A DNA stretch of 64,000 nt from Streptomyces sp. Q6 (lineage in GTDB: Bacteria > Actinomycetota > Actinomycetes > Streptomycetales > Streptomycetaceae), in contig NZ_CP146022.1 in assembly GCF_036967205.1 (NCBI RefSeq), positions 8,122,001 through 8,186,000 of the forward strand. The letters run 5' to 3'. Positions 1-64,000 of the stretch are shown here, piece by piece (position 1 is the first letter of the stretch; each line of letters opens with the position of its first letter). The position numbers and the translations under genes are program-made. The notes below the pieces were generated by a model, which saw only the letters and a list, made by a program, of their open reading frames with translations, did not search any database and had not been told where the DNA came from.

Positions 1-2
1 TC

Positions 3-134
3 GCCGGACATTCGTCCTTCACCGACGCCGTGCACAGCGGAGCGATCCGGGCGGACGGCGACACCGGTGTGCTGGCGACCTTCCAGTCGCTCCTCGAACA
101 GCCGGGCGCCGCCTTCCCGATCGTCCTACCGTGA
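3..134 (+). CDS. Alkyl sulfatase-like protein, C-terminal end (partial)
   Basis: Only the last 43 codons are in the window; the gene enters from the left edge and stops with TGA at 132-134. The tail reads GDTGVLATFQSLLEQ followed by FPIVLP. This resembles the end of the SCP2-like domain that closes metallo-beta-lactamase-fold alkyl sulfatases (BDS1/SdsA type), where a GD-x-LxxLxxLLD stretch precedes FxIVTP. The catalytic zinc domain lies outside the window. The next gene converges on it 22 bases away. The assignment rests on a short tail, so confidence is moderate. Confidence 0.5.
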   Translation, partial: AGHSSFTDAVHSGAIRADGDTGVLATFQSLLEQPGAAFPIVLP

Positions 135-156
135 CGGATCGCGCGACCGCTTTGGG

Positions 157-618
157 CTACCGCAGCGCGTACATGCGGATGGCCACCACGTCGTCGCCCT
201 CGGGCCGCGCCAGGCCCACGAAGACCGTCTCGGCGAGCCAGCGATGGGCGCGAGCGTCGGTGCGGAAGACGGGGTGCGTGCGGTAGTAGTGGCCCGCGTG
301 CGTGACCTGGAGGTCGCCGTCGAACTGGTCCGGCACGTCCGGCGCGGGACGGTAGTAGCCGCGGTTGACCACGTCTATCACGGCTCCGTCCTCGGCCCGG
401 AGGAGATACCGGGCATCGAGCTCGCAGACCTCGCCGCGCGTGCTGCTCCAGTCGCCGCCGCCCGCGAGCACCGTGCCGCGCAGCAGCGGACCGTCGACGG
501 TGCCGCCGACGATCGGCGTGAACTCGGTGACCTCCCCGTCGCCATGGCCGATGTGCAGGGACGGTTCGAGGTGCGCGCGGATCTCGAACGCAAAGGTCAG
601 GGCCGGGGAGAAGGACAT
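157..618 (-). CDS. DUF3237 family protein
   Basis: A 153-residue protein. The ATG at 618 was chosen because the family begins close to MSFSPALTFAFEIRA. It matches DUF3237, a small beta-barrel family of unknown chemistry: VGGTVDGPLLRGTVL in the first half, then a core with paired aromatic residues (NRGYYRP, HYYRTHPVFRT) and a final WLAETVFVG. No catalytic set is established for the family. It is the last gene of the minus-strand peptide-uptake operon and overlaps the end of the preceding ATPase gene by 22 bases, so it is translationally coupled. Its role is probably accessory to breakdown of the imported compound, which is inference. Confidence 0.8.
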   Translation of the reverse strand: MSFSPALTFAFEIRAHLEPSLHIGHGDGEVTEFTPIVGGTVDGPLLRGTVLAGGGDWSSTRGEVCELDARYLLRAEDGAVIDVVNRGYYRPAPDVPDQFDGDLQVTHAGHYYRTHPVFRTDARAHRWLAETVFVGLARPEGDDVVAIRMYALR

Positions 619-1469
619 GATGTGACTCCGTTGTCGAGAAGGGGTGTCGGTGTGGTGGACGGTGTATCGGAACCGAGACGGCGGCTGGGCTTCCAGCCCC
701 GGCGGGGCACCGAGTCCAGCAGCGCGCGGGTGTACGGATCGCGCGGCGCGTCCAGCACGGACAGCGTGCGGCCGCTCTCGACGACGCGGCCCCGGTGCAT
801 GACGACGATGTCGTCGCACAGGTGCTGGACGATGCCCAGATCGTGGGTGATGAACAGGTAGGCGATGTCCGAGCGTTCGCGGATCTCCCGCAGCAGCGCG
901 ATGATCTGCGCCTGCACGGACACGTCCAGCGCGGCGACCGCCTCGTCGAGAATCAACAGCCGCGGCTCGACCGCCACGGCACGTGCGATGGCCACCCGCT
1001 GCCGCTGACCTCCGGACAGGGAACGCGGCAGCGACCGCGCCTGCCGCGCGCCGAGCCCCACCTGGTCGAGCAGTTCCGCCGTACGGCGCCGCAGCGCCTC
1101 GCCCCTCAACTCGGTGTGCAGCGACAGGACTTCACCGATGCTGTCCGCCACCCGCTGATGCCGGTCCAGCGACGCGTACGGGTCCTGGAAGACCATCTGG
1201 ACGCACCGGGCGAACCGTCTGCGCTCGGCCGACTTGGCCCCGCGTCCGGGCGGCACCCTGCCGTCCAGGCGGAGCGTGCCCGCGGTGAGCGGTTCGAGGC
1301 CGGCGATCATGCGCGCCGTGGTGGTCTTGCCCGAACCCGACTCGCCGACCACGGCCAGCGAGGCCCCGCGAGCCAGCGTCACGGTGATGTCGTCGACCGC
1401 GACGAGGTCGCCGAAGGTCTTGCGCAGACCGACCGCCTCCAGGGCGGGCGGTGCGGCGTCGTCAGTCAT
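597..1469 (-). CDS. Oligopeptide/dipeptide ABC transporter ATPase (OppF/DppF type)
   Basis: A 290-residue cytoplasmic ATPase that would power peptide import together with the other ATPase and two permeases. Visible motifs are Walker A GESGSGKT (about residues 42-49), Q-loop MVFQDP, signature LSGGQRQR (151-158), Walker B LLILDE (171-176) and the H-loop THDLG. The usual EPVSALD after Walker B reads EAVAALD here, a mild change. The C-terminus lacks the cysteine-rich tail seen in many OppF proteins and ends in a Thr/Pro-rich stretch. The start overlaps the end of the upstream ATPase by 8 bases. Peptide specificity is inferred from family and neighbours. Confidence 0.9.
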   Translation of the reverse strand: MTDDAAPPALEAVGLRKTFGDLVAVDDITVTLARGASLAVVGESGSGKTTTARMIAGLEPLTAGTLRLDGRVPPGRGAKSAERRRFARCVQMVFQDPYASLDRHQRVADSIGEVLSLHTELRGEALRRRTAELLDQVGLGARQARSLPRSLSGGQRQRVAIARAVAVEPRLLILDEAVAALDVSVQAQIIALLREIRERSDIAYLFITHDLGIVQHLCDDIVVMHRGRVVESGRTLSVLDAPRDPYTRALLDSVPRRGWKPSRRLGSDTPSTTPTPLLDNGVTSCPSPRP

Positions 1470-2463
1470 GGCGTGCGCTCCTGTCCTTGCCGGGTGGCGT
1501 GGCGACGGAGGGGAAATGGCAGGCGGCCGAACCGGAGGCGACCGGCCGCGACTGCGGGCGCTCGCTCGCGCAGACGTCCTGCGCGGCCGGGCAGCGGGGC
1601 GCGAAGGCGCATCCCGCTCCGACCTCGAACCCCGACAGCGGCCTGCCGCCGATGGTCCGCAACGGCTGCGCGCCCGCCCCGGGATCGGGCCGTGACGCGA
1701 GCAGGGCGCGCGTGTAGGGGTGTGCGGAGCCGTCGTGCAGACGCGCCGCCGGGACCTGTTCGACCACCGAGCCCGCGTACATGACGGCGATGCTGTCGCA
1801 GACGGCCGTGGCCAGGGCCAGGTCGTGGGTGATGAACAGCAGGGCCAGGCCCCGCCGCACGCGCGCCTCGTCGATGATCGCCATCACCTCGGACTGCGTG
1901 GTGACGTCCAGGGCCGTCGTCGGTTCGTCGGCCAGCAGCAGCCGCGGCTCACCGAGCAGCGCCGCCGCGATCATCACGCGTTGCAGGAGCCCGCCGGACA
2001 GCTCGGCCGGACGCTGGCGAAGGCGGCGCGACGCGTCCGCGATCCCCACCTCGCGCAGCAGGTCCACGGCCTTGGCCTCGGCACTCCCGCGCCGCTCCGC
2101 GCGGGTGGCGACCAGCCCCTCGGTGAGGAAGTCACCGACGGTACGCAGGGGATTGATGTGCGCCCGGGGGTCCTGGAAGATCATCGCGATCTCCCGGCTG
2201 CGCAGTGCGCGCAGCGCCGTCGGGCCCATCGCGGTGACCGACGCCCCGTCGAAGCGGACCTCGCCCCCGACCCGGGCGCCGGGCGGCAGCAGGCGCAGCA
2301 CCGACCGCGCGGTGAGCGACTTCCCCGAGCCGGACTCACCGACCAGCCCCACGGCGCCCCCCGTCGGCACGGACAGGTCCACGCGGTGGATGACGGCGCG
2401 CTGTTCACCGTCGACCGGCAGGGTGACGCGCAGCCCGTCGAACTCCAGCAGCGGCTTGTTCAT
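1462..2463 (-). CDS. Oligopeptide/dipeptide ABC transporter ATPase (OppD/DppD type)
   Basis: A 333-residue ATPase starting MNKPLLEFDGLRV at an ATG on 2463. Motifs are Walker A GESGSGKS, Q-loop MIFQDPRAHINP, Walker B LLLADEPTTALD and H-loop FITHDL. The signature is LSGGLLQR instead of the common LSGGMRQR. The C-terminus has the OppD/DppD cysteine module (GCAFAPRCPAAQDVC). It overlaps the permease upstream by 4 bases and the second ATPase downstream by 8, as in a tightly coupled operon. Together the two ATPases form the heterodimer typical of this transporter family. Confidence 0.92.
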   Translation of the reverse strand: MNKPLLEFDGLRVTLPVDGEQRAVIHRVDLSVPTGGAVGLVGESGSGKSLTARSVLRLLPPGARVGGEVRFDGASVTAMGPTALRALRSREIAMIFQDPRAHINPLRTVGDFLTEGLVATRAERRGSAEAKAVDLLREVGIADASRRLRQRPAELSGGLLQRVMIAAALLGEPRLLLADEPTTALDVTTQSEVMAIIDEARVRRGLALLFITHDLALATAVCDSIAVMYAGSVVEQVPAARLHDGSAHPYTRALLASRPDPGAGAQPLRTIGGRPLSGFEVGAGCAFAPRCPAAQDVCASERPQSRPVASGSAACHFPSVATPPGKDRSARHD

Positions 2464-3335
2464 CGGTCCTCTCCCAACAGTCGGCGGGACAGTGCGCCGC
2501 CGAGCAGATTGCAGGCGATGACGAAGACGACGATGACCAGACCCGCGTACAGAGCCTGTCCGGGCTGTCCGGCGAGGATGCCCGGCGCGCCGGAGGCCAC
2601 CGTCAACCCCCATTCGGCGGTGGGTGGTTGGCTGCCGAGGCCGATGAACGAGAAGGCCGCCACGTCGAGCATCGTGTAGCCGAAGGAGGTGGTCGCCTGC
2701 ACCAGTACCAGCGGCAGCAGATTGGGCAGCAGATGGCGCAGACAGATCCGCGGTCCCGACATGCCGAGCATGCCGAGGGCGGAGACGTAGGGGAGGGACC
2801 GCTCGCGCAGCGCGGAACTGCGCACGACGCGGGCGACATACGGGAGATACGCGAGCGACAGGGTGGCCACGGCGATGTCCAGGCCCGCGCCGAAGACCGC
2901 CGCGCCGACCACGGCGAGGACCAGCCCCGGAAAGCCGAAGACCAGGTCGAGGAAGCCGGACACGAGCCGGTCGTACCAGCCGCCGAGCCACGCGGCGGAC
3001 ACCGCGAGACCGGTGCCGACGACGCCCGCGATGAGCGTGATGAGGGCGGGCGCCAGGAGGCTCGGCCGCGCCCCGTACAGCAGCCGGGACAGCAGGTCGC
3101 GACCGGTGTCGTCGGTGCCGAGCCAGTGCGCCGCCGAACCGCCCTGGGACACGGCGAGGGGATCCACGGCGTTCGGATCGTACGGAGCGAGGAGCGGCGC
3201 GCACACGGCCGCCAGGATCACGAGGGCGACGACGGACCCGGAGGCGATCAGCACGCCCCGGCCCCGGGCGAGAGCGCGGACCCGGCCCGCGGAGAGCCGC
3301 CCGCCGGACAGGGACGCCAGTCGGTAGGTGCTCAC
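2460..3335 (-). CDS. Peptide ABC transporter permease (DppC/OppC type)
   Basis: A 291-residue inner-membrane permease with about six membrane segments. The N-terminal helix (VLIASGSVVALVILAAVCA) precedes the DppC hallmark APYDPN and the LGTDDTGRDLLSRLLYG motif. The EAA-type loop that contacts the ATPases is around SALGMLGMSGPRICLRHLLPN. The GTG at 3335 was chosen because it gives a 4-base overlap with the stop of the upstream permease and the normal family length. Longer readings upstream are out of character for the family. Confidence 0.92.
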   Translation of the reverse strand: MSTYRLASLSGGRLSAGRVRALARGRGVLIASGSVVALVILAAVCAPLLAPYDPNAVDPLAVSQGGSAAHWLGTDDTGRDLLSRLLYGARPSLLAPALITLIAGVVGTGLAVSAAWLGGWYDRLVSGFLDLVFGFPGLVLAVVGAAVFGAGLDIAVATLSLAYLPYVARVVRSSALRERSLPYVSALGMLGMSGPRICLRHLLPNLLPLVLVQATTSFGYTMLDVAAFSFIGLGSQPPTAEWGLTVASGAPGILAGQPGQALYAGLVIVVFVIACNLLGGALSRRLLGEDR

Positions 3336-4282
3336 CGGCCGCCTCCCCACGGGACGCGGTGGTCCAGCGCGGCGGTGACGACGTCCACCACGGTGTTGAT
3401 CACGGCGAACGCCACCACCGTGAGCAGCGCCACCGCCTGCACCACGGCCAGGTCCTGCTGGGCGGCGCTCTGGACCAGCAGGGCGCCGACACCGTTGAGA
3501 CCGAAGGCCTGTTCCACGATGGCGCTCCCGGCGATCAGCCCCGCGACGGCCACTCCGGCGACCGAGGCGATCGGCGCGGAGGCGTTGCGCAGGATGTGCT
3601 TGCGGATGACGAGACGTTCCCCGATGCCCCGGCTCCGGGCCGTCTGCACGTGCTCGGAGACGAGTTCGGCCCGGACCGCCGACCGCGTCACCTGGGCCAC
3701 GTACGCGAGCCAGGAGGCGGCGAGCGCGACGGCCGGCAGCGTGAGGTGTTCGAGCCGCCCGGTGAACCCGGACCCGCTGCCGTACGCCGGGAGCCACGCC
3801 AGCCGTACGGCGAAGAGCCAGATCAGGAGCGTGGCCATGACGAACACGGGGACGGCCATGAGCGTGGTGGCGACCACCGTCACGGTGGTGTCGGCCAGAC
3901 GGCCGCGCAGCGCGGCCACCGTGCCCGCGGTGACACCGAGGACGACGATGAGCAGGGCCGCGTACCCGATGAGGAACAGCGTGTTCCCGGCCCGGTCGGC
4001 CAGCAGATGGGTGACGGAGTCCTGATAGCTGAGGGACTCTCCGGCGTCCCCGCGCACGATGCCGCTCAGCCAGCGCCAGTAGCTCTCCAGGAACGGGTCG
4101 TCCAGGTGGTACTGCCGGTGGATCTCCTTGAGCAGCCCGGGACTCGGCTCCTTGCCACCGCCGACCAGCAGGGTGGCCGGGTCGCCGGGGGAGAGGAACA
4201 GCGCGCCGTAGACGGCGACGCTCGCGACGAGCAGGGTCACCGCCAGGGCGGCCGCGCGCCGGGCGACGAAGCGGGCGATCAC
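3332..4282 (-). CDS. Peptide ABC transporter permease (DppB/OppB type)
   Basis: A 316-residue permease beginning MIARFVARRAAALAVTLL at a GTG on 4282, which overlaps the stop of the solute-binding-protein gene by 4 bases. DppB features are visible: an N-terminal helix, FLSPGDPA, then LDDPFLESYWRWL before the transport core. The ATPase-contact loop is around SEHVQTARSRGIGERLVIRKHILRN. The C-terminal half carries further membrane helices. It pairs with the DppC-type permease directly downstream. Confidence 0.92.
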   Translation of the reverse strand: MIARFVARRAAALAVTLLVASVAVYGALFLSPGDPATLLVGGGKEPSPGLLKEIHRQYHLDDPFLESYWRWLSGIVRGDAGESLSYQDSVTHLLADRAGNTLFLIGYAALLIVVLGVTAGTVAALRGRLADTTVTVVATTLMAVPVFVMATLLIWLFAVRLAWLPAYGSGSGFTGRLEHLTLPAVALAASWLAYVAQVTRSAVRAELVSEHVQTARSRGIGERLVIRKHILRNASAPIASVAGVAVAGLIAGSAIVEQAFGLNGVGALLVQSAAQQDLAVVQAVALLTVVAFAVINTVVDVVTAALDHRVPWGGGR

Positions 4283-5934
4283 GAGGTGCCCTTCCCGGTA
4301 CCGCCGAGGTAGGCGGCCCAGGGCATGTTGAGGTACGCGAAGGAGGCGGGCGCGCCGCTCAGGCGCTTGTTGAGGAACAGCCGCTCGTACGGGGACGCGA
4401 GCGGCACCACCGGAAGATCCTTGGTGTACAGCGCCTGCGCCTGGTTGAACAGGGCTGCCGAGTCGGTGGCCCGCAAGGTGGCCTGGGCCCTCCCGAGGAG
4501 CGAAGTCACCTTCGTGTTGCGGTAGTCGGTCCAGTTGAACGGTGACGTGGGTGACGTCATGAGCTGCGCGTACGAGAGCGGGTCGGGGATCTCGACGTAG
4601 CCGAGGACCATCGTCGCGTCCAGGCCCTCGCGCAGCGACGGGTCGAAGAACAGGCCCGACATCTGCGTGGGCTGGAGCTGCTTGATGACCAGCTTGAGGC
4701 TGATCTTCTCGGCTCCCGCCTGGAGGAAGGTGAGCGTCTGCTGCGACTGCTGGTCGCCCGCGGCGACGGCGACATTCAGGGTGCGCCGGGCCGGATCCGC
4801 CTGTGTGACCAGCTTCTTGGCCCGCTCGACGTCGACCTCGGGCACATCGGGGAGGGCGTCGTAGCCCTTCGCGTAGGTGTCGGCGGCGTCGCCGTGCTCC
4901 CACACCAGCGGTGGGTTGAACGTCTTGAGCTGTCGTGCCGCACCGGCGTACACGTTCGTGACGAGGGCCTTGCGGTCGAGGACGAGGGACAGTGCCTGGG
5001 CCACACGGTGATCGGCGAGTGGTGAGCCGGGCCCGATGGCGGCGATGAAGACGGTCTGCGCAGAGGGGCCGTGGTGCAGCGTGCCCACGGAGGAGGCGGA
5101 CAGGGCACGGGCCCCGGAGGAGCTGATCTCGTAGCTGCCGTCGACCTGCCCGGACAGCAGCGCGCTGGTGAGGGTCGAGCCGTCGGTGATGAACTTGAAG
5201 GTGAGCTTCCTGACCTTGGGCTTCAGGGACGCGTCCCAGTAGTCCGCGTTACGGGTCGCGGTGATCGACTCGCCCGGCTTCCACGCGTCCAGCTCGAAGG
5301 GGCCCGTGCACATCAGGCCCCCCTTGGCGGTTCCGTAGGAGCGGCCCGCGCGCTTCATGTACGCGGCTTCGTTGACCGTGCCGAAGCTCGTCGCCAGCGA
5401 CTTGAGGAACATCTCGTCCGGGACCTTGAACCGGACCGTCACCTGGTGGGTCCCGGTCGCGGTGATCGTCTTCACGGTGGCCAGGAGCGCGGTGTTGACG
5501 CCTTGCGTCGCCGGGTCCTGCTGCCGCAGGAGGCTGGCGACGACATCGTCCGCGGTCATGGGGCGCCCGTCCCAGAACCTGACGTCCTTGCGCAGATCGA
5601 GGACGAGCGTGGTGTCGTCGGGCCGCTTCCAGGACGCGGCCAGTCCGGGAGCCGTCGTGTAGTCAGGCCGCAACCGGAGCAGGGAGTCGCAGAGGTTGGC
5701 CTTCACGGTGCTCGGCGAGTAGTCGGCGATCTTCGCCGAGTCCAGCGTCCTGGGCTCGCCCATGGGGAGGTTCCAGGTGACGCTGTCGAGGGGCCGGCCG
5801 GCGGCGGGCGTGGTGAGGGTGAGCTTCGGGGCGTGCGGCGCCGGTTGGGCGCCGGAGCCCGAGGTACAGGCGGTCGCCGTCAGCAGGACGCACAGCGCGC
5901 CGGCGAGCGAGGGAATGGTTCTGGGAGCCTGCAT
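4279..5934 (-). CDS. ABC transporter substrate-binding lipoprotein (SBP family 5)
   Basis: A 551-residue extracytoplasmic receptor for a peptide-like solute. The signal peptide ends in a lipobox (LTATAC, Cys about residue 23), so it should be lipid-anchored. The SBP_bac_5 fold is supported by WNLPMGEPRTLDSAKI near the start, then RLRPDYTTAPGLAASW and LRKDVRFWDGRPMTADDVVASL. It is the first transporter gene and lies 93 bases after the stop of the hydrolase gene, probably in the same transcript. The solute is not deducible; the CocE-type hydrolase and linked amidase suggest a small amide or peptide. Confidence 0.9.
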   Translation of the reverse strand: MQAPRTIPSLAGALCVLLTATACTSGSGAQPAPHAPKLTLTTPAAGRPLDSVTWNLPMGEPRTLDSAKIADYSPSTVKANLCDSLLRLRPDYTTAPGLAASWKRPDDTTLVLDLRKDVRFWDGRPMTADDVVASLLRQQDPATQGVNTALLATVKTITATGTHQVTVRFKVPDEMFLKSLATSFGTVNEAAYMKRAGRSYGTAKGGLMCTGPFELDAWKPGESITATRNADYWDASLKPKVRKLTFKFITDGSTLTSALLSGQVDGSYEISSSGARALSASSVGTLHHGPSAQTVFIAAIGPGSPLADHRVAQALSLVLDRKALVTNVYAGAARQLKTFNPPLVWEHGDAADTYAKGYDALPDVPEVDVERAKKLVTQADPARRTLNVAVAAGDQQSQQTLTFLQAGAEKISLKLVIKQLQPTQMSGLFFDPSLREGLDATMVLGYVEIPDPLSYAQLMTSPTSPFNWTDYRNTKVTSLLGRAQATLRATDSAALFNQAQALYTKDLPVVPLASPYERLFLNKRLSGAPASFAYLNMPWAAYLGGTGKGTS

Positions 5935-6027
5935 GAGGGAGCTCCTCGGGGAGGTGGGTCGAGGTGGTGGATTCCTTGGGGCGGGGTGGTGCGGTGGTGC
6001 GGGTGATCCGTCGGGCGGGCGGTCGGC

Positions 6028-7728
6028 TCAGGGAGCGGCCTGCGGCACGACCGTGACGGCGAGGTGCGAGGCGCGCACTCCGCCGGTGCGCAGGGTCTGG
6101 GTGCTCGGCTTCGCGGTGAGCGCGGTCCACGGGTTCTCGCCGGTGCCCGGCGCCGGCAGGAAGAGCGGATGGTCGCTGCTCGCGAGGAGCAGCGCGATCC
6201 GGTGGCCGGGGCGCAACCGGTAGCCGGTGTGGCCGAGTTCGACCCGGATCTCGTCCGCGGTCTCGCCCGCGTGCACGGTGGTCTGGCCGCGGGCGACGAG
6301 GTGGGCCCGGCCGTCGGGGCCGAGGTCGACGACCTTGGCGAAGACGTCGAACACCTCGGCGGTACTGGTGACGTGCAGCCCGACCGCGACCGGACCGGCC
6401 AGGTCGAGGGGCTCCGACAGCACGGGCCCCGAGAAGGCGAGCACGTCCTCCCGCGCGGCCACGGGCGCCAGATCGGGGTGGTCGTGCAGATAGGCGAACG
6501 AGTCGTCGACCAGCGAGGGGACCGGGGCGTCGGGATCGTGCGTCCACCGCACGGCCCCGTCCTCGTCGCCGGGTCGGTCACTGAGGGAGCCCGCCGGCAG
6601 CGGGCCGAGCGCGTCGGCGGGCTCACCGAGCCAGAAGGTGCGTACGGCGCTGTCGGCCGGGGGCCACACGGACGAGGTCCGCCAGCCGGAGTGCCCGAGC
6701 TCCCATCTCACCTTGGACAGCGAGGAGAGGGGCCGCACCTCCTTGAGGAAGACGTCGAAGAACTCGATCGCCGGGTTCGCGTAGTCCGGCAGCATGCGGG
6801 CCAGCGCGGCCTCGTTGGTGTTGTGGTCGTTCGCGGCGGAGACCGGGGCCTGCGCCAGGCGGTAGTTCTCGTGGTCGACCGCTCCGGCCCACAGGTACTG
6901 GACCGCGTCCCAGCCGGGCCTGGAGGCCAGTTCCATGTAGTCCCGCATGTGCGCGCCGACGATGTTGTCGAACCAGCCGACGCAGTGCAGCACCGGCACC
7001 GGCCGGGCGTCGAACGGATGCAGACCCGGCTGGGTGGAGAGGCCCGCCTGCCGGGGCGCCAGCAGATCGAACCAGAACGAGCGGGCGCCGATCGCCCGGA
7101 AGGCCTCCTCGTACTGGTCGATGACGGGCCGTCGGGAGCGGTCGATCGTGTACGTGTAGGACGCGTTGTCCACCCAGTGGTGGGCGAAGTACTCGATGCC
7201 CTCCAGCCAGACCGGTGCGCGCTGTCCCTCGGGTTGCCAGATCGCGTTGAAGTCCGCGGCGGTCACGCGCGGCACGATGGCGCGCAGCGCCGGGTGCTGC
7301 GCCGCGACGGCGGCCCACTGGGTGAACCCGTAGTAGGAGTCGCCGAACATGCCGACGCGGCCGTTCGACCACGTCTGGTGCACGATCCAGTCGATGGTGT
7401 CGTAGCCGTCCTGCGGTTCGCGCAGGAAGGGCACCGTGGTGCCGCCGGAGCGGAACTTGCCACGGACGTCCTGCACCACCACGGCGTAACCGCGGGCGGT
7501 GAACAGGCGGGCCACCCGGTCGAGATACACGTACCGGCTGTTCTTGTCGTAGGGCAGCCGGACCAGGACCGTCGGGAACGTCCCGGCGTGGTCGTCGGCC
7601 GTGTCGGTCTGCCGCGCGGGCAGGTAGACGTCGGTGGCGAGCCGTACGCCGTCGCGCATACGGGTCATGTACTGACGGGCGTCCTCGGGGACCGGTGCCG
7701 CACTGATCCGCTCGAAGGGGAAAGGCAT
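6028..7728 (-). CDS. CocE/NonD family hydrolase (X-Pro dipeptidyl-peptidase S15 fold)
   Basis: A 566-residue serine hydrolase. It opens with the S15-type segment MRDGVRLATDVYLPA, and the nucleophile motif is GMFGDSYYG with Ser at about residue 131. QDVRGKFRSGG is the typical strand before it. The C-terminal jelly-roll domain characteristic of CocE/X-Pro peptidases follows (DLAGPVAVGLHVTSTAEVFDVFAKV). The ATG at 7728 follows a GGAG ribosome site. No secretion signal is seen, so it probably acts in the cytoplasm on what the adjacent importer brings in. A near-perfect 30-bp operator lies just upstream and is shared with the divergent TetR gene. Confidence 0.88.
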   Translation of the reverse strand: MPFPFERISAAPVPEDARQYMTRMRDGVRLATDVYLPARQTDTADDHAGTFPTVLVRLPYDKNSRYVYLDRVARLFTARGYAVVVQDVRGKFRSGGTTVPFLREPQDGYDTIDWIVHQTWSNGRVGMFGDSYYGFTQWAAVAAQHPALRAIVPRVTAADFNAIWQPEGQRAPVWLEGIEYFAHHWVDNASYTYTIDRSRRPVIDQYEEAFRAIGARSFWFDLLAPRQAGLSTQPGLHPFDARPVPVLHCVGWFDNIVGAHMRDYMELASRPGWDAVQYLWAGAVDHENYRLAQAPVSAANDHNTNEAALARMLPDYANPAIEFFDVFLKEVRPLSSLSKVRWELGHSGWRTSSVWPPADSAVRTFWLGEPADALGPLPAGSLSDRPGDEDGAVRWTHDPDAPVPSLVDDSFAYLHDHPDLAPVAAREDVLAFSGPVLSEPLDLAGPVAVGLHVTSTAEVFDVFAKVVDLGPDGRAHLVARGQTTVHAGETADEIRVELGHTGYRLRPGHRIALLLASSDHPLFLPAPGTGENPWTALTAKPSTQTLRTGGVRASHLAVTVVPQAAP

Positions 7729-7750
7729 GGGGCATCTCCAGCCAAATGAA

Positions 7751-7780
7751 ATACAACAGCGTTGTGCAACGCTGTTGTAT
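7751..7780. promoter_or_regulatory. Perfect inverted-repeat operator between hydrolase and tetR
   Basis: Two 14-base arms (ATACAACAGCGTTG and its exact reverse complement) are separated by 2 bases. The site lies 23 bases upstream of the hydrolase start and 82 bases upstream of the divergent tetR start. A copy matching at 24 of 30 positions precedes the amidase gene at 8513. This fits the binding site of the TetR protein encoded beside it; the link is inferred from position and recurrence. Confidence 0.8.
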
Positions 7781-7862
7781 GACAACATTGCAGCTGTTCT
7801 TCACCCCGTCAACACCCGTCAGCACCCGCCCGTACCCCCAACACCCCCGTGAGGTCGATGAC

Positions 7863-8438
7863 ATGCCGATCGAAGTAGACGCAGCGCAGCGGCTCGACGA
7901 GATCGCCGCCGCCACCATCGATGTGGCCCGCGAGCGGGGCGTGCGCGCCGTGACGATCCGGGCCGTCGCCGAGAAGCTCGGCGGATCGACGGCGATGGTC
8001 ACCAACTACGTCCGCAGCCGGGCCGACCTCATGGTCAACGCGCTGCGCCGCGCGGAACGGGAGTGGGGCCGCGAGGTGGAGCGGATGCTCGACGGGGTGC
8101 CCGCGCCGGAGCGGCTGCCGGCGCTGGCGCGCTGGATGTGCACGACCGCGGACGACGACGAGGTGATGCGCCGGCTCCTGATGGAGATCGTCGGCGCGGG
8201 ATCCGGCTCGGGCAGCGAGATGCGGCAGGTCCGGACGGTGGCCCGCGCCCAGCACGCCGAACTGGTCGAGGTGGTGACCGAGGCCGGGACTCCCGCCCCC
8301 GAACTCGCCGCCGACCTGCTGCATCTGCTCTTCCGTGGCTACTGGCTGTCCACCCTCGAAGACCCCGACGGCTGGTCGGCCGAGCGGGGTACGCGCACCG
8401 TCCTGGCGGCCGTGGAACTTCTCCGATCGGGTAAGTGA
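7863..8438 (+). CDS. TetR family transcriptional regulator of the peptide/amidase locus
   Basis: A 191-residue regulator. The N-terminal helix-turn-helix runs over about residues 10-55 (EIAAATIDVARERGVRAVTIRAV, then STAMVTNYVRSRADLM). The C-terminal helical domain would bind the inducer. The ATG at 7863 was chosen because it is preceded by GAGGT and starts just ahead of the HTH; reading further upstream would run translation through the operator. It is divergent from the hydrolase operon, and the operator pattern predicts control of itself, that operon and the amidase. A short palindromic stem follows the stop. Confidence 0.88.
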   Translation: MPIEVDAAQRLDEIAAATIDVARERGVRAVTIRAVAEKLGGSTAMVTNYVRSRADLMVNALRRAEREWGREVERMLDGVPAPERLPALARWMCTTADDDEVMRRLLMEIVGAGSGSGSEMRQVRTVARAQHAELVEVVTEAGTPAPELAADLLHLLFRGYWLSTLEDPDGWSAERGTRTVLAAVELLRSGK

Positions 8439-8453
8439 CCAGGGCCGGAGGCG

Positions 8454-8471
8454 CCTGACGGGCCCGTCAGG
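8454..8471 (+). terminator. Palindromic terminator-like stem after tetR
   Basis: CCTGACGGGCCCGTCAGG is a perfect 18-base palindrome 16 bases after the tetR stop. It has no U tract, as is common in Streptomyces. It separates tetR from the amidase promoter region. Confidence 0.5.
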
Positions 8472-8512
8472 GCCTTGACAACCCGCGGGGGGCGGATGAG
8501 TCTGAGCACTCG

Positions 8513-8542
8513 ATGCAACGCCGTTGTATGACGCTGTTGTAT
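8513..8542. promoter_or_regulatory. Second TetR-type operator, upstream of the amidase
   Basis: This 30-base site matches the operator at 7751-7780 at 24 of 30 positions, with the right arm (ACGCTGTTGTAT) identical and the left arm diverged at three positions. It ends 92 bases before the amidase start. A TTGACA at 8475-8480 could be a -35 element upstream of it. The better-conserved first site may bind more tightly. Confidence 0.75.
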
Positions 8543-8634
8543 TTCTGGTCGGAGTGGTCCTCCGACGCCCCTTGCGCGCGGCCGGTCCTTTGGGTGAGGC
8601 GCGGGCACCCCCTTGTCAGAGGTGAGAGGCGATC

Positions 8635-10101
8635 ATGGAAACCCAGCATCCAACTGCCCAGCTGTGGCAGCGCACCGCTACCGACCTGGCGGCGGCGATC
8701 CGCGCACGCGAAGTCTCTTCCGTCGACGTCGTGCGGTCCTGCCTGGACCGCATCGAGGAGACCAACCCCCGGCTCGGGGCACTGGTCGACCTGCGCCCCG
8801 AGGAAGCGCTGGCCGACGCCCGCCGGGCCGACCAGGCGGTGGCCGCAGGGGCCGAACTCGGCGCGCTGCACGGCGTACCGGTCTCCACCAAGATCAACAC
8901 CGATCAGCGGGGCCGCGTCACCAGCCACGGAGTGGCCGCCCTCGCGGGACCTCCGGCCGAGGACGACGCGGCGTGCGTCGCGGCCCTGCGCGACGCCGGC
9001 GCCGTCCTGCTCGGACGGAGCAACGCGCCCGCCTTCTCCTACCGCTGGTTCTCCACCAACGAGGTGCACGGCCGCACCCTCAACCCCTGGGATCCCGGGC
9101 GCACTCCGGGCGGCTCCAGCGGCGGCGCGTCCAGCAGCCTCGCCGCGGGCATGACGCCGATCGCGCAGGGCAACGACATCGGGGGCTCGATCCGCTACCC
9201 CGCCGCGTGCTGCGGTGTCGTCGGCATCCGGCCCACGGTCGGCCGGATCTCCGGATGGACGCCGCCCGCGTACGCCGACACCCCGGCCGGCCGAGTACGG
9301 ATCGACGTCCTGCCCACGGTCCAGGCGTGCGCGGTGGAGGGGCCGTTGGCCAGGACCGTCGCCGACGCCAGGCTCGCGCTGGAGGTCATGACGACGCCGG
9401 ACCTGCGGGATCCGTACGGCATTCCCGTCGCGCCCGCCCGCCTCCCGGCCGGAGTGAAGGCCGCCGTCAGCGTGGTCCGCGGGATCGGCACCGTGCGGAA
9501 CCACCCGGCCGTCGAACGGGCCCTGGACGAGGCCGTCGCCCGGCTGACCGACGCCGGTCACGAGGTCGAGGAGCTCGACGGCCTGCCCCTGCTCGCGGAG
9601 GCCGCGCGGATCTGGTCGCTCCTGATCTACGAGGACTTCCGCCCCATGCTCCCCCTGGTGGAGAAGGTCGGGGACGCGGACATCCGCACCTCCCTCGCGT
9701 ACTCCTTCGCCGCGGCGGCCGCCGAGTGGGGAGAGCGCCCCGCGCTGGAGACGTACATCCAGGGCTGGGCCCGTCGCGCCACCCTGGTCACCCAGCTCCA
9801 GCAACTCCTGGGCACCGACAGGATCCTGCTCACCCCGGTCTCCGCGGAGTTGCCGTTCGAGCAGGACGCCGACATCGCGAGCCCCGAGCGGGCCGCCCAA
9901 CTCATCGCCGCCCAGTGGCCGATGGCGGCCGTCCCCGTCCTGGGCTTCCCGGCCGTCACCGTGCCGTCCGCGCTGGTGGACGGAGTGCCGGTCAGCGTCC
10001 AACTCATCGGCGGACGCTTCGCGGAGGACCGCGTCCTCGACGCGGCGCAGGCCATCGAGGACGGCACGCCCGCGCTCCGGCCGCCGCTCCCGCTCGGCTA
10101 G
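8635..10101 (+). CDS. Amidase (amidase signature family)
   Basis: A 488-residue hydrolase of carboxamides. The Ser-cisSer-Lys triad of the family is visible: Lys about 86 in VPVSTKIN, cis-Ser about 161 in GRTPGGSSGGASSS, and nucleophile Ser about 185 in GNDIGGSIRYP. The length is normal. The enzyme is presumably cytoplasmic. It starts at an ATG on 8635 and shares an operator with the peptide-uptake operon, so it likely deamidates an imported substrate or its breakdown product. The TAG stop overlaps the TAG stop of the convergent phosphoesterase gene on the palindrome CTAG. Confidence 0.92.
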   Translation: METQHPTAQLWQRTATDLAAAIRAREVSSVDVVRSCLDRIEETNPRLGALVDLRPEEALADARRADQAVAAGAELGALHGVPVSTKINTDQRGRVTSHGVAALAGPPAEDDAACVAALRDAGAVLLGRSNAPAFSYRWFSTNEVHGRTLNPWDPGRTPGGSSGGASSSLAAGMTPIAQGNDIGGSIRYPAACCGVVGIRPTVGRISGWTPPAYADTPAGRVRIDVLPTVQACAVEGPLARTVADARLALEVMTTPDLRDPYGIPVAPARLPAGVKAAVSVVRGIGTVRNHPAVERALDEAVARLTDAGHEVEELDGLPLLAEAARIWSLLIYEDFRPMLPLVEKVGDADIRTSLAYSFAAAAAEWGERPALETYIQGWARRATLVTQLQQLLGTDRILLTPVSAELPFEQDADIASPERAAQLIAAQWPMAAVPVLGFPAVTVPSALVDGVPVSVQLIGGRFAEDRVLDAAQAIEDGTPALRPPLPLG

Positions 10102-11315
10102 GCGGGCCGCTGCGGGGAGCGCAGCACGAGCAGGGTGATCTCGCTGGGGGCGAAGACGCGGAACGGCGGGCCCCAGAAGCCGGTGCCGCGACTGGTGTAG
10201 AGGAGGGTACGGGCGCCGTGCCGGCTCAGGCCGGCGACGGCGGGCTGGTCGATGCGCACGAGATGGTGGAAGGGCCAGATCTGGCCGCCGTGCGTGTGCC
10301 CGGAGAGCTGGAGGTCGACGCCGCCGGCCGCCGCCCGGTCGACGAACTTGGGCTGATGGGCCAGGAGCAGGACCGGCAGATCGGGGTCGGCGCCCCGCAA
10401 CGCTCCGTCGAGGTGGGCGCGGTGCCCGGCGAGACCGGAGGACTCGGCGGTGACGTCGTCCACACCGGCGACCACCAGGGTGTCACCGCCGCGTTCGAGC
10501 AGCAGATGCCGATTGCGCAGCGGCTCCCAGCCCAACTCGTCCATCAGATCGACCCAGCCCTGGGCCTCGCTGTAGTACTCGTGGTTGCCGGTGACGTAGA
10601 CGCGGGCCCGCGTGGCCCGCACCGTACCCAGCGGGGCGGCCTGCGCGCGGCGGCGTTCGGCCGTGCCGTCCGCGATGTCGCCGGTGTGGCAGACGAGGTC
10701 GGCCTCCAGCGTGTTCACCGTCTCGCAGACCCGTGCGGACCAGCGGGCGCGGTCGAGCGGGCCGTAATGGGTGTCGGTGATGAGCGCGACCCGCGTCCCG
10801 TCCAACCCGGCTCCCAGGCGCGGGAGTTCGACATCGAGCCGACGCACCCGCGGCACCCGGCGGGCCTCGGCGTACCCCCAGCCGAGGAGCACGACGGTGA
10901 CGCCGAGCACGGCCCATGTGACGATGCGGGCCCGGTCCTGGCTCTCGCCGACACCGGCCACGGCCAGGGCGAGCCGCAGCAGAACCCCGAGCAGCACGGA
11001 CCAGGTGAACAGCACCCAACTGGCGCCCAGCAGGATGTCCCCGACGATCGCGGCCCGGTCCCGCTGGCGTCGGCCGTGGCCGCGCACCATCGCGAACGGC
11101 ATGCCGACGAGGCCGACCCCGAACAGAACGGTACCGACCAGCCGGACGGGCACGGGCCAGTGCTGCCCGGCGTACAACAGCACCCCGCAGGGCACGGCCC
11201 ACAACAGGACGGGGGCGATGAGAGGGATGAAGCGCATCAGCCGATGCAACCGACTCGGCCGCGCCGCCGCGCGCGCGTCACTGTCGTCGGGGCGTGTCCT
11301 ACTGGTCTCCGTCAC
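10098..11315 (-). CDS. Membrane-anchored metallophosphoesterase
   Basis: A 405-residue protein with several N-terminal membrane helices (residues about 25-155) and a C-terminal calcineurin-like domain. Metal-binding blocks are in order: LITDTHYG, CHTGDIADG, VTGNHEYY, LLLAHQP and LSGHTHGGQIWP. The architecture matches the YkuE/YaeI-like phosphodiesterase group. The GTG at 11315 was chosen because it follows GAGGAGGGG at good spacing and precedes the first helix. The substrate is unknown. Confidence 0.88.
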   Translation of the reverse strand: MTETSRTRPDDSDARAAARPSRLHRLMRFIPLIAPVLLWAVPCGVLLYAGQHWPVPVRLVGTVLFGVGLVGMPFAMVRGHGRRQRDRAAIVGDILLGASWVLFTWSVLLGVLLRLALAVAGVGESQDRARIVTWAVLGVTVVLLGWGYAEARRVPRVRRLDVELPRLGAGLDGTRVALITDTHYGPLDRARWSARVCETVNTLEADLVCHTGDIADGTAERRRAQAAPLGTVRATRARVYVTGNHEYYSEAQGWVDLMDELGWEPLRNRHLLLERGGDTLVVAGVDDVTAESSGLAGHRAHLDGALRGADPDLPVLLLAHQPKFVDRAAAGGVDLQLSGHTHGGQIWPFHHLVRIDQPAVAGLSRHGARTLLYTSRGTGFWGPPFRVFAPSEITLLVLRSPQRPA

Positions 11316-11885
11316 GCTTCCCCTCCTCGACCCAACTGCTCTTCCGCGCACTGTAGCCGGGTCGGGGTGGTGCGCTCGGGGTGGGGCGTTCAGCGGTCCG
11401 TTCAGCGGCGCGTTCAGGGGGCGTGGGGCTCCCCGTCCTGAACACCTGGCCGAGCGGCGACGGGGTTCCACAGGAAAAGGCACCTGACCCGGAGCCGGAG
11501 CGCCACTCAACGTCTCCCTGATTCCGGCCATGCATCCAAGGACGCATCGTGTCCGAAACGATCGACGCGGATTCACGACAGCGCTCCCGATCGCCATCCC
11601 CGAGGTGAGGGACTACGCAGAAACGCGTGAAGTGGCCATGGCCGGCGCCCGTAGAGGGGTCACCCGGCGCAGGACCGTGAGCGGCGTCGGCTACCGGACA
11701 GGGCCGCCTCTCGCGCCTCTTGCTGCGCGTCGCACCCTGTCGGCCTCAGCGGCAACAGGCCAAGGAGGGAGGCCAGTTCGTCTTCGGGGTCGCGCCGTCC
11801 CGGTCGGCGGCCGGGAACAGGGGTGGCGTGGGCAGCCCCTCCGGCGTGTGTCACGATCTCCCCAACCTGTGGGGGGTGTTGCTGA
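11316..11885. other. Intergenic stretch with no supported gene
   Basis: About 570 bases between the divergent phosphoesterase and membrane-protein genes. The only structure noticed is three copies of GTTCAGCGG-like sequence around 11385-11420. Open frames here have no recognisable protein content. It presumably holds the promoters of both flanking genes. Confidence 0.5.
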
Positions 11886-12905
11886 ATGGCGCAGGACATT
11901 GCGCTGCGGCCGGTGGTGGATCCGGCCCTCGAGGACGCGGAGCGCGCGCTGCTGGAGGAGTCCGCCGACGGGCTCTTCCCCGCCACGCTGCCGCTGCCCG
12001 AGGAGCCGGGGCTGGGCGGCCGTACGAAGGCGGACATCCGGGCGGCCCTGGGGGTCTCCGCGGTGTGCGCGCTACTGCCGGTGACGATCCTGTGGGCGCT
12101 GATCGGCGTGTGGCCCGGTCTGGCCGTCGGGCTCGCGGCGCAGGCGGGGTTGGTCTGGGTCGGGGTCCGGTTCGGGATCGAGGCGTTCATCCTGACCGTC
12201 GTGGGCGTCCACCTGCTGGCCTGGCTGCTGATCCTCGTCCTCGGCTGCGGGACCGACGAGCGGCAGCGGCTGGCCCGGCTGCGCCACGGCCGCTACTACC
12301 TGGCCGAGGACTTCGGCGACGACTCCCTGCGCGAGCTGCTGGACCACTCGCCGCTGCGGCGAATGGAGCGCGCCCAGACCGCCGTGACGGCGGTGCTCCA
12401 GTCACAGGTCGACCGCGACGGGCTGCTGGACGACATCGCCAACGACGTGACGCTGCCGGCCCAGCAGTACGAGATCGCCCAGCGCCTGGCCGAGCTGACC
12501 CGGCTGGCGCGGAAGGTGCGCACCGCTGCCGGGGACGCCTCCGGCTCGCGGGTGGAGGAGGTGCTGCGGACTCAGCGGCAGGCGCTGCGGCTGTCGTCGA
12601 GCGCGCTGGAGGAGCGGGTGGAGGCGCTGGAGCGGTACGCAGAGAACACCCGCGCGGCGGACGCGGCGTACCGCGAGTGGGAGGCCGTACGAGAGCTGGA
12701 GCAACTCGGTGAGGACCTGCACGAGCTGGTGGTGAACACGGTGCGGGACGAGCTGGCCGTCGCCGAGATCGAAGGGCTCGCCGACCGGTCCCGGCTCCAG
12801 GATCTGCACCGGATCCTGGACGAGGCGCGGGAGGCGGGGCTGCTGGCCACGCGGTTCGCCGACGAGCCGGCCGACCGCCGGTCCGGCGACAGCGGCCGGG
12901 CGTGA
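11886..12905 (+). CDS. Membrane protein of unknown function with cytoplasmic helical tail
   Basis: A 339-residue protein that I do not recognise by name. Residues about 52-125 contain two or three membrane helices (ALGVSAVCALLPVTILWALI; AGLVWVGVRFGIEAFILTVV; LLAWLLILVLGC). Residues about 130-325 are charged and predicted helical, probably coiled coil, with many Glu/Arg/Leu repeats. The start ATG at 11886 has GGGGGG-type purine sequence upstream. It is 13 bases from the next gene and the pair is likely co-transcribed. No catalytic motif was seen. Confidence 0.7.
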   Translation: MAQDIALRPVVDPALEDAERALLEESADGLFPATLPLPEEPGLGGRTKADIRAALGVSAVCALLPVTILWALIGVWPGLAVGLAAQAGLVWVGVRFGIEAFILTVVGVHLLAWLLILVLGCGTDERQRLARLRHGRYYLAEDFGDDSLRELLDHSPLRRMERAQTAVTAVLQSQVDRDGLLDDIANDVTLPAQQYEIAQRLAELTRLARKVRTAAGDASGSRVEEVLRTQRQALRLSSSALEERVEALERYAENTRAADAAYREWEAVRELEQLGEDLHELVVNTVRDELAVAEIEGLADRSRLQDLHRILDEAREAGLLATRFADEPADRRSGDSGRA

Positions 12906-12918
12906 GGGGGAGGACGAC

Positions 12919-14004
12919 ATGACGCAGACATCCCAGCCGAGACGCGAGTTCCACTCCGGCCGCGGCAAGAAGGTCTTCGACCGCATCCCGAGCGGGTTCT
13001 ACCTGATCGGCGCCCTGGTGATCCTCTTCGAGGTGGTCACGCTCGGCATGGTGGGCCTGGCCCTGGCCGTCGGCGGCCCGAGCGACGACGGGGCGTCCCC
13101 GGACAAAAAATCCCGGAAGGTCGAGGTCACCTACATCGCGACCGGCGACCATCCCTCGGTCAACCTCACCGTCGGGGAGGCGAACGGCAACCAGGAGCCC
13201 CACACGGTCGTCATCCTGCCGTACCGCAAGACCGTGGAGCTGGCGAGGGGCGCCGACTTCTATCTGGACGTCAGAAGCCGCGAGGACCAGGAAGGGGGCA
13301 CTCTCACGTGCACCGTGCTGGTCGGCGGCAAGGTGGTCCAGCAGGCGCGGAACACACCTGACTCCTCGGCCGCCACCTGCGCGGGCAGCACCGCGGACGC
13401 CCCGCGGCGGGGGATCCCCGTGCCCACTCTCACCCCCGGCGTCTCCCCGCTGCCCGAGGAGCGGCGGCTCACCGGGACCGTCAAGGTGCCGCACTACCCG
13501 GGCAAGGGCTCGCCGGTCATCGGCACCGTCACGGACTCCTCCCTGGAGTACGCGGAGCTGGGCGGCACGTGGGACCGGAGCAAGACGCAGGATCCGGTCT
13601 TCGACGGCTTCACCCGCAAGCAGGAGGGGCGCCAGCGCGCACTCGTGAAGTCCACGCAGGTCGACGAGGACATCATGGCCGCGGCCGGCGGCACCGGGGA
13701 GCTGCGGGGCGTGGCGGGTGCGGTGATGGACGAGCGGCGGCGCTACGAGTACCCGCGCGACGAGGCGATCCTGGTCGACGTCGCCTCGCAGCCTTTGAAG
13801 GTCGACGGACATGACGCCTGGCTGCTGGTCAGCGAGATCCACTTCCACAAACGCGGGGTGCCGTCCACGATGGACCTGAACGCGGTCCTCGTGGTCGACA
13901 CCGGGCGGGTCCGCCCCTCGGTGCTGTGGGTGGTACTGCCGGAGACGAACAAGAAGCTCTGGCCGGACCTGAACACCCTGGTCGCATCCGTCCAGGTTCG
14001 CTGA
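12919..14004 (+). CDS. Membrane-anchored extracytoplasmic protein, MmpS-like N-terminal half
   Basis: A 361-residue protein with one membrane helix at about residues 25-52 (FYLIGALVILFEVVTLGMVG) and the rest outside. Just after the helix, VEVTYIATGD and VNLTVGEANGNQE resemble the small MmpS beta-sandwich of mycobacteria. The similarity is only by eye. The C-terminal half (about 185-361) is unrecognised and ends in a hydrophobic beta-rich segment (VLWVVLPETNKKLWPDLN). It follows the preceding membrane protein by 13 bases with a GGGGGAGGA ribosome site, suggesting a two-protein envelope complex. Confidence 0.6.
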   Translation: MTQTSQPRREFHSGRGKKVFDRIPSGFYLIGALVILFEVVTLGMVGLALAVGGPSDDGASPDKKSRKVEVTYIATGDHPSVNLTVGEANGNQEPHTVVILPYRKTVELARGADFYLDVRSREDQEGGTLTCTVLVGGKVVQQARNTPDSSAATCAGSTADAPRRGIPVPTLTPGVSPLPEERRLTGTVKVPHYPGKGSPVIGTVTDSSLEYAELGGTWDRSKTQDPVFDGFTRKQEGRQRALVKSTQVDEDIMAAAGGTGELRGVAGAVMDERRRYEYPRDEAILVDVASQPLKVDGHDAWLLVSEIHFHKRGVPSTMDLNAVLVVDTGRVRPSVLWVVLPETNKKLWPDLNTLVASVQVR

Positions 14005-14026
14005 CCTGCTCCGAACGGGCCCTACG

Positions 14027-14066
14027 GAGGGCGCCTGACGGGTAGAAACCCAGGTCAGGCGCCCTC
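14027..14066. terminator. Bidirectional terminator
   Basis: A 13-bp perfect stem (GAGGGCGCCTGAC / GTCAGGCGCCCTC) with a 14-base loop lies between two convergent stops (14004 and 14077), so it can serve both genes. Confidence 0.8.
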
Positions 14067-14076
14067 TTCTGTGCCC

Positions 14077-15600
<1,524 letters not shown>

Positions 15601-15687
15601 GGTGAGAGGCCTCCGGTGCCGGCTGCCCGCCGTTGGGCAGCTTTCGCGACGAGGCTAGGAATCATGACGTTGCAGCCACGTTGCGTA

Positions 15688-16956
15688 CTACGTCGCGTAC
15701 GGGGACGGGGCGCCCTGCTCCTCGTCGAGTGCCGCGAGGCGCGCCAGGACCGCGGCCGTCGGGCGGGTCGCGGCCAGCGCCCGCCACACGGCCAGATCGT
15801 CCTCGCCCCACGGCGCGTGCGCCCAGTCCGAGAGCAGGTCCGGGTCGCCGCGCGCGATGAGCGCCGCGCGCAGCTCGTCGGCGAGCCTGCGCCGTACCCG
15901 GGCGACCGCCGGGGCCTGCGACGTGGGCAGCAGCGGACCGGTGTACGCGGACGCCGCCGCCGTCACCGCCCCGGAGGCGAGGCGCCGCTCGACCGTGGCC
16001 AGGTCCGAGTCGACGGGCTGTGCGAGACGGTAGGGCCGCGAGGTCAGGACATCGGGACCCAACACCCTTCGCAGGCGCGCCAGTTCGGCCCGCAGCGTCA
16101 CCGGCGTCACCGACTCGTCCTCGTACAGGAAGCAGAGGAGTTCGTCGCCGGTCAGGCCCTCCGGGTGGCGGGCGAGGAGGACGAGGAGTTCGCTGTGGCG
16201 GCGGCTGAGGCGGACCTTGTGGCCGGAGGGGGTGAGCAGGAGGGCCTCGTCGCGGCCCAGGACGTTCAGACGCAGTCCCCGATCGGTCGTGGACGGCGGT
16301 GCGAGCAGGGCGAGTTGGGACTCGGCGGCGCGCGCCACCGCCTGTACGAACGCCAGGCTGTGCGGATGCGCGAGCCCGTTCCCGCCGGTGATGTCGACCG
16401 CGCCGAGCAGCCGGCCCGAGCGCGGGTCGTGCACCGGGGCCGCGGCGCACGTCCAGGGCTGTACCTCGCGGATGAAGTGCTCGGTCGCGAACACCTGCAC
16501 AGGACGGTCCACGGCCACGGCCGTGCCCGGCGCGTTCGTCCCCATCGCCGACTCCGACCAGCGGGCCCCCGGCACGAAGTTCATCCGGCCCGCCCGCCGC
16601 CGCGTCCCGGCGTGTCCCTCCACGTACAGGAGTCTGCCCTGCGCGTCGCAGACCGCGAGGAGGTGCTCGCCGTCGGTCGCGAACGTGCCCATCAGCTCGC
16701 GGAACAGCGGCATCACCCGGGTCAGCGGGTGCTCGGCCCGGTACGTCCCGAGGTCGCCGTCGGACAACTCCACCGCGGCCGACGCGTCCGGGCTGACGTG
16801 AGCGCCCGCCGAGCGGCGCCACGACGCGGCGACCACGGGGCGCACCGGGCGGGCGACGGTGCCCGCCGCGGTGAACCGTTCGTGGGCGCGGCGCAGGGCC
16901 CGCATCCGCTCGGACGGATCGGCACCCGGTTCCAGGGCGACCCACGGATCGGTCAA
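15688..16956 (-). CDS. GAF-domain transcriptional regulator of the aldehyde dehydrogenase
   Basis: A 422-residue protein. Residues about 1-80 resemble the N-terminus of AcoR-type activators (PVVAASWRRS). About 90-225 is a GAF sensor domain (LAVCDAQGRLLYVEGH, SAMGTNAPGTAV, HPHSLAFVQAVAR). The C-terminal part (about 235-330) carries a winged-helix-like region (RLSRRHSELLVLLARHPEGL, TPVTLRAELARLRRVLG). The sigma-54 AAA+ domain of true AcoR is missing, as usual in actinobacteria. The start is TTG at 16956 with GGGAGG seven bases upstream. It precedes the dehydrogenase and is inferred to activate it. Confidence 0.82.
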   Translation of the reverse strand: MTDPWVALEPGADPSERMRALRRAHERFTAAGTVARPVRPVVAASWRRSAGAHVSPDASAAVELSDGDLGTYRAEHPLTRVMPLFRELMGTFATDGEHLLAVCDAQGRLLYVEGHAGTRRRAGRMNFVPGARWSESAMGTNAPGTAVAVDRPVQVFATEHFIREVQPWTCAAAPVHDPRSGRLLGAVDITGGNGLAHPHSLAFVQAVARAAESQLALLAPPSTTDRGLRLNVLGRDEALLLTPSGHKVRLSRRHSELLVLLARHPEGLTGDELLCFLYEDESVTPVTLRAELARLRRVLGPDVLTSRPYRLAQPVDSDLATVERRLASGAVTAAASAYTGPLLPTSQAPAVARVRRRLADELRAALIARGDPDLLSDWAHAPWGEDDLAVWRALAATRPTAAVLARLAALDEEQGAPSPYAT

Positions 16957-17076
16957 TTCGGCCTCCCTGCGCAGTGCCCGACGGCGGTGGTGCCATCGTC
17001 GCTCCAGGGGCGCGGGTCGACAAGGAGCCGGGCGGGACGGGCCTGAGATGGCACATGCCGCACACGCGTGTGGAGG

Positions 17077-17685
17077 TCAGGCGAAGTTCACCAGGCGCAG
17101 ATAGCGCGTCCAGTCCCAGTACGGGCCGGGGTCGGTGTGATCGGTGCCGGGAACCTCGACGTGGCCGAGGATGTGCTCGCGGTCCATGGGGATGCCGTAG
17201 CGCGCGCAGATCGACGCGGTCAGCGCCGCCGACTGCTCGTACATCGCGTTGGTGAAGTACTGCGGCTGGTCGATCCACCCCTCGTGCTCGATGCCGATGC
17301 TGCGCGTGTTGTAGTCCCAATTGCCCGCGTGCCAGGCGATGTTCTTCTCCCGCACCATCTGTGCGACGTGCCCGTCGGCGGAACGGACCACGTAGTGCGC
17401 GGAGACCTTCTTCGCCGGGTTCTGGAAGATCGCGAGCGTGTTGGCGTACGTCTCCTGCGTGACATGGATGATCACGTAGTCGATCGGATACGACGACGGG
17501 CGGCTGGACACCGTGTAGTTGGAGGTGCTGGCGGGGACGGACTCGGCGGGCGGGTAGTCGACCGCGAGGGCCTGCGCGTCGGCGCGGCCCGCGGGCAGCA
17601 GCACGCCCGGCAGCGCGACCGCCGCCCCGGCTTGAAGGAGGCGGCGGCGGCTCGGGCGGCCAGGGAGGTGTCTTGCTCGGTCCAT
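17077..17685 (-). CDS. Secreted N-acetylmuramoyl-L-alanine amidase (PGRP/amidase_2)
   Basis: A 202-residue peptidoglycan hydrolase. The N-terminus has a Tat-type signal (RRRLLQAGAAVALPG, cleaved near GRADAQA). The amidase_2 domain is clear: DYVIIHVTQ with the first zinc His, SAHYVVRSADGHVAQMV, NTRSIGIEHEGWI, and the zinc-binding end HVEVPGTDHTDPGPYWDW. It cleaves the bond between muramic acid and the stem peptide outside the cell. The ATG at 17685 starts immediately before the signal. Upstream lies a long repeat-containing stretch without a gene. Confidence 0.9.
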   Translation of the reverse strand: MDRARHLPGRPSRRRLLQAGAAVALPGVLLPAGRADAQALAVDYPPAESVPASTSNYTVSSRPSSYPIDYVIIHVTQETYANTLAIFQNPAKKVSAHYVVRSADGHVAQMVREKNIAWHAGNWDYNTRSIGIEHEGWIDQPQYFTNAMYEQSAALTASICARYGIPMDREHILGHVEVPGTDHTDPGPYWDWTRYLRLVNFA

Positions 17686-18092
17686 GACGATCCTGCCTTT
17701 CGGCTGGCTGGCTCGTAAGGTGCGGACGGTGGGGGGAACCGGTTCCGGGGTCGTGCCTGAAGTACGGTACGGGGCCCGCAGGTTGAGGCGGAAGAGGGCG
17801 CGGGCGCGCCTGTGGATATCTCGCAGAATGTGCACAACCGCACGTCAGAGGTCCGAACCACTGGCACCGGGGCCCTCCGGGCGGGGCGGGACCAGGGGGG
17901 CGTCGGGTCGCGCCGGCGGAGGGATCTGGGGGGCGTCGGGTCGCACGCGCGGGGCGGTGGGAGTGGCTCAGGCGGCACCCGCGGGGCCGCGGGATGGCTC
18001 GGGTCGTGCCCATGGGGCGGCGGGAGTGGCTCAGGCCGCACCCACGGGGAGGCGGGAGTGGCTCGGGTCGCGCCCATGGACCCCGGCGTTCC
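17686..18092. repeat. Intergenic stretch with degenerate tandem repeats of about 32 bases
   Basis: No gene is supported here. Between about 17930 and 18075, roughly four imperfect units alternate around GGGAGTGGCTC and GCCCATGGGG or GCACCCACGGGG, with the same spacing of 30-34 bases. Just before them GGGGCGTCGGGTCGC occurs twice (near 17897 and 17935). The repeats could be coding-neutral expansion or part of a long transcript end. Confidence 0.5.
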
Positions 18093-19276
18093 TCAGACCG
18101 CGCCCATCGGATCGTCGAGCACCCCGCGCACCACCGAGTGCGCCGCGCCGAGCAGCGGGCCCTGGGACGCGAGCCGCGAGACGACTACGCCGTCGGCCGG
18201 TGTCGCCGTGCGGCGCGTCAACTCCCTCTCCAGGGCGGGCAGAAGCCACGGCGCGAGGCGGGACAGCGCACCGCCGAGCACCACCGCGCGCGGGTCGAGC
18301 AGATTCACCGCGCCGGTCAGGGCGATGCCGAGCGCGGCGCCCGCGCCGCGCAGCGCACGCCGCGTGGCGGTGTCGCCCGCGGCGGCCCGCTCGGCGAGCA
18401 GCGACACCCGGTCGGGGCCCGGCTCGACACCCGCCGCACGCAGCACCGCCTCCTCGCCCGCGTACTGCTCCAGGCAGCCGCGCCCGCCGCACGGGCATCC
18501 GGGGCCCTCGGGCCGCACCGGTACATGCCCCAGTTCGCCCGCGAACCCCCGTGTTCCGCGCAGCAGTTGACCGTCGACGACCAGTGCGGCGCCGATGCCG
18601 ATCTCGGCCGACACGTGCAGGAAGTCCGCGGGGCAGTCCTCGGCGAGCCACAGCTCGGCGAGCGCGCCGAAGTTCGCCTCGTTGTCGACGGCCAGCGGCA
18701 CCTCGTGAGGCAGCAGCGCGGCGACGTCCGTGTCGTGCCAGTTCAGGTTCGGAGCCCGTACGACGGTGTGGGTGTCCCGCGCGACGAGTCCGGGGACGGC
18801 GACCGCGAGGCCCGCCGGGCGCAGCCTCTCCGCCTCGGCCCGCGCGCTCACCTCCCGTACCAGCACGGCGAGTTCACGCAGTACCGGCCCCGGCGCGCGC
18901 CCTCGATTGCTCACCCGGCGCTCGGCCCGTGCCCGTACGGTGCCGCGCAGGTCCACGGCGCACACCGCGAGATGGTCGACGCCCACCTCGGCGCCGAGCC
19001 CCGCAGGGCCGCTGCCGCTGACCGCGAGCGCCGAACCCGGACGCCCGACGCCGCCCGGCCGCTGCGGGCCCAGCTCCTCCAGGAGCCCGGCCCGGATCAG
19101 CTCGTCGACCAGTGTGGAGACGGCCGCCCGGGTCAGCCCGATGTGCTGCGCCACCGCGGCCCGCGACAGCGGACCCCGGCGGCGACCGCGTGCATCACAC
19201 GGGACAGGTTGCGCCGGCGCATGCCGTGCTGGGTGTCGGGCGTGCCCTCCCGGGGCCGGTGCACTGGTGCGGTCAT
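18093..19276 (-). pseudogene. xylR: ROK family repressor (XylR-like), split by a one-base frameshift
   Basis: A ROK-type regulator of about 394 residues once the frame is repaired. The start at 19276 gives MTAPVHRPREGTPDTQHGMR, then a winged-helix domain (RNLSRVMHAVAAG, TRAAVSTLVDELIRAGLLEE). The sugar-kinase-like domain follows with GFAGELGHVPV and the ROK zinc motif CPCGGRGCLEQYAG. The frame breaks inside the HTH near 19173 where one G is missing from a run of four, so the downstream part reads in another frame. It sits beside xylB and xylA and presumably represses them until xylose is present. Given the same lesion type elsewhere, a sequencing error is likely. Confidence 0.85.
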
Positions 19277-19340
19277 GCGGACATGGTCCCAGGGCGTTCC
19301 GGGCGGGGTGATCGCGGGGCGCCCCGGCCGCTGGCCGCCG

Positions 19341-20794
19341 TCACTCCCGCTCCAGCAGCGGCCCGGCCTCCGAGAGGACCGCCGAGATCCGCTCCAGCGT
19401 CGCCTCGTCCCGCTCCACCGGGTCGAGCACGGGGCCGCGGGCGGTGTCCCAGCGCCGGGCGACGGCCGCCGGGTCCTCGCCGGTGAGCAGGGCCGCGGCC
19501 TGGGCGGCGGCGCCGAGGGCGACGAGTTCGCGGGCCTCGGGAACCTGCACGGGACGGCCCGACAGGCGCCGCACCGTCCGCTGCCACGCGGTGCCGCGCG
19601 CTCCGCCGCCGATGAGCAGCAGCGGAGCGGCCGGGTCGGCGTCGGCGGCGTCGTTCTCCAGGACCCGGTCGAGCGCGCCGAGCAGCGCGTGCACCGCACC
19701 GTCGTACGCGGCCTGGAGCAGCTGACCGCCCGTCGTGTCGTGCCGCAGCCCGGTCAGCAGCCCGGAGGCGTGGGGAGGTCGGGGGTGCGCTCGCCGTCGA
19801 GGTACGGCAGGATCGTCGCCGCGCCGCCCGCCTCCACGGCCTCCCGGTCCAGGCCGAGCAGGGCCGCGATCCGGTCGACGGCGAGGGTGCAGTTCAGCGT
19901 GCAGGCCAGCGGCAGCCAGTCGCCGCGCGCGTCCGCGAACCCGGCGACGGTGCCGCTCGGGTCCGTGGGCCGGCGCCGCGATACCGCGTACACGGTTCCC
20001 GAGGTGCCGAGGCTCAGTACGGGTGTGCCGGGCCGCAGGCCGAGACCGAGTGCGGCGGCGGCGTTGTCGCCGGTACCGGCGGCCACCAACGTGCCCTTGG
20101 CGAAGGGGAGTTCACCGTCCCCGGCGTGCACCGTGCCCGCGACCTCGCCGGGCCCGACGACCCGGGGGAGCAGCGCGGGGTCGAGGCCGACCCGGCCGAG
20201 CACGTCCTCGTCGTACGCCTCCGTCGCCGACGCCCACCACCCCGTACCGGACGCGTCGCCCCGGTCCGTAGTGCCGAGACCCGTCATGCGCCCGATGAGA
20301 TAGTCGTGCGGCAGCCGCACCGCGGCCGTCGCGGCCACCGCATCCGGCTCGTGCTCGGCGAGCCAGGCCCACTTCGACACGGTGAACGAGGCGCCCGGCA
20401 CACTGCCGAACCGCTCCGCCCACGCCTTCCCGCCGCCCAGCTCGTCCACCAGGCGGCGGGCCTGCGGTGCGGAGCGCACGTCGTTCCACAGCAGCGCCGG
20501 ACGCACCGGGCGCCCCTGCGCGTCCAGGGTGACCAGGCCGTGCTGCTGCCCGCCCACCGACACCGCGGAGGCGCGCCGCGCCGCGTCACCGCAGGCGGCG
20601 AGCGCCGCGCGCAGCGCCCGGTACCACTCCTCCGGATCGCTCTCGCGGCCCGCGCCGGAGGTCACCGTGTGCGGCGCCTGGCCGCTCGCCACGACGGAAC
20701 CCGTCGCGACGTCGACGACCAGGGCCTTCGTGGACTGCGTGGAACTGTCGATCCCGACGACGAGGGGCCCATCGGCACCATCGGCAGCTGACAT
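19341..20794 (-). pseudogene. xylB: Xylulokinase, split by a one-base frameshift
   Basis: A FGGY-family kinase that phosphorylates D-xylulose to xylulose 5-phosphate; about 484 residues after repair. The start MSAADGADGPLVVGIDSSTQ follows AGGAGAG. Motifs are VVGIDSSTQSTKALVVD (phosphate 1), GGQQHGLV, LLWNDVRSAPQ, GTGDNAAAALGLG, LSLGTSGTVYAVS, and in the second frame IGGGARGTAWQ. The frame is lost after GERTPDLP near 19773, where a C is missing from CCCC. It is divergent from xylA with a shared control region. The repaired protein has all expected blocks, so the break is probably an assembly error. Confidence 0.88.
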
Positions 20795-20910
20795 GCGGCT
20801 CTCCTGAGTACGAGTGAGTACGGGTGGAACGAGTACGAATACGGGCGCGCGGCGGACCGCGCGTCCGTAGGTCCGGGGGTGGCTCTTCCCAGCGGCGTGC
20901 TCGCATACTA

Positions 20911-20934
20911 ATTTGTAAAGTGCCATGACGAAAT
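20911..20934. promoter_or_regulatory. Candidate XylR operator in the xylB-xylA intergenic region
   Basis: An AT-rich pocket in otherwise GC-rich DNA carries ATTTGT and ACGAAAT as imperfect inverted arms 11 bases apart. It is centred between the divergent xylB start (20794) and xylA start (20987). Position and the adjacent ROK repressor gene suggest an operator controlling both directions. Confidence 0.4.
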
Positions 20935-20986
20935 AGGCGGGCGCACGATGCCCCTGTGTGCCCGGCGACGGCGAGGGAGCCGCGAT

Positions 20987-22153
20987 ATGAACTTTCAGCC
21001 CACCCCCGAAGACAAGTTCAGTTTCGGCCTGTGGACGGTCGGCTGGCAGGGCCGCGACCCGTTCGGTGACGCGACGCGCCCGGCGCTCGACCCGGTCGAG
21101 ACCGTCCAGCGCCTGTCCGAGCTCGGTGCGTACGGTGTCTCGTTCCACGACGACGACCTGATCCCGTTCGGCTCCTCCGACACGGAGCGCGAGTCCCACA
21201 TCAAGCGCTTCCGGCAGGCTCTCGACGCCACGGGCATGAAGGTGCCCGCGGCCACCACGAACCTGTTCACGCACCCGGTCTTCAAGGACGGCGCCTTCAC
21301 CGCCAACGACCGTGACATCCGTCGCTACGCCCTCCGCAAGGTCATCCGCAACATCGACCTCGCCGTCGAGCTGGGCGCGCAGACCTACGTCGCCTGGGGC
21401 GGCCGCGAGGGCGCCGAATCGGGCGGCGCGAAGGACGTGCGCGACGCCCTCGACCGCATGAAGGAGGCCTTCGACCTGCTCGGCGAGTACATCACCGAAC
21501 AGGGCTACGACCTGCGCTTCGCCATCGAGCCCAAGCCGAACGAGCCGCGCGGCGACATCCTCCTTCCCACCGTCGGCCACGCGCTCGCGTTCATCGAGCG
21601 CCTGGAGCGCCCCGAGCTGTTCGGCGTCAACCCCGAGGTGGGCCACGAGCAGATGGCGGGCCTGAACTTCCCGCACGGCATCGCCCAGGCCCTGTGGGCC
21701 GGCAAGCTCTACCACATCGACCTGAACGGCCAGAACGGCATCAAGTACGACCAGGACCTGCGCTTCGGCGTCGGTGACACGCGCGCCGCGTTCTGGCTCG
21801 TGGACCTGCTGGAGTCGGCCGGCTACAGCGGCCCGAAGGTCTTCGACTTCAAGCCGCCGCGGACCGAGGACTTCGACGGCGTGTGGGAGTCGGCCGCCGG
21901 CTGCATGCGCAACTACCTGATCCTCAAGGACCGCGCGGCCGCGTTCCGCGCCGACCCCGAGGTCCAGGAGGCGCTGCGCGCGTCGCGGCTCGACCAGCTC
22001 GCTCAGCCGACGGCGGCCGAGGGGCTGGCCGAACTCCTCGCGGACAAGGGGGCGTTCGAGGAGTTCGACGTGACCGCCGCCGCGGAGCGCGGGATGGCGT
22101 TCGAGCGCCTCGACCAGCTGGCGATGGACCACCTGCTGGGCGCCCGCGGCTGA
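20987..22153 (+). CDS. xylA: Xylose isomerase
   Basis: A 388-residue enzyme interconverting D-xylose and D-xylulose, the same length as the classical Streptomyces glucose/xylose isomerases. Catalytic His and Asp appear in [11 protein letters not shown]. Metal ligands appear in [41 protein letters not shown] and FDFKPPR. The ATG at 20987 follows GAGGGAG and is the family start; an upstream in-frame start would add 13 atypical residues. It is cytoplasmic and tetrameric in the family. It is divergent from xylB, with xylR next to it. Confidence 0.97.
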
Positions 22154-22336
22154 CGCTCACGCCGGGTCGGCGCCGCGCTCCGGGAGGGCTGCGCGGCGTT
22201 CCGGAGCGGCGGTGGGGTGGTTCGGCGTTCCGGTGGGGCGTTCCGCCCTGAGCGGTTCGGCGTCCGAGTGGGCGGTTCGGCGCCAACTTCCGTCCGGGGG
22301 TCGCGCGTGGGGCCCCGGGGCGGCGACCCTGGGGGC

Positions 22337-22749
22337 ATGGCCGTTCCCCGCCCCCGTCGCAGCCGCCTCCGCCGCCGAGTGACCTGCCGCCCCCGGGCGG
22401 CGGGTACGGCCCGCCGCCCGACGGGTCCTTCGGGGCGCCGCCGCCCGACGGGCCGCGGGGCCCCGGCAAGCGCCCGTACCTGCTGATCGCGGTGCTCGTC
22501 GCCCTCGTGGTGATCGTCGGCGCCGTGCTCCTCGTGATGACCCGCTCCTCGGACGACGACGACAAGCCGTCGCCCGGCAAGAGCAGCCGGCGGGGCACGC
22601 CCTCCCCGTCCCTGAGCATCCCGAGCGAGATCCCCAGCGAACTCCCGTCGAAGATCCCGAGCGAGCTGCCCAGCTCGCTGCCCAGTTCCCTGCCCAGCGA
22701 GATCCCCAGCGGACTGCTGCCGAGCGACGTGGAGAGCCTGCTCCCCTGA
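22337..22749 (+). pseudogene. Proline-rich single-pass membrane protein, probably frameshifted
   Basis: No known family. The clear part is a membrane helix around YLLIAVLVALVVIVGAVLLV followed by an acidic patch (DDDDK) and an extracellular tail of repeated (I/L)PSE(I/L)PS units up to the TGA at 22749. Upstream, the same frame encodes a Pro/Gly-rich region (PPPDGSFGAPPPDGPRGPGK) but has no start. The ATG at 22337 is one frame off. Adding one C to a run near 22347 joins them into a 137-residue protein. This is the common Streptomyces pattern of Pro-rich N-terminus, helix and Ser/Pro tail. Confidence 0.55.
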
Positions 22750-22825
22750 TTCCCGGGGAGACCGGCGATGGGCGCGGAGCCCGGCCTCGGGCGCCGGGGG
22801 AGGATCTCCCGAGCACCGCGCGGGC

Positions 22826-22831
22826 GCTAGA
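22826..22831. repeat. Left 6-bp target-site duplication of the IS481 element
   Basis: GCTAGA immediately before the left terminus, repeated exactly at 23884-23889 after the right terminus. It has the NCTAGN form known for IS481 insertion targets. Confidence 0.85.
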
Positions 22832-23883
22832 TGTATTGATCACGAGCGTTGTTGACACTGGCGGGTCTTGATCATGGCGAAGACCTCCGGTGTGGTGGAG
22901 CTGTCTAGGACTGCACCACACGGAGGTCTTCGTGTCCCACCGTAATGCCCGGCTGACCGTGCACGGCAGGCGCCTGCTGGTCGAACGTGTCGCGTCCGGC
23001 CGTCCCGTCGCCCATGTCGCCGCCGAGATGGGCATCTCGCGGGCGACCGCCCATAAATGGCTCCGGCGGTGGCGAGCCGAGGGCGGGGCGGGCCTGGCCG
23101 ACCGCTCCAGCAGGCCTTTGACGACACCGCATCGGACCCCGGCGAGTATCGAGGCCGACGTCTGCCGGCTGCGGACCGACCGCAAGCTCGGGCCGGCCCG
23201 GATCGGCCCGATCCTGGGACTGCCCGCCTCGACCGTGCACCGCGTTCTGACCCGCCACCGGCTGAACCGGCTGTCCTGGATCGACCGGCCGACCGGCACC
23301 GTGATCCGCCGTTACGAACGCGACCGGCCCGGCGAACTGATCCACATCGACGTGAAGAAACTCGGCCGGATTCCCGACGGCGGCGGCCACAAGGCCCTGG
23401 GCCGCCAGGCCGGCCGCGTCACCCGCAACAACATGGGTTACGACTACATCCACTCCGCCGTCGACGACCACTCCCGCCTCGCCTACAGCGAGATCCACCC
23501 GGACGAGAAGGCCGCGACCTGCGCGGCCTTCCTCACCCGCGCGGCCGCGTTCTTCGCCGAGATGGGCATCACCCGCATCGAACGCGTGCTGACGGACAAC
23601 GCCTGGGCCTACCGCAAGGGCCTGGCCTGGAAGAACGTCCTGGCCGAACTCGGCGCGAGTGGCAAGCTCACCCGCGCCTACCGGCCCCAGACCAACAGCA
23701 AGGTCGAACGCTTCAACCGCACCCTGCTCGAGGAATGGGCCTACCTGCGGCTCTACACCTCAAACGACGAACGCACCGCGGCCCTGGCAGACTTCCTGCA
23801 CACCTACAACCACCACCGCAGCCACACCGCACTCGGCGGCCAGCCACCCATCACCCGCGTCAACAACCCTGCGGGTCAATACA
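22832..23883 (+). mobile_element. Complete IS481-family insertion sequence
   Basis: A 1052-base element with imperfect terminal inverted repeats. The left end starts TGTATTGA and the right end finishes TCAATACA, and a GTTGTTGAC block recurs further in on both sides. It contains one transposase gene and is flanked by a perfect 6-bp duplication GCTAGA. The intact ends, intact gene and exact duplication point to a recent insertion. It landed on the TAG stop codon of the phytase-like gene and left that stop intact. Confidence 0.9.
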
Positions 23884-23888
23884 GCTAG
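22932..23888 (+). CDS. IS481 family transposase
   Basis: A 318-residue DDE transposase. The N-terminal helix-turn-helix (HVAAEMGISRATAHKWLRRW) and second HTH (GLPASTVHRVLTRHRLNRLS) precede the integrase core. The catalytic acidic residues lie in HIDVKKLG, VLTDNAWAY and SKVERFNRTL. The GTG at 22932 was chosen because GGAGG lies just upstream and the family begins near SHRNARLTVHGRRLLVERV. The stop overlaps the right end and the flanking duplication. No frameshift is present, in contrast to several neighbours. Confidence 0.93.
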   Translation: MSHRNARLTVHGRRLLVERVASGRPVAHVAAEMGISRATAHKWLRRWRAEGGAGLADRSSRPLTTPHRTPASIEADVCRLRTDRKLGPARIGPILGLPASTVHRVLTRHRLNRLSWIDRPTGTVIRRYERDRPGELIHIDVKKLGRIPDGGGHKALGRQAGRVTRNNMGYDYIHSAVDDHSRLAYSEIHPDEKAATCAAFLTRAAAFFAEMGITRIERVLTDNAWAYRKGLAWKNVLAELGASGKLTRAYRPQTNSKVERFNRTLLEEWAYLRLYTSNDERTAALADFLHTYNHHRSHTALGGQPPITRVNNPAGQYS

Positions 23889-23889
23889 A
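23884..23889. repeat. Right 6-bp target-site duplication of the IS481 element
   Basis: GCTAGA, the second copy of the duplication. Bases 23885-23887 (CTA) are the complement of the TAG stop codon of the minus-strand phytase-like gene. Confidence 0.85.
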
Positions 23890-25240
23890 GCGCGCCCTTC
23901 GGCAGCTTCACGTACGTCACCTTCGTCTTGATGCCGCTGTCCACGAGGCGTCCGTCCGCGTCGAACGCGCCCGTTCCGTCGGTCATCCCGAAGTCGTTGT
24001 CGTTGATCAGCGCGAGCGTGCCGTGGCCGGTGACGGCGACGCCCTCGATCTTGTCCGGCACCCCGTCGAGCGCGTCGAGGTCCACCACGAGCCGCTTCGC
24101 GAGGACCGGCACACCCGAGGCGGCCGGGTCGTCGAGCTGTTCCAGCGACGGGGACGTGGTGTCGTCGTCCCACCGTTCGCCGAGGATGTTCGCGCCGCGC
24201 GTGAGCCGCACCTCCTGGAGGCGGGCCGCCTTGTCGGTGCGCTCCTCGACGAGGAGGCGGTCGCGGCCGATCGCGACGACCGACGAGATCTTCAGCTCGG
24301 AGGTGTCGTCCTCGCCCGGGTCGACGACGCCCACCGGATCGAAGCGGTACGCGTACTCGGCCGTCACCGCCTGCTTCTTCGGCGAGAACCGCAGCAGCCG
24401 CGCGGTCCGCGACGCCTCTCCGGCCGCGCCGTCCGGCAGGGAGAGCGGGCTCTGCACGGCCAGCACCAGGTCACCGCCCGGCAGCTGGGCGAGGCCCTCG
24501 AAGCCGCGGTTGACCTTGCGGTGCAGCAGGACCGACGGGAGCGACTCGACGACCGGGTAGCCGGCACCCTTCAGCGCCAGCCCCTTCGGCACGTGCCGCG
24601 CGAGCACCGTGCCCCGCGCGGAGACGTGCACGAGCGAAGGACCGTACTCGTCGACCAGCCAGAACGATCCGTCGGCCGCCCGCACGATGCCCTCGGTGTC
24701 GAGACCGTTCGGGTCGTAGCCGAGAGGGGTCGACGCGTCGTACGAGTACGGCTTCTCGTCCCGGCCCTCCTGGTTCGGCAGACCGGTGACGGGCTTGCCG
24801 GACCGCGTCGTCAGCGGGAGGGACCGAAGGACCTTCACCTGGCCGCCGGTGACGCGGATCTTCACGATCGCCGGGTCGAAGCCGGGCACGGGGAAGGTGC
24901 GCCGCTTGGTCCCGTCGACCTTGATCTGGCCGTTCGGGCCGCGGTCGGTCACCGTCCAGTACTCGCCCGCGCGGCCCGCCGGGTAGATGTCGGAGCCGAT
25001 GCCGCCGAGGTCGACCCCGCGGTCGTCGGCCACCGTGCCGGGCAGCAGGGCGTTGCTGAACTCGCCGAGCGGCAGGTCGCCGAGGGTCGCGCTCCCGGTG
25101 ACCGCGGCCGTGCCGGATCCGGCCGGGGCGGCGCCCGTCGCGGTCCCGGCCACGGCGATCGCCGCCAGCACGGCGAGCGGCACCCCCGCGGCGACGGAAC
25201 GGCGGACGACGCGGCGCGTGCCGGGAACGTACGGGGACAT
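23885..25240 (-). CDS. Secreted esterase-like protein of the phytase-like family
   Basis: A 451-residue exported protein. The N-terminal signal (RSVAAGVPLAVLAAIAVAGTATG) precedes a mature domain of the phytase-like/esterase-like beta-propeller group. Visible blocks include DLGGIGSDIYP, WTVTDRGPNGQI, GLDTEGIVRAADGSFWLVDEYGPSL, FEGLAQLPGG and IEGVAVTGHGTLALINDNDFG. The exact substrate is not known; the family name does not prove phytase activity. The ATG at 25240 follows GGAGG. The IS481 element inserted at its stop codon, so its 3' untranslated end is now the IS. It is divergent from the DeoR/LacI-type regulator. Confidence 0.85.
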   Translation of the reverse strand: MSPYVPGTRRVVRRSVAAGVPLAVLAAIAVAGTATGAAPAGSGTAAVTGSATLGDLPLGEFSNALLPGTVADDRGVDLGGIGSDIYPAGRAGEYWTVTDRGPNGQIKVDGTKRRTFPVPGFDPAIVKIRVTGGQVKVLRSLPLTTRSGKPVTGLPNQEGRDEKPYSYDASTPLGYDPNGLDTEGIVRAADGSFWLVDEYGPSLVHVSARGTVLARHVPKGLALKGAGYPVVESLPSVLLHRKVNRGFEGLAQLPGGDLVLAVQSPLSLPDGAAGEASRTARLLRFSPKKQAVTAEYAYRFDPVGVVDPGEDDTSELKISSVVAIGRDRLLVEERTDKAARLQEVRLTRGANILGERWDDDTTSPSLEQLDDPAASGVPVLAKRLVVDLDALDGVPDKIEGVAVTGHGTLALINDNDFGMTDGTGAFDADGRLVDSGIKTKVTYVKLPKGAL

Positions 25241-25380
25241 GGAGCCTCCTGAGGCGCGTGAACAACGAACTGCGCACACGGTCGACCCCGACGCCGAACA
25301 CCCGGTGACGGCCGGGTGAATACGGGTGAACGCACGGACGGCGCCCTCCTCGCGCCCGGGAAAGCGGTGCCGAGCGAAGG

Positions 25381-25411
25381 GATCGTCTCGATCGGAAGTG
25401 ATCGATACGAT
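25381..25411. promoter_or_regulatory. Two candidate operators (ATCGTNTCGAT type) upstream of the hybrid regulator
   Basis: GATCGTCTCGATC at 25381-25393 is followed by ATCGATACGAT at 25401-25411, the same motif in reverse orientation. They end 57 bases before the regulator start. The motif recurs upstream of the PL8 lyase gene at 29082-29094. This suggests autoregulation plus control of the lyase. Confidence 0.6.
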
Positions 25412-25468
25412 GAGTGACTCAGGGGCGAGGGACGGGCCGCAGGCCCGGGAACAGGGGAGGGCCGGATC

Positions 25469-26568
25469 ATGCGGCTGCACGTCGACCGGCGTCATGCGCG
25501 GGTGCTCGAACTGCTGCGGGAGCGCGGCACGTCGCGCGTCGCCGACCTGGCACGCGAACTCGGCGTCTCGCCGGTCACCCTGCGCCGCGACGTCGAGACC
25601 CTCGCCGCTCAGGGCCGGCTCCGGCGACTGCACGGCTCCGTGGTCTGGCCGAGGGAGAGCGCCGCGGACGAGCAGGCCGCGGCGCCCGGTGCCGGAACCG
25701 TCGTCGGGATGGTCGTGCCGACCACCGAGTACTACTACGCCGAGGTCGTGCGCGGGGCCCGGGACGCCGTGGAGGCGTGCGGGGCGCGGCTCGTCGTCGG
25801 GCTCTCGCGCTATCTCCCGGGCGAGGACGCGGCGCAGGTCGGGCGGCTGCTCGACGCGGGGGCGGACGGGCTGCTCCTGACGCCGAGCTGGGAGCGCGGA
25901 GAGCCCGCGCCGGGGAGGGGCGGTGGATCACCGAACTGCCCGTGCCGACGGTGCTCGTGGAGCGGTCGGCGCCGCACGGCCACCCGGTCGCCGCGCTCGA
26001 CCGGGTCCGCTCCGACCACGCCCACGGCGCCGCCACGGCCGTCGGCCATCTCGCTGCCCTCGGCCACCGCGGGGTGGCCCTAGCGGCGCAGGAGTCACCC
26101 ACCAGCGGCCGGTTGCGGCTCGGGTACGAGGCGGCCGTGTCCGCGCTCGGGCTGACCCCGGCGCCCGGCCTGGTGCAGGAGCCCGCCGCCACCGAGGCCG
26201 AGCGGTTCGAGCGGACCTTCGCGTATCTGCGCGAGGTCGTCGAGGAGCACGGGGTGAGCGCCGCGATCCTGCACAGCGACGCCGACGCCATCGTCCTGGT
26301 GCCCCGCCTTCGGGCGTGCGGCGTGCGCGTCCCCGACGACCTGGCCGTCATCACGTACGACGACGAGATCGCCGACCTCGCCGACCTGCCGCTGACGGCC
26401 GTGGCCCCGGCCAAGCGCACCGTGGGCCGGCGCGCCGCCGAACTCCTCCTGTCCCGGATCACCGAGCCCACGGGGCCGGGACAACACCTGGACGTCCTGC
26501 CCGAGTTGAGGGTGCGCGCCTCGTGCGGCGCGGCCGTCACGCGAGACGCACGGTCGCCTTCTGCGTGA
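25469..26568 (+). pseudogene. DeoR-HTH / LacI-sensor hybrid regulator, split by a one-base frameshift
   Basis: About 366 residues after repair. The first 55 residues are a DeoR-type helix-turn-helix (VLELLRERGTSRVADLAREL, SPVTLRRDVETLAAQGRLRR). The rest is a LacI-like sugar-binding domain (VVGMVVPTTEYYYAEVVRGA, GADGLLLTPSW, then LPVPTVLVERS, VGHLAALGHRGVALAA, VPDDLAVITYDDE). The frame breaks near 25914 where one G is missing from GGGG. The gene overlaps the convergent PL8 gene by 32 bases. Matching operators point to regulation of that lyase and of itself. The sugar effector is unknown; hyaluronan fragments would fit. Confidence 0.82.
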
Positions 26569-28993
26569 CACCGCCGGTCGCGCTCAGATCGCCGAACGTC
26601 AGGCGCAGTTCCCGGCCCACCTCGACGCCCGTCACCGTGCCCGGCTTCGTGACGACGCCCTTGACCGGTCGCCGCCAGGTCAGCGTGGCCGCCTTCACCG
26701 TCCGGTTCGGGTCGGCCACGCACACCGTCGCCGTCCCGTCCCGCCGTTCCCTGATCTGCACGATCAACGGCGCGTCCACCGTCACCTTGCCGACCGCGCC
26801 CGGCTCCCAGAACGTCACGCCGGTGAAGCCGAGCGACGGCACCCGAACCCCTTGCGCGGTCGCGGAGTTGGCGGTGACCTCCAGCCAGTCGGCGTCCAAG
26901 GCTCGCTCCCGGGTGCGCAGTTCACTCGCTCCGGGCAGCAGCGCGTACGCGTACGAGGCGTTCGTCGGGTCCGTGCCGTGATCGGCGAGCAGGGTCACGT
27001 ACCGGCGCGTCACGGGATCCGTCGCACCGCCGCCGTTGATGCTCTTCCACGTCCCCGTACGCTCCTCACGCAGCGCCGTGACCGCCGCGCCGCCGGGGAA
27101 GACGTAACCGCCGTGACCGGCCACGTGCGCCCAACGGGCCTGCTGGAAAGTCGAGTTCCACGGGTGGCCGGTCGGCTGCGGTACCCCGTCGACGGTGAGG
27201 CGGGCCGTGCCGGATGATCCCAGGTTGCGGTTGTCGACGACGCTCTCCACACCGGCGCCGTCCGTGCTCGTGATGCCCGCGCCCAGGCACACCACCGCGT
27301 CGTCCAGGAAGAACCACGACTTCTTCGCGCGCAGCGTCGAGGACAGCCCGCGCGTGTCCTGGGCCGCCGACGCGTAGGTGCCGTCCGTCGCGCCACCGAC
27401 CCATGTCGTGGCCGGACGGGCCGCACCCCACGTCCCGCCCTCGGCGTCAGCGAGCGTCTTGCGCGAGACGGTCGTGCCGGGCAGCCGGTACGGGTCCACG
27501 GTCGGCCAGTAGCCGTCGCTGTACTGCCCGCCGCCCGCACTGTCGCCCGCGGCCCACCAATAGAGCATCCCCGAACCGGTGTGCCAGCCGCGGACGTTCT
27601 CGCCGTTGCCGTTCTCGTAGAACGTGATGGCCTTCGAGGACATCGACAGCGACGCCGTGAACCGGCTCGTGCGGTGCGCGGACCGCGCCATCGACGGGAA
27701 CACACGGGACTCGGCAGGCTCGGCCGCCGGCTTCACCCCGGAATCGGCGAGCAGGGCCGCGACCCGGGACAGGGCGGCGACACCGAGCGTGCGGCCCGTC
27801 GTCACGTCGCTGTAGCGGTCCCGTGTGTACCAGCCCTTGGCGATCCCTCGCCAGCGCGCGTTCTCCTGCGCGCTCGCGCCCTGCCCGAGGAGCAGGATCG
27901 ACGCGATGATGCCGTGCCCGCGCGTGTGGTCGTCCTGCTGGATCCTCAACGGGTCGGTGGCGACCAGGCCGCGGCTGATGGCGCGCCCCGAGACGTTGTC
28001 GACCATCAGTCCGTCGTGCAGGAACGGCGCGTAGGCGCTCTCCACCGAGTCCAGGAAGATCTGCCGCCGGGTGTCGGTGATCGCCCACGTGGACCCGCCG
28101 AGCAGCGCGAACAACTTGCTCAGACCGTCGATGAGGACGGCGCCGTACGAGCCGGTGTAGGGCACGTACGTGTGCTGGATGAGCGAGCCGTCCGCGTAGA
28201 GGCCGTCGCCCGACGTGACGTACGGGAAGACCGGCGAGATCGCGTCACGGGCGAGGGCGACCTTCGCCGCGGTGCCGTCGAGGATGCCGCGCAGTGCGAG
28301 GACCCGGCACAGGTCGATCCGGTTGGCGCCGGTGCTCGTGCCGGTGTACGCCGACACGAGCGAGTCCGGTACGAAGTGGTCGATCGCCTCGACCGCCGCC
28401 GTCAGCTGCTCGGCGCTGAGGTGCTCGTACATGAGCACGCAGATGTCGAGCAGCCGCTGCGGGGCGCCTATCTGGAAGTTGTACCAATTGCCGTACTGGG
28501 CCCGTGACGTGTTGTAGACCTGGGTGCTCAGGTGGTCCACGGCCGTCAGGATCGCCGCTTTGAGGGAGGCGTCCGCGGTGAGGCCCGTGCCCGGCTGGCA
28601 GTAGGCCTCCGCCATCGTCCGCAGGCGCTCGTAGCTCGTCTGGATCTTCTCCGAGTAGCCGTACGACTCCGTGTCCGTGTCGGGCTCAGGATCCCCGAAC
28701 ACGGCGTCGGGCCACAGGGATCCGGTCGCCGGGGCCATGGCGTCCTGCCATGCCTTCGCCTGCGTACCGAGCGTGGCGAGCTTCGACCTGAACGGCTCGG
28801 CGGTCGGGCTGAAGCCCTCGCCGAGATACAACGCCCTCCACTTCGCGCGCAGTTGGGCGAACTCGTCGTCGGCGGCCTCGGCCGCGCTCGCGGCGGCGGC
28901 CGGGGCCGGACGGGGCGCGCCGACGGCGAGCGCGGTACCGGCGGCCGCGCTCGTGGCCAGGAAGGAGCGACGGGACCAGGGGGACGACTTCAT
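26537..28993 (-). CDS. Secreted polysaccharide lyase family 8 (hyaluronate/chondroitin lyase type)
   Basis: An 818-residue secreted lyase. A Tat signal (WSRRSFLATSAAAGTALAVG) is followed by the alpha-toroid catalytic domain. Active-site blocks expected for PL8 are visible: Asn in GNWYNFQIGAPQ, and His and Tyr in QHTYVPYTGSYG. The C-terminal beta-sandwich domains include GENVRGWHTGSGMLYWW and KSWFFLDDAVVCLGAGI. It cleaves uronic-acid polysaccharides by beta-elimination outside the cell. Hyaluronate is the commonest substrate in the family, but xanthan or chondroitin cannot be excluded. A GATCGTTTCGATC site lies about 90 bases upstream of its start. Confidence 0.9.
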   Translation of the reverse strand: MKSSPWSRRSFLATSAAAGTALAVGAPRPAPAAAASAAEAADDEFAQLRAKWRALYLGEGFSPTAEPFRSKLATLGTQAKAWQDAMAPATGSLWPDAVFGDPEPDTDTESYGYSEKIQTSYERLRTMAEAYCQPGTGLTADASLKAAILTAVDHLSTQVYNTSRAQYGNWYNFQIGAPQRLLDICVLMYEHLSAEQLTAAVEAIDHFVPDSLVSAYTGTSTGANRIDLCRVLALRGILDGTAAKVALARDAISPVFPYVTSGDGLYADGSLIQHTYVPYTGSYGAVLIDGLSKLFALLGGSTWAITDTRRQIFLDSVESAYAPFLHDGLMVDNVSGRAISRGLVATDPLRIQQDDHTRGHGIIASILLLGQGASAQENARWRGIAKGWYTRDRYSDVTTGRTLGVAALSRVAALLADSGVKPAAEPAESRVFPSMARSAHRTSRFTASLSMSSKAITFYENGNGENVRGWHTGSGMLYWWAAGDSAGGGQYSDGYWPTVDPYRLPGTTVSRKTLADAEGGTWGAARPATTWVGGATDGTYASAAQDTRGLSSTLRAKKSWFFLDDAVVCLGAGITSTDGAGVESVVDNRNLGSSGTARLTVDGVPQPTGHPWNSTFQQARWAHVAGHGGYVFPGGAAVTALREERTGTWKSINGGGATDPVTRRYVTLLADHGTDPTNASYAYALLPGASELRTRERALDADWLEVTANSATAQGVRVPSLGFTGVTFWEPGAVGKVTVDAPLIVQIRERRDGTATVCVADPNRTVKAATLTWRRPVKGVVTKPGTVTGVEVGRELRLTFGDLSATGGVTQKATVRLA

Positions 28994-29081
28994 GAGGAGC
29001 TCCGGGAGGCTGGAGGGTCCGCTGGGAGTAAGCGGTTTCTAGCACCCGTTGCTCCAAACGCTCAAGAGAATCGTCCGAATT

Positions 29082-29094
29082 GATCGTTTCGATC
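29082..29094. promoter_or_regulatory. Candidate operator for the PL8 lyase gene
   Basis: GATCGTTTCGATC, a perfect 5+5 inverted repeat with TTT centre, matches the sites upstream of the hybrid regulator gene at 25381 in all but one base. It lies 89 bases upstream of the lyase start on the minus strand. Confidence 0.55.
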
Positions 29095-29096
29095 GT

Positions 29097-29681
29097 TCAG
29101 GCGGATGTGTCCTGAGGGTCGACGGAGGCGCGTACGGGGAACGCGAGCCGTCGGGACAGATAGGCGAACACCGGGCCCAGCGCGTTCATGGCGACCACGC
29201 ACACCCAGGCCGCCCACGGGTTGCCCGCGTCGTAGCCGAACCCCCCGAAGAACGTCGCGAAATAGCTCGCGAAACCGAAGAACATGCCGGGAATCAGGGA
29301 GAAGAGATGCAGGCGGCCGGTGTACATGAGTGTGGTGTTCACGACGAGGATGCACAGCGCCCCGAACGCGTTCCTGGCGAACTGCCCCTCGCCGAAGGCC
29401 GTCCCGGCGTGCGTCTCCAGGAGCACGATGATCAGCGCGTACGTGGACCCCATGGGCATCGCGAGCCACAACCGCCGTGCGTTGCCCAGGCTCGGACCGC
29501 CGAGCAGGAACGTACCCGCCCAGGAGATGAAGATCGCCCACGGAGGCAGATGCAGCGCGGTGCCGCCGATGAACGCGGTGGTCGCCGCGAGGACCGACGC
29601 GACGATCTCGTGCGGTATCCGCTCACGCACCGGGGGCGCCTCGGTCGTGGGCGTGTGCGGGGGTGTGGTGGTCTCGGTCAT
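29097..29681 (-). CDS. DUF1097 family membrane protein
   Basis: A 194-residue protein with about five or six membrane helices (EIVASVLAATTAFIGGTALH; AIFISWAGTFLLGG; LAMPMGSTYALIIVLLE; NAFGALCILVVNTTLMYTG; FSLIPGMFFGFASYFATFFGG). It belongs to DUF1097, whose role is unknown; Escherichia coli YcdZ is a member. The ATG at 29681 is one base after the stop of the amidohydrolase gene (TGA-c-ATG), so the two are coupled. Position in a nitrogen-catabolic locus suggests transport of the locus substrate, which is inference. Confidence 0.82.
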   Translation of the reverse strand: MTETTTPPHTPTTEAPPVRERIPHEIVASVLAATTAFIGGTALHLPPWAIFISWAGTFLLGGPSLGNARRLWLAMPMGSTYALIIVLLETHAGTAFGEGQFARNAFGALCILVVNTTLMYTGRLHLFSLIPGMFFGFASYFATFFGGFGYDAGNPWAAWVCVVAMNALGPVFAYLSRRLAFPVRASVDPQDTSA

Positions 29682-29682
29682 G

Positions 29683-30959
29683 TCAGGCCTTCCCGTCCGT
29701 GACGAGCGTGTCGTCGAGCTCTGCTGTGCACTGCGAACGGGCCACCACACGGCCCGACTTGATGACTGCGGTGCGTGCCGGACGTTCGAGCAGCACGGAG
29801 TCGTGGTCCTGGGTGTCGAGCACCACGAGGTCGGCGACGGCGCCCACGCGTACCCCGTAGTCCGCTTCGGGGATCCCGATCACCCGCGTCGCGTCGTACG
29901 TCACCATGCGCAGCACCCGGCGCAGATCGGCCGGACCCGACAGATGCGCGAGCCGCGCCAGCAGCAGAGCCGTCTCCAGGACGTCGCCGGTGCCGTACGG
30001 GGTGAACGCGTTGCGGATGTTGTTGGTCGCGCAGGCCGTGAGCACGCCCGCGTCCCACAGGTCACGGACCGGCGCGAGACCGCGGCGCACGGCCGTCTCG
30101 TCGCCGCGCCCGCCGAGGAACAGGTCCGTCGCCGGCAGCGGCACCACCGCCACCCCGCCGCGGCCAACTCGGCCAGAACGGCGCGCCGTTCGGCCACCGG
30201 GCGCCCGCCCAGCGACGTGGCGTGGCCCAGCGTGACCCGGCCCGACAGGTCGCGCGCGGCCGTGGCCCGCGCGATGAACTCCGCGAGCGTGAACCGCTCG
30301 TCGGCGCCGTCGTCCGCGAAGTCGGCGTGCAGATCGGCGGGCACGTCGTACTCCGCGGCCAGGTCGAGGACGAGTTCCACCTGGCGCCGGCAGTCGGCCA
30401 CCGACGCCTCGCTGTACGTACAGCCGCCGACGGCGTCCGCACCGGCCTCCAGGGACGCCCGCAGCAGCTTCTCCGTGCCGGGCGCCTTGAACACGCCCTC
30501 CTGCGGGAACGCGACCACCTGGACCGTCACCAACCGCGCCCAGCGCTCGCGCAGTTCGAGCATCACCTCCATCCCGATGAGTCCGGCGACGGGGTCGACG
30601 TCCGGGTGGGCGCGGACCGTCGTGGTGCCGTGCAGCACGCACATGCGCAGGACGCGCTCGGCGCGGGCGCGGACATCGGCGTGCGTGAAGCCGGCCTTGA
30701 GCTCCTCGGTGATCCGGATCGCGTCGGCGAGCGTGCCGGACGGATGGGGGCGGACGCCGTCGAGCAGCGCCTTGTCCGGGTGCAGGTGGGCCTCGATCAG
30801 ACCGGGGATCACCACCCGGCTCGCGCAGTCGAGCACCTCGGCGCCGTCCGGTGGTTCGAGCGCCGGGCCGATCGCCTCGATGCGGCCGTCCCGTACGCGG
30901 ATGTCGGCCGGTTCCGGCGCGTCCTCCACGCGGGCGTGGCGCAGCAGTAGTGCGGTCAC
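29683..30959 (-). pseudogene. Amidohydrolase (cytosine deaminase/AtzC-like), split by a one-base frameshift
   Basis: About 425 residues after repair. It is a TIM-barrel metal hydrolase with the first metal pair in PGLIEAHLHPDKALL, then TTVRAHPDVDP, DLHADFADDGAD, GHATSLGG and the second-frame blocks ATDLFLGGRGD and LTACATNNIRNAFTPYG. The HxH-x-DK pattern resembles cytosine deaminase and N-isopropylammelide hydrolase. It probably deaminates or opens a small N-containing ring. The GTG at 30959 follows AAGGAG. The frame breaks near 30155 where GGGG lacks one G. It precedes DUF1097 and follows the formamidase gene. Confidence 0.85.
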
Positions 30960-31009
30960 GAGGGTTCTCCTTGCCTGTTCGTGACGGAAACGGTGCGTGC
31001 GTACGGCTC

Positions 31010-31081
31010 GTGCGGGTGCGGGTGCGGGTGCGGGTGCGGGTGCGGGTGCCGGTGCCGGTGCCGGTGCCGGTGCCGGTGCGA
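31010..31081. repeat. Hexanucleotide tandem repeat, 6 x GTGCGG then 5 x GTGCCG
   Basis: Twelve consecutive 6-base units: six GTGCGG, five GTGCCG and one GTGCGA. It lies in the 209-base gap between the formamidase and amidohydrolase genes of one operon. A clean switch of unit type half way suggests two expansion events. Copy number would be prone to slippage. Confidence 0.9.
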
Positions 31082-31168
31082 GTGTGGCGGGGCTGGGGCT
31101 TCGGGTTCGGGTTCGGCGTTGAGGTTGTGGTCGGGTGGGGTTGTGGTGGGGCTCGGAGATCGCCGGGG

Positions 31169-32329
31169 TTACGTCTCGGCGCGGAAGTCTGCCTTCCGGA
31201 TCATGCAGTGCACCCCCTTGATCCGGTCCACGACCTGCGAGACCTCGAAGTCCGCGGCCGCGCTGAGATATGCGTACGCGGTCGCCCGGTCCATGCCGGT
31301 GCGGGTCGTGAGGAAGTCCAGGGCCGAGCGCACGCACTGGCGCATCGCCTCGTCGAGATCGGCGTCGAGCCCGAGGGCGATCCAGTGCGCTGCGGTCTCG
31401 GCGAACGGTTCACCGAGCAGCCCGGTCACGCGCCGGGCCGCGGAGCCGCGTACGAGCGACAGCCGGAACGTGGCACGCAGCGGGGCCTCCAGGGCGGTGA
31501 GCGCTACTTCGCCGTTGCCCTGCGCGAAGTGCGGGTCGCCCGCGTAGAAGCCGGCGCCCTCGGCCTGAACCGGCAGGTAGAGGGACGAGCCGCAGGTCAG
31601 GTGCTTGATGTCGAGATTGCCTCCGTGCCGTCCCGGTGGCACGGAGCTGAGCGCCGTCTCGTCGGCCGTCGCGACGCCCATCACCCCGACGAACGGTCCG
31701 AGCGGGAAGCGGGCCGCGCGCCCGGGGCCGTAACGGAGGACGCCCGACTCGGCGCCCGTGCCGTCCCGCTCGACGGTGCAGAAGGAGCTGACGGTCCCTC
31801 CGATGCACCGGCGGGTGTCGGGTCCGGTGAACTCGGCCTCGCCGTCGGGGAGTTCACCGGGCAGGGCGCCCGCCGCATGCCGATTGGAGACGATCCCGTA
31901 GTGCGTACGGCGATGCAGACTCAGCGTCTCCACGCGCAGCAGGTCCCCGGGACGCGCCCCGCGCACCGCGACCGGGCCCGTGACGATGTGTGGTCCCGGC
32001 AGCGTCTGCGTGAGGCCGAGACCGGACTCGGCGATCTCGCGTGCGTCACGTGGAACCCGGTCCTCGGGGACGCCGAACGAGCCGAAGAACGCCACCGGGT
32101 CGCGGCCCTGGTCCGGGAGGATGCCCTCGTGGGAGACGAGGTCGAAGGTGACCGTGTCGCCGTCGGCCACCGCGAGGACGGGCACGCTGCCCGCGTGCGG
32201 GAGTTCGCCCCAGCGGGCCGTGTCAGGGGTGGTGGCCAGATGATGCCGGCCGTCGAGCGGAATTGCCTCCGGGTCGGGCGCGTACGGGGTGGCGGCGGGG
32301 TGCGCGGTGACGTCGGTGCGCAGCGACAT
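31169..32329 (-). CDS. Acetamidase/formamidase family protein (FmdA/AmdA)
   Basis: A 386-residue hydrolase of short amides, releasing ammonia. Family blocks are visible: DTVTFDLVSHEG, VTGPVAVRGARPGDLLRVE, IGGTVSSFCTV, FVGVMGVA, PPGRHGGNLDIKHLTCGSSLYLPV and GAGFYAGDPHFAQGNGEVALTALE. The length is slightly below the usual 400. The enzyme is cytoplasmic. The ATG at 32329 is preceded by AAAGGA. It is transcribed after carbamate kinase and before the amidohydrolase. In this setting formamide, oxamate or another small amide could be the substrate; the sequence does not decide. Confidence 0.88.
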   Translation of the reverse strand: MSLRTDVTAHPAATPYAPDPEAIPLDGRHHLATTPDTARWGELPHAGSVPVLAVADGDTVTFDLVSHEGILPDQGRDPVAFFGSFGVPEDRVPRDAREIAESGLGLTQTLPGPHIVTGPVAVRGARPGDLLRVETLSLHRRTHYGIVSNRHAAGALPGELPDGEAEFTGPDTRRCIGGTVSSFCTVERDGTGAESGVLRYGPGRAARFPLGPFVGVMGVATADETALSSVPPGRHGGNLDIKHLTCGSSLYLPVQAEGAGFYAGDPHFAQGNGEVALTALEAPLRATFRLSLVRGSAARRVTGLLGEPFAETAAHWIALGLDADLDEAMRQCVRSALDFLTTRTGMDRATAYAYLSAAADFEVSQVVDRIKGVHCMIRKADFRAET

Positions 32330-32654
32330 CCGGGTTCCTTTGCTGGTCGGGAGTGCGGGGCGGCGGTGCGGGCTGGGCGAGGGGAGGAGCGGGGGCGGGC
32401 GGGGCCAGTGGCGAGGCCGAGCGGAGGGCCGGAGCTGAGCGGACGGTCGGGGACGAGCGGACGGTCGGGGATGACCGCAGGGTCGGGGATGAGCTGGGCG
32501 TCGAGAGTGAACTGAGAGGTGGGAGCGAGCTGAGAGGTGGGAGTGAGTTGAGGGTTCGAGGCGGGCTACAGGTCAGGAGCGGGTCGAGTGGTGGAGGCGA
32601 ATGGAGAGGCGTGAGTGATCAGCGAGCCGGGAGTCGATTCGTACGTCCTCGCTG
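32330..32654. repeat. Intergenic stretch with short degenerate repeats
   Basis: A 325-base gap between carbamate kinase and formamidase genes. From about 32440 to 32560 it contains loose direct repeats built on GACGGTCGGGGATGA and GAGCTGAGAGGTGGGA. No supported gene is present. Both flanking genes are on the minus strand, so this is either untranslated operon spacer or holds an internal promoter. Confidence 0.5.
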
Positions 32655-33706
32655 TTACGTCCTCGGTCCCGCCGTGTTGCGGGCGGGCGCGGCGACGACG
32701 GCCCGCGCGGGCGTGGCGGTCGCCTCGATGCGGGTGCCCGTCGCCCCGGTCAGCGCCCGGCCCAGTGACCGCGGCGACGTGATGAGCACGCTGCGGCCGC
32801 CCGCCGCGAGGAAGTCCAGGGACGCCCGGATCTTCGGCCCCATGCTGCCCTCGGGGAACTCGCCCGCCGCCAGATACCGGTGCGCCGTCGCCGCGTCGAG
32901 CCGGTCCAGGTCCCGTTGGCGCGGGGTGCCCCAGCCGACGGCGACGCGCTCGACGCCGGTCGTCACGATCAGCTCGTCCGCGCCGAGGGCCACCGCGAGC
33001 AGCGCGGACGTCGCGTCCTTGTCCACGACCGCCTCCACCCCACGCAGCGATCCGTCGGGGCCGCGCACCACCGGGATGCCGCCGCCCCCGCCGGCGATCA
33101 CCACGTGCCCGGCGTCGAGCAGGCAGGAGACCGCGTCGAGTTCCACGACGTCGCGGGGCGCGGGGAGGGGACGAGACGCCGCCAGCCGCGGCCCGCGTCC
33201 TCACCCACGGCCCAGCCGTGCCGGGCGGCGAGGCGCTCGGCCTCCACCCGCGGATAGTGCGCGCCGATCGGCTTCGTCGGCCGGGCGAACACCTCGTCGG
33301 CCGCGTCCACGACGGTGTGCGTCAGGACCGCGACCGGGCAGGCCCCGTCGGGCAGGGTGCCCGACAGGCCCCGCGCGAGGATGTAGCCGAGGCTCCCCTG
33401 CGAGTCGGCGACGCACATGTCCAGGTCCAACAGCGGCAGCTCGGGGGCGAGTTCCGCCGCCAGATCGGCCCGCCTCTTGATGAAGCCGACCTGCGGGCCG
33501 TTGCCGTGCGTCACCACCACGCGATGCCCGCGACGCACCAACTCGGCGACGGGGGAAGCCAGTTGGCGGGCCGCGTCGAACTGCTCGGCGATCGTGGCCC
33601 GGGCCCCGCCGCGCAGCAGCGCGTTGCCGCCGATGGCGAGCACGGTCGTCGGGGCGAGCGGACCGGCCGGGGAACCTGCTGGTGGCGTCGCGGTTCGTTG
33701 AGGCAT
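32655..33706 (-). pseudogene. arcC: Carbamate kinase, split by a one-base frameshift
   Basis: About 350 residues after repair. The enzyme makes ATP from carbamoyl phosphate and ADP, or the reverse. Motifs are LAIGGNALLRGG, VVVTHGNGPQVGFIKRR, DSQGSLGYIL, and in the second frame HVVIAGGGGGIPVV and DKDATSALLAVALGADELIV, EFPEGSMGPKI. The break is near 33156, where one C is lost from CCCC just before RDVVELDAVSCLLDAG. The C-terminal 25 residues are Ala/Arg-rich and longer than usual. It is divergent from pucR and belongs functionally with the FdrA/DUF1116/DUF2877 genes, which would supply carbamoyl phosphate. Confidence 0.88.
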
Positions 33707-33770
33707 GCCAGGACCATAGGAACGGCACGGAGGCCGGTCATGGGCAGTCGGTGCCAGCGTGCGCGCGGGC

Positions 33771-33790
33771 CTGTTGACGTCTGCTGACAG
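33771..33790. promoter_or_regulatory. Candidate PucR-site in the carbamate kinase-pucR gap
   Basis: On the minus strand this reads CTGTCAGCAGACGTCAACAG. It shares the pattern CTGTC-R-G-n5-GTCA-R-C-R-G with a site at 35506-35525 just upstream of fdrA. It lies between the divergent starts at 33706 and 33901. The regulator link is inferred. Confidence 0.35.
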
Positions 33791-33900
33791 TGCCCCGACG
33801 GCACGCTCCGGCGGGCCTCGCGGCGCCGGACTCCGACCCCGCGAAAATCGTATACAACCTGCTGTCCCGAGCATTTACAGCCCTGTCGGGGCCGCCCATA

Positions 33901-35479
33901 GTGAGCTGCGTGGCCCCCGTTTCCCGGACCGTGACACTGCCCGCGCCCCTGCCTGCCGCGACCCTGACCGTGGCCGGGGCGCTGGAACTGCCCGCCCTCG
34001 CGGGTGCCCGCCTCGCGGCCGGCGACGCGGGCGCGGCGCACGCCATCCGGGTCGCCAACATCATGGAAGTGCCGGACATCATCCGCTGGATGCGCGGCGG
34101 AGAGTTTCTGCTCACCACCGCCTACGCGGTCCGCGACGACGAACGCGCGCTCACCGACCTGGTCCCCGACCTCGCCGCCCGCGGCCTGGCCGCCCTCGGC
34201 GTCAAGGTCGGCCCCTACCTGCCGCGACTGCCGACCCCGATGCTGCGCCGGGCCGACGAACTCGGCTTCCCCATCGTCGAGTTGCCCGGCGACGTGATGC
34301 TCAACGACATCCTCTCCGAGGTCATCGGCACCGTCCTCAACCGGCAGGCCCTCAGCCTCGAACGGTCGCAGGCGCTGCGCGACCGGCTCTCCGAGGCGGT
34401 GCTCCGCGGCGGCTCCTACCGCGAACTCGTCACGCTCCTCGCGGGCGAGACCGGCTGCGCGGCCGCCGTCCGCGGCCCGGACGGCACCGTCGTGGCCGCC
34501 AGCGGTGACGTACCGGAAGCGCTCGCGCCACGGCTGACCCGGCCGATCCTCGCCGGGCAGCGCGGCAGTGGCGACGTCGCCCTGTGGGCGGCGCCGGGAC
34601 AGGCCCTCGACGACGAGCACGCCACCGCCGTGGAACACGTGGCGAGCCTCGCCGGGATGCTCGCCGTGCAGGAGCGGGTCCTGGCCGAGCGCGAGCGCCG
34701 CTACCGCACCCTGCTGCTGACCGAACTGGTCGCCCATCCGCCGCGCGAGCGCGCGGAGTCAGCGCGCCGCGCGGCCGCACTCGGCTGGGACCTGGAGAAG
34801 CCCCGTGCCGCCGTCGTCGTCGAGGTCACCGGCGCGGCCGACGGACCCGGCGTCCGACTCACCGAGGATCGACTGCTGGCCGCGGCCCGCACGGCGCTCG
34901 GCGCCCACACCCCGCCTGGGGCACCCCGGCGGGCTCACCGCCCTGGTCGCTCCCGAGGGGCACGGCACCTTGCGCCGCCGCTGCGAGGAACTGCGCCGCG
35001 CGGTCGCCGCGGCCTGTCCCGGACACGCCGTCGCCGTCGCCGCGGGCACCGTCCGCGACGACTTCGCCGAGCTCCATCTGAGTCACAGTCAGGCGCTCGG
35101 CACGCTCGCCCTCGGCCGCGAACTCGACGGCGCCGCCGGCTCGTTCATCCGCCTCCACGAGGACAGCGGCGTCTACCGGCTCCTCGACCAGCTGCCCGCC
35201 ACCGAGCTGCGGGCCCTCGTCGACGACGCTCTCGGACCGCTGCTGCGCTACGACACCCGGCACGACGGCAGCCTCGTGCACAGCCTCGGCGTCTATCTGC
35301 GCCACGACCGCAACGGCGTGGAGGCGGCCGAGGAACTCCACGTCCACTACAACACCCTGCGCTACCGGCTCAAACAGATCGAGCGGCTCACCGGCGCCCC
35401 GGACAAGGACCCCATGCGCCGGCTCCAGACCGAACTCGCCGTCCACGCACATCGGTTGCTGCGCGCCCGCGCGCGCTGA
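33901..35479 (+). pseudogene. PucR family transcriptional regulator, frameshifted
   Basis: About 525 residues after repair. The N-terminal PucR domain is clear (ELPALAGARLAAGDAG, RVANIMEVPDIIRWMRGGEF, GLAALGVKVGPYLPR, DELGFPIVELPGDV). A GGDEF-like middle is followed by the HTH_30 domain (SLGVYLRHDRNGVEAAEELH, YNTLRYRLKQIERLTG). The frame shifts once near 34912 in a run of C; here the shift equals one extra base or two missing, unlike the neighbours. The GTG at 33901 was chosen as start, although 33910 or 33928 are possible. PucR proteins control purine or ureide catabolism, which fits the locus. Confidence 0.82.
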
Positions 35480-35505
35480 GCACCCCTCCCCGAACCCGAC
35501 CGCCG

Positions 35506-35525
35506 CTGTCGGTCATTGTCAGCGG
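35506..35525. promoter_or_regulatory. Candidate PucR-site upstream of fdrA
   Basis: CTGTCGGTCATTGTCAGCGG, about 80 bases before the fdrA start, matches the minus-strand reading of 33771-33790 at 13 of 20 positions, all clustered in the two outer blocks. Confidence 0.35.
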
Positions 35526-35602
35526 ATGCCGATGATCACCGCCCGCGCGCTGGCACCGGTCGCCGAAGACAGCACCCGGGGGTCCGGCCGTACCGTCGGA
35601 CC

Positions 35603-37159
35603 ATGGAGCGAACCCCGCACGCCACCCCAGGCCAACCGCCCGAGCAGGCACGCACGTTGAACGTGGTCAGGTCCGACGCGTACGCCGACTCCGTCGCCCT
35701 GATGCGCGCCGCGGGACACCTGACCGACCTGCCCGGCGTCGAGACGGCGAGCCTCGTCATGGCCACCGCCCCCAACAAACGCCTCCTCGCCGACGCCGGC
35801 CTGCTCACCGCCGACGGTGACCGCGCCCGCCCCGCCGACCTGCTGATCGCCCTGCGCGGCAGTGCCGACGCGCTCGACCGCGCCGTGGCCGCCGTCGACG
35901 GGCTGCTCGACCAGGATGTGCCGCCCGGCGAGGAACCGGGCGCACCCGTGCCGCGCGCGCTCACCGAGACCGACCCCGCCACCGGCCTCGCCCTCATCTC
36001 GGTCCCCGGCCCCTACGCGGCCGCCGAGGCGCTCAAGGCGCTGCGCCGCGGCCTGCACGCCTTCGTCTTCAGCGACAACGTCCCCCTCGACCAGGAAGTC
36101 CGCCTCAAGGAAGAGGCCCACCGGCTCGGCCTGCTCGCCATGGGCCCCGACTGCGGAACCGCCCTCCTCGACGGCGTCCCGCTGGGCTTCGCCAACGCGC
36201 TGCGACCGGGCCGCATCGGTCTGATCGGCGCCTCCGGCACGGGACTTCAACAGATCTCCTGCCTCCTGGACGCGGCCGGTGAGGGTGTACGGCAGATGAT
36301 CGGCACCGGCGGCCGCGACCTCGGCGCCGAGGTCGGGGGGCGTACCACCCTCGACGCCTTCGAGCTCCTCGACGCCGACCCCGGCTGTGCCCTGATCCTG
36401 CTGGTGTCGAAGCCCCCGGACCCGCGCGTCGCCGCCCGCGTCCTGGCCCGCGCCGTGCGGGCCGAGAAGCCGGTCGTCGCCGCGTTCCTCGGCGCCGACC
36501 ATCCGGCGCCGGGCGGATCCGTCACCGTCGTCACGACCCTGCGCGCCGCCGCCGACACCGCCGTACGCGTCCTCGGCGGCACCCCGACCCCGCCGTGGAC
36601 CGCGCCGCACACCGAGCCGGGCCCGGGGCCCTTCCTGCGAGCCCTGTACGCCGGGGGCACGTTCGCGTACGAGGCGCGGCAGGTGCTGCCCGCCGCGGCC
36701 GAGACGCTCGGCCCGTTCGTCCCCGGGCGACAACTCGCCCTGCCCGAGCGGCATGTGATCCTCGACCTCGGTGACGACACCTACACCGCCGGACGTCCCC
36801 ACCCGATGATCGACCCGACCGTGCGCGCCGCCCACCTGCGGGCCGCGCTCACCGACCCCGGGACCCGCGTCGTCGTCCTCGACGTGGTCCTCGGTCACGG
36901 AGCGGGCCCGGACCCGGTGGCCCCGCTGACCGCCGAGATCGAGCGGATCCCCGTACGGGAACGACCGCCTGTCATCGCCTTCGTCGTCGGCACCGACCGC
37001 GACCCCCAGGACGCCCGCGCCCAGCGCGACCTGCTCACCGCCGCGGGCGTGCTGCTCGCGCCGACGAGCACGGACGCGGCGCGCTGGGCCGCCGACCTGG
37101 TCGCGCCCCGAACCGCAGCGAGGGAAAGCCGGTTGACCGCCGCGGGCGGGCGCTCATGA
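35603..37159 (+). CDS. fdrA: FdrA-like acyl-CoA synthetase fold protein (AllF-like oxamate carbamoyltransferase subunit)
   Basis: A 518-residue protein with the succinyl-CoA-synthetase-alpha-like layout of FdrA. The N-terminal segment has YADSVALMRA and VMATAPNKRLL. The central nucleotide-type fold has GLLAMGPDCGTALLDGVPLGFAN and GRIGLIGASGTGLQQISCLL, then IGTGGRDLGAEVGG. The C-terminal part has LDLGDDTYTAGRPHPMIDP. In Escherichia coli FdrA (AllF) works with YlbE (AllG) and YlbF (AllH) as a three-subunit oxamate carbamoyltransferase. The other two subunit types follow directly here. The ATG at 35603 was preferred over an upstream start that would cover the candidate operator. Confidence 0.85.
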   Translation: MERTPHATPGQPPEQARTLNVVRSDAYADSVALMRAAGHLTDLPGVETASLVMATAPNKRLLADAGLLTADGDRARPADLLIALRGSADALDRAVAAVDGLLDQDVPPGEEPGAPVPRALTETDPATGLALISVPGPYAAAEALKALRRGLHAFVFSDNVPLDQEVRLKEEAHRLGLLAMGPDCGTALLDGVPLGFANALRPGRIGLIGASGTGLQQISCLLDAAGEGVRQMIGTGGRDLGAEVGGRTTLDAFELLDADPGCALILLVSKPPDPRVAARVLARAVRAEKPVVAAFLGADHPAPGGSVTVVTTLRAAADTAVRVLGGTPTPPWTAPHTEPGPGPFLRALYAGGTFAYEARQVLPAAAETLGPFVPGRQLALPERHVILDLGDDTYTAGRPHPMIDPTVRAAHLRAALTDPGTRVVVLDVVLGHGAGPDPVAPLTAEIERIPVRERPPVIAFVVGTDRDPQDARAQRDLLTAAGVLLAPTSTDAARWAADLVAPRTAARESRLTAAGGRS

Positions 37160-37364
37160 CCCGGCCCACCGCACTGACGACACTCGTGACCCGGCCCACC
37201 GCACCGCCGGCTGTGGCGAACCGATCCGTCGCCCCATCGTCGGCCATGGTCAGATCCGCCGCCCCGCCGCCAGTCGTGCCCCTCACCCGCCACCCCGTCG
37301 ACAGCCGCGACCCGTCGCGCCGCCCCCGGCACCGCCGTACCCCCGACGACCTCACGGAGCCCGT
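37160..37364 (+). repeat. Spacer with a 19-base direct repeat between fdrA and DUF1116 gene
   Basis: TGACCCGGCCCACCGCAC occurs at about 37157-37174 and again near 37188-37205. An open frame of 70 codons begins at the overlapping ATG, but it has low-complexity content and no family, so I do not call it a gene. It is probably untranslated operon spacer. Confidence 0.5.
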
Positions 37365-38780
37365 ATGACCGCGCCCGCTCTCCTCGGCGACGCCCCCGCA
37401 CGCATCGCCTCCGTCGGCGTCGCCGCCTTCGCCGACGTGCCGCGTACCGCCGGGGCCGACGTGACCCACCTCGACTGGCGACCCCCCGCCGGCGGCGACC
37501 CGGACCTCGCCTGGAAACTCGCCGAACTCACCGGCCACGCCCGCGTGGAACGGGCCAACGAGGAGGCCGTCGCGCGGCTGCTCGGCGTGAGGCCGGTGTG
37601 GCGTGACGTGCGCACCGCCCGCGACTGCCTCCCCGTCCTCGACGACCGTGCCACCGGTGAACGCGTCCTGCTGCACGCAGGACCACCCGTCGACTGGGCC
37701 GACATGTGCGGCCCGATGCGCGCCGGCGTCATCGGCGCCGCCCTCCTCGAAGGCTGGGCGGACACCCCCGAACAGGCCCAACGCCTCGCCGACCAGGGCG
37801 CGTTGCGCTTCGAGCCGTGTCACCACCACGAGGCCGTCGGACCGATGGGCGGCATCACCTCCCCGTCGATGCCGGTGCTCGTCGTCGAGGACCCCGGCAC
37901 CGGACGCCGCTCCTACGCCAACCTCAACGAGGGCGCCGGACGCTGTCTGCGCTACGGCGCGCTCGGCGACGACGTCATGGACCGCCTGCGCTGGATGGCC
38001 GACGTCCTCGCCCCCGCCCTGCGCGAAGCCCTGCGTGCCAGGACCGACGGCGTGGACCTGCGCGCCGTCACCGCGCAGGCGCTCCAGATGGGCGACGAGT
38101 GCCACAGCCGCAACACCGCCGCCTCGGCGCTCCTGCTGCGCGAACTCGCCGCCCCGCTCGCCCGCACCGCCCACGGCCCCGACGTACTGGAGTTCCTCGC
38201 GGGCAACCACTACTGGTTCCTCAACTTCTCCATGGCGGCGTCGAAACTCGCCACGTCCGCCGCCCACGGAGTCCCGCACTCGACGCTCGTCACCGCGTTC
38301 GCCCGCAACGGCGTCGAGGTCGGCATCCGCGTCAGCGGCCTCGGCGACGCCTGGTTCACCGCGCCCGCCGCCCACGTCGAGGGCCTGTACTTCGCCGGAT
38401 ACGGGCCCCAGGACGCCAACCCCGACATCGGCGACAGTGCCATCACCGAGACCAACGGCCTGGGCGGGTTCTCCCTCGCCGCCGCCCCCGCCATCACCGG
38501 CTTCGTCGGGGGCACCGTGGACCTGGCGCTGCGCACCAGCCGCGACATGGCCCGGATCACGCTGGCCCGGCACGAGGCCTACCGGCTGCCCGCTCTCGGC
38601 GGCATCGGCGCACCCGTCGGCATCGATCTGCGCGCCGTCCTCGACACCGGTATCGAACCCGTCGTCACCACCGGGATCGCCCACCGGGAACCGGGCATCG
38701 GACAGATCGGCGCGGGCCTCGTGCACGCCCCCCTGGAATGCTTCCGCGGCGCGCTCGCGGCCTTCCCCGTCCCCGCATGA
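37365..38780 (+). CDS. DUF1116 protein, YlbE/AllG-like oxamate carbamoyltransferase subunit
   Basis: A 471-residue DUF1116 protein. Family blocks include ERANEEAVARLLGVRPVW, DWADMCGPMRAGVIGA, FEPCHHHEAVGPMGGITSPS, LNEGAGRCLRYGA, QMGDECHSRNTAAS and FLAGNHYWFLNFSMAASK. The last third contains VEVGIRVSGLGDAWFTAPA and GDSAITETNGLGGFSLAAAP. These conserved charged blocks are consistent with a substrate-binding enzyme. AllG of Escherichia coli belongs to this family. The stop overlaps the start of the DUF2877 gene by 4 bases (ATGA), so the subunits are coupled. Confidence 0.87.
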   Translation: MTAPALLGDAPARIASVGVAAFADVPRTAGADVTHLDWRPPAGGDPDLAWKLAELTGHARVERANEEAVARLLGVRPVWRDVRTARDCLPVLDDRATGERVLLHAGPPVDWADMCGPMRAGVIGAALLEGWADTPEQAQRLADQGALRFEPCHHHEAVGPMGGITSPSMPVLVVEDPGTGRRSYANLNEGAGRCLRYGALGDDVMDRLRWMADVLAPALREALRARTDGVDLRAVTAQALQMGDECHSRNTAASALLLRELAAPLARTAHGPDVLEFLAGNHYWFLNFSMAASKLATSAAHGVPHSTLVTAFARNGVEVGIRVSGLGDAWFTAPAAHVEGLYFAGYGPQDANPDIGDSAITETNGLGGFSLAAAPAITGFVGGTVDLALRTSRDMARITLARHEAYRLPALGGIGAPVGIDLRAVLDTGIEPVVTTGIAHREPGIGQIGAGLVHAPLECFRGALAAFPVPA

Positions 38781-39617
38781 GTCCCGCCGCGCTGCCGAGC
38801 ACCGTCAGCGTCCTCGCCCGCGCCGCCCTGCGCGGACCGCTCCGCCCGGCCACGGTCCTCGCCGTCGCCCGGCAGGCGCTGTACCTGCTCCCGTCCGGCG
38901 CCCGCACCCCGCTCGCCGTGGTGGTGCCCGGCGCCGTACGGGTTCCGGCCGCCGTCGTGCTGCCGCCCGCGGCGGGGAGCGGCCCTTCGCGGGGCTCGCG
39001 CCCGGCGCCCCCGGGCGGGTGGGCGGCGGCCGGATCGCGGTCGGGCCGCTGTGCCTGACCGCAGGGGGTTCTGGGCGCCGCCCCGCGCCCAGGACACCCC
39101 GCGGGGCCCTGCCGCGGCCCGGCTCGCAGCGATCCGGCCGCCCCGGCCGCTGCCCGCCGAGGTCCGGCCGGGGGCCTCGGCCCTGCTCCACGCCCTCGCG
39201 GACGGCGCCGACCCCGACCGGCGCCGCGCGGCGCTCGGCGTGCTCGGCCTCGGCCCCGGCGCGACGCCGTCCGGCGACGACCTGCTGTGCGGGCTGCTGC
39301 TCGCCGCCCGCCTCACCCACCGGCCGCCGCACTGGCTGCCCGCGCTCACCGACGTCGTACGGCAGGCTCCCGGCCACACCCCGCCGGTGTCCGCCGCGCT
39401 GCTGCGGCACGCGGCGGACGGCTACTGCGTGCCGCAGGCCGCCCACCTGCTGCGCGCCGCCGCGACCGGCGCGGACCTCTCCGCGCCGGTCACCGCCCTG
39501 CTCGCCGTCGGGCACAGCTCCGGCAGCGACCTGCTGCACGGGCTGTGCGCCGGTGCACGGCTGCTGACCCGTACGGTCGGCCCCGAAGGGTTCAGGCGGC
39601 GACCCACACCGTCGTGA
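38777..39617 (+). pseudogene. DUF2877 protein, YlbF/AllH-like subunit, with two one-base frameshifts
   Basis: About 280 residues after repair, close to the 271 of Escherichia coli YlbF. The N-terminal frame (SVLARAALRGPLRPATVLAV) passes into a second frame near 38975 (RPFAGLAPGAPGRVGGGRIA) and a third near 39066. The last frame holds the DUF2877 hallmarks GLGPGATPSGDDLLCGLLLA and VGHSSGSDLLHGLC. Both breaks sit at runs of G that are one base short. It is the third oxamate carbamoyltransferase-type subunit. The end overlaps the convergent dehydrogenase gene by 26 bases. Confidence 0.8.
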
Positions 39618-40986
39618 TGTTGCAGAACTCCTTGATGCCGTGGTCCGACAGCTCCCGCCCGTACCCGGAGCGCTTGGCGCCGCCGAACGGCAGCGCCGGG
39701 TGCGAGGCCGTCATGCCGTTCACGAAGACACCGCCCGCCCCGCTGTCCCGGGCGAACCGCTCGATCTCGTCCTCGTCACCGGTCCATAGGTTCGAACTCA
39801 GCCCGAACGGCGTGTCGTTGGCGACCTCGATCGCCTCGTCCAGGTCCGCGACCCGGTACAGCGTCGCGACCGGGCCGAACGTCTCCTCGCGGTGGATGCG
39901 CATCTCCGGCGTGACATCGGCGATCACCGTCGGCTCGTAGAACCAGCCGCGGTCCGCGAAGTCCTTCGGCCGCTGCCCGCCGCAGAGCACGGTCGCCCCG
40001 CTCTCGACGGCGTCGTCGACCAGTTCCTCCAGATCCGTGCGGCCCTGTTCGCTGGCGAGCGGGCCGACGTCCGTGTCCTCGTCGAGCGGGTCGCCGACGC
40101 GCAGCGCCCGCATGCCCGCGACGAACGCGTCCCGGAACTCCTCGAAGACGTCCTCGTGCACGATGAACCGCTTCGCCGCGATGCACGACTGCCCGTTGTT
40201 CTGCACGCGCGCCGTCACCGCGGTCTTCGCCGCCTTCGCCACGTCCGCCGACGGCATCACCACGTACGGGTCGCTGCCGCCCAGTTCGAGGACCGTCTTC
40301 TTCACCTCGTCGCCCGCGATCGCCGCGACCGAGCGGCCCGCCGGTTCGCTGCCGGTGAGCGTCGCCGCCACGACGCGCTCGTCGCGCAGGATGTCCTCGA
40401 CGGCGCCGGACCCGATCAGGAGCGTCTGGAAGCAGCCCTCGGGGAATCCGGCCCTGCGGAACAGGTCCTCCAGGTAGAGCGCGGTCTGCGGCACGTTCGA
40501 CGCGTGCTTGAGCAGGCCCACGTTCCCCGCCATCAGCGCGGGCGCCGCGAACCGGACGACCTGCCACAGCGGGAAGTTCCACGGCATCACCGCGAGCACC
40601 GGGCCGAGCGGCCGGTAGCGGACATGGGCGCGGCTCGCCCCGGAGTCCTTCACGTCCGATTCGGCCGGGTGCTCGTCGGCGAGCAGATGCTGCGCGTGCT
40701 CCGCGTACCAGCGCATCGTCTTCGCGCACTTCGCCGCCTCGGCACGGGCCGCCGCGACCGGCTTGCCCATCTCCGTCGTCATGACGCGGGCGATGTCGGG
40801 GGCGTCGGCTTCCAGCAGGTCGGCGGCGCCTTGCAGCAGCCGCGCCCGGTCGAAGAACGTCGTCGTGCGGTACGCGGCGAACGCCTCGGCCGCCCGGGCG
40901 AGCTTCACCTCGATGTCCTCGGCGGACAGGGCGTCGTACGTCTTCAGCGTCTCGCCGGTGGCGGGATTCACCGTCGCGATGGGCAT
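39592..40986 (-). CDS. NADP-dependent succinate-semialdehyde dehydrogenase (GabD/Sad type)
   Basis: A 464-residue aldehyde dehydrogenase opening IATVNPATGETLKTYDALS, the start typical of the short GabD1/Sad class. Motifs are VMPWNFPLWQVVRFAAPAL, KHASNVPQTAL, TLTGSEPAGRSVA, general base in VLELGGSDPYVV, nucleophile in NNGQSCIAAKRF, and ending LPFGGAKRSGYGRELS. It oxidises succinate semialdehyde to succinate, as in GABA or related amine breakdown. It is convergent with the DUF2877 gene and preceded by a GGAGG ribosome site. Confidence 0.9.
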   Translation of the reverse strand: MPIATVNPATGETLKTYDALSAEDIEVKLARAAEAFAAYRTTTFFDRARLLQGAADLLEADAPDIARVMTTEMGKPVAAARAEAAKCAKTMRWYAEHAQHLLADEHPAESDVKDSGASRAHVRYRPLGPVLAVMPWNFPLWQVVRFAAPALMAGNVGLLKHASNVPQTALYLEDLFRRAGFPEGCFQTLLIGSGAVEDILRDERVVAATLTGSEPAGRSVAAIAGDEVKKTVLELGGSDPYVVMPSADVAKAAKTAVTARVQNNGQSCIAAKRFIVHEDVFEEFRDAFVAGMRALRVGDPLDEDTDVGPLASEQGRTDLEELVDDAVESGATVLCGGQRPKDFADRGWFYEPTVIADVTPEMRIHREETFGPVATLYRVADLDEAIEVANDTPFGLSSNLWTGDEDEIERFARDSGAGGVFVNGMTASHPALPFGGAKRSGYGRELSDHGIKEFCNITTVWVAA

Positions 40987-41079
40987 GGGGGAGACCTCCT
41001 GAGCACGGTTCCTTCGACCTTCCCGCGCTGCGCGGGGCGGCGCAACGCGGACCGCCCCGGGTACCCGCCCCGCCGCTCC

Positions 41080-41556
41080 TCAGACCTGCTCGGCGAGCCG
41101 GTCGAGGAACACGGTCTGCGCCTTCACGACGGCGGTGCGCGCCGCGTCCAGCCCGAACCAGGCGACCCGGTCCAGCTCCGGGAACTCGACGTCCTTGCCG
41201 GAGCCGCGCGGCCACTCCATCGTGAACGTGCCCGGCACCACGTCCGCCGGGTCGAGATCGGCCTCCACAGCCCACACCGTCACGTGCTTCCCGCCCGACT
41301 GCACCGTGTCGCCGAGCGGCAGCGGGGTCCCGTCCGGCGCGGGCAGCCCGAGCTCCTCCCGGAACTCGCGCCGGGCCGCGTCCCACGGCGTCTCGTCGTC
41401 CCCGTACTCGCCCTTGGGAACGCTCCACGCCCCGGCGTCCTTGCGCGCCCAGAACGGGCCGCCCATGTGACCGAGCAGCACCTCGGGTCCCGCCGGGGTG
41501 CGCCGGAAGAGGAGGAGGCCCGCGCTCTGTTTCGTTCGCTTCGTCCCGTCAGCCAT
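41080..41556 (-). CDS. NUDIX hydrolase
   Basis: A 158-residue nucleotide-derivative hydrolase. The Nudix box is GEYGDDETPWDAARREFREE followed by LGL, with the expected Gly, Glu and REFREE core. It begins SAGLLLFRRTPAGPEVLLGH and has the WSVPKGE strand just before the box. The C-terminal FPELDRVAWFGLDAAR is typical of this Streptomyces subgroup. The substrate cannot be told from sequence. The ATG at 41556 gives the family length. Confidence 0.9.
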   Translation of the reverse strand: MADGTKRTKQSAGLLLFRRTPAGPEVLLGHMGGPFWARKDAGAWSVPKGEYGDDETPWDAARREFREELGLPAPDGTPLPLGDTVQSGGKHVTVWAVEADLDPADVVPGTFTMEWPRGSGKDVEFPELDRVAWFGLDAARTAVVKAQTVFLDRLAEQV

Positions 41557-41629
41557 AGCGTCCAGTGTCGGGCATGCGCAGCCGCTCAGTCGTGCGGCGC
41601 GGATACCGGATGACGGCGAGAACCCGGCG

Positions 41630-42060
41630 GTTGTGGTCCTCCGACGCGGGCAGCCCGAGCCGACGACGGGCTGCGCGCGGCGATCGACATCCGGCGCGAG
41701 CGGCCCGGCACGGGCGTGCTCCCGTTCTCGCAGTACATCGAGACGAAGTACGCGACGCGGCTGCTCGCGGAGGGCTCCGCGGGGGTCGGCTCCCTGCTCA
41801 AGGAGCGGGTCGTGAACGTCGGGGAGTTCACGGACGCGCTCGCCCGCGTCGCCGCCGGCGGCACGGCCCTCGACCCGGAGGTGGTGACCCGGCTCGCCGC
41901 GGCGGGCCGCCGCACCGAGGAGATCTCCGCGCTCACCGGCCGGGAGCGCGATGTCCTGGCCCTGATGGCCGAGGGCCGCTCGCACGCGGCGATCGCGCAG
42001 AGCCTGCATGTGTCCGCGGGCAGCGTCGAGAAGCGCATGGCGGCGCTCTTCGGCATGTGG
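41630..42060 (+). pseudogene. Response regulator (NarL/LuxR type) remnant, both ends missing
   Basis: From about 41660 the plus strand encodes DGLRAAIDIRRERPGTG and then LPFSQYIETKYATRLLAEG, the second half of a receiver domain. The LuxR HTH follows (LTGRERDVLALMAEGRSHAA, AIAQSLHVSAGSVEKRMAAL). The first half of the receiver is mostly absent: only VVVLRRGQPEP in another frame resembles the phosphoacceptor strand. After AALF the usual final 25 residues are replaced by unrelated sequence. No start fits. This is a gene remnant rather than a homopolymer frameshift. Confidence 0.65.
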
Positions 42061-42135
42061 TCCACGCCGGGAGCGCGGCGCGGGCGCCGCAACGGGGTCG
42101 CCCTCCGACCCCGCTGGGGAGATCCCCGGACGCCC

Positions 42136-42663
42136 TCAGCAGCGGGGGCGGGGCAGGATGCCGAGCGCGGCGGCGTCCGCGAGGTGCTGGCCCAGGCGCA
42201 GTTGGAGCGGCCCCGGCGGGCCCGGCCGCTCCGAGAGCAGACTGAGCGAGCCGAGCGAGCGGTCCGCCGTGCGCAGCGGTACCGCGACGACACAGGCGAA
42301 GCCCAGGCTGCGCGCCATCGCCGTGTACGACGGCCAGTTGGCGCGCGCGTACGGATGCGCGAGCGGCACCCCGCGGATCGGCTGCGCGGAAGCCCGGCAG
42401 TCCGCGCCGGGGCCCTCGCCCCACGACAGGGCGGCCCGCTCCAGGCGAAGCCCCCGCGGATCCGACGCGGCCACCTCGACGCGTCCCGTCGGCGGCTTGA
42501 GCACGGCCGTGGCCGACGGCACCCCGAGCAGCGAGACGCAGGTGCCGACGAGCGCCGCGAGTGCCTGCGGTCCGCCCCGTACAGCGGCGTCCGCCACTTC
42601 GACGAACGCCGTCGCGAGCCGCTCGCTGTCCACCTGGTACGCCTCGTACGGCACGCCGCGCAT
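42136..42663 (-). CDS. GAF-domain protein lacking its ANTAR domain (truncated)
   Basis: A 175-residue protein starting MRGVPYEAYQVDSERLATAF. The GAF domain is clear (ALAALVGTCVSLLGVPSATA, ERPGPPGPLQLRLGQHLADA). In Streptomyces such proteins normally continue into a C-terminal ANTAR RNA-binding domain of about 60 residues. Here translation stops right after AAALGIL with PRPRC. The truncated end faces the truncated end of the response-regulator remnant about 80 bases away, suggesting a deletion joined the two. Any remaining function would be sensing without antitermination. Confidence 0.7.
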   Translation of the reverse strand: MRGVPYEAYQVDSERLATAFVEVADAAVRGGPQALAALVGTCVSLLGVPSATAVLKPPTGRVEVAASDPRGLRLERAALSWGEGPGADCRASAQPIRGVPLAHPYARANWPSYTAMARSLGFACVVAVPLRTADRSLGSLSLLSERPGPPGPLQLRLGQHLADAAALGILPRPRC

Positions 42664-42775
42664 GACGCCCCACCCCTCGACTCGTCCGCCCCGCACGGGC
42701 AAAGACGCCCCTCGGACGCCGAGGGGCGGACTTTGCAGAAGGGGTATGCCCCGTGTTCGGGCCGCCCGAACCGTC

Positions 42776-44302
42776 TCACATGTGCACGGCGCCCTCGGTC
42801 GCCACAATCTTCGGCCTGCCCGGCCGGTACAGGACCAGAGTCACCAGGAAGCCGACCGCGAAGAACAGCGCCGACCACCAGTAGGCGGTGGAGTAGCTCT
42901 CGATCGAGGCCTGCGCCTGCACCTGCGGAGTGGGCTGCTTGCCGACGAGGTAGCTCGTCGCGGCGGTCGTGGCCAGGGTGTTCAGGAGGGCCGTACCGAT
43001 CGAACCACCCACCTGCTGGCTGGTGTTGACCATCGCGGAGGCCACGCCCGCGTCGTGCGCGGCGACACCGCCGGTGGCCAGGTTCATCGCCGTGGCGAAG
43101 ATCAGACCCATGCCGACACCCTGGACGAGGAGCGGGGGCATCACGTGCGCGGCGTAGGTGCTGTCGAGGCCGAGGAACGTCAGCCAGACCATGGCGGCGG
43201 CCGCGAGGGCCATGCCGAGCGGCACGATCGGTTTCGGCCCGAACCTCGGCACGAGTTTGTTCGTGGTGATGATCGACGAGACGACCATGCACGCCACCAA
43301 CGGCAGGAAGGCCACACCGGTCTGCACCGGCGAGTATCCGAGGATCTGCTGGAGGTAGTACGTCAGGAACAGGAACACGCCGAACATGCCCGCACCGGCG
43401 ATGAACATCGCGAGGTACGAAGCGCCGCGGTCCCGGTCGAGGACCACGCGCAGCGGCAGCAGCGGATGTCCGGCCCGCGTCTCCCACCAGGAGAACGCCG
43501 CCAGGAGCACCACGCCCACCAGGAGGAAGCCCCAGGTCTGCACGTCGCTCCAGTCGTGCGTCTCCGCGTTCGAGAACCCGTAGACGATGCAGAACAGACC
43601 GACGGAGACCAGGACCGTGCCCGGGACGTCGAGTTTCGGGCGGTCCGTGGGGCGGCCGCCGTGCAGCAGCCGCAGACCGCCGAGGATCGCGACCACGGCG
43701 AAGGCCAGGTTCACGAACAGGCACCAGCGCCAGTCCAGGTACTCGGTCAGCACACCGCCGAGCAGCAGACCGACCGCGCCACCCGCACCGGCGATCGCGC
43801 CGTAGATGCCGAACGCCTTGGCCCGCTCCTTCGGGTCCGTGAACGTCGTGGTCAGCAGTGACAGGGCGGCCGGCGCGAGGAGCGCGCCGAAGGCGCCCTG
43901 CAACGCGCGCGCCGCGACCAGCATGCCGAAGCTGGTGGCCGCGCCGCCGAACGCCGAGGCGGCCGCGAACCCGGCCAGACCCGCGATGAACACGGTCTTG
44001 CGGCCCACCAGGTCGGCGATACGCCCGCCGAGCAGCAGCAGGCTGCCGAACGCGAGCGCGTACGCCGTGACGATCCACTGCCGGTTGCCGTCGCTGAACC
44101 CGAGGTCCTGCTGGGCCGAGGGCAGTGCGATGTTCACGATCGTCGCGTCGAGGACGACCATCAGCTGGGCGATGCCGATGACGGCGAGGATCAGCCACCG
44201 GTGTTCGTGTTTTCCGCCGCCCGCGTAGGGGACGGCGCCGCCTCCCGGTGGAGCGGTGCGTATGCCGGAGTCGGCGGCTGCGGGGTCGGGCGAGCGATCC
44301 AT
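42776..44302 (-). CDS. MFS transporter, DHA2 (14-helix) drug exporter
   Basis: A 508-residue inner-membrane exporter with about 14 helices. Motifs are the DHA2 helix-1 block QLMVVLDATIVNIALPSAQQ, WIVTAYALAFGSLLLLGGRI with the motif A loop ADLVGRK, and motif C AGAGGAVGLLLGG. A late helix carries GVASAMVNTSQQVGGSIGTA, typical of the EmrB/QacA group. It probably exports hydrophobic drugs using the proton gradient. The ATG at 44302 follows GGAGG. No repressor gene is adjacent; the neighbours on both sides are remnants. Confidence 0.92.
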   Translation of the reverse strand: MDRSPDPAAADSGIRTAPPGGGAVPYAGGGKHEHRWLILAVIGIAQLMVVLDATIVNIALPSAQQDLGFSDGNRQWIVTAYALAFGSLLLLGGRIADLVGRKTVFIAGLAGFAAASAFGGAATSFGMLVAARALQGAFGALLAPAALSLLTTTFTDPKERAKAFGIYGAIAGAGGAVGLLLGGVLTEYLDWRWCLFVNLAFAVVAILGGLRLLHGGRPTDRPKLDVPGTVLVSVGLFCIVYGFSNAETHDWSDVQTWGFLLVGVVLLAAFSWWETRAGHPLLPLRVVLDRDRGASYLAMFIAGAGMFGVFLFLTYYLQQILGYSPVQTGVAFLPLVACMVVSSIITTNKLVPRFGPKPIVPLGMALAAAAMVWLTFLGLDSTYAAHVMPPLLVQGVGMGLIFATAMNLATGGVAAHDAGVASAMVNTSQQVGGSIGTALLNTLATTAATSYLVGKQPTPQVQAQASIESYSTAYWWSALFFAVGFLVTLVLYRPGRPKIVATEGAVHM

Positions 44303-44446
44303 GGTGGCCTCCAGAGCACCCAGGTACACCCCCCGATCTACCTCGCCACCACGCTAAGCGCCCTGCTCACGGTCGGCGACCGGGGAGGGAACGGGGCCGT
44401 TCGCCCCGGTCCCCCCGCGTGGACGCGGGAACCAGGGCGTGCCGGG

Positions 44447-44640
44447 TCAGGCCGCGCGTTCCGCGGCCGCGAGGAGCGCCGTACGCTCCCGGGTCGCGCG
44501 GGCCCGCGCGACCCGGGAGCGTACGGTGCCGACCGGGCAGCCGAAGGCCGCCGCCGCGTCCGCGTACGGCAGTCCCGCGAGCTGCGTCAGGAGGAACGCG
44601 GCGCGGCGCGTCGAGCGCGGACAGCAAGTCCGCGGCTCTC
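44447..44640 (-). pseudogene. ECF sigma factor, C-terminal remnant
   Basis: The minus strand encodes [20 protein letters not shown] then [20 protein letters not shown] and a normal end at the TGA on 44447-44449. This is sigma region 4 of an ECF sigma factor. Just upstream, ADLLSALDA appears one frame off. Everything N-terminal of this, including region 2, is missing and is replaced by plus-strand coding for another remnant. It cannot act as a sigma factor. Confidence 0.7.
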
Positions 44641-44850
44641 GAACGCGGCGGCGTCGCCGTCCCGTGCGGCGCCTGGCAGCACGTCCCGCCGTACGTCCTG
44701 GTACCGGCGATGGCGGGCGTGGCCGTCCTCGGCTGCTTCGTGCCGCTGCTCGGCCTGCCGCTGGTGGCCCTCCTCGTCGTGGACGTCGTCCTCGGCGAGA
44801 TCGCGCACCGGCGCGGCAGGCGGCCGGACACGCGAAGTCAGCCGATCTGC
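44641..44850 (+). pseudogene. PepSY-associated membrane protein, C-terminal remnant
   Basis: The plus strand encodes [20 protein letters not shown] followed by [16 protein letters not shown], a membrane segment with the PLxGLxLxxxLxVD pattern found at the end of PepSY-associated helix proteins. No PepSY domain or start precedes it, and the frame runs on into the antiporter 3' end. It abuts the sigma-factor remnant back to back. The family call is by eye and moderate. Confidence 0.4.
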
Positions 44851-46160
44851 TCGTCCACCGGAGCCGACTCGCCGGACTTCACCGGCGCCGGGTCGACCGG
44901 CTCGACCGGGTCGACGGCCGCGGACTCCCCGGACTTCACCGGAACCGGCTCCACCGACGAGGCCGAGGCCGAGCGGGGAGCGGGCACCGCGCCCGCAGGC
45001 ACCTGACGCCGGCCGAACAGCCGCTGCGCGAGCGGCTCCGTGTAGCGCGCGGTGAGCGGCCCCACGATCACCAGGATCAGGACGTACGCGGTCGCCAGCG
45101 GTCCGAGCCGCGGCTCGATGCCGGACGTCACGGCCAGCCCGGCGATCACGATGGAGAACTCGCCGCGCGCCACGAGCGCCCCGCCGGCCCGCCAGCGTCC
45201 CTTCACCGAGACACCGGCGCGGCGGGCCGCCCAGTACCCCGTGAAGATCTTCGTGCAGGCCGTCACGACGGCGAGCAGCAGCGCGGGCAGCAGCACCGGC
45301 GGAATGCTCGCCGGATCGGTGTGCAGACCGAAGAAGACGAAGAACACGGCCGCGAACAGGTCCCGCAGCGGTGACAGGAGCGTGTGCGTGCCCTCGGCGA
45401 CCTCGCCGGACAGCGCGATGCCGACGAGGAACGCGCCGACGGCGGCGGACACCTGGAGCTGCTGCGCCAGACCCGCGACGAGGATCGTCAGACCGAGCAC
45501 GACCAGGAGCAGCTTCTCCGGGTCGTCGCTCGACACGAACCGCGAGATGTGCCGCCCGAACCGCACCGCGACGAACAGGACCAGACCCGCCGCGCCGAGC
45601 GCGATCGCGAGCGTCAGACCGCCCGCGGCCCAGCCGACGCCCGCCAGCAGGGCCGTGATGATGGGCAGGTACACGGCCATGGCCAGGTCCTCGAGCACGA
45701 GGATGCTCAGGATCACCGGCGTCTCACGGTTGCCGAGCCGGCCGAGGTCGCCGAGCACCTTGGCGATGACGCCCGACGACGAGATCCAGGTGACACCGGC
45801 GAGCACCACGGCCGCCACCGGACCCCAGCCCATGAGCAGCGCGGCCGCCGCGCCGGGCAGCGCGTTGAACGTCATGTCGACGAGCCCCGCCGGGTACTGC
45901 GTCTTGAGATTGCTGACGAGGTCGCTCGCGGTGTACTCCAGGCCGAGCATCAACAGCAGCAGGATCACGCCGATCTCGGCGCCGATCGCCACGAACTCCT
46001 CGCTCGCGCCGAGCGGGAGCAGCCCGCCCTCGCCGAACGCGAGACCGGCCAGCAGATAGAGCGGGATGGGAGAGAAGCGCAGTCGCCCGGCCAGCCGGCC
46101 CAGCAGGCCGAGCGCCAGGATGATCGCCCCGAACTCGATGAGGAAGACAGCGGAGTGCAT
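44838..46160 (-). CDS. CPA2 family potassium/proton antiporter (KhtU-like)
   Basis: A 440-residue inner-membrane antiporter with about 12 helices. CPA2 features are the N-terminal [34 protein letters not shown], the exchange site [17 protein letters not shown], and [15 protein letters not shown] with the conserved acidic pair. The last 45 residues are hydrophilic and contain a near-duplicate ([17 protein letters not shown] and [11 protein letters not shown]), which is not part of the family. It starts 4 bases after the regulatory-subunit stop, so the two form an operon like KhtT-KhtU. Confidence 0.9.
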
Positions 46161-46164
46161 CCGA

Positions 46165-46650
46165 TCACTCCCGCCCCAGGATGGTCGCCGCCGCCTCGAC
46201 ACCCTCACGGGTGCCGATGACGATGACCGTGTCGCCGCCCGCGAGCCGGAAGTCCGGGGCCGGCGACGGTATCGCCTCCGCGCGGCGCAGCACGGCCACG
46301 ATCGAGGCGCCGGTCTCCGTCCGCATCTGCGTCTCGCCGAGCAGCCGCCCGTTCCAGTACGAGACGCCGGACACCTCGATGCGCTCGGCGACCAGACCGA
46401 GGTCGGTGGTGTGCAGCAGGTTCGGGCTGTGGTGCGAGGGCGCCAACGCGTCGATGAGGTACGCCGCTTCGCTGGAGGACAGTCTGAGCGACAGCTCGCA
46501 CGCGTCCGGATCGTCGGAGCGGTAGGCGCTGAGCGTGCGTCCTCCGTCCCGGTGGGCGATGACCGACAACTGACGCTGTTCGCGAGTGGTGAGGTCGTAA
46601 CGGAAGCCGATCCCCGGCAACGGAGTCCTGCTCAGGCGTGAAGCGGGCAC
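46165..46650 (-). CDS. Antiporter regulatory subunit with TrkA-C domain (KhtT-like)
   Basis: A 161-residue cytoplasmic protein. The first half (LPGIGFRYDLTTREQRQLSV) matches the N-terminus of KhtT-type proteins. The second half is a TrkA-C (RCK_C) ligand domain (EVSGVSYWNGRLLGETQMRT, FRLAGGDTVIVIGTREGVEA). The GTG at 46650 follows GGGGAGAG and gives the family length. It gates the adjacent CPA2 antiporter, probably in response to nucleotide or ions. Confidence 0.88.
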   Translation of the reverse strand: MPASRLSRTPLPGIGFRYDLTTREQRQLSVIAHRDGGRTLSAYRSDDPDACELSLRLSSSEAAYLIDALAPSHHSPNLLHTTDLGLVAERIEVSGVSYWNGRLLGETQMRTETGASIVAVLRRAEAIPSPAPDFRLAGGDTVIVIGTREGVEAAATILGRE

Positions 46651-46806
46651 GTCTCTCCCCTTGTTCCGTGCGTGTCTGATATGTGGTCCATGCATCTTTC
46701 GGTTGGGTGTCACCCTATACGGCTCATGTTTTGGCAAAGAAACGGTCAGGCGCCGGGTCTCGGCCAGGCGCCGTCGATATCGGTCAGGCGGCGCCGGTGG
46801 TCTCCG

Positions 46807-48354
46807 TCAGGCGTCGAGAGCCGGGTGCGCCGCGAGGACCGTGTCCACCGTGTCCGCCTGCTCGGCCGTCTTGTCCTCGCGATAGCGCACGACCCGCGCG
46901 AAACGCAGCGTCACCCCGGCCGGATACCGCGTCGACTTCTGCAACCCGTCGTACGCGATCTCGACGACCAGCTCCGGTCGCACCGTCACGACATGGCCGT
47001 CGTCCCTGACCGCCAACTCCTGGAGCCGCTCCGTCTGCCAGGACAGCAGGGCGTCGGTGAGCCCCTTGAACGTCTTGCCGAGCATCGCGTACGAGCCGTC
47101 GTCGCGCCGCGCGCCCAGATGCAGGTTCGAGAGCTTGCCCGTACGCCGCCCGTGCCCCCACTCGGCGGCGAGCACCACCAGGTCCAGCGTGTGCACCGGC
47201 TTCACCTTCAGCCAGGACGCGCCCCGGCGGCCCGCGCTGTACGCCGCCTCGAGACCCTTGAGGACGACCCCTTCGTGCCCGCGGTCGAGCGTCGCGGCGA
47301 AGAACGCGTCGGCGGCGGCCCGCTGCTCGGGATCGGACCCGTCCTCGACGACGAGGCGCCGCACCCGCATCGGCTCCGGCACGAGCCGCGCCAACTGCTC
47401 GTGCCGCTGCCCGAACGGCAGGTCGAGAAGGTCGCGACCGTCGACGTACAGGATGTCGAAGAAGATGGGGGAGACGGGCACCGCCTCGGCGGCCCGCGCC
47501 ACGTCCACCCGCGACCCGACCCGCCCGGCCACCTCCTGGAACGGCCGCGGCCGCCCCCGGTCGTCGAACGCGATGACCTCGCCGTCGAGAACGAACCGCT
47601 CACCCTTCAACCCGGCCGCCGCCTCGGTCACTTCGGGCAGCCGGTCGGTGATGTCGTCGAGGGTCCGCGTGTACACGCGGACGTCGTCCCCGTCCCGGTG
47701 CACCTGTACGCGGATGCCGTCGAGCTTCTCCTCGACGGCACACGCGCCCAGCTTGTCGAGCCCCTCGCCGACCGAACCCGCCGCGTGGGCCAGCATCGGC
47801 TGCACGGGCCGTCCGACGGTGAGCCGGAACTCCTCCAACGCCTGCGGACCCCGGCCCAGCAGCGCCTGCGCGACCGGCTGGATGCCACCGGCGAGCATCA
47901 CCGCACGGCGCACGCCCGCCGGGGGAGCGCCGGTGGCCTGGGCGAGCCCTTCGATCGCGACGGCGTCCAGCGCGCCCTGCCGCACCTCGCCGGTCACCAG
48001 GCCGATGAGGAACCGCTGTTCGTCCTGCGTCGCGGCCCCCATCAACTCGCCGACGAGCCGTGCCCGTTCGGCCTGCGAACCGGCACCCGCCACATCGCCG
48101 AGCACGGTCAGCGCGGCATCGACGTCCTGCACGGTCAATCGCGGCTCGGCGACCGGCTCCACGTGCCGGCTCAGCGCCCGCCAGCCGACACCGAGCCGCC
48201 CCTGGGGCAGCCGCCCCGCCAGATACGGGATGACGATCGGCACGTCATCGGGGTCGGCGTCCCGGAACAACTCGGCGAGCAGCGCGATCTTCCGCGACCG
48301 CGCCGACGTGGCGGCGACGTCCTGGGACACCTGAGCGAGCCGGGCCAACAACAT
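46807..48354 (-). CDS. lig: ATP-dependent DNA ligase
   Basis: A 515-residue ligase joining nicked DNA with ATP. The N-terminal domain (LLARLAQVSQDVAATSARSR) and RLGVGWRALS are typical of the LigB class of actinobacteria. The adenylation lysine is in CAVEEKLDGIRVQVHR. Other nucleotidyltransferase motifs are GERFVLDGEVIAFD, FFDILYVDGRDLLDLPF, HEGVVLKGLEAAYSAGRR and WLKVKPVHTLDLVV. The OB-fold follows with RPELVVEIAYDGLQ. The ATG at 48354 was preferred; another lies 15 bases upstream. It acts alongside the NAD-dependent housekeeping ligase, probably in repair. Confidence 0.93.
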   Translation of the reverse strand: MLLARLAQVSQDVAATSARSRKIALLAELFRDADPDDVPIVIPYLAGRLPQGRLGVGWRALSRHVEPVAEPRLTVQDVDAALTVLGDVAGAGSQAERARLVGELMGAATQDEQRFLIGLVTGEVRQGALDAVAIEGLAQATGAPPAGVRRAVMLAGGIQPVAQALLGRGPQALEEFRLTVGRPVQPMLAHAAGSVGEGLDKLGACAVEEKLDGIRVQVHRDGDDVRVYTRTLDDITDRLPEVTEAAAGLKGERFVLDGEVIAFDDRGRPRPFQEVAGRVGSRVDVARAAEAVPVSPIFFDILYVDGRDLLDLPFGQRHEQLARLVPEPMRVRRLVVEDGSDPEQRAAADAFFAATLDRGHEGVVLKGLEAAYSAGRRGASWLKVKPVHTLDLVVLAAEWGHGRRTGKLSNLHLGARRDDGSYAMLGKTFKGLTDALLSWQTERLQELAVRDDGHVVTVRPELVVEIAYDGLQKSTRYPAGVTLRFARVVRYREDKTAEQADTVDTVLAAHPALDA

Positions 48355-48391
48355 GCAGCCATGGTGCAACGCGGGGCGGGGCCACGCACGG

Positions 48392-50013
48392 TCAGCCGAC
48401 CCGGCAGACGTGGACCGGCCCGAACCAGGGCACGCAGGTGTGCGACGGGGAAGTGGGCTCGACGGGCTGGGCCGGTGGGGTCGGCTGCGCGGGTTCGGCG
48501 GGCTGCTCGGTGGGCTCCTCGGTGGGTTCCTCGGTGGGTTCCTCGGTGGGCTGAGCAGGGAGTGTGGGCTCCACGGGGGCCGGGGGCTCAGCCGGAGCGC
48601 TGGGAGCCGCCGGAACCGTACGAGTCGGGGGAGCCGTGGGGGAGTCAGGGGTGGCCGAAGGCCGCGGGGACGCGGGCCGATCGGGCCGCGACGGCTCTGA
48701 CGCCGGGGGTGCCATCGGGGCGGCGGTCGTCGGAGGTGCGGTCGTGGGGGGTGTCGTCGTCGGGGGTGCGGACGGCGCGATCGGTTCCGCGGGCGCCGCC
48801 TCCGTCACCGCGGCATCAGGCCGATCCGGCCCCTCAGGCGTATCGGGCGCGGCGGGAGCGTCGGGCGCGGCGGCCGTGTCCGGAGCCCGGGAAGCGGCGG
48901 GCGTGCTCGGCGCGGCGGGCCGTGAGGATCGGTCCGCGCCGGTGCCGGATCCGCGGGTGAGGTCGAAGGCCCCGGCGACGCCCCGCGCGGCGCCTGCGGG
49001 GTGGGCGCGTCGTTCGCCACCGCCGCCTGCGCACGCGGTGCGGGTACCGACGCATCCGACCCGCCGAGCACCAGCCCCGCCGCGACCGCCGCTCCGGCGA
49101 CCGAGACCCCGACCACCCCGGCCACGGCGGCAGGCGCCTTCGCCCCGCCGGCCAGCACATGACGCACGCCGTGCAGCACACCCGCCCCGTGCCCACCGGA
49201 CACGGCACCGGCACCGGCTCCCGTTCCCGCCGCGAGCGGCACCAGGAACTTTCCCGCGCCGCCGAACACGAAGACCAGGAGCGCCGGGCCCACCAGGGCG
49301 GGCAGCCGGTCGTTCGCGCGCAGCAGGACAGCGAGCCGGGCCCGGCAGTCCTCGCACGTGTCGACGTGCGCGAGCAGCTTCTCCGACTGCCGCGCCGAGG
49401 CGACACCCCGGACGTGCGCCGGCATCCGGTCCCAGTGCGCCTCGCACGCCGGATCCGCGGGCGTCCCGGGATGCGCCCGCAGGAACGCCTGCCGCAATCC
49501 CTCGCGCGCCCGGTGCAGCAGCACCGCCGTGGCGCCGCTGCCCGCGCCGATGCCACGGCCCACCGCCTCCAGCGGCTGCCCCTCCGCCTCGGCCAGCCAC
49601 AGCGCCTTCACCCAGCGCTCGGGCAGCTGGCCCAGCACCCGGGTCAGCAGATCCACACGGGACGCGCGAGCGGCGGGGTCCTCCTCCTCGTAGGAACCGA
49701 ACGCACTGGGCGCGGCCCGCACCGACTCCACCCCGTCGTGCGGGTCGAGCGGTGTCTCACGCGCGGCGCCGCGCCCCGCCGTCGCCGCCAGATGTCGCAC
49801 GGTCGTCGTCAGATACGCCGCCACGTTCTCGATCGCGTGCTCGGCGGACAGCCGGCGCCACACCTTGAAGTGCGCCTCGGCGACGAGATCGTCGGCGAGC
49901 CAGGGGCTCCCCGTCAGCGAGCGGGCGTACGCGACCAGGCGCGGCTGTTCGTCCGCGTAGATGCGGGCGTAGGCGGCAGGGGATATCGGTGCGGCGGCGG
50001 GGCCGTCGGCCAT
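48392..50013 (-). pseudogene. Sigma factor fused to zinc-finger, membrane and Pro/Thr-rich tail; one-base frameshift
   Basis: About 540 residues after repair. Residues 1-180 are an ECF-type sigma factor (region 2: YARSLTGSPWLADDLVAEAH; region 4: LPERWVKALWLAEAEGQPLE, LLHRAREGLRQAFL). Then comes an anti-sigma-like zinc finger (EKLLAHVDTCEDCRARL), membrane helices (VGPALLVFVFGGAGKFLVP; AGVVGVSVAGAAVAAGLVL) and a long tail rich in Pro, Thr and Ser with four PTEE/PTEQ repeats, ending CVPWFGPVHVCRVG. The frame breaks near 48983 in a run one G short. The layout suggests a membrane-tethered sigma factor that must be released. Confidence 0.78.
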
Positions 50014-50231
50014 GACAGGAACTCTTCCGTCTGACGTCGGGGGGCTGCCCGACTGCGGATCGGGCGAGATCGTGCGGCAAGTTTGAAACGTTAAGCGAGA
50101 AATGTCGGATTATGGAGGGGTGAGTGGCGCAGGTCACATGAACCATTGCCGAAACTTCCGTAATGCGCCGCCCCGCTCCCGCGTCGAACGGGCAACCGCA
50201 TCTCACGTGCAGCGCAGAAAGGGAGCCCGAC

Positions 50232-50672
50232 ATGCCGACCACCGTCCCCGCCACCCTCGAACAGTCCGCCCGCGCCCGGCTCGTCACGGCCGGAGGGCAG
50301 GGCCCCGACCGTCATGTCACCGTCACACTCCGCTACTCCTGCGACGACCCGCTGGCGATCCGGCTGTGCTTCCCCGCCGAGGTGACCCTCACGGGCGCCG
50401 GCGTCACGTGGGCGTTCGCGCGCACGCTCCTGGGCGACGGGCTGCGCGCCCCGACCGGCTCCGGCGACGTTCATGTGTGGCCGTGCGGCCGGGCCCGTAC
50501 GGTCGTCGAACTGCACGCGCCGGAGGGCCTGGCCGTCGTCCAGTTCGACACGTCGGCGCTGCGCCGCTTCCTGCGCCGCTCGTACGCCCTCGTGCCGGCC
50601 GGCGGCGAGGACGTCACGGCGGTCGTGGACCGTGCGCTGGCCTCGCTCTTCCGCCACGACGGCCAGGCGTGA
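50232..50672 (+). CDS. SsgA-like sporulation/cell division protein (SALP)
   Basis: A 146-residue SsgA-family protein, found only in sporulating actinomycetes. Family blocks include VTVTLRYSCDDPLAIRLCFP, TWAFARTLLGDGLRAPTGSG, DVHVWPCG and a closing ALRRFLRRSYALVPAGGE. SALPs guide septum placement and peptidoglycan remodelling during sporulation. The ATG at 50232 follows AAGGGAG. The gene is divergent from the fused sigma factor, with about 220 bases between, including an AT-richer stretch near 50080-50110. Confidence 0.93.
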   Translation: MPTTVPATLEQSARARLVTAGGQGPDRHVTVTLRYSCDDPLAIRLCFPAEVTLTGAGVTWAFARTLLGDGLRAPTGSGDVHVWPCGRARTVVELHAPEGLAVVQFDTSALRRFLRRSYALVPAGGEDVTAVVDRALASLFRHDGQA

Positions 50673-50711
50673 CCGTCCGGCACTCCGTGACGGTCTGGCA
50701 CCCTACGGCGC

Positions 50712-51626
50712 ATGAGTGACGTAGACAGCCCGGACCACCGTGCCATCGACGCGGATCTCGTGCGTTCCCTCCTGCGGGAGCAGCACCCCGACCTGGCGGA
50801 CCTCGACCTGCGCCATGCCGCGTCCGGCTGGGACCACCAACTGTGGCGTATCGGCGAGGAGTTGGTCGTACGCCTGCCGCGCACCGAGGCCGCCGTGCGC
50901 AACGTGCGCAACGAGCAGCGCTGGCTGCCGGAACTGGTGGACCGGTTCGCCCTGCCGGTGCCCGTGCCACGGCGCGCGGGCGGGCCGTCGGAGCGCTTCC
51001 CCTGGCCCTGGACCGTCACGACGTGGGTGCCCGGTGAGCCGGCCGACGTGGCACCGATCGGCCCCGGCTCCCTGTCCACCAAGGCACTGGCCGACTTCCT
51101 GCGCGCCCTGCACCACCCCGCGCCGGACGACGCCCCCGTCCATCCGCAGCAGCGCGGCGTCGCGCTGTCCACGCACGCGGACGGCTTCGCGGCCGGGTTC
51201 CGTGACGTGCTCGACGGGGACCCGACGGCCGACGCGCTGTGGGAGATCTGGGAGGACGCGCTCGCGGCACCGCGGTGGACCGGCCCGAGGCTGTGGCTGC
51301 ACAGCGACCTGCACCCCGCGAACGTCGTCGTACGTGACGGAACCCTCGCCGGCGTCATCGACTTCGGCGACCTGTGCGCCGGCGACCCGGCGACCGACCT
51401 CTGCGCGGCCTGGCTGCTGCTGCCGGACGGCGAGGCGGGACCCTTCTTCGATGCCTACGCCACCGCCGACGAGGCGACGATCCGCCGCGCCCGCGGCTGG
51501 ACCGTGCTGCGCGGCGTCGGACTCATCGGCATCGGCCGGGCCGGGGAACGCGGCCTGCCCGGAGGCCAGCCGACCTGGGGCCCCGCGGGACGGGCGGCGC
51601 TGGAACGCCTGCTGATCACCGTCTGA
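50712..51626 (+). CDS. Aminoglycoside phosphotransferase family protein
   Basis: A 304-residue kinase-like protein. The N-lobe has GWDHQLWRIGEELVVRLPRT. The catalytic loop is LWLHSDLHPANVVV and the metal-binding Asp is in GVIDFGDLCAGDPATDLCAA. These are the Brenner and DFG-like motifs of the APH/choline-kinase fold. Whether it confers drug resistance or acts on a metabolite is unknown; family members in Streptomyces are usually of unknown substrate. The next 260 bases contain the structured RNA described separately. Confidence 0.9.
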   Translation: MSDVDSPDHRAIDADLVRSLLREQHPDLADLDLRHAASGWDHQLWRIGEELVVRLPRTEAAVRNVRNEQRWLPELVDRFALPVPVPRRAGGPSERFPWPWTVTTWVPGEPADVAPIGPGSLSTKALADFLRALHHPAPDDAPVHPQQRGVALSTHADGFAAGFRDVLDGDPTADALWEIWEDALAAPRWTGPRLWLHSDLHPANVVVRDGTLAGVIDFGDLCAGDPATDLCAAWLLLPDGEAGPFFDAYATADEATIRRARGWTVLRGVGLIGIGRAGERGLPGGQPTWGPAGRAALERLLITV

Positions 51627-51688
51627 CCACGCGCTCCAGGGGGCGTCACTTCAGGTGCGGCCCGGCGGCGCCTCCCGCTGCCGTCGAC

Positions 51689-51831
51689 CGCGTGCAGGTG
51701 CGCAGGCCGCGGCTCCTTCTCCTGCTCAGAGTGCGACGCGGGTTCGAACCCCGTCGCCGGCTCCGGCCGGTGTCGTCCAGCGGCCCAGGACGCTCCGTCG
51801 CCGCCCACTTCGATCTCTGAACACCTACGCG
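51689..51831 (+). ncRNA. Structured RNA with permuted tRNA-like module (bacterial Y RNA / YrlA-like)
   Basis: The plus strand folds as a closed multi-branch RNA. An outer stem pairs CGCGT (51689-51693) with ACGCG (51827-51831), AGGTG (51696-51700) with CACCT (51822-51826), and TCAGAG (51726-51731) with CTCTGA (51815-51820). Inside lie, in order, a T-arm GCGGG-TTCGAAC-CCCGT (51738-51754), an acceptor-like 7-bp hairpin CGCCGGC/GCCGGTG capped by the UNCG-type loop TCCG (51755-51772), and a D-arm GTCC-AGCGGCCCA-GGAC (51775-51791) with the conserved GG. This is a tRNA whose acceptor stem is closed and whose anticodon stem is opened into the long stem, as in YrlA-type bacterial Y RNAs that bind Rsr/Ro60 proteins. 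A 25-base, partly pyrimidine-rich insert lies on the 5' side. A strong terminator follows at once. No Rsr gene is in the window. Confidence 0.72.
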
Positions 51832-51860
51832 TCAACCGGCCCGCGCTGCGGGCCGGTTGA
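51832..51860 (+). terminator. Terminator of the structured RNA
   Basis: A perfect 13-bp stem (TCAACCGGCCCGC / GCGGGCCGGTTGA) with loop GCT starts directly after the last base of the RNA outer stem. It lacks a U tract. It lies 15 bases before the convergent glutathione peroxidase stop and could serve both strands. Confidence 0.85.
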
Positions 51861-51875
51861 GCGCTGTGCGCGTGC

Positions 51876-52367
51876 TCAGCGCGGCAGGCTCTTCTCGATG
51901 GCCGCGACGAGCTCCGGGGCGTCGGGCTCGGTCTGCGGGGAGAAACGGGCGACCGGGGTGCCGGACGCGTCGATCAGCACCTTCTCGAAGTTCCAGCGCA
52001 CGTCACCGGTGTAGCCCTCGGCGTCGGGGACCTCGACGAGCTTCGCGTAGAGCGGGTGCCGGTCCGCGCCGTTGACGTCGACCTTCTCCGTCATCGGGAA
52101 CGTCACGCCGTACGTCGCCGAGCAGAACTCGGCGATCTCGTCGGCCGAACCGGGTTCCTGCCCCATGAACTGGTTGCACGGCACGCCGAGCACGGTGAAC
52201 CCGCGCGACGCGTACTGCTCGTGCAGCCGCTCCAGGCCCGCGTACTGCGGGGTGAGGCCGCACTTGGACGCGACGTTGACGATCAGGACGGCCGAGCCCA
52301 GGTACTGGGCCAGATCGGCGGACCCGCCTTGCAGGCGGTCGATTTCTACTGCGTCGTAAACAGACAT
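51876..52367 (-). CDS. Glutathione peroxidase family thiol peroxidase
   Basis: A 163-residue peroxidase. The catalytic Cys is in VNVASKCGLTPQY and the partner block is GVPCNQFMGQEPGS. WNFEKVLID supplies the conserved Trp and Asn. Because actinomycetes lack glutathione, enzymes of this type normally use thioredoxin. It detoxifies hydrogen peroxide and lipid peroxides in the cytoplasm. It is convergent with the structured RNA. Confidence 0.92.
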   Translation of the reverse strand: MSVYDAVEIDRLQGGSADLAQYLGSAVLIVNVASKCGLTPQYAGLERLHEQYASRGFTVLGVPCNQFMGQEPGSADEIAEFCSATYGVTFPMTEKVDVNGADRHPLYAKLVEVPDAEGYTGDVRWNFEKVLIDASGTPVARFSPQTEPDAPELVAAIEKSLPR

Positions 52368-52512
52368 GGTCCGGAGCGTACGCCTGCCCCGCGCCCCTCA
52401 CGTCCGGGGCGTCGGGGAGACGAGTCGGGCCAGGGGGCGCAGCGAGTCACCGAGGTGGTCGGGGCCGAGCGGCGGGAACCGCAGGGAGGAGGACCGCGAT
52501 CCTCGGCGAAGG

Positions 52513-53298
52513 TCATCGCGGCGGCCGGTACAGCCGTCCCCGCGCGACCAGTTCCACCGTCGCGGCCACCGAGATCGTCTGCACCGCCATCAGCGCCACC
52601 AGGACGAACAGCTGCACGGCGCCCGCCGCCACCGGTGACGCCCCGCCCAGCAGCATGCCGACGAACGCGCCGGGCAGCGTCACCAGGCCCACCGTCCGGG
52701 TCTGGTCGAGGCCGGGCAGCAGCGCGTCCGACGCGGCCGGGCGGACGATCTCCAGGCGCGCCTCGTGCGGGAGGAGACCGAGCGCGAGACAGGCCTCCAC
52801 CTCGCCCCCGCGCGCGGTGAGTTCGTCGAGGGTACGGCGGCCCGCGAGGACCGTCGCCGTGAGCGCCCCGCCGATCAGGATGCCGGTCACCGGGATCAGC
52901 GCGATCCCGCGCGCGGGCAGCAGACCGCAGGCCACGAGCGCCCCGACGACGGGCACCACCGGCAGGGCGATCGGCAGCGCCGCCCACCTCCAGGTGCGGT
53001 TCGACGTGACCCGCCGCCCCGCCGTCCGCGCGGCCACCGCGAACATGAGCAGCAGGAAGGCGAGCAGCGCCGCACCGTGCTGCACCACCCGGCCGATCAC
53101 CAGGGACACGACCCCCAACTGCACCGCGGCCCGCACCCCCGCCACGGCGATGTCCCGCGCCCGCCGCCACGACGCGTCCGGCGCCAGCCGGAACACCGCG
53201 GCCACCGCGGCGGCCACCACCAGCAGCACGACGAGCGCCCCCATGAGGGCGCCGCCGACGGGCAGGAGACCGGCCGCGGCCACGCTTCGCTCACCCAC
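52513..53298 (-). CDS. UPF0014/FetB-type ABC permease
   Basis: A 261-residue membrane protein with about seven helices. The family blocks are AVAGVRAAVQLGVVSLVIGR, ALIPVTGILIGGALTATVL, TLDELTARGGEVEACLALGL and the highly conserved TRTVGLVTLPGAFVGMLLGG. In Escherichia coli FetB works with the ATPase FetA in iron export. No ATPase gene is adjacent here. The start is a GTG at 53298 near the first helix; a later start is possible. Confidence 0.87.
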   Translation of the reverse strand: MGERSVAAAGLLPVGGALMGALVVLLVVAAAVAAVFRLAPDASWRRARDIAVAGVRAAVQLGVVSLVIGRVVQHGAALLAFLLLMFAVAARTAGRRVTSNRTWRWAALPIALPVVPVVGALVACGLLPARGIALIPVTGILIGGALTATVLAGRRTLDELTARGGEVEACLALGLLPHEARLEIVRPAASDALLPGLDQTRTVGLVTLPGAFVGMLLGGASPVAAGAVQLFVLVALMAVQTISVAATVELVARGRLYRPPR

Positions 53299-53417
53299 AC
53301 AGGCAGCCTAAGCCGCTCCGACCTGGGCACCGGTGGTGTTCCCCGCCTCGTCCGTGAGCGACGATGGACGGGCAACACGTTGTGAGGAATCCGCGAGGAG
53401 AAGGAGGGCTGACCGTC

Positions 53418-54503
53418 ATGGCACAGCAGGTGCAGGGCGTGATCGCGCGGGCCAAGGGCGCGCCGGTGTCGATCGAGACGATCACCGTGCCGGACCCGGG
53501 CCCGGGTGAGGCCGTGGTGAAGATCCAGGCGTGCGGGGTCTGTCACACGGATCTGCACTATCGGGAGGGCGGCATCAACGACGAGTTCCCGTTCCTGCTC
53601 GGCCATGAGGCGGCCGGCATCGTGGAATCGGTCGGCGCGGGCGTGAACGAGGTCGCGCCCGGTGACTTCGTCGTCCTCAACTGGCGCGCGGTGTGCGGCC
53701 AGTGCCGTGCCTGCCTGCGCGGGCGCCCGCAGTACTGCTTCGACACCCACAACGCCAAGCAGAAGATGACCCTCGCCGACGGCACCGAGCTGTCCCCGGC
53801 GCTCGGCATCGGCGCGTTCGCCGAGAAGACGCTCGTCGCCGCCGGGCAGTGCACCAAGGTCGACCCGGCCGCCTCGCCCGCCGCCGCGGGCCTCCTGGGC
53901 TGCGGCGTGATGGCCGGCATCGGCGCCGCGATCAACACCGGCAACGTCACCCGCGGCGACTCCGTCGCGGTCATCGGCTGCGGCGGCGTCGGCAACGCGG
54001 CCGTCGTCGGCGCCCTCCTGGCCGGCGCCTCGAAGATCATCGCGGTCGACATCGACGACAAGAAGCTGGAGACGGCCCGCACCCTCGGCGCCACCCACAC
54101 CGTCAACTCCCGCGCCACCGACCCGATCGAGGCGGTGCGCGGACTGACCGGCGGGTTCGGCGCCGATGTTGTCATCGAAGCGGTCGGCCGCCCGGAGACG
54201 TACGAACAGGCCTTCTACGCCCGCGACCTGGCGGGCACCGTGGTCCTGGTCGGCGTGCCCACCCCGGAGATGCGCCTCGACCTGCCGCTCCTCGACGTGT
54301 TCGGCCGCGGCGGCGCCCTCAAGTCGTCCTGGTACGGCGACTGCCTGCCCTCGCGCGACTTCCCGATGCTCATCGACCTCTACCTCCAGGGCCGCCTCGA
54401 CCTGGACGCGTTCGTCACCGAGACCATCGGGCTCGCCGACGTGGAGAAGGCCTTCGAGCGGATGCACCACGGCGACGTGCTGCGCTCGGTGGTGATGTTC
54501 TGA
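53418..54503 (+). CDS. S-(hydroxymethyl)mycothiol dehydrogenase
   Basis: A 361-residue zinc alcohol dehydrogenase that oxidises the adduct of formaldehyde and mycothiol, the actinobacterial counterpart of glutathione-dependent formaldehyde dehydrogenase. Catalytic zinc ligands are in [14 protein letters not shown] and GHEAAG; structural zinc Cys residues in [18 protein letters not shown]-binding [20 protein letters not shown]. The ATG at 53418 follows AGAAGGAGGG. The stop overlaps the next gene by one base (TGATG). The protein chain opens [20 protein letters not shown] as in characterised homologues. Confidence 0.93.
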
Positions 54504-55132
54504 TGTCCGCACGCGTGGAACACCTCGTCACCTCCGGCACGTTCTCCCTCGACGGCGGCACCTGGGACGTCGACAACAACGTCTGGCTCGTCGGTGACGA
54601 CACCGAGGTCGTCGTCATCGACGCCGCCCACGACGCCGACGCCATCGCGACCGCCGTCGGCGACCGGCGGCTCGTCGCCATCGTGTGCACCCACGCCCAC
54701 GACGACCACATCGACGCGGCCCCCGCGCTCGCCGACCGCACCGGCGCGCCGATCCTGCTGCACCCCGCCGACACCGACCTGTGGAAGCGCACGCACCCGG
54801 ACCGCGCCCCCGACGGCGACCTGGCCGACGGGCAGCGACTGACCGTCGCGGGCGTGGAGTTGACCGTGCTGCACACGCCGGGACACTGCCACGGCGCCGT
54901 CAGCCTGTACGCCCCGGCGCTCGGCACCGTCTTCACCGGCGACACCCTGTTCCAGGGCGGGCCGGGCGCCACGGGCCGGACGTTCAGCGACTTCCCGACG
55001 ATCATCGAGTCGATCCGCGGACGCCTGCTGACCCTGCCGGCCGAGACCGTCGTGCGCACCGGACACGGTGACAGCACGACCATCGGGGCGGAAGCACCCC
55101 AGCTCGACGAGTGGATCAGCCGCGGGCACTGA
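54503..55132 (+). CDS. MBL-fold hydrolase of the mycothiol formaldehyde pathway
   Basis: A 209-residue metallo-beta-lactamase-fold protein. Metal-binding motifs are CTHAHDDHIDAA, LHTPGHCHGAVSL, FTGDTLFQGGPG and a closing RTGHGD. The gene is coupled to the mycothiol dehydrogenase by a one-base overlap. That pairing is common in actinobacteria and points to hydrolysis of S-formyl-mycothiol to formate and mycothiol. The role is inferred from context and fold, since direct proof for this family member is not available here. Confidence 0.87.
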   Translation: MSARVEHLVTSGTFSLDGGTWDVDNNVWLVGDDTEVVVIDAAHDADAIATAVGDRRLVAIVCTHAHDDHIDAAPALADRTGAPILLHPADTDLWKRTHPDRAPDGDLADGQRLTVAGVELTVLHTPGHCHGAVSLYAPALGTVFTGDTLFQGGPGATGRTFSDFPTIIESIRGRLLTLPAETVVRTGHGDSTTIGAEAPQLDEWISRGH

Positions 55133-55145
55133 CAGCCCGTAGGGC

Positions 55146-55173
55146 CGGGCGGCAGTTCGGAGGCTGCCGCCCG
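55146..55173. terminator. Bidirectional terminator
   Basis: A 10-bp stem (CGGGCGGCAG / CTGCCGCCCG) with an 8-base loop between the convergent stops at 55132 and 55184. Confidence 0.7.
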
Positions 55174-55183
55174 CGCCCGGCGG

Positions 55184-55585
55184 TCAGCAGTGCTCCAGCA
55201 CCGCCCGGACCGTCTTGCCGCCCAGCGGGTGGGGCTCCACGCTCCAGTGGTTCGCCAGGGCGTGCACCAGCGCGATGCCGCGGCCCGACTCGGCCGTCTC
55301 CGACGCGGGCGCCATCCGAGGCATCCCCGGCCCGTCGTCGCGCACCTCCACCGTCAGCTCCCCGGCGTCCAGGCACAGGCTCATCCGGCAGTGGCCGTCC
55401 TGGACACGAGCGGCGTTGGTGACGAGCTCCGACACCACCAGCTCCGCGTCCGCCGCCCCGTCGCCGGTGCGGCCGGCGAGGAACGACCGGGTCAGGCGCC
55501 TGGCCCAGCGGGCGGCCCCGGATCCCCGCGGCATGAGGTACTCCACGCGCGCGGCACGCCGTTCGGCGTCCCCGAACGCACGCAT
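55184..55585 (-). CDS. HATPase_c anti-sigma-factor-type kinase (RsbW/SpoIIAB-like)
   Basis: A 133-residue single-domain GHKL ATPase. Motifs are the N box ELVVSELVTNAARV, the G1 box VEVRDDGPGMP and G2 block ESGRGIALVHALANHW, ending GGKTVRAVLEH. Such small kinases in Streptomyces bind sigma factors or phosphorylate anti-anti-sigma factors; no partner is adjacent. The ATG at 55585 is used, although an in-frame GTG slightly upstream is possible. The VanZ gene ends 5 bases upstream. Confidence 0.88.
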   Translation of the reverse strand: MRAFGDAERRAARVEYLMPRGSGAARWARRLTRSFLAGRTGDGAADAELVVSELVTNAARVQDGHCRMSLCLDAGELTVEVRDDGPGMPRMAPASETAESGRGIALVHALANHWSVEPHPLGGKTVRAVLEHC

Positions 55586-55590
55586 GACGA

Positions 55591-56190
55591 TCACTCCCTT
55601 TCCTTGACTCCTGCGTGGGCCTTGCTTCGGTAACGATCCCCATTCCCACGGAACCTGATCGCCAAGCGGGACCGCTCCCGCGGACCTGAGAGCGCGTGGT
55701 ACCGGTGGCCGATGCGCCGCCCGACCAGGACGTACGCGATCAACGCACCTCCCGTGTTGAGAATGATGTCGTCCACGTCGAAGGCACGCCCCTGGACGAC
55801 AGCCCCCTGCGCCAGCTCCACCAGGACCATGACGGCCGCCGTGACGAGCAGCACCTGCAACAGCCGCATCCGGCGGGCCACCAGGACCGGCAGCAACACG
55901 CCGAAGGGCGCCCCGAGCAGAAGATTTCCGCCGATCTGCTTGCACGCGGCCAGGAAGGTGTACGACTGCGCGTACTGCCGCAGGCTGGCCCCGGGCCGCA
56001 TATTGGCCCCCGCGATCCGGTCGGACGCGGGGGAGGGGGAGAGCGTGAGGCGCGCGAGCACCGCCGCGAAGGCGACGAGCGCGAGAAACGCGACGAGAGC
56101 GACAAGGAGACGGACGGGCGTCCGCCACCAGTGGGCCGGGCCGTCGGCCCGGGTCGTGACCTTCCTGCGTCGTGCCGTCACCGATGTCAT
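55591..56190 (-). CDS. VanZ family membrane protein
   Basis: A 199-residue membrane protein. A Lys/Arg-rich N-terminus precedes helix 1 (LLVALVAFLALVAFAAVLAR). The VanZ core is visible: CKQIGGNLLLGAPFGVLLPV, LLQVLLVTAAVMVLVELAQG and FDVDDIILNTGGALIAYVLV. VanZ-like proteins are associated with low-level glycopeptide tolerance, but most are of unknown role. The C-terminal 30 residues are basic and non-conserved. The ATG at 56190 is chosen; one codon pair upstream is also possible. Confidence 0.88.
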   Translation of the reverse strand: MTSVTARRRKVTTRADGPAHWWRTPVRLLVALVAFLALVAFAAVLARLTLSPSPASDRIAGANMRPGASLRQYAQSYTFLAACKQIGGNLLLGAPFGVLLPVLVARRMRLLQVLLVTAAVMVLVELAQGAVVQGRAFDVDDIILNTGGALIAYVLVGRRIGHRYHALSGPRERSRLAIRFRGNGDRYRSKAHAGVKERE

Positions 56191-56238
56191 GTGCACCGTG
56201 TGCCCCGCCGGGCCGCGATCACGCGCGGTGACGAGAGG

Positions 56239-56529
56239 TCAGGTTCCGTCCGAGGGATGCGCGAGGGCGTCCAGGAAGCGGTCGAGGGCCGGGGACGACG
56301 ACGCACCGTCCCTGCAACGCGCCCGCTCGACCTGCGGTATCGACAACTTGCCCAGATGGAGAGCCTGGGTCTCGATGGCCTCCGCCAAGTGCATTCGCTC
56401 CAGGGCCCGTTCGGCGGCCGACCGGCGAACGTACTCGATGACCGTCACACCCAGATGGTCCGCATGCCTGCGGACCGCGTCGTACTCGTCGGGGGTGAAG
56501 AGCTCCCGCAGGAGCGCAGTACCGTCCAT
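56239..56529 (-). CDS. Small hypothetical protein
   Basis: A 96-residue protein of no family I recognise. It is helical and charged (LLRELFTPDEYDAVRRHADH, VIEYVRRSAAERALERMHLA), with a Ser/Pro-rich link near the end. A ribbon-helix-helix-like feel is possible but not supported by a clear motif. The ATG at 56529 gives the likely start. It lies alone between VanZ and the oxidoreductase gene, on the minus strand. Confidence 0.45.
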   Translation of the reverse strand: MDGTALLRELFTPDEYDAVRRHADHLGVTVIEYVRRSAAERALERMHLAEAIETQALHLGKLSIPQVERARCRDGASSSPALDRFLDALAHPSDGT

Positions 56530-56676
56530 GGCGGCATGATGCCGCTCCGGATCGCCGGGCGCGGGCAGTTGGCATATTCGCCGCCCGAAGGCGTGGACTT
56601 GGACGGAAGAGCCGAAAGGGCGCCGGGCCTGGGAGCGGAGCACCTTTCTCACTCTTTCGAGTGACGGACCCATCCG

Positions 56677-57567
56677 GTGCGGCCGGCGCTCCGGATTCCC
56701 CGTGTGAGGACGAAGAGCAGCGAGCGGAGCACGTTCCGGGTGGGACGTCCGGTGCGGGGTGCCGTCAGCGGACCGATCGCGGGCGGGGTCGCCCTCGGGG
56801 TCGCCGAGGTGACCGCGGCGGTCCTGCGGCCCGAGTCCCGGCCGCTTCTGGTGGTGGGGTCGGCCGCCGTCGACCGCACCCCACCCGGGGGCAAGGACTG
56901 GGCGATCCGCGCCTTCGGCACGGCCGACAAAATGGTCCTGACCTCGGGCATCCTCGAAGTCGGACTCTTCGCGTGCGTCGTCCCCCGCTCCGTGGACGGC
57001 ATGACGCTCGGCACCCCCGTCGACGACGTGCCGGACGGCAGGGACCCACTCCTCGCCGTCGGCATGACCGGCAGGCCGCTGCCCTTCGCGCACGGCTTCC
57101 CCGTCCGCATGGTGGTGCCCGGTCTCCACGGTGACGTCTCGGCCCGCACATGGCTGCGCGACCTCGAACTCACCACGTTCGACGCCGACGACCCGTACGG
57201 GGTCCGGGGCGGCTGGGCCCGCGAGGCGCCGGACAAGACCCAGTCCCGTATCGACACGCCCAAGCCCTTCGCCCGGCCCCGCGCGGGGACCGTGAGGGTC
57301 GCCGGGGTGGCCCGGGCGCAGCACCGCGGCATCGACACCGTCGAGGTCCGCGTCGACGACGGGTCCTGGAGGCCCGCGCGCCTTGCGGCCGAGGACTCCA
57401 GGGACACCCGGCGGCAGTGGTCGTACGCGTGGAAGGCCCCCAAGGGCACCCACACGCTGACCGTCCGCGCCACCGACCGGACCGGCGACGTGCAGACCGC
57501 GCGCCGGACCCCCACCATCCCTGACGGAGCGTCAGGCAGGCATGCGGGGGTGGTCGCCGTGGACTGA
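56677..57567 (+). pseudogene. Sulfite oxidase-like molybdopterin oxidoreductase with large internal deletion
   Basis: A 296-residue open frame made of the two ends of a normally about 520-residue enzyme. Residues about 28-110 match the N-terminal membrane part (SGPIAGGVALGVAEVTAAVL, FGTADKMVLTSGILEVG). From SVDGMTLGTPVDDVPDGRD it switches to the end of the Mo-cofactor domain (GFPVRMVVPGLHGDVSARTW) and the dimerisation domain (GGWAREAPDKTQSRIDTPKP to the end). The remaining helices and most of the cofactor domain, including the catalytic Cys, are missing. The reading frame is kept across the junction near 56985. The start is GTG at 56677 or 56704. It cannot be a working enzyme. Confidence 0.75.
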
Positions 57568-57645
57568 ACCGCTCTTATCCGCATGGCAGTTGTCACCCCT
57601 TCGCGCCCGGGTCCGAGCCCGTCGGCGCACCCCCGAGGAGAGAAC

Positions 57646-58284
57646 ATGAACACCCGAATCCGCCGTACCGCCACCGCCGTCGCCTTCGCCGCGGTGCTCC
57701 CGTTCGCACTGGCCGCCTGCTCCGACGACACCAAGGACAGTGCCTCGGGGAACAGCGGCAAGGCCACGCCGGCCGCTTCCCAGAGCTCGGAGGGCATGAA
57801 GGACACGGACGAGCCGTTCGGCTCTGCCTGTGCCTCCGTGCCGAAGGACGGCGCGGGTTCCTTCGACGGCATGGCCAAGGACCCGGTGGCCACCGCCGCC
57901 TCGAACAACCCGGCCCTGTCCACCCTCGTCACCGCGGTGAAGAAGGCCGGCCTCGTCGACACCCTGAACAACGCGCAGAACATCACCGTCTTCGCGCCCA
58001 CCAACGACGCCTTCGCCAAGATCCCGAAGGCGGACCTCGACAAGGTGCTCAACGACAAGGAGCAGCTCACCAAGATCCTCACGTACCACGTCGTCGGCAA
58101 GCGCCTCGCGCCCGCCGACCTGAGCGACGGCTCCTTCGACACGCTGGAGAAGTCCAAGCTCACCACCTCGGGATCCGGTGAGTCGTACAAGGTCAACGAC
58201 AGTGCCAACGTGGTCTGCGGCAACGTGCAGACCGCCAACGCCACCGTCTACATCATCGACACCGTCCTGATGCCGAAGAGCTGA
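57646..58284 (+). CDS. Fasciclin-domain lipoprotein (Mpt70/Mpt83-like)
   Basis: A 212-residue lipoprotein with signal peptide and lipobox (PFALAACSDD). The fasciclin domain spans about residues 75-212 with FAPTNDAFAKIP and LTYHVVGKRLAPADL. A Ser/Gly/Lys-rich linker joins anchor and domain. In mycobacteria Mpt70/Mpt83 are controlled by SigK and its anti-sigma RskA; here those two regulators lie immediately downstream on the opposite strand. The ATG at 57646 follows GAGGAGAG. Its role at the cell surface is probably adhesion-like. Confidence 0.92.
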   Translation: MNTRIRRTATAVAFAAVLPFALAACSDDTKDSASGNSGKATPAASQSSEGMKDTDEPFGSACASVPKDGAGSFDGMAKDPVATAASNNPALSTLVTAVKKAGLVDTLNNAQNITVFAPTNDAFAKIPKADLDKVLNDKEQLTKILTYHVVGKRLAPADLSDGSFDTLEKSKLTTSGSGESYKVNDSANVVCGNVQTANATVYIIDTVLMPKS

Positions 58285-58312
58285 CCCCGGGGCCCGGCGA
58301 CGGGGCTCCATG

Positions 58313-58356
58313 CCGGGGCGGGGGCGTCCACGAAACCGTGGGCGCCCCCGCCCCGG
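58313..58356. terminator. Strong bidirectional terminator
   Basis: Complementary arms of about 20 bases (58313-58332 and 58337-58356), GC-rich with a small mismatch, lie between the convergent fasciclin and rskA genes. Confidence 0.8.
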
Positions 58357-58414
58357 ATCACTCATGAAGGCGGTCGGCGCGGATCACCGGATCCACGTCG
58401 GCCGCCTTCCCCCG

Positions 58415-59167
58415 TCAGGCGGGGAGGGACATCAGGGCCACGGGCGAAGTCGTCGGCTGCTCGGAGCCACCGTTCGGTTCGACGCTCACCCCCATGCCGG
58501 ACGCCTCGCCGACCGAGCCCTTCATGAGGACCGACTGGTCCGGGCGCGCGGGGTCGAGCAGACCGGCCGGGCGCATGTGCCCGCCGTCGTCGAACCAGAG
58601 CTGGTACACCTTTCCGTCCGGCGGCGACGCCATCCCCGCGGCGACGAACACCGCCCGGTCGCGGTCGTGCGAGACGACCACGGACCCGCGCGCCCCGCCC
58701 GCCAGCCGGGCCGAGGCGACCTTCGCGTCCGGCGCGGACAGCACCTGCGCCACCTGGTCGGCCTGCCGCTGCGCGGCACGGGCCTCCTCCCGCGCCCGGT
58801 CGGCCTGCTCGTGCTGCCACACGGCGACACCGCCGAGCGAGGCGGCGGCCGCCAGACACGCGGCGAGCGCCCAGCGCGCGACAGGGCGACGGCGCGGTAC
58901 GGCCGCCACGCTGACACCGCCACCGGAGGTCCGGGGCGGCTCCTGGCGGACCGTCGTCACCCGGCGCAAGACCTGGTCCCTGAACCCGGCGGGCGGCGTC
59001 ACGGACACCGCGAGGCCCAACCGGCCCGCCGTCGCGCCCAGTTCGCGCACCTCCTGCGCGCACGCGGCACAGTCGCCGAGATGCCGCTCGAAGGCGTCGC
59101 GCTCGTCGTCGGACAGGGCGTGCAGCGCGTACGCACCCGTCAGGGTGTGGAGTTCGGCGGTGCTCAT
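58415..59167 (-). CDS. rskA: Anti-sigma-K factor RskA
   Basis: A 250-residue membrane anti-sigma factor. The N-terminal anti-sigma domain with zinc-type motif (FERHLGDCAACAQEVREL) binds the sigma factor. One membrane helix follows at about 96-115 (ARWALAACLAAAASLGGVAV). The outer RskA domain contains LSAPDAKVASARLAGGARGS and GKVYQLWFDDGGHMRPAGLL. The gene overlaps the sigK stop by 4 bases. It is expected to hold SigK inactive until proteolysis releases it. Confidence 0.92.
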   Translation of the reverse strand: MSTAELHTLTGAYALHALSDDERDAFERHLGDCAACAQEVRELGATAGRLGLAVSVTPPAGFRDQVLRRVTTVRQEPPRTSGGGVSVAAVPRRRPVARWALAACLAAAASLGGVAVWQHEQADRAREEARAAQRQADQVAQVLSAPDAKVASARLAGGARGSVVVSHDRDRAVFVAAGMASPPDGKVYQLWFDDGGHMRPAGLLDPARPDQSVLMKGSVGEASGMGVSVEPNGGSEQPTTSPVALMSLPA

Positions 59168-59763
59168 GCCGTCACCCCCAGGCAGTCGCGGAGCCGGATC
59201 AGGCCGTCGCGCAGCCGCGTCTTGATCGTGCCCAGCGGCACCGACAGCAACTCGGCGACCTCGCTGTACGTCAGCCCGCGGTAGTACGCCAACGACACGG
59301 ACTGGCGCTGAAGTTCGGTGAGCGTGCGCAGACAGCGACGCACCTGCTCGCGCTCGATCCGCGCCTCGACCTCCTCCGTCACCTCGTCGAACTCCGGGGT
59401 GCGCTCAAGGAGGGCCGCACGGTGGTCGCGGGCCGCCGACGCCTCCGACGACCGCACCCGGTCGATCGCCCGCCGGTGGGCGAGCGTGAGCACCCAGTTG
59501 ATGACGGTCCCGCGGTCCTTGCGGTAGTGGGCCGCCGTCCGCCACACCTCCACCAGGACCTCCTGGGCGACCTCCTCCGACTGGGCCCGGTCGCGCAGGA
59601 CACCGCGCACGACGCCGAGCACCGGCCCCGCCACCGCGTCGTACACCGCGGCGAACGCCTCGTGATCGCCCTTGGCGACCTCGGCCATGAGCTCATCGAG
59701 CTCGGGCCGGGGCGCCGGGCCTCTTCCGATGTGGACGGCTTCTTTCACGTTCGGGGCCTCCAT
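59164..59763 (-). CDS. sigK: ECF sigma factor SigK
   Basis: A 199-residue ECF sigma factor. Region 2 is GDHEAFAAVYDAVAGPVLGV through EEVAQEVLVEVWRTAAHYRK and GTVINWVLTLAHRRAIDRVR. Region 4 is LTELQRQSVSLAYYRGLTYS followed by EVAELLSVPLGTIKTRLRDG. The ATG at 59763 begins MEAPNVKEAVHIGRG. It overlaps rskA by 4 bases. A CCATCC-n16-CGGATT sequence upstream resembles the SigK promoter type, suggesting autoregulation. The fasciclin gene next door is the likely target. Confidence 0.92.
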   Translation of the reverse strand: MEAPNVKEAVHIGRGPAPRPELDELMAEVAKGDHEAFAAVYDAVAGPVLGVVRGVLRDRAQSEEVAQEVLVEVWRTAAHYRKDRGTVINWVLTLAHRRAIDRVRSSEASAARDHRAALLERTPEFDEVTEEVEARIEREQVRRCLRTLTELQRQSVSLAYYRGLTYSEVAELLSVPLGTIKTRLRDGLIRLRDCLGVTA

Positions 59764-59801
59764 GATCTGTCCGGTGCCTGGGCGGCGACGGCTACACGAG
59801 T

Positions 59802-59829
59802 AATCCGTCGCGGCCGGGCGCACGGATGG
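59802..59829 (-). promoter_or_regulatory. Candidate SigK-type promoter of sigK-rskA
   Basis: On the minus strand CCATCC (59829-59824) is followed after 16 bases by CGGATT (59807-59802). The -35 half matches the mycobacterial SigK element; the -10 half is near its CGAAT form. The end lies 39 bases before the sigK start. Confidence 0.45.
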
Positions 59830-60009
59830 GTCGTGACCCCCGTCCGTCCCCCGTTCGGCCCGCACGGCCCGAACAGATGCACTCCCTGGAAGCCCGCTGG
59901 TCACAAGCGGTCGTCGACGTCCAGGGCGGTCGAACTCGCGGTGGTGCGGCGGCGACACGGGGCCGGGCGGCGGACACGGGGTGGACCCCCGGCGACGATC
60001 TCCGCTAAG

Positions 60010-60028
60010 TTAGGCAAGGCTTACCTAA
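60010..60028. promoter_or_regulatory. Iron box (DmdR1/IdeR operator)
   Basis: TTAGGCAAGGCTTACCTAA matches the 19-base actinobacterial iron box TTAGGTTAGSCTAACCTAA at 16 positions. It abuts the GGAGG ribosome site of the DUF2470 gene, so repressor binding would block transcription under iron sufficiency. Confidence 0.9.
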
Positions 60029-60038
60029 GGAGGTCGGA

Positions 60039-60734
60039 ATGGGTGTCCGTCAGCTCGCTACCGCCGTGCCCACCACCGCGTCGCGCGCACGCTCCGTGCT
60101 CGCCGCCGCGTGGACCTGCGGCGTCACCACCGATGTGGGACAGGACGACCTCGTCGGCGCCCACCGCGTCGCCGACGACGGTACGGTGCGGATCACGCCG
60201 CCGCCCGAGAGCGTGCTCGCCGCGTCGGCGCTCCTCGCCCCGTACGGACGGCCCACCGCGCTCCTGGAGTTCGCCGACGCGGCGCCCGTCCCCGTACGCG
60301 ACCGGATCCGCGCCCGGCTGTGGATGTCCGGCGAGCTGGTCCCGGACGGCGACGAGATGACACTCCGCCCCGAACGCGTGGTCCTCCAGACCCGCACCGA
60401 GCGCCTCGGCGTCGACCTCGGCGAACTCGCCGAAGCGGCGCCCGACCCGTTGGCCCTCGCCGAACCGCGGCTGCTTCTCCACCTCGCCGACGCCCACCCC
60501 GAAGCCGTCGAACAACTCACCCGGCTCCTCGCGCCCGAGAGCCTGCACGGCGTCGTCCGCGTCCAGCCACTGGCCGTCGACCGGCACGGACTGACGCTGC
60601 GGCTGGAGCGCGTCCGGGGCCAGGCCGACGCCCGCATCCCGTTCCACGCGCCCGCCGACGACCTGACCTCCCTCGGCGAGCGGATGCACTGCCTGCTCGC
60701 CTCGGCGCAGACCGTCAGCCGTCGCCGGAGGTGA
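60039..60734 (+). CDS. DUF2470 protein, iron-regulated (heme-use related)
   Basis: A 231-residue protein. The C-terminal half carries the DUF2470 domain (LLLHLADAHPEAVEQLTRLL, DRHGLTLRLERV, RIPFHAPADDLTSLGERMHC), which elsewhere occurs in heme-oxygenase-like HugZ proteins. The N-terminal half is a short pyridoxamine-oxidase-like barrel remnant (ALLEFADAAPVPVRDRIRAR). A clear iron box sits just before the ATG, which supports a role in iron or heme supply. The end overlaps the convergent acyltransferase gene by 20 bases. Confidence 0.88.
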   Translation: MGVRQLATAVPTTASRARSVLAAAWTCGVTTDVGQDDLVGAHRVADDGTVRITPPPESVLAASALLAPYGRPTALLEFADAAPVPVRDRIRARLWMSGELVPDGDEMTLRPERVVLQTRTERLGVDLGELAEAAPDPLALAEPRLLLHLADAHPEAVEQLTRLLAPESLHGVVRVQPLAVDRHGLTLRLERVRGQADARIPFHAPADDLTSLGERMHCLLASAQTVSRRRR

Positions 60735-61815
60735 CCTTCGCGCGGGCGGCGGGCCGCTCCTCGGGCCCGGGCGACGGCTGCTGACGCCGGAACGCCCAGT
60801 CCATCCGCGGCTCGACGACGTACCGGAACACCACGCGCACCGGCGGCGTGCACAGCAGCGTGATGCCGGCGACCGCGACCGCCGTGACGGCCAGCTCGCC
60901 CGCCGGGGTGTGCAGCCACGGATGCGCGTACCACTCCCAGAACCGGGAGGACTTGATGACGAAACCGTGCAGCAGGTACGCGTAGACGGTGCCGGTCCCC
61001 AGCGCCGTGAACCACAGCCTGCGCCCCGGCACCCACGCCAGGAAGCACGCCGTCAGCACGAGGGCCAGCAGGAACAGGGCGGGCGTCGCCCACAGCCCGG
61101 CCCACGCGGGCACGCCCCGACCCACCACGCTCCCGCGGTGGTAGAACCAGCCCGCGTCGAACCAAGGAGCCGCCCAGTACGCGGCGACGACCGCGGTGAG
61201 CAGCACCGGCAGCGCCGCGAGCCGCGTCCCCCAGGTGCGCAGCATCGAGAAGTGCTCGGGCCGCAGCACGAGCCCCACCACGAAGAACGGCAGGAATTGC
61301 AGGACCCGTTGGAGCGCGAGGTCACCGCCCGCGCCCGGCCACATCGACACGGCGGTCCCCACGGCGAGCGCCACCCACACGGGGTGGCGCAGTTGCAGCC
61401 ACAGCGGCGTCGAGAGCCGCCAGACGAACAGGGCCGCGAGGAACCACATGAGATACCAGGGGTCCAGCAGGCTGATCGGGTACGACGGGTCGTCCCGCGC
61501 CCACCGGTAGAAGAGCGTGTACGCCACCTCGAAGACGACGTACGGCACCACGACCCCGGTGACCAGCCGCTTGAGCCGGCCCGGGGCCATGTCGAAACTG
61601 CGGGAGAAGTACCCCGAGACCAGCGCGAACGCCGGCATGTGGAAGGCGTACACCGTCAGGTACAGCGCGGTGACCGCGCGGGAGCCGTACGTCAGCGGCT
61701 CCCACGCGTGCCCGCACGCGACGAGCACGATCGTCAGGAACTTGACGTTGTCGAAGTACGACTCGCGCGCCTTCCCCGTGCCCCGGTTGATGGTCTGTGC
61801 GGCCTGCCGTTCCAT
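60715..61815 (-). CDS. Acyltransferase family 3 membrane protein
   Basis: A 366-residue integral membrane protein with about ten helices. Family features are the N-terminal YFDNVKFLTIVLVACGHAWE with catalytic His, FHMPAFALVSGYFSRSFD, and PWYLMWFLAALFVWRL. OafA/AcfT-like enzymes transfer acyl groups to sugars or lipids at the membrane. The last 30 residues are charged and cytoplasmic. The ATG at 61815 begins MERQAAQTINRGTGKARESY. The substrate is unknown. Confidence 0.88.
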   Translation of the reverse strand: MERQAAQTINRGTGKARESYFDNVKFLTIVLVACGHAWEPLTYGSRAVTALYLTVYAFHMPAFALVSGYFSRSFDMAPGRLKRLVTGVVVPYVVFEVAYTLFYRWARDDPSYPISLLDPWYLMWFLAALFVWRLSTPLWLQLRHPVWVALAVGTAVSMWPGAGGDLALQRVLQFLPFFVVGLVLRPEHFSMLRTWGTRLAALPVLLTAVVAAYWAAPWFDAGWFYHRGSVVGRGVPAWAGLWATPALFLLALVLTACFLAWVPGRRLWFTALGTGTVYAYLLHGFVIKSSRFWEWYAHPWLHTPAGELAVTAVAVAGITLLCTPPVRVVFRYVVEPRMDWAFRRQQPSPGPEERPAARAKVTSGDG

Positions 61816-61930
61816 CGTGCGCCCGTGCCCCTCCTCCTGCGTGGGTCAGGCCCCCCGCCTGCCCCACGCAGACCGTTCCATGGCTGGGCGTGTGACACAA
61901 GCGCCGCAAGGGAACGGGAGGGATCGGATG

Positions 61931-62722
61931 TCACACGGCGGTGTAGGCGCCGTCCACCAGGTGGTAGCTGCCCGCGATGAACGAGGCGCGCTCCGAGAGC
62001 AGGAACACGATCAGCTCGGCGACCTCCTCGGCGTGGCCCAGACGGCCGGCCGGGTGCAGGGCGACGAGACCGTCGTAGGCGGCCTTGTCCATGTCCTTGA
62101 GGAGCGGGGTCTCGATGAAGCCGGGACCCACCGCGTTCACGCGGATCCCCTTGGCCGCGTACTCGGCGGCGGCCGTCTTCGTCAGGCCGACGACACCGTG
62201 CTTGGCGGCGACGTACGCGGGGGAGCCCGCGAAGCCGACCGAGCCGAGGATCGAGGCCACGTTCACGATGGCGCCGCCCTTGCCCGCGGCCTCGATGACC
62301 GGCAGCTCGTAGCGCATCGAGTAGAAGACGCCGTCGAGGTTCGTGCGCACGACGCGGTTGTAGACATCGATGTCGTACTCGCCGGTGGGGGCGCTGGCGC
62401 CGCCGATACCGGCGTTGTTCACGGCCAGGTCCAGCCCGCCGAAGGTGTCGACGGCGAACCGCACGGCGGCTTCGGCGGAGGCGGGCTCCGTCACGTCGAG
62501 GGCGACCGCGGCGGCCTTGATGCCCTCGTCCTTCAGGGTCCGCGCGGCTTCCTCGGCGCCCTGCTGGTTGTAGTCGGCGATGACGACGTTCGCGCCGCCG
62601 CGGCCGAGGCGGCGGGCGGTGGCCAGGCCGATGCCGGAGGCGGAGCCGGTGACGAGCGCGGTCTTCCCGGCGAACTCGGCGGCGTACTCGGTGAACTGGC
62701 CGGTGGGGGTGGTGGTGCTCAT
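61931..62722 (-). CDS. Short-chain dehydrogenase/reductase
   Basis: A 263-residue oxidoreductase. The cofactor motif is VTGSASGIGLATARRL and ADYNQQ suggests NAD preference. NNAG is intact. The catalytic Ser is in NVASILGSVGFAGSPA and the Tyr-x3-Lys in AYVAAKHGVVGLTKTAAAEY. The closing YHLVDGAYTAV is typical of the classical SDR group. It starts 7 bases after the stop of a TetR gene on the same strand, so it is the repressor's likely operon partner and target. The substrate is unknown. Confidence 0.92.
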   Translation of the reverse strand: MSTTTPTGQFTEYAAEFAGKTALVTGSASGIGLATARRLGRGGANVVIADYNQQGAEEAARTLKDEGIKAAAVALDVTEPASAEAAVRFAVDTFGGLDLAVNNAGIGGASAPTGEYDIDVYNRVVRTNLDGVFYSMRYELPVIEAAGKGGAIVNVASILGSVGFAGSPAYVAAKHGVVGLTKTAAAEYAAKGIRVNAVGPGFIETPLLKDMDKAAYDGLVALHPAGRLGHAEEVAELIVFLLSERASFIAGSYHLVDGAYTAV

Positions 62723-62729
62723 GGTGCGG

Positions 62730-63401
62730 TCACTCTCTGATTGCGGGGTCGGAGGTCGCCGCCGATCGGGCGGCCTCCCCGATGAGGGCGTCGTAGGCCC
62801 CCGCCACCAGAAGGGCGAGGTCCTCGGCGTCCGAGCCGTCGCCGCGCGCCCAGGTGCGCATCGCGGCGGTCAGCACGCCGGCGGCGGCACCGACGACGAC
62901 CTCGGGGCGGATGTCCCGGGCCGGGTCGGTGCCGAGGCGCTCGGCGATGATGCGTACGGACTCGTCCTGGGCGTCGACCCGGATGCGCTCGTACGCGGCG
63001 AACAGGGCGGGTTCGCGGTCCACGGCCGCGTACAGCTCGCGCAGCTGCGGACGGTGGTGCCAGCCGGGGGTGTCCCGGTCGGCGAGCCACTCCGCGACGG
63101 CCCTGCGGTAGGCGAGCAGCGGGGGCTCGGCCGCGGGGCGTTCGCGCAGCGCCGCGTTGATCCGGGCGCCGTCGGCGCGGGTGAAGTCCAGCGCCGCGTC
63201 CTCCTTGCCGGCGAAGTGCCGGCTGAAGGTGCGCCGCGTGACGTCGGCCCGCTCGGCGATCGCCTCGACGGTCACGTCCCCGAGCCCCCGCTCGAGCACC
63301 AGCGCGACAGCGGCCTCGGCCAACGCGTCCCGCGTCCGCCGAGCCTTGACCTGCCGCCGGTCCTCGGTGGACCGACTCGTGGTGGGTTCGTTCGCCTTCA
63401 T
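62730..63401 (-). CDS. TetR family regulator
   Basis: A 223-residue TetR regulator. The HTH is at about residues 20-65 (ALAEAAVALVLERGLGDVTV, EAIAERADVTRRTFSRHFAG). The C-terminal domain is of the MftR/TetR_C-like type with ADRDTPGWHHRPQLRELYAA. It is co-transcribed with the SDR gene, and a perfect palindrome just upstream is its likely autoregulatory operator. Confidence 0.9.
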   Translation of the reverse strand: MKANEPTTSRSTEDRRQVKARRTRDALAEAAVALVLERGLGDVTVEAIAERADVTRRTFSRHFAGKEDAALDFTRADGARINAALRERPAAEPPLLAYRRAVAEWLADRDTPGWHHRPQLRELYAAVDREPALFAAYERIRVDAQDESVRIIAERLGTDPARDIRPEVVVGAAAGVLTAAMRTWARGDGSDAEDLALLVAGAYDALIGEAARSAATSDPAIRE

Positions 63402-63421
63402 GCCGTCGAGGATACACCTTC

Positions 63422-63438
63422 ATGTCCCAATGGGACAT
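63422..63438. promoter_or_regulatory. Perfect 8+1+8 palindromic operator upstream of tetR-SDR
   Basis: ATGTCCCAATGGGACAT, symmetric around 63430, lies 20 bases upstream of the tetR start. A half-like copy GTGGGAC follows near 63449. It fits a TetR-dimer site. Confidence 0.7.
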
Positions 63439-63481
63439 AAGTCTCGGTGGGACGTCTTGGAGGGGGAGGTGGGGGGCGGAG

Positions 63482-64000
63482 TCAGGCGTGCCAGTGGCCG
63501 TGGAGGGCGGCGCTGAAGAATCCGGGTCCGTAGGCGACCATCAAGCCCTGGCCCCCGGGCGCCGGCGGCGAGGCGTGCGTGCGCTCGAGAACGCGGAGGA
63601 CGCTCACGCCTCCGAGGTTTCCCTCGTCGATCAAGGACTCGGTCGAGTGGCGGGTCAGCTCGGCTGGGAGGTCGAAGGCTTCGGCGGTGTCCCTGATGAT
63701 GCTGAGGCTGCCCGGGTGGATCACCGCGAAGTCCAGCGTCCTCGCTCCGACCCACTCCTTGACCACCGCGAGCGTCTCGGCGGCAGTCGTGGGGGCGGCC
63801 TTGGTGGAGTCGAAGTGCATGCCGTCGCTGTCGAGTCGTCCGCGGTAGCGATCGAAGCTTTCCGGGAGGGTGTATTCGAAGGTGTCATCGATGGCGAGGC
63901 CCGGGCCGAGCGGCTCGTCGGTCACCACGGTGGCCGCACCGGCGTCCGCGAACAGGGCTTTGTAGATCATCGCCTCGATCGTCGAAGAGGCGTGGTTGTA
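63482..64000 (-). CDS. Type III polyketide synthase, C-terminal part (partial)
   Basis: The last 172 residues of a chalcone-synthase-like enzyme; the N-terminus with the active-site Cys lies beyond the right edge. The catalytic His is in FAVIHPGSLSIIRD and the catalytic Asn in DEGNLGGVSVLRVLE. The final GLMVAYGPGFFSAALHGHW carries the conserved GPG loop near the CoA tunnel. Earlier, ALFADAGAATVV is the family's dimer-region motif. Such enzymes make small aromatic polyketides such as tetrahydroxynaphthalene or alkylresorcinols in Streptomyces. Confidence 0.92.
   Translation of the reverse strand, partial: YNHASSTIEAMIYKALFADAGAATVVTDEPLGPGLAIDDTFEYTLPESFDRYRGRLDSDGMHFDSTKAAPTTAAETLAVVKEWVGARTLDFAVIHPGSLSIIRDTAEAFDLPAELTRHSTESLIDEGNLGGVSVLRVLERTHASPPAPGGQGLMVAYGPGFFSAALHGHWHA

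Follow-up and report, generated by a model that had tools for sequence, protein, structure and literature searches.

The locus considered here, situated between an APH-family gene and a gene for glutathione peroxidase on the other strand, lies in a 64 kb stretch of DNA (the window, at 8.12-8.19 Mb of a contig of 8.57 Mb). The question it raises is which kind of RNA it encodes, and what an RNA built like a rearranged tRNA would be for. An initial annotation of the DNA had proposed a bacterial Y RNA of the YrlA type, with a permuted and capped tRNA module; the comparison with homologues described below agrees with this assignment, and it adds a complete anticodon arm whose triplet evolves fast.

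Architecture of the RNA

Regarding its layout, the RNA spans positions 51692-51827 (a full-length match of 131.4 bits to the covariance model R1, described below) and, like all the features listed here, it is on the plus strand; it is closed by a Y stem made of an outer helix, pairing 51692-51697 with 51817-51822, and an inner one, pairing 51705-51713 with 51797-51805. Inside this stem, the anticodon arm (51717-51733, tRNA positions 27-43) has the loop CTGCTCA (51722-51728), with the triplet GCU at 51724-51726 followed by C37; then come a variable region of 4 nt (51734-51737, positions 44-48), the T-arm (51738-51754, positions 49-65), the 3' strand of the acceptor stem, CGCCGGC (51755-51761, positions 66-72), the TCCG loop that caps this stem (51762-51765; CCA is not encoded), the 5' strand, GCCGGTG (51766-51772, positions 1-7), and the D-arm (51775-51791, positions 10-25). 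The T-arm, the capped acceptor hairpin, the D-arm and the outer stem are all at the places given in the initial annotation, which had also described the tRNA as opened at the anticodon stem; here the permutation is correct, but the anticodon arm is complete and the opening falls between positions 26 and 27.

As for the flanks, a G+C-rich hairpin of 13 bp occupies 51832-51860; of the terminator that had been proposed directly 3' of the RNA, this hairpin is present, whereas a U-run is missing, and the terminator and promoter consensus scans at the Y RNA locus gave no match. On the 5' side, the -10-like hexamer TGCCGT (51679-51684) is located 13 nt before the RNA start. Among the 77 type A copies defined below, 72 have TANNNT between -22 and -6, versus 9% in shuffled sequences, and the window copy is one of the five without it. 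A further conserved block is found at -44 to -34 relative to the start (51648-51658 in the window, and in homologues), and it is clearest in the rsr-linked type.

With the terminator hairpin included, the window copy has a minimum free energy z-score of -2.82, and none of 200 shuffles folds equally well. The minimum for the lone copy is -55.9 kcal/mol, against -36.5 kcal/mol for the consensus fold; energy folding misses the consensus, so the support for the fold comes from covariation and not from energy.

Conservation of the Fold

When 199 genomes of the genus were searched at the DNA level, a minority had strong matches and many had weaker ones. R1 was derived from 25 of the first 30 loci retrieved, using the stems of the initial annotation and leaving the anticodon arm out, and its matches of at least 105 bits in the same genomes were called type A. 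There are 77 such copies, the window copy counted, with 77 distinct sequences; their lengths are 135-146, and no reading frame is kept across them, a conserved protein frame being what the initial annotation had named as evidence against an RNA.

The 77 sequences were aligned with MAFFT (alignment A4), in which 98.6% of the pair cells are standard and both-side changes occur in 25 of the 38 pairs; none of 500 shuffles attains any of five covariation measures, with the reservation that R1 held all the tested stems except the anticodon arm and a helix between positions 45/46/48 and the 3' linker. When the structures are shifted by 1 to 3 columns, pairing drops to 33-48%. The Y stem has both-side changes in 11 of its 14 pairs, divided between the outer helix (4 of 6) and the inner one (7 of 8), and the order T-arm, capped acceptor stem, D-arm is present, as in YrlA. 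The covariance-model search suggested at the outset, run over the 199 genomes, has in this way yielded 77 copies with strong covariation in the stems, and the existence of a YrlA-type Y RNA family with this fold, a structural claim read from the alignment, appears close to certain.

The Rfam model of YrlA (RF02553) gives the window copy 13.7 bits, versus a gathering threshold of 69, and its cut-off is reached in none of 197 genomes of the class; the model thus seems to under-serve the class. Weak matches to R1, to RF02553 or to the later model R2 were left uncounted when they covered model positions 26-102 or tRNA pairs. The below-threshold RF02553 matches in actinobacteria include tandem tRNA genes (e.g., G000:C1:2743738-2743839), a trap for naive YrlA searches.

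Anticodon Arm

Nearly all type A copies have, directly 5' of the T-arm, a 5 bp stem with a 7 nt loop, followed by a variable region of 4 or 5 nt, and from position 27 onward the columns of A4 match tRNA numbering; the module is therefore a complete tRNA whose opening, where the Y stem is attached, lies between positions 26 and 27. Over the 77 sequences, the arm alone is paired in 99.2% of cells, and its covariation score is 0.412 versus 0.121 in shuffles, with none of 500 reaching it. Pair 30:40 is CG in 52 copies, UA in 13 and GC in 12, and pair 31:39 is AU in 56, CG in 18, GC in 2 and UA in 1; both are intact in 77 of 77. Two of the five measures are not above the shuffles (double-change pairs, 2, attained in 496 of 500; pair types, 6, attained in 431 of 500), because only two arm pairs vary on both sides. 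In the loop, C32 is found in 76 of the 77 copies, U33 in 77, A37 in 67 and A38 in 77. Energy folding gives the arm a probability above 0.5 in 20 of the 77 native RNAs (0.01 in the window copy), versus 40 of 54 real tRNAs.

ARAGORN was considered as a proof of the arm and then dropped: all 77 un-permuted modules pass, yet so do 343 of the 385 in which the arm was shuffled, while none of 231 fully shuffled ones does, so it supports the tRNA body only. Another fold, in which the variable region (45, 46 and 48) pairs with the 3' linker and the arm branches off to the side of a classical YrlA stem, was rejected; its covariation score of 0.216 equals that of the shuffles (0.216; 257 of 500), two counting measures are matched by just 21 and 30 of 500 shuffles, and the two pairs that were calculated, 45:124 and 46:123, attain a probability of 0.5 in none of the 77 RNAs. 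This helix appears to have little support in the alignment.

Genomic Association with Rsr

For 57 of the 77 type A copies, a TROVE match follows on the same strand within 3 kb downstream. Y RNA matches of at least 60 bits occur in 88 genomes, of which 82 also contain TROVE, and TROVE is present in 12 further genomes that have no Y RNA match at this level (co-occurrence P of 6e-35 over the 199 genomes, kinship ignored). Together with the covariation, this sustains the identification of the RNA as a YrlA-type Y RNA. In a second set, made of 80 named rsr loci, 76 have a Y match, and 61 type A copies were found, 49 of them new. In the 72 loci where it was measured, the distance from the end of the last Y match to the first matched Rsr codon is 22-296 nt, and in 58 of them it is 22-60 nt.

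The rsr loci hold up to three Y RNAs: type A, the short type C, and type B, a second, YrlA-like Y RNA without anticodon loop. Of the short ones, 85 of 117 distinct sequences can form a 7 nt loop with Y32 and U33 on the TTC stem, versus 0.5% of shuffles; taking the longest stem, the loop has 7 nt in 60 of 117 and 3 nt in 31 of 117. Real tRNA loops account for 27 of 88 of their 7 nt loops. In addition, the second Y RNAs at L196:372-519, L189:121-272 and L200:121-258 have, by eye, D-arms of the Leu or Ser type, and they look as if modelled on class II tRNAs.

Evolution of the Triplet

The loops were compared with the 44 distinct tRNA loops that ARAGORN finds in the window genome, here called real loops; type B copies were excluded from all loop statistics. 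The whole 7-mer equals a real loop in 63 of the 77 type A copies, and 37 of the 49 newly found sequences of the second set also have real tRNA loops. Parsimony on a tree from one FastTree run, with the arm excluded, counts 24 changes at position 34 and 22 at position 35, which rank 2 and 4 of 136 columns with a median of 2; positions 32, 33 and 38 have 1, 0 and 0 changes. At positions 34-36, transversions outnumber transitions by 41 to 12, whereas the 49 remaining unpaired columns that were compared have 134 transitions and 111 transversions (P 1.9e-5). Among the distinct CUNNNAA loops, 12 of 16 are real tRNA loops, versus 21 of the 64 possible (P 8e-5).

A further trait concerns positions 36 and 37. 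In the 44 real loops, G36 is followed by G37 in 11 of 11 cases, and the other bases by A37 in 33 of 33. The long bacterial copies behave alike, G37 being present in 7 of the 8 that have G36 and in 4 of the other 140 (148 loops, including two rows that look misread, AATGTCA and ACCTCCT), and so do the viral copies described below (8 of 9 and 0 of 63); the short Y RNAs break this rule, with G37 in just 3 of 10 having G36. Taken together, the transversion bias, the excess of real loops and the 36/37 rule point to selection for resemblance to real anticodons, and not to neutral drift. C37 occurs in 8 of the 77 type A copies, that of the window included, in 10 of 61 of the second set and in none of the real loops; its recurrence may serve to avoid modification or may mark decay.

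An Orphan Subfamily

A D-arm resembling that of tRNA-Glu is present in 17 of the 77 type A copies, including the window copy, and all 17 are unlinked to rsr. The D-arm with the two preceding bases reads TCGTCCAGCGGCCCAGGAC in the window copy and TCGTCTAGCGGCCTAGGAC in tRNA-Glu(UUC) of the same genome; over positions 8-25, 17 of 19 letters are alike. The 20 type A copies that are not linked to rsr come from 18 genomes, and 16 of these contain TROVE at another place; the other two are the genome coded G196, with two orphan copies, and the window genome, where the search for an Rsr/TROVE gene proposed in the initial annotation gave no match (one of the searches lacked a positive control). None of eight window proteins around the locus, one being a metallo-beta-lactamase stretch cut at a partial codon, matches any of 41 other loci, compared over flanks of 1.5 kb in 29 loci and up to about 8 kb in 12. 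A single DNA match (84%) places a relative on the linear Streptomyces plasmid NZ_CP109366. We assign the window copy to a dispersed orphan subfamily that takes tRNA-Glu as its model.

As for its present state, the window copy may be a decaying relic without function, a possibility that concerns this copy alone and that we rate clearly below even. It would fit with a genome in which no Rsr gene was found, with TGCCGT in place of TANNNT, with C37 and the U28xU42 mismatch in the anticodon arm, and with a position near the contig end (8.17 of 8.57 Mb). On the other hand, 33 of 35 consensus pairs form, the misses being U28xU42 and G3xA148 (alignment numbering), the terminator-like hairpin is still there, and G196 likewise retains its two orphan copies without TROVE.

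Occurrence in Other Genera and in Phages

A second covariance model, R2, which includes the arm, matched 68 of 345 genomes of the class at E 1e-6, many of them by partial matches over tRNA pairs. Over 30 loci from 21 other genomes, the whole arm is present in 23 of 40 distinct matches with the T-arm motif, and the arm-bearing copies outside the genus come from ten genera and three families. Two loci of other genera, L365 and L362, have four or five tandem Y RNA matches each, some with Gln-like D-arms or Pro-like loops by eye.

Regarding phages, a DNA search of a phage collection with the window as query gave no match. Of 108 stretches of viral contigs, 80 were examined, and a pattern scan combined with R2 identified arm-bearing copies at 60 of these 80 loci, 72 distinct ones in all; the pattern requires C32, U33, A38 and part of the T-arm, and 60 of the 72 copies match it while 12 do not, so that 60 of 80 is not a frequency, and the viral evidence consists of the triplet, position 37, the stem and the Rsr link only. 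The 72 copies display 27 triplets, none of the stop type, and a relative of Rsr is encoded in the same stretch in 49 of the 60 loci. By PHROGs, two of three tested contigs carry phage lysis genes; the third gave no match with the four proteins tried.

A search of annotated phages with the Rsr protein returned 83 records. Ten of these phages were examined, in which several R2 matches are weak; by a stem and loop criterion, an arm-bearing copy is present in seven (VanLee, Olaya, BRock, Neville, Atuin, Satis and LuckySocke), and none was found in GiJojo, Kela and Frankenweenie. In three named phages, the arm-bearing copies sit among annotated tRNA arrays. The host of Olaya is Xanthomonas, and therefore arm-bearing Y RNAs extend beyond the phages of actinobacteria. 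The gene deposited in VanLee as tRNA-Arg(tct) corresponds to the first half of a Y RNA. This gene (L489:2141-2212), the tRNA-Ser of LuckySocke (L488:2223-2296) and the tRNA-Arg of GiJojo (L496:2194-2268) all fall inside R2 matches directly upstream of a Ro-like gene, and for this reason the three are probably misannotated Y RNAs. In the Streptomyces phage Kela, an RNA ligase gene is annotated (L492:1663-2415) just before the Ro-like gene; by the stem and loop criterion, the Y RNA match of this phage is without an anticodon arm.

Relation to Known RNAs

Permuted tRNA genes of algae and archaea have the 3' half before the 5' half and are processed to tRNA; the order of the halves is the same here, but the acceptor strands form a closed hairpin inside a Y RNA. 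The short type C RNAs are presumably of the YrlB kind, the bacterial Y RNAs without a tRNA domain; they have the same Y stem and occur in the same loci as type A, and differ in lacking the tRNA domain, with an apical hairpin that can often be drawn with a 7 nt Y32-U33 loop. The RNA of the window also shares with tRNA-Glu(UUC) of its genome the T-arm motif and the geometry of the anticodon arm, in addition to the D-arm; it differs in being permuted, capped, devoid of CCA and fused to a Y stem, and its triplet, GCU, is not the Glu anticodon.

The closest relative is YrlA (RF02553; structure 6CU1 of the Salmonella RNA), with the same Y stem around a T-arm, a capped acceptor stem and a D-arm in permuted order, and, in most type A copies although not in that of the window, with a gene beside rsr. 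Typical traits of YrlA are also the binding of Rsr, with the tethering of an effector such as PNPase, and modifications of the tRNA type (D, pseudouridine). According to the RF02553 consensus and passages of the review PMC8394870, YrlA has only the D, T and acceptor arms, whereas an anticodon arm of canonical size is added here, followed by a variable region of 4-5 nt, and the score is far below the gathering threshold. The sections of the YrlA literature consulted (including PMC7790460, PMC8394870, PMC9569102 and PMC11472068) describe no anticodon arm in a Y RNA; relative to the three-arm mimicry presented in these sections, the fourth tRNA arm is new.

Function and Alternative Explanations

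The mechanism that we propose is an Rsr-bound, permuted-tRNA Y RNA acting as a decoy for proteins that read anticodon arms; as a whole package we consider it evenly poised, and for the decoy role taken by itself our confidence falls somewhat short of even. The Y stem, which holds a complete tRNA permuted between positions 26 and 27, would bind Rsr, a Ro60-like ring. Since its acceptor end is capped and could not be charged, the particle would show the anticodon arm outside translation, and the RNA would serve as bait or competitive inhibitor for proteins that recognize anticodon loops. The most likely targets would be anticodon nucleases of host defence, toxins or phages; bound or cut RNA would be passed on to the Rsr machinery, and the displayed anticodon would shift as the targeted tRNA shifts. 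Three observations make nucleases the preferred candidates: the triplet moves quickly from one real identity to another, the RNA of some phages lies within their tRNA arrays, and passages of PMC7790460 link Rsr-YrlA operons elsewhere to the repair of RNA once anticodons have been cleaved; the choice of a nuclease as the most likely partner is thus read from fast evolution and context. The same passages suggest that the tRNA-like domain of YrlA could act as a competitive inhibitor of an anticodon nuclease, and they report that fragments of Salmonella YrlA were not detected, so that YrlA is not a substrate of that nuclease. We count this last result against the proposal, together with the two arm measures that do not rise above the shuffles, the energy folding of the arm, the recurrence of C37, the short Y RNAs that break the 36/37 rule, the three phages in which no arm-bearing copy was found (Kela, despite its RNA ligase gene beside Ro, GiJojo and Frankenweenie), and the window genome, which gave no TROVE or Rsr match and whose copy has a weak -10 and a stem mismatch.

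Another explanation would be an ordinary YrlA in its known role, tethering Rsr to PNPase or another nuclease, in which the extra 5' hairpin is a plain U-turn loop with a drifting triplet. U-turn loops fix U33 for structural reasons, and this structure alone would account for the invariant U33; the type B sisters in the same loci look classical, without anticodon loop, the RF02553 consensus has no such arm, and C37 recurs. Drift, however, should favour transitions, while positions 34-36 show 12 transitions to 41 transversions; 12 of 16 distinct CUNNNAA loops are real (P 8e-5), the long copies obey the 36/37 rule, and no stop-type triplet occurs among the 72 viral copies, which together leave this explanation unlikely. 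Reading of the arm by tRNA-modifying enzymes or synthetases (e.g., the t6A machinery), with the RNA as a substrate or regulator of modification, seems to us less likely again: position 36 is U in 59 of 77 copies and position 37 is A in 67, many having U36-A37, and YrlA is a substrate of DusA and TruB according to the review PMC8394870, but orphan and short copies use other bases at 36 (the orphan-type set of 19 rows includes two that are mislabelled, L184 and L201), C37 is present in 8 of 77, and the phage copies would be poorly explained.

The loop might instead pair with codons or with complementary RNA, as a ribosome-directed or antisense seed that directs the Rsr particle. Most loops are indeed those of real decoding tRNAs, and the long and short RNAs of one locus share their triplet in none of 26 loci, a count from a rough extraction in which some triplets look misread; a Y stem at 26/27 and a capped acceptor should, however, hinder entry into the ribosome, and we regard this pairing as improbable. 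Finally, a permuted tRNA gene or a tandem-tRNA remnant, which makes or once made a tRNA, would agree with the acceptance of all 77 un-permuted modules by ARAGORN and with the below-threshold YrlA matches given by tandem tRNA genes (G000:2743738). Such an origin is very improbable, considering that the two acceptor strands form a helix closed by a short cap, that CCA is not encoded in the window copy, that the Y stem covaries and that most copies lie by rsr.

Implications

With a fourth arm present and an anticodon that evolves, the vague question of why bacterial Y RNAs mimic tRNA becomes a direct one, namely the identity of the enzyme that would recognize this anticodon. The sequence signature described here finds arm-bearing Y RNAs in many bacteria and phages, and it suggests that some phage tRNA annotations are really Y RNAs. 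Tentatively, actinobacteria and phages may keep a fast-evolving set of Y RNAs bound to Rsr, each of which displays one chosen anticodon on a whole permuted tRNA or on a bare hairpin. These RNAs would act as decoys in a conflict over anticodon cleavage, with host copies shielding tRNAs and phage copies, which several phages have among their tRNA arrays, blunting host anticodon nucleases. If this is true, the fast switching of the anticodon would be the mark of a tRNA-cleavage arms race.
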